Of a stretch of 34,479 nt of DNA, positions 1 through 34,479 are shown one piece after another. The notes below the pieces were generated by a model that was not told the DNA's origin, searched no databases, and was given only the letters and a program-made list of their open reading frames with translations. Position numbers and translations under genes: made by a program. The stretch is from Desulfocapsa sp. (GTDB lineage: Bacteria > Desulfobacterota > Desulfobulbia > Desulfobulbales > Desulfocapsaceae): NCBI GenBank assembly GCA_030145625.1, contig JAQYVF010000050.1, positions 1 to 34,479 of the forward strand. The letters run 5' to 3'. Each line of letters begins with the position of its first letter. The first letter of the stretch is position 1.

Positions 1-2
1 AT

Positions 3-2051
3 TTTCCGTTTCTCCTGAGTACAGCACTCTATCCGGAATGGCCCATGGCAGCCGTTCAGAATACACCGAAACAGCTCTCACGGCTTGTTGCATCCGCCTT
101 GATGACCATGGATGAGCAAAGCCCTGCCGCTGTTTCCGGTAATATTGCGGGCTGGACTATTCCCCTTAACTATCAATCTGTCCACGATTGTCTTTTGGCC
201 CTTCGTATTAGTCCCTATGAGATGTATGGCAGGTTTACCCTGGCAGATGTTGTTAAAAAATATTGGTATCAGTTTGTTCTGTTACTAGCGCTACTTATTT
301 CAATTTTCTTAGTTTCTTTTTATATCTTTCGTCTCAATCGAGATCTTCGTCATAAAAAAACAGAAGTTGATGTGCTTAATCAAAACCTTGAAGTGAAGGT
401 GCAGGATCGCACAAAAGAGATTGAAAACTTGTTGGAGAGGGAGATCTACCTCCGTGAAATCCTTCAGACCGTTGCTGATATTAACGAATTGTTGGTGACT
501 TCTGCAAATCTTGAAAAATTGTTGGAGGATTCCTGTTCTCGATTTGTTCGTCACAGTTATTATGATTTTGCCTGGGTCGGTCTGCTTGGTGAGAGCAAGA
601 TTACGGAGATTTTTCTTTCCGACGATGAGCATCTGCTGGAGACTCCGCCTTTTGATCCTGAAGATCCTGGTTCCCCATTTTTCAGATCTGCCACGGCTCA
701 CTGCCTAACTCGGAATACGACTGTGGTTCAGCCTTACAGGTTTGAAGAATCTGGGATGACACCATTGCATAATGGAAAATTGATCAGTGGTCTGCAGTGG
801 GTGATTGCACTTCCCCTTCGGGCGGATCATTTTTCCGAACCAATCGGTGCGCTTTCCGTATATACCTGGCGCAAGCAGGGTTTTGAAGGTGAAGAAATTT
901 CTATGCTCGAAGAGCTTGCCGCTGATTTAGGTTTTGCTATCACCGCCTACGGGCATCGTCAGGCGGTTGCGCAGTTGGAAAGCGAGCGAACGGAAAATTA
1001 TGAAGATACCATTCTTTCCTTTGTGAACATGATCGACCATCGGGACACTTATACTGCCGGTCATACCTTGCGGGTCGCTCATTACTGTCAGTTGATTGCC
1101 TTGGAAATGGGCTATGAAGAGGAAGAAATCCAGGTATTGAGAAAGGCTGCCATTCTCCATGACATCGGAAAAATCGCCACTCCCGACTCGGTACTACTCA
1201 AACCGGGAAAGCTCACCGAAGCTGATTATGACCTGATCAAACTACATGCAGCAGCAGGTTTTGAGATGCTGTCCCAGGTTAAGATGTATCATGAGCTGGC
1301 TGAGATTATTCATCAGCATCATGAGCGGCATGACGGTCAGGGATATCCGGTAGGGATTAAGGGGGACGATATTCACCCTTTTTCCAGGATTATGTCCGTG
1401 GCTGATGCCTTTGATGCGATGACCACCAACCGTATATATAAGCCGAGAAAAGAATTGGACGAAGTACTGGAAGAGCTTTCCAGTCTCAAGGGGATCCAAT
1501 TTCATCCTGCCGTAATTGATGCAGCTGTCAAAGCCTTACGGGATATTTCTGTTACTACCAGCATTAATCAACTGCCGGTCACGGAACTTGAGCGCAAACG
1601 ATTTGCCTATTTTTTTAACGATCATTTGACAGGTCTCTATAACGAAAACTATATGCAAATTATCCTGCAGAATAATCTGGAGTGCTTTGAGTATATCTGT
1701 GTCAATACTCTTCATCCTAAAAAATTACAGGAGTATAACAAGAAAGAAGGGTGGGAACAGGGGAATTGGTTTTTGCAGAATTTCGCTGAAGAATTAAGAC
1801 TAACATACCAAGACAGCTTGGTATTCAGGGCTTTTGGTAATGATTTTATAGTGCTTGCAAAAACTCACAATGAAATCTCCAGGGAGTTGATTAAAACTTT
1901 TGAGAGTACTATGGAAACCGAGATAGACATTGAGGTACGTCATGTGGATTTGAGGGAGGACAAGGAATATACTATGAAAACCCTGGAAAAGATGGGAGTG
2001 ATGGCTGGTTGGGGAGAAAAGAGTGAAAGTGGAGAGGAGGTGAGAGAATAA
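3..2051 (+). CDS. PhnD-like / GAF / HD-GYP signalling protein with degenerate GGDEF-like tail (5' partial)
   Basis: The frame is open to the left edge, so the true start lies outside the window; the ATG at 45 is internal. Before and after it the protein reads like the C-terminal end of a PhnD-type periplasmic binding domain (ALYPEWP..., then GWTIPLNYQSVHDCL). A membrane segment follows (about residues 75-96 counted from the ATG at 45), then a coiled coil, a GAF-like domain (about 135-305) and an HD-GYP domain (about 320-500) with HDIGK near 373 and HHERHDGQGYP near 427. HD-GYP enzymes hydrolyse cyclic-di-GMP. The last 140 residues start like a GGDEF domain (DHLTGLYN) but have AFGNDF where GGDEF is expected, so cyclase activity is unlikely. 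Inferred role: an inner-membrane receptor that couples a periplasmic ligand to c-di-GMP breakdown. The domain order is clear; the ligand is unknown. Confidence 0.9.
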   Translation, partial: FPFLLSTALYPEWPMAAVQNTPKQLSRLVASALMTMDEQSPAAVSGNIAGWTIPLNYQSVHDCLLALRISPYEMYGRFTLADVVKKYWYQFVLLLALLISIFLVSFYIFRLNRDLRHKKTEVDVLNQNLEVKVQDRTKEIENLLEREIYLREILQTVADINELLVTSANLEKLLEDSCSRFVRHSYYDFAWVGLLGESKITEIFLSDDEHLLETPPFDPEDPGSPFFRSATAHCLTRNTTVVQPYRFEESGMTPLHNGKLISGLQWVIALPLRADHFSEPIGALSVYTWRKQGFEGEEISMLEELAADLGFAITAYGHRQAVAQLESERTENYEDTILSFVNMIDHRDTYTAGHTLRVAHYCQLIALEMGYEEEEIQVLRKAAILHDIGKIATPDSVLLKPGKLTEADYDLIKLHAAAGFEMLSQVKMYHELAEIIHQHHERHDGQGYPVGIKGDDIHPFSRIMSVADAFDAMTTNRIYKPRKELDEVLEELSSLKGIQFHPAVIDAAVKALRDISVTTSINQLPVTELERKRFAYFFNDHLTGLYNENYMQIILQNNLECFEYICVNTLHPKKLQEYNKKEGWEQGNWFLQNFAEELRLTYQDSLVFRAFGNDFIVLAKTHNEISRELIKTFESTMETEIDIEVRHVDLREDKEYTMKTLEKMGVMAGWGEKSESGEEVRE

Positions 2052-2060
2052 CGGAGTTGA

Positions 2061-2327
2061 TTATTTGTTTTCTTTCAACCTTTGCTGTGCCTGCTCCAGA
2101 ATCTCGGTAAGAGTCAGTACCTTTGCTTTTGGTGGTTCAAAGATTTTCTTTCGATCTTCTGTGGAGTAGTTCTCGTTAATAAAATCCTGAACGGGAAAGG
2201 TTTGGAACCAGCAGTCAAGGACTCGACCACAGGGGAGGCCCTTGTTCACGGTTTTGCAATACTTGAAAATGAGAAAGTGGCCGAGCATTCGGCAGTATCC
2301 TTCTTTTTTATCATACTTCTTGACCAT
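2061..2327 (-). CDS. small cysteine-rich conserved hypothetical protein
   Basis: This 88-residue protein converges on the HD-GYP gene with a 9-bp gap. Its N-terminal half carries four cysteines and a histidine (C12, H17, C24, C33, C39) in a pattern that could bind a metal or an Fe-S cluster. The C-terminal half is charged and probably helical, ending in a Gln/Lys/Glu-rich segment. A purine stretch (AGAGAGAT) precedes the ATG as a weak ribosome binding site. I do not recognise a named family and assign no function. The regular amino-acid composition and the good fit between neighbours support a real gene rather than a shadow. Confidence 0.65.
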   Translation of the reverse strand: MVKKYDKKEGYCRMLGHFLIFKYCKTVNKGLPCGRVLDCWFQTFPVQDFINENYSTEDRKKIFEPPKAKVLTLTEILEQAQQRLKENK

Positions 2328-2426
2328 ATTGTATCTCTCTGTCTGCGGATAATATCATAGGGGCTCACAAAGCATTAGCTGGGGGGAAGGTATATGCAAC
2401 GATATGAAGTTGCAAGGATTATCTGT

Positions 2427-3134
2427 TTATTCCTCCTGTACGGGATTTCGTAGGATACCGATATGTTCGATTTCTACCTCTACCACGTCTCCGTCTTGGA
2501 GAGGACCTACCCCACTTGGCGTACCAGTGGAAATAATGTCACCTGCTTCCAGGGTAAAGTTTCTTGATATAAAAGAGACAAGTTCCGGGATCTTGAAAAT
2601 CATCTGGGCAGTGTTACCCTGCTGTACAACTTTGCCATTGAGGCGGCAGATGATATCCAGAGCCTGTGCATTGCCAATCTGGTCAGGGGCTATCACTATC
2701 GGTCCGATGGGTCCGAATGTATCCAGGGATTTTCCCCGGAACCATCCGGATTTATCACTGCGTTGCAGGTTTCTCTGGCTGACATCATTAAAACAGGTAA
2801 AGCCCTGGATGTGGTGAAAGACCTCCTCGGCAGGTAGATCTTTCACCCGGTCTCGGATAATAATGGCCAGTTCTGCTTCATGATCGGTACGACAGTTTGC
2901 AAAATTATATTCATGGAGAAGTCTGGGCAGGATGATTGCCTCGCCGGGACCGATGAGGACATTTGGGGTCTTCGGAAAGAGGACAGGTTCCTGGGGGATC
3001 TCATTGGTGAAATTCTGTACGTTAACGGATCCGCTTTCTTTGATATGCTCCAGATAGTTGAGGCCCAAGGCTATGATCTTGGTGGGACGAATTTTAATTT
3101 TGCCTCCCTTACTATAGGGTAATTGGATGGACAT
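2427..3134 (-). CDS. fumarylacetoacetate hydrolase (FAH) family protein
   Basis: The 235 residues match the FAH superfamily C-terminal catalytic domain. They include the opening KIIALGLNYLEHIKESG, a FPKTPNVLIGPGE segment, the E-x-E metal-binding region in DHEAELAIII, the GFTCFNDVSQRNLQ segment with GKSLDTFGPIGP, and the closing STGTPSGVGPL. Family members bind Mg2+/Mn2+ and act as C-C hydrolases, isomerases or oxaloacetate decarboxylases on keto acids; the exact substrate cannot be read from sequence. The ATG at 3134 lacks a good Shine-Dalgarno. A GGGAGG sits inside the frame, about 30 nt after that ATG and just ahead of the conserved core, so the true start is uncertain. The gene lies 21 bp downstream of the universal stress protein and may be co-transcribed with it. 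Confidence 0.88.
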   Translation of the reverse strand: MSIQLPYSKGGKIKIRPTKIIALGLNYLEHIKESGSVNVQNFTNEIPQEPVLFPKTPNVLIGPGEAIILPRLLHEYNFANCRTDHEAELAIIIRDRVKDLPAEEVFHHIQGFTCFNDVSQRNLQRSDKSGWFRGKSLDTFGPIGPIVIAPDQIGNAQALDIICRLNGKVVQQGNTAQMIFKIPELVSFISRNFTLEAGDIISTGTPSGVGPLQDGDVVEVEIEHIGILRNPVQEE

Positions 3135-3155
3135 GATATCGCTTTGGTTTCGGTA

Positions 3156-3611
3156 TTAATCTTTAAGGTTTTCGGGATGGATGATCATCACCGGACAGCT
3201 GGCATCCCGGCTCACGGCTTCGGCGATGGAGCCGTAGATCCGCCGCTCAGTTGTCTGACAGTTGTGGCTTGCCATAATGATGAGATCGATATCTTTTTCA
3301 TATGCATAGGCTACGATTTCTTCTACGGTTTCTCCGATTCTGATGGTTGTGTCCTTTGGGTTGCAATCCTCCAGGTGCTGTGCCACAAAGTTTTCCATGG
3401 CTCGTTTTGCTTCGGTCCTCAATACTTTGCCGTAGGTGGTGAACCAGTCTTCTTCGAGGGAGAGTCCTGTAAACTGTTCCGGGCCTGCCAGGGTGTAAAG
3501 CAGAAAGAGTTCTGCAGAAAACTTTTCCGTTACGAATTTGGCGTGGGGGAGAACGGCAACGGAACACTCGGTAAAGTCTAAGGGGACTAGAATCTTAGAA
3601 AAGCTAACCAT
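3156..3611 (-). CDS. universal stress protein (UspA family)
   Basis: This is a 151-residue protein. The start at 3611 is chosen because AGGAGG lies about 6 nt upstream and the protein then begins MVSFSKILVPLDFTECS, the classic Usp opening. The alternative start 33 codons further upstream has no such support. The family fold binds nucleotides; the end RRIYGSIAEAVSRDASCPVMII is typical. The usual G-x2-G part of the ATP-binding motif is replaced by SHNCQTT, so it may belong to the non-ATP-binding UspA type. Expected to be cytoplasmic and induced by stress or growth arrest. Followed by the FAH-family gene on the same strand. Confidence 0.88.
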   Translation of the reverse strand: MVSFSKILVPLDFTECSVAVLPHAKFVTEKFSAELFLLYTLAGPEQFTGLSLEEDWFTTYGKVLRTEAKRAMENFVAQHLEDCNPKDTTIRIGETVEEIVAYAYEKDIDLIIMASHNCQTTERRIYGSIAEAVSRDASCPVMIIHPENLKD

Positions 3612-4043
3612 AAATTCCTCCTTCTGGGGTGGAGTCCATCCGGAAACGGTCTTTCGGCACGTGCCTGTTATACAAGTTCCGTATGCTTGATCTCGTACGA
3701 AGATACTCATTCCCGGATGGGTACGAGTTCAGGATTATTATCTGGACTCGGTGCAACAGGACGAGTGCCAAAGGTAACGCTTCAATTCTTTCCTCTTTTT
3801 TGTAGTATAGCACTATAGTCTAACAAATTGAAAAGCAATCGTTCAGGACATCGGAAAAAAATCCTACTTTTTCGCAGGTACTTCTAGAGAGTATTGAACC
3901 AATTAATTTTTGTTTCCGACCAGTAAAGAGGAGTGGAAGATCAACTCTGTGCAAGGCTGTAAAAGAATGGTACAATTGCCATCCCTAAATACAAAGTTTT
4001 GAAAAGTAATGGAATTTAAAGGTGCTGTGTGGAGGATAAAAGA
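3612..4043. other. divergent intergenic region
   Basis: These 432 bp separate the minus-strand stress-protein gene from the plus-strand DUF3786 gene and must hold promoters for both. I see the strong AGGAGG site of the stress gene at the left and the GGAGG of the right-hand gene at 4031-4035. An imperfect palindrome (GTATAGCACTATAGT) sits near 3803. I could not identify a convincing -35/-10 pair. Confidence 0.5.
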
Positions 4044-4856
4044 GTGGAGCAAGGAAAGGCCTTAACGCCGCTGGAAATATATAAGGTCTTGGAGAAAAGC
4101 AACTGTAAGCGTTGTATGCTGCCGAGTTGTCTGGCTTTTGCAGCTGCTGTAGTGGGTGGGCAAAAAAAACTGGATGATTGCCCTGTTCTTTCAGAAGAAA
4201 TAAAAGATTCTCTCTCGGTTAATCTGCAGCAACGCTCTCTTGCCGAGCCGCGGCAGGCCGAATTCATGGAAAAGCTGTTGCAGGAGGTAAAAGATATTGA
4301 TTTTGCTGCAGTTGCTGCCGGGATTGGGGCTGAGTATGGCAATGGTGTGCTGAGCGTCAGGTCAATGGGGAAAGAGTTTCATGTGGACAACCAGGGCCAG
4401 GTGCGTTCCGAGTGCCATATCATTCCCTGGGTGCTGGTACCATTGCTCTCATATATATGTTATCCTAGCCATCAGGAAATTACGGGGCGCTGGATCTCTT
4501 TTCGGGAACTCAAGGGAGGGATTGACTGGCAGGGACTTTTTACCAGTCGGTGTGAGACACCGTTGAGGAAGTTGGCCGACGCCCAACCAGAGCTCCTTGG
4601 TGATATTGTCGATCTCTTCCAGGGAAAAGAAGTGGAGGGATTTGATGCAGATATTGCTCTTGTCCTGCATCCTTTGCCCCATTTGCCAATCCTTATTTGT
4701 TACCAGGCACCGGAAGGAGATCTGCAGTCGGAACTTACCATTCTCTTTGATGAGTGCTGCGGAACTAATCTGCATATTAAGTCTATCTATACCCTCTGTG
4801 CCGGCCTGATAAAAATGTTTGAGCAAATTGCTCACAAACATTTTGTCCATAGCTAA
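4044..4856 (+). CDS. 4Fe-4S domain / DUF3786 family protein
   Basis: The N-terminus carries a four-cysteine iron-sulfur motif of the type found in corrinoid/CO-dehydrogenase-associated proteins: NCKRCMLPSC, then DDCP about 18 residues later. The remaining ~200 residues resemble the DUF3786 family of anaerobic bacteria, which has no established function. I prefer the GTG at 4044 because GGAGG lies 8 nt upstream at 4031-4035; an in-frame GTG at 4029 would add five residues but has a poorer site. There is no signal peptide, so it is probably cytoplasmic. It precedes the cytochrome b gene by 44 bp on the same strand and may be co-expressed, though a functional tie to that complex is inference. 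Confidence 0.8.
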   Translation: MEQGKALTPLEIYKVLEKSNCKRCMLPSCLAFAAAVVGGQKKLDDCPVLSEEIKDSLSVNLQQRSLAEPRQAEFMEKLLQEVKDIDFAAVAAGIGAEYGNGVLSVRSMGKEFHVDNQGQVRSECHIIPWVLVPLLSYICYPSHQEITGRWISFRELKGGIDWQGLFTSRCETPLRKLADAQPELLGDIVDLFQGKEVEGFDADIALVLHPLPHLPILICYQAPEGDLQSELTILFDECCGTNLHIKSIYTLCAGLIKMFEQIAHKHFVHS

Positions 4857-4900
4857 CAGGTGATCAGGTGTGTTGATTACGATTTGATCTAATATACTAT

Positions 4901-5926
4901 ATGAATAATAATTTCTTCTTTCATCTCCGCCCCAGAAAGGTTCCCGCCAGGGCCCTGCGATTCACTCTTACCTGGGGATTAGGTGGGGCTGCGGTCCTCA
5001 TGGTTTTCCTGCAGTTTTTGACAGGACTGCTGCTGAATTTTTTCTACGAACCCTTTCCGGTGCAGGCATATCTCTCAGTTCAACACATTGACAGCGAACT
5101 GTTTTTGGGCAGGCTCATCCGTAATATGCATCACTGGACAGGTCATTTTCTGGTTGTTGTTGTCTGTCTGCATATGGTGCGGGTATTTTTCTGTGGAGCA
5201 TATTTTACTCCCAGGCGACGTAACTGGTATATGGGCTTAGCTCTTTTTCTCCTTGTCCTGGCAGCCAATTTCACCGGATATCTCCTGCCATGGGACCAGC
5301 TGGCCTATTGGGCTGTCACCATCGGCACCGCCATGCTTGCCTATATTCCTGTTGTTGGAGAATCGATTCAGACGCTGTTGCGAGGGGGAGAAGAGGTGAG
5401 CGGGGCAACCCTGCGAATTTTTCATACCATCCATACAACGATACTTCCCCTGGGCTTCCTCTTCTGTCTCTCCTACCATTTTTGGTGTATCCGTAAGGCA
5501 GGAGGGATAAAAGTTGATGATCAAAACAGGCAGGAATTGCTCCCGGTCATTCCGGAATTATTGGTTCGGGAACTTGCAGCAACAGCCGTTGTTTTCTGTT
5601 GTCTTCTGCTTTTTTCCATGCAGTTTGATGCACCATTGATGGCTATGGCTAATCCCGATCTGACCCCGGATACGGTAAAAGCACCTTGGTATTTCCTCTG
5701 GTTACAGGAGTTACTTCTTCACTTTCCTCCTGTCTTCGCAATTTGTGTCCTTCCGCTCGCCTTTGGAACATTTTTAGGAATTGTACCTTTTCTTGGACAA
5801 AAAGGAGGGAAACCCTTAGCTCTGATTCAAACTCTCTTTGTCAGCTTTTTTCTCGTGATCATTGCATTGACGGTGACAGGGCTTTGGTTCAGGGGAGCTG
5901 GAATGAAATTGATAGGGCCGTGGTAA
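4901..5926 (+). CDS. cytochrome b (b6/subunit IV-type) of a quinol-oxidising complex
   Basis: This is a 341-residue polytopic membrane protein combining a cytochrome b6-like part and a subunit-IV-like part. Two histidine pairs for two b hemes are visible: one in MHHWTGHFLVVVVCLHMVR (13 residues between the ligands) and one in HTTILPLGFLFCLSYH (14 between). LLPWDQLAYWA is the conserved Qo-side segment. The PEWY-type motif reads KAPWYFLWLQEL, lacking the glutamate, as in some anaerobe cytochromes b. The Rieske gene starts 5 bp downstream and the octaheme cytochrome follows, so the three probably form one complex moving electrons from menaquinol to c hemes. No strong Shine-Dalgarno precedes the ATG. 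Confidence 0.92.
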   Translation: MNNNFFFHLRPRKVPARALRFTLTWGLGGAAVLMVFLQFLTGLLLNFFYEPFPVQAYLSVQHIDSELFLGRLIRNMHHWTGHFLVVVVCLHMVRVFFCGAYFTPRRRNWYMGLALFLLVLAANFTGYLLPWDQLAYWAVTIGTAMLAYIPVVGESIQTLLRGGEEVSGATLRIFHTIHTTILPLGFLFCLSYHFWCIRKAGGIKVDDQNRQELLPVIPELLVRELAATAVVFCCLLLFSMQFDAPLMAMANPDLTPDTVKAPWYFLWLQELLLHFPPVFAICVLPLAFGTFLGIVPFLGQKGGKPLALIQTLFVSFFLVIIALTVTGLWFRGAGMKLIGPW

Positions 5927-5931
5927 AAAAG

Positions 5932-6450
5932 ATGATGGACAAAAAAAACAGTTCTCCTGTCGACTCCAAGAGAAGGAGTTTTCTCTCTAAGGTATGGATT
6001 GGTGTGGGCCTTGTTGCCTTGGCGCAATGTGTTTTTAGTGGGATGGCCTTTTTTTTATCAGGAAGAAAATCCGGTGTTGATCATGGTCAGAAACAGCTTA
6101 TAGCTGCAGGATCTGTTCATGATTTTCTTCCTGGCACTGTGACCTTGATTCGCCAAGGTCACCTCTACTTGTGCAGACTCGATGATGGTGGTTTTCTTGC
6201 AATTTCCAGGAAATGCACGCATCTGGGCTGTGCTGTTCCCTGGGTAGCCGAGCGTAAACAGTTTGAATGTCCCTGTCATGCCTCTACCTTTGATATCATG
6301 GGCAATGTGATAAATTCCCCGGCGCCAAGGGCTCTCGATCTCTATTCCATCAGTTTTGAACGTGACATGATCATGATTGATATCATCAGAGCCAGAAAAC
6401 GGGCCGCCTTTACTGCTGAACAACTGGTTTATGCCCAGGAGCTTGGCTAA
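5932..6450 (+). CDS. Rieske [2Fe-2S] iron-sulfur protein, Tat-anchored
   Basis: This is a 172-residue protein starting at ATG-ATG 5932/5935, 5 bp after the cytochrome b stop. A frame extending further upstream only shadows cytochrome b. The N-terminus has a twin-arginine motif (KRRSFLSK) followed by a hydrophobic segment, expected to be an uncleaved membrane anchor. The cluster-binding boxes are canonical: CTHLGCAVPW and CPCHASTFD, each providing one Cys and one His ligand. The protein should sit on the periplasmic side, shuttling electrons from the quinol site of cytochrome b to a c-type cytochrome, here most likely the next gene product. Confidence 0.94.
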   Translation: MMDKKNSSPVDSKRRSFLSKVWIGVGLVALAQCVFSGMAFFLSGRKSGVDHGQKQLIAAGSVHDFLPGTVTLIRQGHLYLCRLDDGGFLAISRKCTHLGCAVPWVAERKQFECPCHASTFDIMGNVINSPAPRALDLYSISFERDMIMIDIIRARKRAAFTAEQLVYAQELG

Positions 6451-6454
6451 GGCA

Positions 6455-8740
6455 ATGCAACGCTGGAAGCTTATTGGCATCATCGCCACGCTTATCATTG
6501 TCCTTTCTCTACCGCTCTATATGCTTCAGGAAAAGGGAAGAGAGACCATACCGGAAGAAATTCAAGCGGCAACCTTTGTTGGCAGTGAGGCCTGTGCTAA
6601 ATGTCACAAGAAAGAGTATGAGGAGTGGCAGCAGTCACACCATGCCAAGGCCATGGCCGTTGCCGATGAAGAAACAGTTCTTGCTGACTTTAATGATACT
6701 ACGTTTGAGAAACAGGGGATTAAATCCCGTTTTTATCGGAAGGATGGGCAGTTTTTTGTATATACGCGTGGGCCCAAAGGGGAGATGGCTGAGTTTAAAA
6801 TCAGTCACACTTTCGGCTGGTATCCCTTGCAGCAGTACTTGATTTCTTTTCCTGGTGGTCGGATGCAGTGTCTGCCCATTGCCTGGGATGTGGAGAAGAA
6901 AAGATGGTTTCACCTCTATCCGGATCTGGCACTTGATCCTGAAGAGTGGATTTACTGGACAAACCAGGGGCAGAATTGGAATTCCATGTGTGCCGATTGT
7001 CACTCCACCGAATTGCGGAAGAATTATGACCCGCTCACAGATTCCTACGATACGCAGTGGGCAGAGATCAATGTGGGCTGCGAGGCCTGTCATGGTCCTG
7101 GGTCAAAGCACCTTACATGGTCCGAAAAACCGGAAATGGCCAGAATAGAAGGTGATGATGGCTTGCAGGTGCAGACCTCAGAAATAAGCAGTCAGCAGCA
7201 GGTAGAGCTCTGTGCCCCCTGCCACTCCAGGCGTTCCATGCTGGGAGACTATAAACACCAGCAACAGGATTTGCTTGATACCTTAACGCCTAGGTTGTTT
7301 GAGGAACGACTCTATTATGGAGACGGTCAGATTTTAGATGAGGTTTATGTGTATGGCTCCTTTGTTCAGTCAAAAATGTACGCAAATGATGTGCGTTGCT
7401 CTGATTGTCATAATGTGCACACCATAAAGCTGCATCAGGAAGGAAATGCACTCTGTCTGCAATGTCATCAGGCTTCAATTTATGACAGCAAAGAACACCA
7501 TTTCCATAAAAAAGTAGGAGAGAAGGCAGAGCCCATCCGAACAGTTGACGGAAAGATTCTTTTTAAGGTGGGTAGTGGGGCAGAGTGTGTTCAATGTCAT
7601 ATGCCGGGGCGGATATACATGGGGAACGATTACCGGCCGGATCACTCCATTCGTATACCGCGTCCGGATCTCAGTGTGGAACTGGGTACGCCCAACAGCT
7701 GTAATCGCTGTCATGTTGATCAAACCAACGAGTGGTCTGCTGAGTACACCAGGAAATGGTATGGCAGTAAACAGAAGTATCACTATGGAAGTACATTTAG
7801 TGAAGGACGTAATAACGATCCCCAGGCCCAGGACGATTTAATTCAGATTGTCTCCGATAATCTCTCACCTGTCCTTGTTCGGGCAACGGCCCTCTCCTTG
7901 CTGGGTAGATATCAGGGAGATGGAGTTGTTGCAGCATTTCGACTCTCTTTGGAGAGTGATGAAGCCATCCTGCGCAGGACCGCACTCATGTTCCTGCCTC
8001 CTCTTGACCCTGAGGAACAAATGCAGATGGCCGGGCCGTTGCTGAATGATCCGGTCAAAGGGGTTCGGATAGAGGCAGCCAGGGCATTGACACGTTTTTC
8101 CGCTGACCGGCTTAAGCACTTACAAAAACCGTTAGAGCTGGCTTTAAAGGAGTTTGAGGAGATCGCCCTGTATTCAGCAGACTTTGCTGCCTCCAGGCTT
8201 AATCTCGGAGCATTGGCTAGTTATCAGGGGAAAACGGAGGAGGCAGAGAGACATTTTAAGAAAGCCGTTGCCATAGATCGTGATTTTTACACGGCTCGAA
8301 CAAATCTTGCGGTACTCTATTCCAGGCAGGGGAAAAATGACCTGGCCGAAGAGCAATTACGTAGGGCCCTTTCTGTGAATCCTGATCTCCCTGATGTGAA
8401 CTATTCACTGGGGCTCCTCCTCTCTGAGCAGAAGCAGTATGAAGAGGCGGTAAAACATTTGCGTCAGGCAGCGATCGGCATGCCGAATAATGCACGAGTA
8501 CATTATAATCTCGGCCAGCTCCTTGCATTTCTCCGCCAGGATCAAGAGGCGGAAACGGCCTTGCTGCAAACCATTGAGATTGATCCACGCAACATGAACT
8601 ACCTGCAGGCAATTGCACAATTTTACCTGGCTCGGCGAAAGCTTTCCAAGGCAAGGGCTGTTGCAGAAAAGATGGTAACTGCAGATCCCGGCAACCCGCT
8701 TGGCCGTCAACTCATACATTTTATAGAGACAAGTGAGTAG
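6455..8740 (+). CDS. octaheme c-type cytochrome with HEAT-like and TPR repeats
   Basis: After a short basic start and one membrane/signal segment (IGIIATLIIVLSLPLYML) the protein has eight CxxCH motifs: CAKCH, CADCH, CEACH, CAPCH, CSDCH, CLQCH, CVQCH and CNRCH. These are followed by a HEAT-like stretch (about residues 470-560) and several TPRs to the end. A periplasmic, membrane-anchored electron-transfer protein is expected, with the repeats serving protein contacts. The start is ambiguous: ATG 6455 lies just after the Rieske stop, with AGGAG 13 nt upstream; ATG 6431 would overlap the Rieske gene by 20 bp. Its position behind cytochrome b and Rieske argues that it receives electrons from that complex. 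Its terminal acceptor is unknown. Confidence 0.9.
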   Translation: MQRWKLIGIIATLIIVLSLPLYMLQEKGRETIPEEIQAATFVGSEACAKCHKKEYEEWQQSHHAKAMAVADEETVLADFNDTTFEKQGIKSRFYRKDGQFFVYTRGPKGEMAEFKISHTFGWYPLQQYLISFPGGRMQCLPIAWDVEKKRWFHLYPDLALDPEEWIYWTNQGQNWNSMCADCHSTELRKNYDPLTDSYDTQWAEINVGCEACHGPGSKHLTWSEKPEMARIEGDDGLQVQTSEISSQQQVELCAPCHSRRSMLGDYKHQQQDLLDTLTPRLFEERLYYGDGQILDEVYVYGSFVQSKMYANDVRCSDCHNVHTIKLHQEGNALCLQCHQASIYDSKEHHFHKKVGEKAEPIRTVDGKILFKVGSGAECVQCHMPGRIYMGNDYRPDHSIRIPRPDLSVELGTPNSCNRCHVDQTNEWSAEYTRKWYGSKQKYHYGSTFSEGRNNDPQAQDDLIQIVSDNLSPVLVRATALSLLGRYQGDGVVAAFRLSLESDEAILRRTALMFLPPLDPEEQMQMAGPLLNDPVKGVRIEAARALTRFSADRLKHLQKPLELALKEFEEIALYSADFAASRLNLGALASYQGKTEEAERHFKKAVAIDRDFYTARTNLAVLYSRQGKNDLAEEQLRRALSVNPDLPDVNYSLGLLLSEQKQYEEAVKHLRQAAIGMPNNARVHYNLGQLLAFLRQDQEAETALLQTIEIDPRNMNYLQAIAQFYLARRKLSKARAVAEKMVTADPGNPLGRQLIHFIETSE

Positions 8741-8914
8741 TAGCGACGTCTTGGAAGGGTGAATTCAGAAAGGGGGAAGATAGTCAGCTTGCATCCTCTG
8801 TTCGATCCATGAATCCTCCAGAGTTCGCGATTGCCTGTTCTGCTATTTTATGAGAAGGTCAATTTTATTCGTGAGTTCCAGCCTCTCATCTCTCCTTCTA
8901 GTTGCTAACCACCA

Positions 8915-8932
8915 ATAGGCAAATATGCCTAT
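8915..8932. repeat. short perfect inverted repeat (7-bp arms)
   Basis: ATAGGCA and TGCCTAT are separated by four bases in the 268-bp gap between the convergent octaheme cytochrome and metallophosphoesterase genes. It could be a hairpin or a protein site. There is no T-tract, so I do not call a terminator. I saw nothing else definable in this gap. Confidence 0.4.
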
Positions 8933-9008
8933 CTAAAAATAGGTACACTTGCCTGTTGTGTTATTTGGCGCCGTGGGGCATGCTGGGAAAAATATTTTCC
9001 TTCTCTGC

Positions 9009-11153
9009 TTATAGTGTGGGGAACAGTGCCTGCATCTGCGTCTTCATAGTCGGGCTTAATTGCTTGAACAGTTGGGCATTGTACGAGGCATTGTATGGGA
9101 CTCCGTATGTGGTCATGTCAACATACTCAATAGTCGGATCAGTGAAAGTGATTGGTGGTGTTGCAGTATGATCAGGTGTGCCTTGTGGCCGACTCGGGTC
9201 TATACTTGGAAGTGATATAGCTGTACCCGGCTGTATATCATAATTTACACTATTCACGGTTAAGTTCTGCTGAACTATCTGCTGCGTCGCGATCGCATAT
9301 TTTCGTGATGTTGCCGCGGGCGAACCCTCTGCAACTGCCGGATCAACGTTGACCGTCTCGATGGAGATGCTGTAGTCACTGTTCAGGTAGATCTCGAATG
9401 TACGAAACTGCTGCGGAAAGTCATGCAGCGATGAGGTCTCCACCTGCCAGAAACCACTTTCTGGAGTTGTATCGTGGAGGGTAGGCGACTTGAAAGCCTT
9501 AACAGTATTGAGATGACGATGACCGGCTATCCACATCAGCAGGTTCGGTGTTTCCCAGAGTTTTTGCACCAGCCCTGCCAGGTCTACGGCATTCTGGACA
9601 TCAGTAGACGCATCACCAAGGGGTTGTTTCGGAACCTCAGTACTAGTACTACTCATGTTGCCACCAAGCCACCATTCGGTCTCGGCAGCAATATTGACCA
9701 CAGCAATCGGGATATGTGCCGCAATAATCATCAACTGATTGGCAGCCTGACCGTCTGCAAGTTCGGCTTGCAGCCAGGCCCATCGTGCCTCATCAAGAAA
9801 TCCGTGACCGTGAATATCCACAGATTCGTCATCTTCCCGCTGGGTGTCATCCAGCACAATAACCTTAAGCGGTATATCTGACTTGGGCACAAAACTGTAA
9901 CAGGCAAATCCGGCTTTATCGTTTTCCGGGACCAGATGAAAATTTGGATTGGATGCAACCAGGTTGAAACCGTGTCCAACCGGACCTGTGGTTGTCTTAA
10001 AAAATTCCTGGATCCATTCCGTTCTCAGCAGGGACCGGCGATTGGGGTCAGCAGCAACCTTTGTTTGAGGAATGGGGGGATTATCAACAGACCCATAATT
10101 GATAATGGTACCGTATGGGGTTGAACCATCAATGACACCCGCATAAAATCGTGGGGTACTGTTCTTCAGATTTTCCACGCTGAACATGGCCGGGAAGGTT
10201 GAACCGTACGGGACGAGAAAATCCGGGACGGACCAGACAGTATCGCTGAGAAAGGAATCGCTGAGAAAGGTATCCGCAGGCCAGTTTGCATAGGGAGGGA
10301 ACGAACCCAGCAAAAAGTGGTCATGGTTGCCGATGGCCTGATAGAAAGGGATCGATTTATTCAGTCCCGCAGCCTGGAACGGTTTTTGATAATCGATGGT
10401 CTTGGCACCAAGATGGGCGCCGGAGCTTGGGGTGATGACCTTGCCGTCAATAACGTCAATATACCATCTGAGTTCGTTGTACGATGTACAGTTACAGGTG
10501 TCGCCCAGAGAGATGAAAAAATCAAAGGGGTTTTTCTTGTGCAGGGCATTTGCCGTCTGAATGGCGGCATCCAGAACATGGGTTGTGTACATCATGATCG
10601 GCGAATAAATAGACGTATTAGCCCCGGAAAATTTTTGATCATATTGCTGGAGGTAGATGAACGAGTTTGGTGCCTCCTTGTCCGTGATATGGATATCGGT
10701 CATGGCAAAAAAGTTCAGGAGTTTTGTCGCTTTTGTGACTGAAGTGGGATTAAAGTCGTTCGGCATGATATCCGTCCGCTGTTTTATCGGGAGACCCCAG
10801 TCTATATACTCCCATATCCCATAGCCTCTACTGTCATATTCTGGAACTCTGTAAAGTTCAGTAATCGCGAGACCGGGACTGCCATTGGGGCTGAGAGCAG
10901 GGGTAGAAGCAGGATCATTGGGAGGAAGATCACCCAGAATATATGGAAATGAGATCATTCTCTCAGCCGTGGTCTTAACCGTGGAATCAATCGGATACCT
11001 TTGTTTTGTGCGGCTCAGGAGAAAAAGAGAACCCTGATCCAGCGGGGCAAACGAGGCGAAAGACATATATGTAGTTGTGCCGGCGAAATATTTTACAAAC
11101 TGCCGCCGGGTTAATTTATTGCTCTTTTTTGTATCATCGTTGACGTTTATCAC
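9009..11153 (-). CDS. Tat-exported metallophosphoesterase (TIGR03768 / RPA4764-like)
   Basis: This is a 714-residue protein with a GTG start at 11153, preceded by AGGAG 6 nt upstream. The N-terminus has a twin-arginine signal (KLTRRQFVKYF), so export in folded form is expected. Calcineurin-like metal-binding motifs are spread over the sequence with long insertions: TDIHITD, SLGDTCN, GNHDH, a histidine in IIAAHIP and AGHRHLN. This layout fits the TIGR03768 group of secreted metallophosphoesterases. The substrate is unknown. It is transcribed towards the cytochrome operon and appears monocistronic. Confidence 0.87.
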   Translation of the reverse strand: MINVNDDTKKSNKLTRRQFVKYFAGTTTYMSFASFAPLDQGSLFLLSRTKQRYPIDSTVKTTAERMISFPYILGDLPPNDPASTPALSPNGSPGLAITELYRVPEYDSRGYGIWEYIDWGLPIKQRTDIMPNDFNPTSVTKATKLLNFFAMTDIHITDKEAPNSFIYLQQYDQKFSGANTSIYSPIMMYTTHVLDAAIQTANALHKKNPFDFFISLGDTCNCTSYNELRWYIDVIDGKVITPSSGAHLGAKTIDYQKPFQAAGLNKSIPFYQAIGNHDHFLLGSFPPYANWPADTFLSDSFLSDTVWSVPDFLVPYGSTFPAMFSVENLKNSTPRFYAGVIDGSTPYGTIINYGSVDNPPIPQTKVAADPNRRSLLRTEWIQEFFKTTTGPVGHGFNLVASNPNFHLVPENDKAGFACYSFVPKSDIPLKVIVLDDTQREDDESVDIHGHGFLDEARWAWLQAELADGQAANQLMIIAAHIPIAVVNIAAETEWWLGGNMSSTSTEVPKQPLGDASTDVQNAVDLAGLVQKLWETPNLLMWIAGHRHLNTVKAFKSPTLHDTTPESGFWQVETSSLHDFPQQFRTFEIYLNSDYSISIETVNVDPAVAEGSPAATSRKYAIATQQIVQQNLTVNSVNYDIQPGTAISLPSIDPSRPQGTPDHTATPPITFTDPTIEYVDMTTYGVPYNASYNAQLFKQLSPTMKTQMQALFPTL

Positions 11154-11591
11154 AATATTCTCCTAAAATTTGACTACAGAGTCACATCTTTCCCATTTCT
11201 AAGGAATTGATGCATGCCATGTAGAAATGCTATGCTCAATAATTTTATTTATCAATTAAATTTTGTGAATACATCATGATCAATAATCCGTATAATTCAG
11301 TGCTGCTGCTGTGGGCATACAATATTCAGCAATATTCAGGGACATATACCAGCTTCCTGTTGAATGCACCTCACCTTAACTCACCGTCGACCTGGAAAAA
11401 AATAGGGTCATGTCTCCGGTAATTTCATTGGACTGTTAATGTCAGTCGGCAATAGTGGAGATCAGTTTGGAAGAGCTGGTCAAATAACCAATAGCGCAAG
11501 CGTGACATCCTTTTCAGTCCCCTTTTTCATGTGGCCGTCAATCATGCATTTTTATAGACACAAAAGAGCAGTGGCTATATATTGTTGCGCC
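11154..11591. other. intergenic region with a 10-bp tandem repeat
   Basis: This 438-bp AT-rich gap lies between the metallophosphoesterase start and the sensor-kinase end. It should contain the metallophosphoesterase promoter. A perfect tandem duplication CAATATTCAG occupies 11320-11329 and 11330-11339, with a related TATAATTCAG at 11291-11300. No gene is supported here. Confidence 0.45.
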
Positions 11592-13140
11592 TTAACGTTG
11601 AGGGGTATTTTTGACAGACATGCTAATTGTCACTGCAAACCCGGAGGGTTGACAGTTTCTTGCCGTGACAGTTCCCTGACAGGTCTCAATGCAGGTTTTT
11701 ACTATAGCAAGTCCAAGACCGACTCCGCCTGAGTCTCTGTCCCTGGCAGGTTCAGGACGAAAAAACGGTTCAAAAAGCTGGTTGACGAGGTCTTCCCGCA
11801 CACCTGGTCCGGCATCTCGAACCTCTATTATAACTTTATCTCGTTTCTTTTTGGCGGATAAGTATATCGGTCCGGTATCTGCGGCATATCGCACACTATT
11901 TCTGATAAGATTGGCCAAAGCACGGGACAGGAGTTCCGGGTCGGCTATGACCCTGATTTCCGGTTCAATTCGGGTGATGAGTTCTAAGTTGGGGGGGCAG
12001 TTCACGTTGCACCGCCTTTTGGACCACTGGTAAAAGTTCTATGAACTCCAAACGTACTTTTTCCTGATTCATTGCTGCTTGAGAAAAAGAGAGTAATTCG
12101 TTGACCAGGTTCGACATGTGTGCCACATCCTCCATGACATCGGCCACCCGTTCCTGGTTCTTTTTGTCCACCCGTTGTTCCAGGATGCCAAGTCCCAGCT
12201 GAATACGAGCAATGGGAGAGCCAAGTTCATGCGCAACATCTCCCAGAAATCTTTTCTGACCCTTGACGAAACCATGGAGGCGCGAAGTCATATTGTTGAT
12301 TGCGCCTCCGAGGCGACCAATTTCGTCCCTGCGCAGTTCTTTAGTTTGTACATCAAACTTTCCGCGGGCGATTTCTTCAGCCACGCAGGTCATGCGGGCA
12401 AGTGGCCGGGTAATATGCCGGACAAACGGTATCCATAGCACTACAGATATCAAGATTATCACAGCAGCAACAATCATCCATGGCAGGGGGTCAAAGAAAA
12501 ACCCGTTTCCTGTTATGGAACTTGAGACGGCCAGAAGCATGGCCAAGCGTGGTGGATCTGTCGGTTCCAGGACTACCGGTATCCAGATACCTGTCCAGTA
12601 ACGGGTGGGATTTGTGGTTCGCATCATGAACCTGGATTCGGAGTCGTGCTTCTGGTGGTTCCTCTTTGCCTCCCTGTTTTCGGACTTGTAATCCCGATCG
12701 TGATCCTGCTTGTCACGTAAATGATGATTCGGCCCTTCTTCAAAATAGCGTTGTTCGTGCCTGAGTCGCTGAGAAAAGTTTTCCAGTGGCGGCTTTGCCG
12801 GGCGGGTGAGCATGGCCTTTTCGAAAACTACTGCTGGGATAGAAAGATCGGTTGGCGACATCTGTACGCCGTTTTTGAACACCAGGGCGAAGTCAACCTG
12901 GTAGATATTGCCGTGACGGATGAGTACCTCGGACCAGTCAGTTTTGGGCAGCCGGTTCAGGTCGTGCGTAATGAGCTTTCCTGCGATTTGTATTCGGTCT
13001 GAAGCCTGACGGCCAAGGAGGGCATGTAGGTCGATATGGGATTGGAAGGAAAAGAATATGACCAGTACCGAGGCCACAAGTACCAGATTGAGAAAGGCCC
13101 AGAGGAGAATTTTGGCGAATAAGGAGGAAAAGAGTCTCAT
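11592..13140 (-). pseudogene. CpxA-like sensor histidine kinase, frameshifted at a C7 run
   Basis: Two frames together encode one histidine kinase. The first (13140 to the stop at 11965) has a membrane segment, a periplasmic domain, a second membrane segment (near residues 218-240), HAMP, and the H-box AHELGSPIARIQ near residue 305. The second (about 12005 to 11592) carries the ATPase domain: LIRNSVRYA, DAGPGV, FEPFFR and GVGLGLAIV. They separate at seven C's on the coding strand (G's at 11991-11997). Six C's would restore ELPPNLELITRIEP and a 515-residue protein. The periplasmic domain has an insertion rich in His, Asp, Glu and Arg (about residues 127-170), possibly metal-sensing. The start overlaps the regulator stop (ATGA). 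This could be a real mutation, phase variation or a base-call error. Confidence 0.85.
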
Positions 13141-13847
13141 GATTCCAGTTTGTCCGGAGTGCAGAACATATAGCCTGCTGTGCGTACGGTTTTGATAAAT
13201 TTAGGTTGGCGGGGATTGTCTCCCAACTTGCGTCGAAGTGACGAGATGTGGACATCAATCGAACGGTCAAAGATTTCATAACATCGGCCAGCCGTGGCTT
13301 CCAGAAGTTGATCCCTGGTCAGTATCCGTCCGGCAGCTTTGGCCAGACAGAGCAGTAAATCAAACTCTATGGGAGTTAGAGACAGTACTTCCATTTCTAA
13401 GCGGACTGTTCGCGAGGCCTGATTGATGGATAAATCCCCCAGCATCAGCAGAGGAAGGTCAGTGGCTGCGATGGTGGGTTGCTTAGTTTTGTTGTGTCGA
13501 CGCGTCACGGCCCGCAGGCGTGCCAGAAGTTCACGGGTGGAGAAGGTCTTTGGGAGATAATCATCAGCCCCCAATTCCAGACCGACTATCCTATCGGTTT
13601 CGTCTCCACGGGCGGTTAGCATTAAAACAGGAATGTCCGATTCTCGACGCAGTTTTTTGAGCACTTCAAAACCATCCATTTCGGGCATCATGACATCAAG
13701 TATTATGACATCAAAGCGACCGGAACATGCCTTGTGCAATCCTTCGCTACCAGTGTGAGCACTCTCAACAACATAGTCCATAGGTTGCAGGTAATCTCTT
13801 ACCAGGCGGCATAATTTTTTGTCATCATCGATAATAAGGACTTTCAT
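13137..13847 (-). CDS. OmpR/CpxR-family response regulator
   Basis: The 236-residue protein has a receiver domain (acidic IDDD near residue 7, phosphoacceptor in ILDVMMPEMDGFE) and a winged-helix output domain with LTPIEFDLLLCLAKAAGRILTR and the closing SSLRRKLGDNP...IKTVRTAGYMF. The usual K-P-F near the end of the receiver is K-T-F (YLPKTFSTREL). It overlaps the kinase start by 4 bp, so the two are translationally coupled. It is divergent from a Spy/CpxP-like gene, and the shared control region has repeated TTTACA sites; by analogy with CpxR it probably controls that gene and itself. Confidence 0.93.
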   Translation of the reverse strand: MKVLIIDDDKKLCRLVRDYLQPMDYVVESAHTGSEGLHKACSGRFDVIILDVMMPEMDGFEVLKKLRRESDIPVLMLTARGDETDRIVGLELGADDYLPKTFSTRELLARLRAVTRRHNKTKQPTIAATDLPLLMLGDLSINQASRTVRLEMEVLSLTPIEFDLLLCLAKAAGRILTRDQLLEATAGRCYEIFDRSIDVHISSLRRKLGDNPRQPKFIKTVRTAGYMFCTPDKLES

Positions 13848-13955
13848 TCAGGATAATAGGTCTGTGGCATATGGCCTGATTTTCTCGCGCATCTTCTCTG
13901 AGTGCATTATTGCTCTCTCTCATTGTTCATGTTCCGAGACCTTGAAGCAATGCCT

Positions 13956-14006
13956 TTTACAATAGCTTTACAATATATCCCTATTCGCATCATAAAATCT
14001 TTACAT
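13956..14006. promoter_or_regulatory. phased TTTACA repeats, putative CpxR-like operator
   Basis: TTTACAAT occurs at 13956-13963 and 13967-13974, exactly 11 bp apart, and TTTACAT recurs at 14000-14006, 33 bp further on. On the other strand this reads GTAAA-N6-GTAAA, close to the E. coli CpxR box GTAAA-N5-GTAAA. A TATAGT at 14015-14020 could be the -10 element of the Spy-like gene, with no good -35, as expected for an activated promoter. The sequence repeats are observed; the binding protein is inferred. Confidence 0.6.
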
Positions 14007-14075
14007 CCCTCCTGTATAGTTTTTTCAAGAACGAGGAATAATTCCTCAAAAAAAATAAACATAAGGAGGTTTACG

Positions 14076-14606
14076 ATGGAATCAAATGGCAAACACAAGT
14101 TGGTAAGATATGCAGTTGTTCTCCTGGTTACAATTTTTCTGGTACCCTCATTTGCAGGAGCTCGTATGCATGGTGATGGCATGCCGGACAGGGAGAGCAA
14201 CATGAAAAAACATGCAATGCTCCATTATGGCATCTGGCGTAATAGTACTATGGTCAAGAGTCTGGGGCTTACAGATCAACAGGTTCAGCAGTTTAAGGAT
14301 GCTGAATTTTCCGAGCGTGAAAAAGGACTTGCTTTGAAAGCGCAGCTCGACATGCTGCGCCTGCAGATGAATAAAGCATTTGCTGAGGAGAGTCCTGATG
14401 AGGCGGCTGTACTTATGCTTGCCTCACAGGTCGCTGATCTGCAAGGGCAACTTTCTATCCTAAAAATCAAATCGCGTTTGACAATGGAAAAGTTGCTGAA
14501 TGCAGAGCAACGACAAAAGCTGAAGACAGAATATGACGGGCATCATGGTAGACGAGACTATGATTCCCATCATTCCATCCACGGTGGACCTGAAACAAAT
14601 AGATAA
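14076..14606 (+). CDS. Spy/CpxP/ZraP-like periplasmic LTxxQ protein
   Basis: The ATG at 14076 follows AGGAGG by 6 nt and starts a signal peptide (hydrophobic core VVLLVTIFLVPSFAGA), so upstream in-frame ATGs are rejected. The mature protein of about 145 residues is mostly helical, with LGLTDQQVQQFKDAE and a later LLNAEQRQKLK, the LTxxQ signature of Spy, CpxP and ZraP. The C-terminus is His-rich (HHGRRDYDSHHSIHGG), suggesting metal binding. The family acts as periplasmic chaperones and as inhibitors of Cpx-type sensors. Divergence from a Cpx-like regulator/kinase pair supports the same role. Confidence 0.88.
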   Translation: MESNGKHKLVRYAVVLLVTIFLVPSFAGARMHGDGMPDRESNMKKHAMLHYGIWRNSTMVKSLGLTDQQVQQFKDAEFSEREKGLALKAQLDMLRLQMNKAFAEESPDEAAVLMLASQVADLQGQLSILKIKSRLTMEKLLNAEQRQKLKTEYDGHHGRRDYDSHHSIHGGPETNR

Positions 14607-14636
14607 TATAGAGCATACAGGATGGAGTAATCCCTA

Positions 14637-14672
14637 CTTTGCAGCTTGCTTTTGACTGGGCAGGCTGCAAAG
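14637..14672 (+). terminator. intercistronic hairpin after the Spy-like gene
   Basis: CTTTGCAGC (14637-14645) pairs perfectly with GCTGCAAAG (14664-14672), and inner bases extend the stem. No T-tract follows, so this may be an RNA-processing or attenuating hairpin rather than a full intrinsic terminator. Confidence 0.4.
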
Positions 14673-14704
14673 CTGATGCATTAATCTTTAAAGGATGAAT
14701 TGTA

Positions 14705-15058
14705 ATGAAAATACATTCTCATAAAACATGGTTGTCACCTTGTGTTGCCATAAGCTTTATCATTGTTGTCCTGACAGGACTTTTGATGTTTTTTCACCTT
14801 GAAAACGGATATCTGAAAAATCTCCATGAATGGATCGGTCTTCTTTTTGGGGTGGCAGGTATCGTTCATCTGCTAATGAACTGGCCTTTGTTTGTTTCAT
14901 ATTTAAAGAAACGAGGTGCTCTACTTTCAGTTATGTCGGTTGTGTTTCTCTCAATGCTTTGCCTGCTCAATGGCAACAGTGCTCAACATGAGCAAGGTCT
15001 GCATGGAAAATATCAATCGCATGGCCTGCAGCAACATGGCAAAAGCTTCAGGAATTGA
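14705..15058 (+). CDS. DUF4405-like small membrane protein
   Basis: This is a 117-residue protein with three membrane helices. The first is LSPCVAISFIIVVLTGLLMFF; the second is LHEWIGLLFGVAGIVHLLMNW, with two conserved histidines (LHEW and IVHLLMNW) like heme-ligating histidines of DUF4405 and small cytochrome-b-like proteins. The tail is His/Gln-rich and probably periplasmic. An AAAGGATG stretch upstream serves as ribosome binding site. It lies 98 bp after the Spy-like gene on the same strand and may share its regulation. Confidence 0.75.
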   Translation: MKIHSHKTWLSPCVAISFIIVVLTGLLMFFHLENGYLKNLHEWIGLLFGVAGIVHLLMNWPLFVSYLKKRGALLSVMSVVFLSMLCLLNGNSAQHEQGLHGKYQSHGLQQHGKSFRN

Positions 15059-15313
15059 AAAGGTAAGGTTAAGGAATGATCAGTTGTAAAAGCGTATGTT
15101 TTTAGTGTGTTCAGAAACAATAAAAACCAAAGCAAGTAGATATCGTGTTGATACAAAAGAAACAGAAGGCAGATGAAAAGTACTATATGAAAAATCATCG
15201 GTAACAACCAGTGACAGAATTGAAAATCTGAACCTTTCACAATTCCTTCCTCGGGCAAAGTCCTTTTCTTTAAAATGTTTTCTGATTACGTATGAAGCTC
15301 AGCCATTTTTTTC

Positions 15314-15376
15314 GTCATTCCCGCGGGAAGCTAGGAGCTTGGCATGTGGCTGGATCCCCGCCTACGCGGGAATGAC
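15314..15376. repeat. REP-like palindromic repeat (GTCATTCCCGCG family)
   Basis: Perfect 12-bp arms, GTCATTCCCGCG (15314-15325) and CGCGGGAATGAC (15365-15376), enclose a partly self-complementary centre with AGCTAGGAGCT and GGATCCCCGCCT. Such elements are dispersed in many bacterial genomes and are probably mobilised in trans. It lies in the 507-bp gap between the convergent DUF4405 and SulP genes, in which I see no gene. Confidence 0.8.
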
Positions 15377-15565
15377 ATTTCTGGGTGCAATCGTTTTTAT
15401 ATTTTTATCAGTAGGTTCTGCTTTGTATGTATGGGGTTGGCTGAGCTTTGTACGTAATCAAAAAATGTTTTCGTACTGATTTGAGCCTCACCAAGGTGAG
15501 TCTTTTGTTGGAATGAACGGAGTGCCTGATCCGCAGATGTTTTCTGTGTGTTAAAGTACACCGTT

Positions 15566-17368
15566 TTATACGGTGGCGACTGGGGTTTTCGCCTTCTCCT
15601 GATATTGGCATTCCAGGAATATTTGTTTGGAACAGTTGGCGCAGATCTGCCTATCCAGTTTTCCATAAATGTCGGACAGGGCCTCCTCTTTTGTGTCGTA
15701 TATATAATCTGTTCCGATATCGAGAAGATAGTTGGAAAATCGGAAATGAACACAGACACCTTCTTTGAGATTGTAGAGGTATAACCTGCCTCCTGCCGCT
15801 TCTTTTTCTCTGGCCAGTTGAAGAAGGAATTCCGCTCCGGCCATGTCGATGAAATTAATACCGCTTGCTAGCATCAATAAATGCTTCTGTTCCGGATTAT
15901 TGAACTGCATTTCCTGTAGACGGTCTTTGACATGATTTACGGCTCCGAAATAGAGGGAACCGTCTATGCGTACGATTTTTAACTGAGGGCATTCAGGGAG
16001 CATGGGATCGGATGTAAATGAGCGGTCATCCTGGCGAGGGTCAGGAATTATGGAGAGGATACGCGGGTGGGAGGTACGGTTCAGGTACATGACCAGTGAG
16101 AGGGTAACCCCAAGAAGGATGGCGAATTCCAGTTCCAGAAAGAGGGTGGCAAAAAAGGTGGTTGCCATGATCATGCTTTCCATGCGGCTGGTTTTGAGTA
16201 TTTTAGAAATATGGGTGAAATCGATCAGTCCCCAGGCTACCAGAAAAAGAATGCCGGCCATTGCGGTATTGGGGAGATAAGCTGCCAGAGGGCCGACCAA
16301 GATGACAAGAAAAATGAGCAGGCTTCCGGCAAAGATTGCGGCCATGGGGGTTTTTGCCCCGGCCTGAAAGTTGATTCCGCTTCTGTTGAAAGAGCCGGTT
16401 GCCACGTATCCGGAGAAAAAACAGCCGATAATATTTGACATTCCCTGTCCGATAAATTCCTGGTTGCCGTCCAGATTCTGTCCGGTTCGGTCAGCCAGGG
16501 TGCGGGCAATGGAAATAGCTTCGGTCAGGGCAAAAAGGGTCATCGCCACTGCTGCAGGAGCCAGCATTTTGATATTATGCAGGGTGAAATGGGGGGCTGA
16601 CAGGGGAGGCAGGGTTGCAGGCAGAGCACCCACAGAAGCAATCTGTGTTACTTCGGATCCCAGCGTACGGGTCATGAGCAGGGTGGCAAGGCTGCCTACC
16701 AGCATGGAGATGATCATATAGGGAAATTTGGGCCAGTAGCGCTTGACCAGCAGGCCGGAGAGCAGAGTGATCGTACCTGCGGCAGCGGCATAAAGATTAA
16801 CTTCATCCAGGCGATTGATCACCCCTAGAAGTGTTTCATAAAGATGGTTGCTGCGCGGCAGGGTGAGACCGAGAAAGTGTTTGAGCTGGCTGGCGGCGAT
16901 GAGAATGGCAGCACCGGCAGTGAATCCGACTACAACGGAATGAGAGATGAAATTGACCAGGGCTCCGAAACGAGCCAGGCCCATGCCAAATTGCAGGAGA
17001 CCTACCATCATGGTCAGAGTCAGGGCCAGGGAAACGTATTCTGCAGAGCCGGGAGGAGCATAAGCGCTCAACGATGAGAAAAGGACAATGGATGCAGCGG
17101 TGGTTGGTCCGGAAACCAGGAGCCAGGATGAGCCGAAGAGGGCGGCGATAATGGCCGGTATCATGCCTGCATAAAGACCGTATTGTGGAGGCATTCCGGC
17201 GATTGTGGCAAAAGCTACTCCCTGAGGCAGAGCAACAAAGGCTCCGGTGAGGCCGGCAATCAGATCATCTCGGAAAGTACTGGTTGTGACCCTGGGCCAC
17301 CATTTAAGGAAAGGCATGAAGGTGTTCAGCCTGGCGAATGGCCCTGCTTGAGAGCTTTTTGTATCCAT
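15566..17368 (-). CDS. SulP family anion (sulfate) permease with STAS domain
   Basis: The 600-residue protein has the SulP transport core with about 11-12 membrane segments. Examples are DDLIAGLTGAFVALPQGVAF, the GLYAGMIPAIIAALFGSS loop, and GFTAGAAILIAASQLKHFLG. A STAS domain follows (about 440-545, LKIVRIDGSLYFGAVNHV). SulP proteins import sulfate, bicarbonate or other anions. The C-terminus has an extra cysteine motif, CANCSKQIFLEC, beyond the usual STAS end. In a sulfur-metabolising anaerobe sulfate is a likely substrate, but chloride or bicarbonate cannot be excluded. No strong Shine-Dalgarno is seen at ATG 17368. Confidence 0.92.
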   Translation of the reverse strand: MDTKSSQAGPFARLNTFMPFLKWWPRVTTSTFRDDLIAGLTGAFVALPQGVAFATIAGMPPQYGLYAGMIPAIIAALFGSSWLLVSGPTTAASIVLFSSLSAYAPPGSAEYVSLALTLTMMVGLLQFGMGLARFGALVNFISHSVVVGFTAGAAILIAASQLKHFLGLTLPRSNHLYETLLGVINRLDEVNLYAAAAGTITLLSGLLVKRYWPKFPYMIISMLVGSLATLLMTRTLGSEVTQIASVGALPATLPPLSAPHFTLHNIKMLAPAAVAMTLFALTEAISIARTLADRTGQNLDGNQEFIGQGMSNIIGCFFSGYVATGSFNRSGINFQAGAKTPMAAIFAGSLLIFLVILVGPLAAYLPNTAMAGILFLVAWGLIDFTHISKILKTSRMESMIMATTFFATLFLELEFAILLGVTLSLVMYLNRTSHPRILSIIPDPRQDDRSFTSDPMLPECPQLKIVRIDGSLYFGAVNHVKDRLQEMQFNNPEQKHLLMLASGINFIDMAGAEFLLQLAREKEAAGGRLYLYNLKEGVCVHFRFSNYLLDIGTDYIYDTKEEALSDIYGKLDRQICANCSKQIFLECQYQEKAKTPVATV

Positions 17369-17658
17369 AGTGTTGGTCGGAAGAAGAGAGGTGAAAACTA
17401 TTGATACCGAGGCGGATCATATACAGATGGGGCTTGCCATCGGGAGGAAGAAAAATATTAATTTTTTTTTAATATAACAGAAAAAAGCAGGCTGACACTA
17501 AAGAAATATTCTATTCATGCAAGAGAGACCTGTCCAATTCAACTCACTTCTTTTGCTGGTTCAGTCTGCTGGATTCTGATGGGTTGTGTTTGTAATCCAG
17601 CAGCCTTTCGTTACTCGGCGTAAATCGCTGAAGAAAAAACATCCGGATTATCAATTGG

Positions 17659-18822
17659 TTACAAGGAGTCTTGGAGGATTCGTTCTATCAGGGCCGCATC
17701 ATAGTTTTTCATTCTCCAAATTTTTGCAAGGGTGATCGCATTTTCAGCGATCTTGGAGATATCTTCGGAGGGGATAGTTAAGGCAGTGATTGTGGTTGGG
17801 CTGTTAATTTTTGTGAACCAGGCAGTCAGAGCTTCGATACCTTTTGCTGCCTTCTCTTCAATGGATCCTTCACGGATGTCAAAGACCCGTTCACTGAACT
17901 GGGCAAAACGTTCCGGTCGTTGTTTTGCCTGGTAGCGCATCCATCCGGGAATAACAGCAGAGAGCCCTGCACCATGAGGTACATTGTAGAAGGCAGAGAG
18001 GGAGTGTTCGATCATGTGCATGGGAAAACCGACTTTGCCCAGGCCTGCACCGGTGAGGCCGTTTAAGGCCAGGGTGGCAGTCCACATCAGGTCGGCACGA
18101 GCCTGGTAGTCGCCAAGGTCGGCCAGCACACGGTTGCAGCTGTGCATGGCATTAATAACAAGTCCCTCCATGAGCCGGTCCTGGACCGGAGTGGCTGGGT
18201 CTTCCGTGGTAAAATAGAATTCCAGGACATGGGCCACAGCATCCACTGCTCCGTAGGCGGTGTAGTGAGCAGGGACAGAGCAGGTTGTTGCCGGGTCGAG
18301 TATGGAGGTCTTGGGATAGAGGTGTCTGTTGGCAAAACCGAACTTCTGACAGGTGTTCTCGTTGGTGATAACCATACCCGAATTCATTTCCGAGCCGGAG
18401 GCAGCCAGGGTGAGAACCGTAGTCAGGGGGAGGGGAGACTTGACACTTTTCTTGCCGGTGAAAAATTTCCAGACGTCATGTTCCACGGTGGCCCCGGCAC
18501 AGATGGCCTTGGCCTCGTCGATAACAGAGCCTCCGCCTACAGCACAAATCACCTGACATTTTTTTTCTTTGGCAAGCACTATTCCCTCTTTGACGTGGGA
18601 AAGGATTGGGTTGGACAGGACTCCTGGATGTTCTGTTATTTCAGCGCCGGCAGCAGTGAGTGACTGCAGGACTTGATCATATACTCCATTTTTCTTTATC
18701 GAACCGGACCCGTATACCAGGAGGACCTTGGTTCCGAAGAACACGGTTTCCTTGCCGATGGCGGGGATGGTATTGCTGCCGAAAAGGATCTTGGTGGGAT
18801 TATGAAAGACAAAATTTTGCAT
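17659..18822 (-). CDS. iron-containing alcohol dehydrogenase (YqhD/BDH type)
   Basis: The 387 residues fit group III Fe-dependent alcohol dehydrogenases. The nucleotide-binding GGGSVIDEAKAI sits near 95-105; metal ligands appear in AVDAVAHVLEFYF and MHMIEHSLSAFYNVPHGAGL. The opening FHNPTKILFG and the TLAASGSEMNSGMVI segment resemble NAD(P)H-dependent butanol/aldehyde reductases of the YqhD group. The likely role is reversible reduction of aldehydes during fermentation or detoxification. It lies 32 bp downstream of rsmA on the same strand. Confidence 0.92.
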   Translation of the reverse strand: MQNFVFHNPTKILFGSNTIPAIGKETVFFGTKVLLVYGSGSIKKNGVYDQVLQSLTAAGAEITEHPGVLSNPILSHVKEGIVLAKEKKCQVICAVGGGSVIDEAKAICAGATVEHDVWKFFTGKKSVKSPLPLTTVLTLAASGSEMNSGMVITNENTCQKFGFANRHLYPKTSILDPATTCSVPAHYTAYGAVDAVAHVLEFYFTTEDPATPVQDRLMEGLVINAMHSCNRVLADLGDYQARADLMWTATLALNGLTGAGLGKVGFPMHMIEHSLSAFYNVPHGAGLSAVIPGWMRYQAKQRPERFAQFSERVFDIREGSIEEKAAKGIEALTAWFTKINSPTTITALTIPSEDISKIAENAITLAKIWRMKNYDAALIERILQDSL

Positions 18823-18854
18823 GGGATACCGGGGTTAGATATGGCGAAAAGATG

Positions 18855-19742
18855 CTAGAGTAAAGAGGAAAAGACCCTGGTCAGTTTGATGAATTGATCA
18901 AGGTCCAGGACCTCTGCCCGGACGGTGGGGGAGAGGTCTGCACGGACAATGGCATCTTTGGTCAGATTTTTAGTTATCGCCTTGTCTCCTGCAGCCGCAG
19001 CACGAAAAAATCCGGCGGCAGTGAGGGTGTTAAGCAGGGTCTTTCTCCTCTGGCTGAACGCTGCCCGCACGATCTGTTGAAAGAGGCTGTAATCATAGGC
19101 GACTGGGATTTCTTGTTCTTGCTTGTTTTGATTGAATTCAATACGTACCACAACGGAATCGATCTTGGGACGGGGATGAAACTCGGCTGGTTTCAGGGTG
19201 AGCAGTTTTTTTACTGTGGCACAGCTTTTAAGAAGGACAGTGGGAATGCCATACTGCTTGGTTCCAGGCTGGGCTGTCAGTCGATCAGCCACCTCTTTCT
19301 GCAGCATGACGGTGGCCCAGTCCATCTTTTCCTGGTGCTCAATGAGTTTGAAGAGAAAAGGATTGGAAATGGAGTAAGGGAGATTGGCCATGATCTTCAG
19401 CGGTCCCTGGCTTAACCTGAAAAACTCGTCAAAATCGGCCTTGAGAATGTCCTGGTGTAGGAGGGTAACATTATCGGGAAGGTCTTTCTTCTCATGGTGA
19501 AAACGAACCAGTCCGCTGTCCACTTCCAGTCCAATGACTTGACTGGCCTGTTCGGCAATGGGCTGAGTCAGGGCTCCGAGACCTACTCCCACTTCAATGA
19601 TAATATCATCAGGAGTGATTTTACCGCAGCGGGCAACTGCTTCGGCTGTGGATTTATGGACTAAGAAGTTCTGGCCTAATTGTTTTTTTGGCGCAAGCTG
19701 CTCTTCTCGAAGAGATTTTCTGGTTTCACTGTAACGAGTCAT
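18855..19742 (-). CDS. rsmA: 16S rRNA (adenine1518/1519-N6)-dimethyltransferase RsmA
   Basis: The 295-residue protein has the KsgA/RsmA features: KKQLGQNFLVHK, the SAM-binding VGVGLGALTQPIAE, the catalytic NLPYSISNPFLFKLIEH, and PRPKIDSVVVRIEF in the C-terminal part. It dimethylates two adjacent adenines in the 16S rRNA 3' hairpin during 30S maturation. It is followed by the alcohol dehydrogenase gene and preceded by two DUF2062 genes and tsaD on the same strand, a possible operon. Confidence 0.97.
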   Translation of the reverse strand: MTRYSETRKSLREEQLAPKKQLGQNFLVHKSTAEAVARCGKITPDDIIIEVGVGLGALTQPIAEQASQVIGLEVDSGLVRFHHEKKDLPDNVTLLHQDILKADFDEFFRLSQGPLKIMANLPYSISNPFLFKLIEHQEKMDWATVMLQKEVADRLTAQPGTKQYGIPTVLLKSCATVKKLLTLKPAEFHPRPKIDSVVVRIEFNQNKQEQEIPVAYDYSLFQQIVRAAFSQRRKTLLNTLTAAGFFRAAAAGDKAITKNLTKDAIVRADLSPTVRAEVLDLDQFIKLTRVFSSLL

Positions 19743-19772
19743 GGTGGAATTGGTCCTGGCAGAGTGGGTGAT

Positions 19773-20285
19773 TTACTTTTTATTCTGCCGCAGAATATGT
19801 TTTTCCCTGCGTTTTGCTCTGATTTTGATAAATAGGCGCAGGGTGAAGAAATAGAAAATAATAGCTGTGGGCAGGGCAAGAACAATCCCTCCTGTCAGCA
19901 TGACAATGATGACTTCGGATCCAAGGTTGGCCAGCATCTGGAGCGATTCTTTGAATCCCTGGCCGGAAATGATGGCATCAAGGATTCCACCGGTCTTGGC
20001 CCAGGTGATATGATAAGGCGTCAGAAAATTGCCGATGACCATACAGAAGTAGTAGAGAGGAATGTAGGTCAGGGGGTTACTGATGGCCAGACTGGCGAAA
20101 AGACCTGCCATGACTGAGGTCCGGGTGAGAACGCATATGGCAATAATCCCTATGGTGTGTAACGGCATTACCGGCATGGTCCCGATCAGGGCGCCGATAA
20201 AGCTTCCCCAGGCAATTGATTCGGGATCACCTTTAATCCTTACAAATCTGAGATAATAATATTTTTTTAGCCGTGTCAGGTTCAT
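19773..20285 (-). CDS. DUF2062 membrane protein (copy 1)
   Basis: This 170-residue protein begins MNLTRLKKYYYLRFVRIKG, followed by the family segment SIAWGSFIGALIGTMPVMPLH, a central hydrophobic region and a C-terminal membrane helix (VLALPTAIIFYFFTLRLFI) with a basic tail. DUF2062 proteins are small inner-membrane proteins of unknown function. It is clearly paralogous to the gene at 20445-20945 over its full length (compare SNPLTYIPLYYFCMVIGNFLTPY with CNPFTYVPQYYLSTVIGNFITPY, segments under 25 residues each shown only by their shared core NPxTYxPxYY). The gene is 30 bp upstream of rsmA. Confidence 0.82.
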   Translation of the reverse strand: MNLTRLKKYYYLRFVRIKGDPESIAWGSFIGALIGTMPVMPLHTIGIIAICVLTRTSVMAGLFASLAISNPLTYIPLYYFCMVIGNFLTPYHITWAKTGGILDAIISGQGFKESLQMLANLGSEVIIVMLTGGIVLALPTAIIFYFFTLRLFIKIRAKRREKHILRQNKK

Positions 20286-20444
20286 TCAATAATGCGCAAC
20301 GATTCGTTGTCTCGATGAGAGAAAACTCTAGCTGTTAATAAAAAATGTAGTTGTTGATAGTAAGACATATTGAAGAAGAATTTGAAAGATGAAAATTGAT
20401 TCCATTATCATTTTCTTTGTATATTGTTATCAACAACATGCAAA

Positions 20445-20945
20445 TCAGTTGAGGATATGCTTCTCTCTTCGTCTTTCCCGTATTTTAATGAAGAGCCGAA
20501 GAGAGAAAAAATAACTGGCTATGGTAAAAGGCAGGGCGAGGACCGATCCTCCTGCCAGGAGGACAATGACCGCTTCGTAGCCAAGACCGGCTAATGCCTG
20601 CAGAGATTCCAGGAATCCTGGTTTGGCAAGAAGGATGTCTAGTACACTCTTGATTCGTTCCCAGTTGAAGTCATAGGGCGTTATGAAATTACCGATGACC
20701 GTGGAAAGGTAGTACTGGGGGACATAAGTAAAGGGATTGCAGACAATGAGGCTGGCAAGCAATGCGGCTATGGTGGAAGTCCGAGTGAGAAAGGTAACGA
20801 TCAGGTTGATTAGGGTGTGAAAGGGGATAATGGGGGTGATGCCGAAAAAGGTGCCGATGGCAGTTCCCCAGGCAAGGGATTGGGGATCTCCTTTCATCCT
20901 GAGGAATTTCAGATAATAATAACGGCTGGTACGTTTCAGGTTCAT
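20445..20945 (-). CDS. DUF2062 membrane protein (copy 2)
   Basis: The ATG at 20945 is preferred: it gives MNLKRTSRYYYLKFLRMKG, which aligns residue for residue with the start of copy 1. A TTG at 20978 would add 11 residues. The 166-residue protein has the same layout as copy 1, including the NPFTYVPQYY core and the closing basic stretch IKIRERRREKHIL, nearly identical to IKIRAKRREKHIL in copy 1. The start overlaps the end of tsaD by nothing at 20945 and by 22 bp at 20978. Tandem duplication followed by divergence is the simplest explanation. Confidence 0.82.
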   Translation of the reverse strand: MNLKRTSRYYYLKFLRMKGDPQSLAWGTAIGTFFGITPIIPFHTLINLIVTFLTRTSTIAALLASLIVCNPFTYVPQYYLSTVIGNFITPYDFNWERIKSVLDILLAKPGFLESLQALAGLGYEAVIVLLAGGSVLALPFTIASYFFSLRLFIKIRERRREKHILN

Positions 20946-20956
20946 GGGATTGCTTG

Positions 20957-21961
20957 TCAGGAAAGTATGGAACGGCAATAGACATCACGGTCATAGGAAA
21001 AAACCGGGTCCTGTCGATGGGCCTGGATACCGGCGAGAGCTATCATGGCTCCATTGTCGGTACAGTAGCTGGGCCTGGGGAAAAAAAACTGTTTCTGTTC
21101 TTCCCTGCAGCGTTTTTCCATAACCTCTCTTAAACGGGGATTGGAAGAGACCCCCCCGCCCATGACTATGGTGTCAACTCCTTGTTGACGAGCTGCCAGC
21201 AGGGTTTTCTCTACCAGCACTTCTACCACTGCTTCCTGGAATGAGGCGCAGATATCAGAGAGGGGGAGGGAATTGTTTTTTTGTCTCTCTGTATTACAGT
21301 AGTTAAGAACAGCAGTTTTAAGTCCGGAAAAGCTAAAATCCAGGGAACCTTTTTCTAGCCAGGAACGGGGAAAGCGGATAGCATCTGGACTTCCAGATGC
21401 TGCTTCGCGGGAGACTATCGGGCCACCTGGGTAAGAAAAACCAAGGAGTTTCGCTACCTTGTCAAAGGCTTCTCCGGCCGCGTCATCTCTGGTTCTGCCA
21501 AGTAGGGTAAAGGTGGTGAAATCTTTGGCCAGGTAGATGGAACTGGTTCCTCCTGAGACCACCAGAGCGATAAAGGGGAATGATGGCTGTTCTTTTTCGA
21601 GGAAAACCGAGAGGATATGACCTGCCATGTGGTCTACTCCCACACAGGGGGTTTTATGTACAAAAGAAAGCGCCTTGGCATAGGAGAAACCGACCAGAAG
21701 CGAACCGATGAGGCCGGGTCCTTGGGTAACAGCAATGAGACCAATGTCTTCCAGGCTGACTGCAGCCCTTTGCAAGGCCTCATTAACCACTGGGACAATG
21801 GATTCCAGGTGACTTCTTGAGGCAAGTTCGGGAACCACCCCGCCAAAGCGGGTATGTATCTGATCCTGGCTGGTGAGAACGCTTGAGAGCAGAGTGAAAT
21901 CGTCTTTCAGTACTGCTGCAGCCGTATCATCGCAGGAGCTTTCTATTCCAAGGGTCAACAT
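20957..21961 (-). CDS. tsaD: tRNA N6-adenosine threonylcarbamoyltransferase TsaD
   Basis: This is a 334-residue member of the Kae1/TsaD/YgjD family. The sequence shows the opening LTLGIESSCDDTAAAVL, the metal-binding DHMAGHILSVF, ALVVSGGTSSIY, SFSGLKTAVLNY and the nucleotide-binding MGGGVSSNPRLRE. With TsaB and TsaE it transfers the threonylcarbamoyl group to A37 of tRNAs reading ANN codons. It is the first gene of a likely minus-strand unit tsaD-DUF2062-DUF2062-rsmA-ADH. Confidence 0.97.
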   Translation of the reverse strand: MLTLGIESSCDDTAAAVLKDDFTLLSSVLTSQDQIHTRFGGVVPELASRSHLESIVPVVNEALQRAAVSLEDIGLIAVTQGPGLIGSLLVGFSYAKALSFVHKTPCVGVDHMAGHILSVFLEKEQPSFPFIALVVSGGTSSIYLAKDFTTFTLLGRTRDDAAGEAFDKVAKLLGFSYPGGPIVSREAASGSPDAIRFPRSWLEKGSLDFSFSGLKTAVLNYCNTERQKNNSLPLSDICASFQEAVVEVLVEKTLLAARQQGVDTIVMGGGVSSNPRLREVMEKRCREEQKQFFFPRPSYCTDNGAMIALAGIQAHRQDPVFSYDRDVYCRSILS

Positions 21962-22150
21962 GATTATTTTTTTAAAATTGCTTCATTTTGGTTAGTCTTT
22001 GTTCTTTGCCTCCTGATCTCTGGCGGCTGTGTCGGGAGAAATAAATAACTGCTGGCAGAAAAGGAGCAATCAGAGTAAGAGGAGGCCACTATAAAAGCCC
22101 TCTTCCGGAAAGTCAATGGGGCTGATGCATTGAGCGTTAAGAGTGAAAAA

Positions 22151-22189
22151 AATAGTTACGTTAATAGTTACGTTGTTACCTCTGGTAAC
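22151..22189. repeat. 12-bp tandem repeat and small hairpin
   Basis: AATAGTTACGTT is perfectly duplicated at 22151-22162 and 22163-22174. Immediately after, GTTACC (22175-22180) and GGTAAC (22184-22189) form a short hairpin. It lies between the divergent tsaD and moaA genes, next to the large palindrome. Confidence 0.5.
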
Positions 22190-22207
22190 CATAGTGACTG
22201 AGGGTAA

Positions 22208-22388
22208 GGGGCTGTAAAAAAAATAACATGACTGATATTACGCTTAGGTTTGTGCCAGGTTTGGAGGCGGTGATTGAGTAAAACCGCAGGCATAGCAGGG
22301 CTATGTTGAGGATTTTGCGATTGAGCCGCATTCAAACCTGGCCCGAAGATAAGATGTAAGATTGGCCATGTTATTTCATTACAGGCCC
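22208..22388. repeat. 181-bp imperfect palindrome (MITE-like element)
   Basis: The sequence from GGGGCTGTAA (22208) to TTACAGGCCC (22388) folds back on itself almost completely. Matching blocks include ATAACATG, CCAGGTTTG, GCGG, ATTGAG and the perfect centre CATAGCAGGGCTATG at 22291-22305. Size, lack of coding potential and near-symmetry suggest a non-autonomous mobile element or a dispersed hairpin repeat. It ends 23 bp before the moaA start codon. Confidence 0.75.
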
Positions 22389-22411
22389 TAAGTCAAAAAA
22401 CTGGTTTAACG

Positions 22412-23446
22412 ATGAATAAACAAATGAAACCCACGCAAGAAAATAATGAGTTGGTGGACATGTTTTCCCGAACAATTTCCTACCTCCGTCTCTCCCTTAC
22501 TGATCGTTGTAATCTTCGCTGTGTCTACTGTATGCCGGAAGATGGGGAAGAGGGGGGCTTGAAGATTCTGCAGCACAGTGACTTGCTCAGCTATGAAGAA
22601 TTGCTGCGCGTTATCAAGGTGGTTGTAGACATGGGAATGAATAAGCTGCGACTTACCGGAGGTGAACCCCTGGTGCGGCGCGGGGTAATGGATTTTATCG
22701 CAGCTTTGTCAAAAGTAAAGGGTTTGGAAGAGATTCGTCTGACCACCAATGGGGTCCTTCTTCAGGAAAAGGCTGCCGGGTTGTTTGATGCAGGAATCCG
22801 AAAATTGAATATATCCCTTGATACCATGCGGCCCGAACGTTTTAAGGAAATCACCGGAGCGGATCTCTTTGAGCAGGTATGGCAGGGAATTGAAACTGCT
22901 GTGGAATTGGGTTTTGAAATAAAACTCAACGTGGTGGCCATGAAAGGGATCAACGATGATGAGTTCGTGGATTTTGCAAGGCTTGCTTTGGAAAAGCCTT
23001 ATCAGGTGCGTTTCATAGAATTTATGCCGGTAGGTAAGAACAGTACCTGGGATAAACGCTATTATATTCCGTCAACTGAATTAAAGGAAATGATAGGAAA
23101 GGTTGGGACACTGGAGGCCTTGTCCGGTTGTCGGATGGATGGGCCTGCCAAGGTTTATTCTCTTACCGCTGCAGATGGATCCAAGGGAAGAATCGGATTT
23201 ATCAGTCCAATCAGCCATCATTTTTGCGATACATGCAATCGCCTGCGCTTGACCTCAGCAGGGACACTCCGTGCCTGTCTGCTCCATGATCATGAGGCCG
23301 ATCTCAAGGCGCTTTTACGCAGCGGTGGCAGCGACAAAGAGATCAGGGCACTCATTAAACAGACTATTCTCGACAAACCCAAAGGTCACACCCTGGCGGA
23401 AGATCTGGCTAACTGTGAAGGACAGATGTCACGCATCGGTGGATGA
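22412..23446 (+). CDS. moaA: GTP 3',8-cyclase MoaA (molybdenum cofactor biosynthesis)
   Basis: The 344-residue radical-SAM enzyme has the N-terminal cluster motif C33-x3-C37-x2-C40 (DRCNLRCVYC), KLRLTGGEPLVRRGV, and the second cluster motif HFCDTCNRLRLTSAG with RACLL. It ends in the conserved double glycine (MSRIGG). It catalyses the first step of molybdopterin synthesis. It stands alone here, with no other mo-genes in the window. Several ATGs near the start (22412, 22424, 22460) lack a clear Shine-Dalgarno, so the exact start is uncertain. Its end overlaps the convergent pheA gene by 18 bp. Confidence 0.96.
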   Translation: MNKQMKPTQENNELVDMFSRTISYLRLSLTDRCNLRCVYCMPEDGEEGGLKILQHSDLLSYEELLRVIKVVVDMGMNKLRLTGGEPLVRRGVMDFIAALSKVKGLEEIRLTTNGVLLQEKAAGLFDAGIRKLNISLDTMRPERFKEITGADLFEQVWQGIETAVELGFEIKLNVVAMKGINDDEFVDFARLALEKPYQVRFIEFMPVGKNSTWDKRYYIPSTELKEMIGKVGTLEALSGCRMDGPAKVYSLTAADGSKGRIGFISPISHHFCDTCNRLRLTSAGTLRACLLHDHEADLKALLRSGGSDKEIRALIKQTILDKPKGHTLAEDLANCEGQMSRIGG

Positions 23447-24526
23447 GTCTGTTCTTGGGTAGGAGCCCAGCCATTCAAAATAGGAGCAGACCTCTTTTAA
23501 GGTTTCACAGCAATCCTTGATCTTCGTGTCATCTATATGGCCCATCAGGTCGATGAAAAAGAGATACTTCCAGTGTTTGCCTTTGATGGGGCGCGATTCG
23601 ATCTTGGCCAGGTTGATGTCTGCGTCGGAGAGGATAGTGAGTATTTCGTTTAAAGCTCCGGGGCGATCCATGAGTCCAAGGAGAAGAGATGTCCTGTCCG
23701 CACCACTTGCTGAAGGCGACTCCTTGCCGATGACCAGGAAGCGGGTGGTGTTGCCGCGATAATCCTCTATGCCGCTGACCACCACCTGCAGATCATAGGT
23801 TTTGATGGCAAGTGATGTGGCGATTGCTCCGATGTTGGGGTTGTTGGCTGCCATTTGGGCTGCCGCACCTGTGGAAAAGACCGGCAGGGTGGGGCGGGAA
23901 GGGAGATGCTTGCGCAGCCATTCACGACACTGGGCCAGGGGTTGAGCATGGGATGCCACGGTCTGAATATCGTTGATGTCGCCTGAACGGCAGACCAGAT
24001 TGTGGGTGATATCCATCCGCATTTCCCCGCAGATCTTGATCTTATACTTCATGAAGGAGTCAAGGGTGGAAAAGACTGCTCCTTCAATGGAGTTCTCCAC
24101 AGGGACGATACCGTAGTCGGTACGCCCTTTTTCCACCTCGGAAAACACCTCGTCGATGGATTCCATAGGGCTGTAAGTGGCTGAATGACCGAAGTACTTT
24201 ACTCCTGCAAGATGGCTGAAGGTCGCTTCCGGTCCCAGGTAGGAGACGTTGATCTTTTGCTGAGAGAGCCTGCAGGTAGTGATGATCTCATGAAAAATTG
24301 AGTGGAGCGCCTTGTCAGGGAAAGCTCCGTTGTTCAAGCCGGTCAGGCGCTGGTATATCTGTCTTTCCCGCAGGGGGTCCCATTTGGCTCGTTTGCTCTC
24401 GTCTTTGAGTTGACCGATGGATTTGGCCAGTGCCAGTCTCTCTTTAAGAAGATCAAGAACCTGGTTGTCTATACTGTCGATACCGTCTCGTACCGTTGTG
24501 ATGTCGTCGGCATTTTCTTTTGCCAT
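23429..24526 (-). CDS. pheA: bifunctional chorismate mutase / prephenate dehydratase
   Basis: This 365-residue protein has an N-terminal chorismate mutase (about 10-95: IDSIDNQVLDLLKERLALAK). A prephenate dehydratase domain follows (about 98-280: VSYLGPEATFSHLA, PVENSIEGAV, and the catalytic NTTRFLVIG). A C-terminal ACT domain (about 290-360) carries RPGALNEIL and KIESRP, the phenylalanine-binding site for feedback inhibition. It makes phenylpyruvate from chorismate. It converges on moaA, sharing the last 18 bp. Confidence 0.96.
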   Translation of the reverse strand: MAKENADDITTVRDGIDSIDNQVLDLLKERLALAKSIGQLKDESKRAKWDPLRERQIYQRLTGLNNGAFPDKALHSIFHEIITTCRLSQQKINVSYLGPEATFSHLAGVKYFGHSATYSPMESIDEVFSEVEKGRTDYGIVPVENSIEGAVFSTLDSFMKYKIKICGEMRMDITHNLVCRSGDINDIQTVASHAQPLAQCREWLRKHLPSRPTLPVFSTGAAAQMAANNPNIGAIATSLAIKTYDLQVVVSGIEDYRGNTTRFLVIGKESPSASGADRTSLLLGLMDRPGALNEILTILSDADINLAKIESRPIKGKHWKYLFFIDLMGHIDDTKIKDCCETLKEVCSYFEWLGSYPRTDSSTDA

Positions 24527-24813
24527 TTAGATTCCTTCTTGAGTATGATCGTAAATAAGTAATTAGGGTCATAAATACATATGAGGAAAAAATACAATAA
24601 CATCGGAATGTAGGTCAAAGAAAAAAGTATGTCAAGGTGTAAAAAAGGACTGGTATAAGCGTCCCCGGCAGGATATGATCAGGACTGCTTTTTTTTTAAG
24701 ATACGGCTTATGTAAAGCCGGTGGGAGTTCTTCAAGCAAACCAGTCTCGTCTGTTTTTATAGTTTTTAGTTAACATAAAAACAGTAAAATGCATATAAAA
24801 GAGAAAACGACTC

Positions 24814-25998
24814 ATGAGCGACAAACCAGTACAGAAGAGTTACGAGGAAATTAATGCCAGAATTAAGGCCGGTGAGGCAGTCATTGTCACGGCTGAAGAG
24901 ATGGTTGATATCGTTAAAGCGAAGGGTGCAGAGGGTGCGGCCAGAGAAGTTGACGTAGTGACCACCGGAACCTTTTCGCCCATGTGCTCCTCCGGCGCTT
25001 TTCTTAACTTTGGCCAGATGACTCCTACTATTAAGGCCTCTAAAGTATGGATAAACAAGGTTGCCGCCTATGCAGGTTTAGCAGCTGTGGATGCTTACAT
25101 CGGGGCCACTGAGCCTGCTGAAGATGATCCTTTGAACAAGGTCTATCCGGGTGAGTTTCGTTATGGCGGAGGTCACGTGATTGAGGATCTGTTGGCTGGA
25201 AAGAAACTTTTGTTTGAGGCCAAGGCCTATGGGACTGACTGTTATTTGGCAACCAAGATGAAAAAGGAGCTCACCCTGGCAGATCTCCCCTATGCTTTGC
25301 TCTGCAACCCGAGAAACGGTTATCAGAATTATAACTGTGCGGTGAACCTGTCGGACAAAACTGTTCACACCTATATGGGAACTCTCAAGCCACACTGTCG
25401 AAATGCCAATTACTGCAGTGCAGGTGAATTGAGTCCTCTTTTTAATGATCCCCATTATCAAACAATCGGTGTCGGCACCAGGATTTTTCTGGGGGGCGGT
25501 ATCGGCTATGTGACCTGGCATGGGACACAGCATAACCCTAACGCATCCCGGGCTGAGAATGGAACACCGGTACGGCCGGCAGGAACTCTTATGGTCCAGG
25601 GGGATTTGAAACAGATGTCCGCACGGTGGATTCGTGGTGTTTCAATCCTCGGATACGGCAACACCCTGGCTGTGGGAATGGGGGTCCCTATTCCCATTCT
25701 CAATAGTAAAATGGCCGCCTATACCGGAGTTTCTGATGCGGAACTATTTACTCAGGTTATTGACTACGGGTTTGATTATTCAAACGGTATCTCCAGAACC
25801 TATGGTGAAGTGAGCTATGCTCAGTTGAAATCGGGTACCATTGAGGTAAACGGTAAGAAGGTGATCACTGCTCCGCTGTCCAGTCTTCCCATGGCTCGGG
25901 AAATTGCAGAAACACTTAAATCCTGGATGAAGGATGGTAAATTTTTCCTCAACCCGCCGGCTCAATTGCTACCTGATGCAGACGAGTGTAAGGGATAG
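24814..25998 (+). CDS. DUF39 homocysteine biosynthesis protein
   Basis: The 394-residue protein matches the DUF39 family, which in methanogens (MA1821) takes part in making homocysteine from aspartate semialdehyde and sulfide. The two family cysteines are visible: C58 in TFSPMCSSGAF and C143 in YGTDCYLA. Other conserved blocks are GGGIGYVTWHGTQHNP and GVSILGYGNTLAVGMGVPIP. It consists of the core domain only, without a CBS or ferredoxin fusion. The stop directly abuts the larE start, indicating coupling. The role in sulfide-dependent methionine synthesis is by family, not proven here. Confidence 0.9.
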   Translation: MSDKPVQKSYEEINARIKAGEAVIVTAEEMVDIVKAKGAEGAAREVDVVTTGTFSPMCSSGAFLNFGQMTPTIKASKVWINKVAAYAGLAAVDAYIGATEPAEDDPLNKVYPGEFRYGGGHVIEDLLAGKKLLFEAKAYGTDCYLATKMKKELTLADLPYALLCNPRNGYQNYNCAVNLSDKTVHTYMGTLKPHCRNANYCSAGELSPLFNDPHYQTIGVGTRIFLGGGIGYVTWHGTQHNPNASRAENGTPVRPAGTLMVQGDLKQMSARWIRGVSILGYGNTLAVGMGVPIPILNSKMAAYTGVSDAELFTQVIDYGFDYSNGISRTYGEVSYAQLKSGTIEVNGKKVITAPLSSLPMAREIAETLKSWMKDGKFFLNPPAQLLPDADECKG

Positions 25999-26790
25999 GT
26001 GGACTGTCAGGAAAAATATACGGCTCTCACTGATGTGCTGAAGAGTTATGAGCGTGTGGCGGTGGCATTTTCCGGAGGTGTGGATTCCACCCTCCTGCTG
26101 CACGCGGCTCGTTCTGTTCTGGGTCAAAAAAATGTCTTTGCTCTGCGGGGACTGTCAGAACTGGTTTCCCAAGCGGAACGAAACAGTGCTGAAAATGTTC
26201 TGACGGATATGGGTGTTACTACCCAGGAAAGGATTGAGTTAGCGCTTCATCCTCTTATTTGGCCCGAGTTCATCGTCAATACAGCGGAACGCTGTTACTT
26301 CTGTAAAAAAAGGATGTATAAAACTTTTCTCGTCGAAATGGAAAAGGTGGGCTGTACAGCACTTCTTGATGGAACCAATGTTGATGATCTAAAAGACCAG
26401 CGGCCCGGTCTGCGGGCAATTCATGAGTTGTCGGTGAAGACCCCGTTGCTTGATGCCGGTCTCAACAAGGAAGAGATACGCACCTTGGCCCGTCAGTTTG
26501 AGCTGCTCAGTCATGATAAACCCTCAAACTCCTGTCTTGCCACTCGTTTTCCGCAAGGAACAGTAGTCAGCGAAGAGGGATTGTGTCTTGTTGAAAAATG
26601 TGAAGATTTTCTCCATAGTCGTGATTTTACAGGTTGCAGGGTACGTCCGAGTGAAAATGATGTAATTTTGGAAGTGAATGGCAAGGATATGGAGCGATTG
26701 GCGATATCATCTGTGCGAGTTGAAATTATTCACTTTCTTCAGTCTGCAGGATTTGTAAGAGTCTTGGTCGATCTAACGCCCCGAGCTTAG
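25999..26790 (+). CDS. larE: LarE-family ATP-dependent sulfur transferase
   Basis: The start is a GTG immediately after the DUF39 stop, with AAGGGAT just upstream. The 263-residue PP-loop protein has AFSGGVDSTLLLHAA (ATP pyrophosphatase loop, about 23-36). It also has three cysteines matching the [4Fe-4S]-type LarE group: C99 and C102 in ERCYFCKKRMY and C179 in SNSCLATRFP. LarE proteins donate sulfur, classically to the nickel-pincer cofactor of lactate racemase. No larB, larC or larA is nearby, so its partner here may instead be the DUF39 protein; that link is inferred from position only. Confidence 0.88.
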   Translation: MDCQEKYTALTDVLKSYERVAVAFSGGVDSTLLLHAARSVLGQKNVFALRGLSELVSQAERNSAENVLTDMGVTTQERIELALHPLIWPEFIVNTAERCYFCKKRMYKTFLVEMEKVGCTALLDGTNVDDLKDQRPGLRAIHELSVKTPLLDAGLNKEEIRTLARQFELLSHDKPSNSCLATRFPQGTVVSEEGLCLVEKCEDFLHSRDFTGCRVRPSENDVILEVNGKDMERLAISSVRVEIIHFLQSAGFVRVLVDLTPRA

Positions 26791-26915
26791 GGATGAATAG
26801 GATACTTTCTCTTTCTTATCGGAGATGAATTTACCGCTTGCTTCTGAACAGCTATTCAATTAAGATATTTTTGTTTTATAGTGTGTAAAAGCCCGACTAT
26901 AAAGGGTTGTGGCAG

Positions 26916-26939
26916 TTCTTTTTTTCATTAAAAAAAGAA
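26916..26939. repeat. A/T inverted repeat upstream of the HU gene
   Basis: TTCTTTTTTT (26916-26925) and AAAAAAAGAA (26930-26939) form a perfect 10-bp inverted repeat with a CATT loop. It may act as a bidirectional terminator for larE or simply as an AT-rich promoter-upstream element. A TTGACA at 26958-26963 could be the -35 of the HU promoter, with a weak -10 near 26981. Confidence 0.45.
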
Positions 26940-27064
26940 TTGGTCGTCTTTTTTCTTTTGACAATTAATCAGCCTTTTATTAAAGCAATAAACGAGAGAT
27001 AAAGGGGAACAGCAGAGTCTGTGTCCTGTTACGTAGAAAAACAGTTTTTTTCCGGGAGGGATTC

Positions 27065-27337
27065 ATGAATAAGAAGGAATTGGTAGAGAACATTGCAGGT
27101 GCCGCAGACATTTCCAAAGCCGCATCAGAGAAAGCTCTTAATAGTACTCTTCAAGCCATTGCTGAAACCTTGAAAAAAGGTGATAAAGTAACACTGGTAG
27201 GTTTTGGTACTTTTTCTGTATCCAAACGCGAAGCCCGCAAAGGTAGAAACCCTCAGACCGGGAAAACTATCGACATTCCAGAGAAAAATGTTGCCAAGTT
27301 CAAAGCTGGTTCCAAACTTTCAGAAGCTATCAACTAA
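27065..27337 (+). CDS. hup: HU family DNA-binding protein
   Basis: This is a 90-residue histone-like protein of standard length. It shows MNKKELVENIA at the N-terminus, LVGFGTFSVSKREARKGRNP and the DNA-contacting arm with NPQTGKTIDIP, ending AKFKAGSKLSEAIN. HU bends and compacts DNA and helps replication, recombination and transcription. GGGAGG lies 7 nt upstream of the ATG. It appears monocistronic, with a likely sigma-70 promoter around 26958-26990 and an intrinsic terminator at 27481-27512. Confidence 0.97.
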   Translation: MNKKELVENIAGAADISKAASEKALNSTLQAIAETLKKGDKVTLVGFGTFSVSKREARKGRNPQTGKTIDIPEKNVAKFKAGSKLSEAIN

Positions 27338-27480
27338 CTCCCCTCTTTCCTTCTTCCTGTGTTGCCGGAAAATTCGGTTTGAGCGTGTGTTTTAAGTAAT
27401 GTAACGGTCATGCAGGTTCAGTATAGATAGAGAAGTCTGAGAGTAGTAGCTGTTAAAAGCAGGTACAAGAGACAAAGCAA

Positions 27481-27512
27481 AAAACCCGATCCTTTTAGGA
27501 TCGGGTTTTTTT
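27481..27512 (+). terminator. Rho-independent terminator downstream of the HU gene
   Basis: The 12-bp perfect stem AAAACCCGATCC (27481-27492) / GGATCGGGTTTT (27498-27509), with a five-base loop, is followed by a T-run to 27512. It ends the HU transcript, about 145 nt after the stop codon, and could also terminate transcription from the opposite strand. Confidence 0.93.
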
Positions 27513-27540
27513 ATGTATTTCTAATAAGTTGGAAAACTCC

Positions 27541-28270
27541 TTGGCGCCAATTCCTGTTTACCTCCAGTAGTCTTTGCCCATCTGTTCAGAGATGAGGATC
27601 TCCTCCTCACGCTCAGCCAGGGCCTCTATTCGCTACCATTTTTTCATTTCGTTGTTCCTTGTGTTGCGTCCGGCACCAGACCGCCGGCGCGTCTCTTTTT
27701 CTCTTCCCTGGTTCGCTGCTGGACATTGATGTCAAAGCTACCACCGGTGAGCTCGGTTGTCTCCTTGGACCTGGTGGAAAAATCTTCGTCCACCCGTTTC
27801 TTGGCAGCAATGGCTTCCTTTAACAGGTCGAGCTGGCCAGGGGCAGGGCCTTGCCATTGTATACCGGCCCAGGCAGCCAGGTGCCTGGATGCGGCGGCCT
27901 ATGATTAAAACCTCACGCAGACACCCAACATATATTTGATGGCATAAATCACTGGCAGGCCAGACACGGTGCGACTTATATACCCGCCAGGCCTCTGCTT
28001 CTTTATCTGAAAGGCCCAGTACATTCCTGGCAATCCGAGACTGCATGGTCGGTCCTGATCCGGCAAGGTTGGATTTTGTCAAAAAGACAGGATACCGTTG
28101 ATTACGGTCGTAAGGTTAGCAGGAATCAGAATTCGTTGTTTGTGTAGTTGGATATATTTGACCTGATACTTCTCCAGACCAGGTTGGATAAAATCTGAGG
28201 AATTAATAGATAAACACTGATTTCTGCTTACCTGCCATTTCTTGATCTTTCCACTGGATTTCTCTTTCAA
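27541..28270 (-). pseudogene. decayed coding region, unidentified
   Basis: The minus strand reads as protein-like only in pieces. One is a 63-codon frame (28270-28079, containing QRILIPANLTTVINGILSF). It overlaps by TTGA a second frame containing IARNVLGLSDKEAEAWRVYK (from 28082). A further stretch in another frame contains LKEAIAAKKRVDEDFSTRSK (around 27830-27770), and a last piece ALAEREEEILISEQMGKDYW ends near 27561. Stops and frame changes separate them. The pieces look like remains of one or more small, perhaps phage-derived genes after HU. I recognise no family. 28271-28550 holds only the leader of the next gene, with a small TGGGTA/TACCCA hairpin at 28295-28310. Confidence 0.45.
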
Positions 28271-28550
28271 GTCTTTTCAGAATTACGTCCAAATTGGGTA
28301 AAAATACCCATATGAAAGTTTGCCTATCTATGGTTAGGTGAATGATGATTCATCTTCGAGTAAATATCAGGAATAGGATCTGTTGCCATGTGGCCGAATT
28401 TATGACCACAATTAGTGGAAAAGACGGTGTTTGTTATTGCCAATATGATGCAAAACATCCTCTTATTCATACTGATAGAAGTGCCAGTTAGAAGTACATG
28501 AAGTGGACAGGTGAAAAGCTTATACTATTACTTTTAAGGAGGATCTGGAA

Positions 28551-29105
28551 ATGTTGAAACAACGTCGAATATTACTGCAAATTGGATGGATTCTGATTGT
28601 TAGTTTCGGTCTAATCCAATCGGCAACTGCGGGCGAAATGAATTGTAAGGATTTCGTCAGTAACTATGTATCGTGGGCAAAGGCGAAAATCGGAGTGAAC
28701 CGTGTCGGTGCAAAAATGGTTGCCGTTAAAATACGCGAAACAAACCCCACGACATATCCCTGGGGGCACGGTTCTTATTCAGAGGGTGGGTTCGGCCTCC
28801 ATGGCAACGAAATGGAAGGTCGTTTTGTAACTGTTTTTAGTGATAGAAAAGCACCTGGCGGGAAGTATCGATTTGATCCGGATAAGGCAGACATACAGGA
28901 CGTCAAACTCTTTGAAGACGGGCGGGTACAAATAATGCTCAGAACGTGGGGGAATGCCACATTCTTTCTTGACAACGTAATGTGTACCGATGACGGATTT
29001 ATCAATGGAATTCAAAGGGAAGCGAACGGCACTTCAATGGTCACTTTTATTCTTAGAAAGGAAGTCATCATGAAAGGCAGCGATACCTTTCGTGATTGGC
29101 CGTAA
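28551..29105 (+). CDS. secreted hypothetical protein
   Basis: This is a 184-residue protein with a clear signal peptide (basic start, hydrophobic IGWILIVSFGLIQ, probable cleavage after SATA). The mature part of about 156 residues has two cysteines (in NCKDF and VMCTDDG), so a single disulfide is possible, and many short beta-prone segments. AAGGAGGA precedes the ATG by about 8 nt, strong support for translation. I recognise no family. It is isolated between a decayed region and repeat-rich DNA. A hairpin at 29213-29241 may end its transcript. Confidence 0.75.
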   Translation: MLKQRRILLQIGWILIVSFGLIQSATAGEMNCKDFVSNYVSWAKAKIGVNRVGAKMVAVKIRETNPTTYPWGHGSYSEGGFGLHGNEMEGRFVTVFSDRKAPGGKYRFDPDKADIQDVKLFEDGRVQIMLRTWGNATFFLDNVMCTDDGFINGIQREANGTSMVTFILRKEVIMKGSDTFRDWP

Positions 29106-29212
29106 TCCTTGAGCGACCGATATGGAATTTTTTTCATCCAGTCCCTAATTACCTCCCTTCTGCACAACACACCTATAAATAGCAACTATCATGCCTGTGC
29201 ATATGTGGTGGT

Positions 29213-29241
29213 ACCACCTGTGGTAATATACCACGGGTGGT
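29213..29241 (+). terminator. strong hairpin, possible terminator of the secreted-protein gene
   Basis: ACCACCTGTGGTA (29213-29225) pairs with TACCACGGGTGGT (29229-29241) with one G-U pair and an ATA loop. A CTTTTTTTCT tract follows 9 bases after the stem. A second stem, GTAACGG (29240-29246) / CCGTTAC (29263-29269), flanks that T-tract. The T-tract is further away than in standard terminators. Confidence 0.5.
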
Positions 29242-29322
29242 AACGGCCCTCTTTTTTTCTCCCCGTTACTGGCGTACCCTTTTCCCATAGCGAGTTTCGT
29301 TTTGTCGTCAATTGTAACAATG

Positions 29323-29521
29323 GGGGACAGACCAGAATGGCGCTAGTTTAAGGTGTTCTGAATGGTTAATCATGCTGAAAACATGTATAAAAACTTACCT
29401 GCATGACAATATGGAATGCTTAAACTAGCGCCATTCGGGACAGACCACGATTAATTGAGTCGTAACGAGTTATTGCATGATTTAAACAGGCTTTTAAATT
29501 AAAAAAACGTGGTCTGTCTCC
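29323..29521. repeat. REP-like inverted repeat (GGGACAGACCACG / CGTGGTCTGTC)
   Basis: If the inserted element at 29335-29436 and one copy of its 11-bp duplication are removed, GGGGACAGACCACG faces CGTGGTCTGTCTCC (29508-29521) with one mismatch, enclosing about 60 bp. This type of arm is familiar from REP sequences mobilised by REP-associated tyrosine transposases. No transposase gene is present here. Confidence 0.65.
29335..29436. mobile_element. 102-bp MITE with 18-bp terminal inverted repeats and 11-bp target duplication
   Basis: GAATGGCGCTAGTTTAAG (29335-29352) and its perfect inverse CTTAAACTAGCGCCATTC (29419-29436) bound a non-coding 102-bp element. Directly outside, GGGACAGACCA is repeated at 29324-29334 and 29437-29447, a clean 11-bp target-site duplication. 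Duplications of this size are typical of IS4-related transposases, which is only a suggestion for the family. Confidence 0.85.
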
Positions 29522-29654
29522 TGTTTTTCTAGTAACTGGATTAGATTGCCAATGGTTACCTCGTAACATATTGTTTTGTCAGGATTAGTGGGAAATGGTT
29601 ATTTCCGCCTATTTAAATTGTCAGGTTTTTGTGATACAATATTTCTATTGTATT

Positions 29655-29752
29655 AAGATAAAGCCAAACCAGCCGTAAGGCTGGGACGGAAAGCTACGGA
29701 TCTTCGATGATAGCCGAGCTACCTATAATAAGGTGGTTCGGCTTTTTTTTTT
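29655..29752 (+). ncRNA. GEMM-I cyclic-dinucleotide (c-di-GMP) riboswitch with intrinsic terminator
   Basis: The aptamer shows AAGCCAAACC, then the stem CCAGCC-GTAA-GGCTGG (29669-29684) with a GNRA tetraloop. GGGACGGAAAGCTACGG and AGCCGAGCTACC follow, the order seen in class I c-di-GMP riboswitches. The 3' part of the aptamer (29712-29724) is also the 5' arm of a terminator: AGCCGAGCTACCT pairs with AGGTGGTTCGGCT (29731-29743) through two G-U pairs, followed by ten T's to 29752. Ligand binding should compete with the terminator, suggesting an ON switch. Discrimination between c-di-GMP and cGAMP rests on a single base that I cannot align with certainty. The controlled frame starts at 29922. 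Confidence 0.87.
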
Positions 29753-29921
29753 GCCCAACGTGGATATAAATTCAAATTCAGTATGTGATAAAAAAGATCA
29801 ATAAAGGTTAGGTATCATCCAAGGGACAGAAAAGGAACGGAGTCCAAAAAAAGAGAAATTTTCCCAGATAGTTAGTAATGGGTGACACTCTTGACTCGAA
29901 CCGTAGAGGTTATACGAAACA

Positions 29922-30035
29922 ATGAAAAAACTACATATTACGATTCTGTTTGTCGGTCTTTTTGTTATCGCTGCTGGTGGTCTGGCTTGGGCCGTCAACA
30001 AGCTGTCTTCTCACGGCAGGGCAGTCTTCAGGTAA
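29922..30035 (+). pseudogene. truncated exported protein downstream of the riboswitch
   Basis: The 37-codon frame starts MKKLHITILFVGLFVIAAGG and has a complete signal peptide (cleavage probably after LAWA), but only about 13 residues follow before the stop. Its last 25 bp overlap the end of an opposing prophage-type gene. The likeliest reading is a riboswitch-controlled secreted protein whose 3' part was replaced when phage-like DNA joined here. A genuine micropeptide is the alternative. A 15-codon upstream frame (29878-29925) ends in ATGA overlap with this start. AGAGG is 13 nt upstream, rather far for a ribosome site. Confidence 0.55.
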
Positions 30036-30265
30036 GCGATTGCCTTCCTGACTACATCTGCACTGCCATAATCAGAGAGCTCTTGAAAGATGATGCGCAG
30101 GGCCTGCAGCGGATCTTTGCATCGGTCTTCGGTGAAGTGAGGATCTTGAGAATAAAGCCTGATAGTTCGCCCGTTCCGACGCCCAAGGACTTTGATAAGA
30201 AAACTTTCGCCTAGGTGGTTTTTCATGGCATGCCATAACTGCCAAGTTTCGAGTCTTTTGGGCAT
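30011..30265 (-). CDS. small prophage-type hypothetical protein
   Basis: This 84-residue basic protein contains ETWQLWHAMKNHLGESFLIK and a C-terminal helical part DPLQALRIIFQELSDYGS, resembling small accessory proteins next to phage regulators. GGAG lies 9 nt before the ATG. Directly upstream, a 33-codon frame (30266-30367) abuts it with no gap but lacks a ribosome site. I assign no function. It is the last of a minus-strand series facing away from the repressor, at the junction with the truncated riboswitch-controlled gene. Confidence 0.55.
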   Translation of the reverse strand: MPKRLETWQLWHAMKNHLGESFLIKVLGRRNGRTIRLYSQDPHFTEDRCKDPLQALRIIFQELSDYGSADVVRKAIAYLKTALP

Positions 30266-30409
30266 TTACTTGATCTCCAAGACTGCTATCCTGTATCTAT
30301 GGGAAAATATAGTTGCCAAAAACACCTGCCCCCTGCTAGGATTGCAAGTGCCAACAAACAAATCCATTTTTACGTTCAGAGAACGAACAAGGGGCCGGGG
30401 AATCTGAAA

Positions 30410-30628
30410 TTATTGAGTCATTGCCGCGTTAGGCCAAATCTCGGCCTGATCCATCTTCACATCAGCAGCGATTTCCTTCCTCACTCGTTCCGTGTTCGAC
30501 CCTTTTGTCAATTGGCAGGAAATAACCCGATACACGGTGGACATGGTAAATCCTTTTTTCTTGGCCCACTGCTCAACCAGCATGTTAGTGCGGTACATGA
30601 GCAAACCGATGATTTGTACTTTGGTCAT
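30410..30628 (-). CDS. phage-type DNA-binding protein (BcepMu gp16-like)
   Basis: The ATG at 30628 is chosen because AAGGA lies 8 nt upstream; the longer start at 30679 has no such site. The 72-residue protein has VEQWAKKKGFTMSTVYRVISCQ, a helix-turn-helix like that of the gp16 family of Mu-like phages, followed by VRKEIAADVKMDQAEIWP. Such proteins are early regulators encoded divergently from the phage repressor. The gene starts 11 bp after the preceding small frame. Confidence 0.62.
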   Translation of the reverse strand: MTKVQIIGLLMYRTNMLVEQWAKKKGFTMSTVYRVISCQLTKGSNTERVRKEIAADVKMDQAEIWPNAAMTQ

Positions 30629-30639
30629 TGGGTATGTCC

Positions 30640-30822
30640 TTAATGGTGTTTTTTGGTCTGAGGGTATAAATGCAGCCATACCTTTTTATTTTTGAAGCTA
30701 AACCAAGGTCGAACAACAAGAAGGCCGAAGGGTTGGCAGGAGCTATGGCCTATGATATGGGTGTTCTCAACCTCTGCCAGCGGGGCAAGAGATTCTGCAA
30801 GGTGCCGCCTTTCCGATCTCAA
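30640..30822 (-). CDS. small hypothetical protein, phage early region
   Basis: This 60-codon frame uses a TTG start overlapping the preceding stop (TTGA). It is rich in His, Arg and aromatic residues (GHSSCQPFGLLVVRPWF, KVWLHLYP). Close packing with its neighbours, 11 bp before the gp16-like start, is the main support. No family is recognised, and it could be a chance frame. Confidence 0.35.
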   Translation of the reverse strand: MRSERRHLAESLAPLAEVENTHIIGHSSCQPFGLLVVRPWFSFKNKKVWLHLYPQTKKHH

Positions 30823-30989
30823 GTGGACGTTTGTAAAGGAACAAGTTGCTTTCGCGCCAACTCCAAAGCAGCTTCTTGAGTTGGAAACACTAGAAGGACT
30901 GCATTATCGGAAAGCTCAATCCTCTGGTATTGCGGTTCAGTTTTACGGCTGGCTTGAGAATTCACGTCCTGGTTTTTTTTCGTATCCAT
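30819..30989 (-). CDS. small hypothetical protein divergent from the phage repressor
   Basis: The 56-residue protein starts at ATG 30989, with GGAG 6 nt upstream, and contains RIELSDNAVLLVFPTQEAAL, a short beta-alpha pattern. It is the first gene leftward from the repressor control region, where phages of this organisation place an early regulator. Function unknown. Confidence 0.5.
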   Translation of the reverse strand: MDTKKNQDVNSQASRKTEPQYQRIELSDNAVLLVFPTQEAALELARKQLVPLQTST

Positions 30990-31048
30990 CACTATCTCCG
31001 CTTGAAGATGGGTAACTTTGTATCGTTCACGCAAGTATGTCAGTCAAT

Positions 31049-31095
31049 ATATGGGCTATAAATCAACTGTAAAACCATAAATATAGGCTATAATT
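31049..31095. promoter_or_regulatory. paired direct repeats, putative repressor operators
   Basis: ATATGGGCTATAAAT (31049-31063) and ATATAGGCTATAATT (31081-31095) agree at 13 of 15 positions and are 32 bp apart, about three helical turns. They lie in the 109-bp region between divergent genes. The second contains TATAAT, and the repressor ATG at 31099 follows almost at once without a ribosome site. Confidence 0.55.
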
Positions 31096-31098
31096 GTT

Positions 31099-31527
31099 AT
31101 GGGTCAGTCGCAATTAGCTAAAATCATAGTAGAAAGAATGATAGGGGTTGCTGGGGTGAAGAACCAAGTGCAACTTGCACAAGTTTTAGGTATCAAACAG
31201 CCATCTGTTTCCGGTGCGATTACTAAAGGAAAGATTCCTGATAAATGGTTTGAAATCATTGAGGAAAAATATGGAGTAACAAGGGAAGATCTCCTCAAAC
31301 CGCCAACCAAAGAGACGGAGGCGCTTATCCAATCGTCTACTGGCAGCGGTATCTCAATCCAGGCCGGAAGAGATGCCAAAGAAAACATAGTTGAAGGTGG
31401 GGCAGGGGGCCTGTCCAAAGAGGAACAGGAACTCATCGATCTGATCCGTCAGTACGGCGGATCCAAGACCATCGAGAGCTTCAAAAAGCGACTCCTGAAA
31501 ATAAAAAATCTACTTGAGGACAACTAA
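31099..31527 (+). CDS. CI-like phage repressor (HTH, no peptidase domain)
   Basis: The 142-residue protein has an N-terminal helix-turn-helix of the phage CI type (about 6-66): NQVQLAQVLGIKQPSVSGAI, then KGKIPDKWFEIIEEKYGV. The middle has a Gly-rich segment with SIQAGRDAKENIVEGG. The C-terminal 45 residues are a charged helical region (EEQELIDLIRQYGGS) probably for oligomerisation. The LexA/CI-type self-cleaving domain is missing, so SOS cleavage is not expected. It is divergent from the gp16-like gene set, the usual lysogeny-switch layout. No late phage genes follow, so this is a remnant or satellite. Confidence 0.78.
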   Translation: MGQSQLAKIIVERMIGVAGVKNQVQLAQVLGIKQPSVSGAITKGKIPDKWFEIIEEKYGVTREDLLKPPTKETEALIQSSTGSGISIQAGRDAKENIVEGGAGGLSKEEQELIDLIRQYGGSKTIESFKKRLLKIKNLLEDN

Positions 31528-31635
31528 GTAAAGAACGACGATGCATGGAAGAGAAGAGGGTATGAGCCAGACGGCCTTTAAGACCAATTAGCTGTCCAGG
31601 CAGGTAATGACGTAAAAGAAAATATTTTCATCACA

Positions 31636-32016
31636 ATGGTCGCAAATGATTTAGACAAGATCAGCGATTTTGACGGAGCTCTGAAATTCACAGCAGATGC
31701 ACTCAAAGCAGCTTCAAAGCGCTACGACAGACAGATATTGAAAACACTATTATGGGATACCCTGTTTAAAATGTCACTTTTGGCCCTGGTCGCCATTTTC
31801 CTGATCATCTCCATCGGCCAACTGAGCATAAAACCAATTTTTTTATCTCCATTCCTGATGGTGTCATTGTCTCTACTGGTACTGTGCTTCGTAACACCCC
31901 TGCGCAAAGCCGCCCGCATGGAAGCCTGCATCAAACGCGAAATCGACGTCCACTTCGAAGTCTTAAGTATGCTCTACAAAGAAAAAATACTGGCAAAAAT
32001 TAAAGGCCTAAGGTGA
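31636..32016 (+). CDS. small membrane protein, possible phage accessory gene
   Basis: The 126-residue protein has two adjacent membrane helices (LLALVAIFLIISIGQL and FLMVSLSLLVLCFVTPL) between helical, charged ends. No ribosome site precedes ATG 31636. The frame is open 17 codons upstream without a usual start codon and there reads VQAGNDVKENI, echoing SIQAGRDAKENI in the repressor. The true start or an ancestral fusion is therefore unclear. Function unknown; a lysogenic-conversion or exclusion role is only a guess from position. Confidence 0.55.
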   Translation: MVANDLDKISDFDGALKFTADALKAASKRYDRQILKTLLWDTLFKMSLLALVAIFLIISIGQLSIKPIFLSPFLMVSLSLLVLCFVTPLRKAARMEACIKREIDVHFEVLSMLYKEKILAKIKGLR

Positions 32017-32207
32017 TCGTTTTAAAGCAGTGGTGTTATCAAGTTTCTTGGATAACATGCATGAGTGAATGATATCAGGTTAGAAATAATGTTAACTAAT
32101 TAATTATCGTCGGTTCGTACGTCGAGCCGGTGAAGATATCAAGAAACTGGATAATAACTTGTTATACCCAAAATGCTTAGCCGAAGTTTTTATTACGGAG
32201 TAAATCG

Positions 32208-32618
32208 ATGCCTTTAAAATATAGAATAGTGCCGGCCCTAAAGATCGCATATGTAAGAGGTGCGGGAACAGTTACTGCAAATGAAATTATGATAGAAGGC
32301 GCAAAGATGTTAGCAGAAAACGAATGGGTCAATGGATATCACATTCTATGTGATTATAGAGAAATAACAGATTTTAATTTGATGATTGAAGATTTAAATA
32401 GAATCGTAAGTCAGGATCAGGAGAATGAACTGTTATTTGATCAAAGTAAATGCGCAATAGTCGCTGGTAGCGATTTTGTTTTTGGAATTTCGAGAATGTG
32501 GGAGACTCTTTCAGAATACACCAAAGTTAAGACAATGGTTTTTAAAAATATTAAAGATTCCCTATGCTGGCTTGGTATCGATGAGCATGTTTTTCAATCA
32601 ATCAAGGAATTGCCATAA
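32208..32618 (+). CDS. STAS/SpoIIAA-like small protein, possible cassette gene
   Basis: This 136-residue AT-rich gene has GGAG 8 nt before the ATG. The protein layout is YRIVPALKIAYVRGAGTVTA, a central CDYREITDFNL, and a closing CAIVAGSDFVFGISRMWETL...FKNIKDSLCWLGI. This recalls single-domain STAS/SpoIIAA-like proteins of unknown function in environmental bacteria. The stop codon lies inside the first box of the attC-like site at 32613-32703, the typical end of an integron cassette gene. Left of it (32017-32207) I see only an imperfect inverted repeat around AGTTTCTTG (32042) and CAAGAAACT (32140). Confidence 0.6.
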   Translation: MPLKYRIVPALKIAYVRGAGTVTANEIMIEGAKMLAENEWVNGYHILCDYREITDFNLMIEDLNRIVSQDQENELLFDQSKCAIVAGSDFVFGISRMWETLSEYTKVKTMVFKNIKDSLCWLGIDEHVFQSIKELP

Positions 32619-32703
32619 CCAAAGCATTCACCAAACGGCAAGAAGCGCGGTAGCGCTGACTCGGGTAGTTTGGGTTGGCCGCTGGTGATGCTGGTCGTTT
32701 GGT
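32613..32703 (+). other. putative integron attC site 1
   Basis: Outer boxes end in AAC (CCATAAC, 32613-32619) and begin with GTT (GTTTGGT, 32697-32703). GCATTCACCA (32624-32633) pairs with TGGTGATGC (32683-32691) except for one unpaired T, the extrahelical base characteristic of attC. An inner stem AGCGC-GGTA-GCGCT (32644-32657) adds structure. The outer boxes match the consensus less well than in site 2. Confidence 0.5.
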
Positions 32704-32716
32704 TGAGAAGAGACAT

Positions 32717-33331
32717 ATGGATTCACATTCGATAAACCTTCGCCCAGCTAATTCCATGGAAGACGACGGTTTGGCCTTTGCCCGATACCTCGACGAAGCC
32801 GCCGAGGGATTCTTTCGCTTCATGCTCGGTCGTCGAGCCAGGCAGATAGTCGCCACAGCGTTTACTCAGCCGGACCACGATCTCTCACACCAAAACGTAA
32901 CCTTCGCAGAACATGACAACGTTATCGTAGGGATGGTCTCCGGCTACACTGCCGAACAGCATCGCCGATTCACACGAGAATCACTCACGCGAGCTGCGGG
33001 CCGGTGGAATCTGCGGATGCGGATCGTGCTGGGGTTGTTCTCACCGCTCATGCGGATTATCGACTCGATCGCTGATAATGACTTCTATCTTCAGGCCATT
33101 GCTGTTGACGAGGAGTGGCGTGGCGTGGGCGTCGGTACCGTGTTGATGGATTCACTTGAACAGCAGGCCCATGCGAGTGGGTGTACTCGGTTGGCTCTTG
33201 ATGTTTCAGAGAAAAACGAGAGTGCCCGTCGCTTCTACGAGCGTCGTGGAATGACCATAGAGTCGCAATGGCCGAAGTGTCTGAAGATACCAGCAATAAG
33301 GTTCTATCGAATGACCAAGATACTAGAATAG
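32717..33331 (+). CDS. GNAT family N-acetyltransferase (cassette-borne)
   Basis: ATG 32717 is preferred over the upstream TTG 32675, which lies inside attC site 1. The 204-residue protein has a GNAT fold: the acetyl-CoA loop VDEEWRGVGVGTVLMDSLE and the C-terminal NESARRFYERRGMTIESQW motif. The substrate is unknown and could be a small molecule, an antibiotic or a protein. Base composition is visibly richer in GC than the AT-rich genes on both sides. The gene begins 13 bp after one attC-like site and ends 7 bp before another, the exact layout of a mobile gene cassette. Confidence 0.88.
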   Translation: MDSHSINLRPANSMEDDGLAFARYLDEAAEGFFRFMLGRRARQIVATAFTQPDHDLSHQNVTFAEHDNVIVGMVSGYTAEQHRRFTRESLTRAAGRWNLRMRIVLGLFSPLMRIIDSIADNDFYLQAIAVDEEWRGVGVGTVLMDSLEQQAHASGCTRLALDVSEKNESARRFYERRGMTIESQWPKCLKIPAIRFYRMTKILE

Positions 33332-33338
33332 GAGAACA

Positions 33339-33398
33339 GCTGAACAAAGCGCTCCAGCAGACGCCGCTGCGCGTCGCGTGCTGAGCTTATCGTTCGGC
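33339..33398 (+). other. integron attC site 2
   Basis: GCTGAAC (33339-33345) and GTTCGGC (33392-33398) form the outer boxes. After five-base spacers, GCTCCAGCA (33351-33359) pairs with TGCTGAGC (33379-33386), leaving one extrahelical C. GACGC-CGCTGC-GCGTC (33360-33375) is the tip. The length of 60 bp and the central GACGCCGCT resemble attC sites of well-known resistance cassettes. It follows the GNAT stop by 7 bp. Confidence 0.75.
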
Positions 33399-33475
33399 AG
33401 CGCAGCGTGGATAACACAAATGGACAGAGAATCAAGTTACTTAATTTTAAGATGTTAGATTAGTGTTGAACTACT

Positions 33476-34207
33476 ATGAAAGATAAAGAAAAAAATAGTG
33501 AACATCTCCTTGCTGAAATAAAATCTCTGCAAAAGAAACTGACCGAGTTGGAATCTTTTAAAAAAGATCAAATGCATATTGAACTGGAGCTTCAAAACTC
33601 AAAAGAAGTTCTTGAAATGATAATGAACAATATACCAAAGCAGGTATTTTGGAAGAACCGCGACCTAATATATATCGGGTGCAATCAGGCCTTTGCTGAA
33701 GTGACCGGTATGAGTGATCCCGCTGAGGTGATCGGAAAGACCGATTATGATTTTCACAGGGACTCGACACATGCGGACTCCTATAGAGAGTGGGACAAAA
33801 AGATAATGGATAATGGTGAACCAGTCCTTGATATAGAGGAACCCTATCATAATTCTGACGGAAGTGAAGGAACTGTCCTTACTAGCAAAGTTCCTCTTAG
33901 AGACAAAGATGGTAACGTGTTTGGGCTTCTAGGGATATGTACTGATATATCCGAACGGAAAAAGATGGAGCTTGAAAATAAATCTCTTATTCAAGAACTG
34001 AAAGATGCAATGTCGGAAGTAAAGACTCTTGGTGGCCTTCTTCCCATCTGCTCAAACTGTAAAAAGATCAGGGACGATAAGGGCTACTGGAAACAAATTG
34101 AATCATACATCACGGATCACTCTGATGCCGAATTTACTCACGGTATATGCCAGGACTGTGCCAAAATGCTCTATCCTGATTTTGTCGATGAGAATGGAAA
34201 TATTTAG
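33476..34207 (+). CDS. PAS domain sensor protein with C-terminal four-cysteine tail
   Basis: The 243-residue soluble protein starts with a coiled coil (about 1-45), then a PAS domain (about 45-165: FWKNRDLIYIGCNQAFAEVTG, DYDFHRD, closing VFGLLGICTDISERKKMELE). It ends with the tail VKTLGGLLPICSNCKKIRDD ... GICQDCAKMLYPDF, where two CxxC pairs could bind zinc. This tail is common at the end of PAS-containing proteins in Desulfobacterota, where its role is unknown. No kinase, GGDEF or HTH output domain is present, so it may signal through protein contacts. It lies 78 bp after attC site 2, but I found no third attC behind it. Confidence 0.82.
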   Translation: MKDKEKNSEHLLAEIKSLQKKLTELESFKKDQMHIELELQNSKEVLEMIMNNIPKQVFWKNRDLIYIGCNQAFAEVTGMSDPAEVIGKTDYDFHRDSTHADSYREWDKKIMDNGEPVLDIEEPYHNSDGSEGTVLTSKVPLRDKDGNVFGLLGICTDISERKKMELENKSLIQELKDAMSEVKTLGGLLPICSNCKKIRDDKGYWKQIESYITDHSDAEFTHGICQDCAKMLYPDFVDENGNI

Positions 34208-34479
34208 TATTTAAGGAGAAAGGGGACGGGTTTGTTATAATTCCTCGCCTCTAATAAATCAACCGGCAAAAATCGCCGAACCATCTAATTAACGCAGACC
34301 GCAAGCACGTTAGTTTGTTGGCTTTGCTTATTTGGGTGTTTACCGACAACATGACAACAGGGTCGGACCAAGTCAACATCTTGGTATTGTGGAATAAACT
34401 ATTTGAGAACGGCCCTTCTTTGTGCTTAAAAACACTTTTTTAGTGGCGGAAACAGCACGCTAACCAAGAAATGCACCGG
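34208..34479. other. terminal intergenic stretch
   Basis: These 272 bp to the window edge hold no supported gene. There is a small CGGC/GCCG hairpin near 34263-34278 and an AAAGGGGACGGG string near 34220 that might be one arm of a REP-like repeat cut by the window. I could not find an attC or integrase. Confidence 0.4.

Follow-up and report, generated by a model that had tools for sequence, protein, structure and literature searches.

A study on the pilM switch of Geobacter metallireducens describes, in its passages on that leader, a GEMM-I riboswitch that senses cGAMP and operates as a transcriptional ON switch, in which the aptamer and the terminator are mutually exclusive (PMC9262584). For the c-di-GMP-I aptamer, the account of the binding pocket in PMC9049102 names G20, A47 and C92 as the bases that contact the ligand. 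The locus described here belongs to this known kind in its aptamer class, its ON logic and its position ahead of exported proteins, and its orphaning through phage DNA is an event particular to this place. With the pilM switch, as far as the passages of PMC9262584 on that leader go, it has in common a GEMM-I aptamer, the mutual exclusion of aptamer and terminator, and a predicted ON logic. It differs in carrying a G in place of the A at the selectivity position, for which reason c-di-GMP is expected as its ligand, and in preceding the remnant of an exported-protein gene and not pilM.

The window, that is, the whole stretch of DNA analysed, is a complete contig of 34,479 bases (C227) from a genome of 4.98 Mb in 229 contigs (G000, referred to below as the own genome). 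The interpretation that we consider probable is that it holds a transcription-terminating, ON-type GEMM-I riboswitch, most likely for c-di-GMP, whose target was lost through recombination with a prophage. Such a riboswitch would have outlived its target: the highest-scoring aptamer of the genome has lost the gene behind it. Junctions of this sort may also be places where a ready-made, ligand-controlled leader can pass to a new gene. The features on which this interpretation is built are collected in Table 1.

Table 1. Features of the riboswitch locus and the adjoining prophage remnant, in coordinates of the window
Feature	Position	Strand	Evidence or remark
Candidate sigma-70-type promoter	29612-29640	+	TTTAAA - 17 - TACAAT, TG before the second hexamer; consensus scan
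GEMM-I (class I cyclic-dinucleotide) aptamer	29654-29727	+	RF03167, RF01051, contact columns, covariation in 42 leaders
Intrinsic terminator	29712-29752	+	13-bp stem 29712-29724 / 29731-29743, ten T at 29743-29752
Exported-protein gene remnant, 37 codons	29922-30035	+	Translation, junction comparison
Junction zone of host exported gene and prophage	29990-29999		Similarity to C197 and G002; point uncertain within 10 bases
Prophage remnant	29999-32026		Match to C197; right end uncertain
5' part of phage gene, 84 codons	30011-30265	-	C197 homologue has 150 codons
Small HTH protein, presumably Cro-like by position	30410-30679	-	22.7 bits and E 1.3e-4 with phrog_925 (HTH DNA-binding protein)
CI-like phage repressor, 142 aa, apparently complete	31099-31527	+	PF07022, 23.9 bits, cut-off 22; homologues in G002 and C197

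Aptamer class and ligand

The first-pass annotation, made from the letters alone, had recognized a well-formed GEMM-I-type aptamer and had suggested a covariance-model search with RF01051, and the models bear this out. RF03167 matches over its full length (model positions 1-80 of 80) with 74.5 bits (E 4.5e-16, cut-off 59); it is the highest-scoring Rfam model for this aptamer, and its match is the sole one in the window above the curated Rfam cut-off. RF01051 gives 71.3 bits at the same place, again over the full length of the model and far above its cut-off of 35. At E up to 1e-3, the own genome contains 23 GEMM-I matches (L001, the window copy, to L023), among which the window aptamer has the top bit score with both models. 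The cut-off of RF03167 is passed by 15 of these copies and that of RF01051 by 20, and four are weak, scoring below 40 bits. At the same threshold, at least one match was found in 21 of the 36 genomes searched, the own genome included, and none in the 14 control genomes; two of the 20 genomes of the genus have 23 and 22 matches, respectively. These two genomes show that an extensive set of GEMM-I leaders occurs in this Desulfocapsa-like genus.

When the Vc2 columns are transferred through the positions given in PMC6274999, G29663, A29690 and C29722 of the window presumably take the places of Vc2 bases 20, 47 and 92. The window thus has the contact bases G, A and C of RF01051 (c-di-GMP-I) in addition to the full-length match, and nothing essential differs. 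In the 42 leaders of the genus, a G occupies the 20-equivalent position in 41, an A the 47-equivalent position in all 42, and a C the 92-equivalent position in 39. Because G, A and C are the set of contact bases that goes with c-di-GMP, this dinucleotide is predicted to be the most likely ligand of the window aptamer.

It appears unlikely that the ligand is instead 3',3'-cGAMP, or that both cyclic dinucleotides are bound. The pair beside the pocket, at the 21-46-equivalent position, is C-G in the window, as is C15-G40 in the portion of PMC6274999 that deals with the cGAMP riboswitch, whereas the Vc2-type structure has G21 and C46 in the corresponding portion of PMC9049102. Moreover, the cGAMP-sensing pilM switch follows the same ON logic, and the base at the G20-equivalent position is presented in the relevant part of that report as a factor in selectivity rather than a hard filter (PMC9262584). 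On the other side, the selectivity position is a G and not an A in 41 of the 42 genus leaders, including that of the window. The enzymes of the genome also argue against cGAMP. A survey of GGDEF domains in the own genome returned 32 matches, of which 30 loci were fetched and 27 were readable (three were not), and all 27, two of them pieces of one gene, have Asp at the GGDEF position where Hypr cGAMP synthases have Ser, which we take to be their signature.

The score of RF03167 (c-di-GMP-I-GGC) raises a question of naming. The letters GGC presumably denote bases 20, 47 and 92, which the model consensus fits, with a G at the 47-equivalent position. The window has A29690 there, as do all 42 genus leaders at this position, and on this reading of the name we do not assign it to the GGC variant in spite of its score. 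The Rfam label c-di-GMP-I-GGC can accordingly fall on aptamers that lack the consensus G at the 47-equivalent position.

The contig that bears the switch also encodes, at 45-2051 (+), a likely c-di-GMP phosphodiesterase, in which GAF, HD (HD_5, HD-GYP-like) and degenerate GGDEF domains are combined.

Overlapping terminator and alternative folds

The 3' strand of the aptamer doubles as the 5' arm of a terminator that ends in ten T, just as had been noticed in the letters. The terminator stem comprises 13 pairs (G-U included) around a loop of 6 nt, with the ten T following or overlapping it, and takes in the 3' strand of P3, the C92-equivalent base and part of the 3' strand of P1. The full leader (29650-29752) folds with this terminator at a minimum free energy (MFE) of -38.4 kcal/mol, and none of 200 shuffles came as low. 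If ended at 29728, the leader folds as P2 plus P3 at -23.8 kcal/mol, a value matched by one of 200 shuffles. P1 is absent from both MFE folds.

Both structures are conserved in an alignment of 42 leaders, 23 from the own genome and 19 from the same genus, nine loci of other genera having been omitted beforehand from the 28 relative loci fetched. Of the aptamer cells, 92.0% are paired. Double changes occupy 95 cells, where shuffles give 29.8 on average, and changes on both sides occur at 12 of the 21 pairs (shuffle mean 8.2), which is covariation of the P1-P2-P3 architecture. Within this architecture, P1 is the weak element, with pairing in 71.4% of its cells, and in seven of the ten P3 pairs variation is confined to one of the two sides. 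In the terminator, 94.1% of cells are paired and 38 show double changes, where shuffles average 7.2; changes on both sides occur at 11 of the 13 pairs (shuffle mean 3.4). When the partners were slid by up to three columns, pairing reached at best 50.0% for the aptamer and 54.4% for the terminator.

Since aptamer and terminator are mutually exclusive and both are kept in the leaders of the genus, an ON switch is to be expected, and the window leader is most likely a transcriptional switch of this type, as judged from its sequence and those of its relatives. Without ligand, the terminator would take the 3' strand of the aptamer, and the ten T would be where transcription ends. Bound ligand would stabilize the aptamer and thereby block the terminator, so that RNA polymerase would go on.

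A candidate promoter ends 13 bases upstream of the aptamer. The region 29100-30300 has two promoter-like sites, where shuffled sequence has 2.4 on average, meaning that a match by itself is at the level of chance, and the case for this candidate is its place directly ahead of the aptamer.

The junction and the two truncated genes

The reading frame behind the leader was described in the first-pass annotation as a 37-codon frame with a signal sequence that ends inside an opposing phage-type gene, and this description is accurate: the frame opens with an ATG and a signal-peptide-like start, has no body, and overlaps the opposing phage frame. It is not the sole downstream frame, as had been stated, in that a GTG-started frame of 110 aa (29882-30214) overlaps it. 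The latter crosses the junction and matches no Pfam family at E up to 1, and we take it as spurious.

That a prophage junction lies here had likewise been perceived, and it can be placed by similarity to the prophages on contig C197 of the own genome and in a relative (G002). Over 29940-29989, agreement is at chance level (15 of 50 bases with C197 and 14 of 50 with G002); over 29990-29999, it is 7 of 10 and 6 of 10, respectively; and over 30000-30059, it rises to 57 of 60 and 48 of 60. The junction can be placed only to within the 10 bases of 29990-29999, since seven of these are compatible with the C197 phage as well. In blastn, window positions 29990-30697 match G000:C197 at 93% and positions 29999-30648 match G002:C92 at 90%. 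Among the 20 genomes of the genus, only the window's own has the junction, and the exact 33-base junction pattern gave 0 matches in IMG/VR.

The phage gene is broken too, as its frame meets a premature stop with the junction four to seven codons beyond. Its 150-codon homologue on C197 has zero matches among 50,697 phage records, and the 15 stretches of IMG/VR that fit its pattern include no relative. Genes for an integrase, a DnaB helicase and a GpA terminase lie on C197, together with one for an HTH protein (below the Pfam cut-off) that occupies the place of the repressor. Given this set of genes, the matching part of the window is prophage DNA. The C197 prophage continues for at least 6.8 kb (6,761 bases) past the window match, and these 6,761 bases recur elsewhere in the assembly only as two 73% pieces on C114, which cover 266 and 132 query bases. 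At the other end, 32029-32164 matches another part of C197 at 84%. This segment contains a short repeat also found in other contigs and genomes, which leaves the right end of the remnant uncertain.

The repressor of the window (31099-31527) and that of C197 (L169 7529-7972) have the C-terminal half in common and differ in the DNA-binding half. By eye, the DNA-binding half of the window repressor matches that of the G002 prophage. The arrangement of the halves looks like immunity-region mosaicism, as far as such a comparison of sequences can tell.

The simplest account of the recombination is a deletion with one end in the exported gene, directly behind the part for the signal peptide, and the other in the phage gene. 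By joining these two points it would have eliminated the remainder of either gene: the exported protein would have lost its body and the prophage a large part of its DNA, with a signal-peptide stub of 37 codons left behind. Of the two outcomes that had been offered at the outset, the favoured one is that a regulated secreted protein lost its body at a junction with phage DNA, the junction itself being evident from prophage similarity. The accompanying phrase that the gene was "decapitated by phage DNA" is right as to the loss at a phage junction and wrong as to the part lost, because the head was kept and the body is gone. The present state is most likely that of an intact leader, predicted to respond to its ligand, that drives a useless stub.

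An assembly artefact, with a false join between sequences that belong to different places or strains and with the true exported gene continuing elsewhere, is an improbable source of the junction. The genome lies in 229 contigs, its nearest named relatives are metagenome assemblies, and the window's own genome is the only one of 20 in which the junction occurs, all of which would be compatible with a misjoin. The two sides, however, share only CAAG, within the zone where 7 of 10 bases agree, and an overlap of that length is too little for the usual repeat-driven misjoin. In addition, the phage side is 93% and not 100% identical to C197 and so is no mis-joined copy of it, and the DNA-binding half of the window repressor resembles that of G002 and not that of C197.

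A different fate of the orphaned switch concerns the CI-like repressor, which is on the same strand. No terminator-like site was found on the + strand in 29740-32300, and from the position of the two elements readthrough from the switch to the repressor is conceivable. It nevertheless seems very unlikely that the c-di-GMP ON riboswitch now acts as a distal leader of the repressor and as a source of antisense transcripts across the opposing phage genes, with phage immunity rising with c-di-GMP. If this were true, immunity to related phages would increase with c-di-GMP, that is, in the biofilm state.

Hardly credible is the second outcome offered at the outset, that the switch now controls a functional exported micropeptide of 37 codons: an open frame with a signal-peptide-like start does directly follow an intact switch, but 10 to 13 residues at its end are encoded by the antisense strand of a phage gene, its junction is confined, among the 20 genus genomes, to that of the window, and the DNA of 29763-29989 matches nothing in these 20 genomes except the window itself. 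As a conserved micropeptide, the frame is rejected, having no conservation and a phage-derived tail. We thus return to the loss of the target by recombination with the prophage as the probable explanation.

Flanking DNA and the other GEMM-I leaders

The uninterrupted exported gene was sought with the DNA of 29133-31098 in the 20 genus genomes (own included; up to 15 candidates scored in each) and was not found; the earlier suggestion to recover the original full-length gene from a relative therefore came to nothing within this set. Apart from the window itself, that DNA matched short repeats, prophage sequence and the aptamer region, the last extended upstream by about 110 bases at most. The contig of the closest relative (L055) is syntenic up to 29132, where a transposase-like gene (by eye) follows, and ends about 2.3 kb further on; for these two reasons, it cannot show an uninterrupted site. 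The right flank (32030-34479) has, the window aside, matches of no more than 190 bases in the 20 genomes.

Two repeat-like features were seen in the flanks. A palindromic repeat with two arms of about 30 bases, of the TGGCGCTAGTTTAA type, lies at 29319-29452 and recurs in several members of the genus and on other contigs of the own genome, C197 with its prophage among them; it is possibly a MITE or a REP-like element. A GNAT acetyltransferase gene (32675-33331) stands between palindromic, cassette-like spacers (32600-33420). As attC cassettes these palindromes were rejected, since by eye they do not fit the attC core consensus.

Most of the roughly 20 such leaders of the own genome stand ahead of exported proteins. 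A signal-peptide ORF, defined by a heuristic of our own as a frame of at least 100 codons within 700 nt with a signal-peptide-like start, is present behind 16 of the 23 own copies and behind 40 of 500 random points, the latter being drawn from DNA of the relatives' loci and subject to the further requirement, not applied to the own copies, of a stop codon ahead of the frame. The seven without such an ORF are L001 (the window), L019 (at a contig end), L006, L009, L014, L021 and L022, of which L014 has by eye a Tat-like start that the heuristic overlooked. The copies L002-L023 share with the window copy the aptamer and, in most, the overlapping terminator; they differ in the longer reading frames behind them, where the window copy leads only a stub.

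Proteins directly behind six own copies combine a signal peptide with a KVVVIPL-like motif. No model of Pfam or NCBIfam above cut-off covers this motif. With E up to 1e-3 as the threshold, a profile of the N-terminus finds 13 places in the own genome, among them the seven from which it was built. The C-terminal parts of these proteins differ; matches there were one of 33.4 bits to Lcl_C, a little below its cut-off of 34.9, and a weak one to a beta-helix model. A shared N-terminus of signal peptide and KVVVIPL-like motif with unrelated C-terminal parts was noted for L002, L007, L008, L012, L015, L023 and L156. The remnant in the window reads ...AWA-VNK and then passes into phage DNA; its NK aligns with the [ND]K of the KVVVIPL family, at or in the junction zone, and its V-N-K residues may be either host-derived or phage-derived. 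The window ORF is not among the places found with the N-terminal profile in the own genome, even at E up to 10.

Several copies have features of their own. L021, a weak copy without a signal-peptide ORF, has an A at the 20-equivalent (selectivity) position, and L022 departs from the consensus at several contact columns; L022 and L023 are weak copies as well, and all three are perhaps decaying or changed switches. Two of the 16 copies with a signal-peptide ORF, L017 and L018 (G000:C121 5032-5106 and 5160-5234), form a tandem of complete leaders, each with its own terminator, before one gene for an exported protein. L009 precedes a protein that by eye has no signal sequence, and a look-alike of this protein is found behind a switch in another genus (L040), which suggests that this kind of protein has a conserved association with the GEMM-I switch across two genera.
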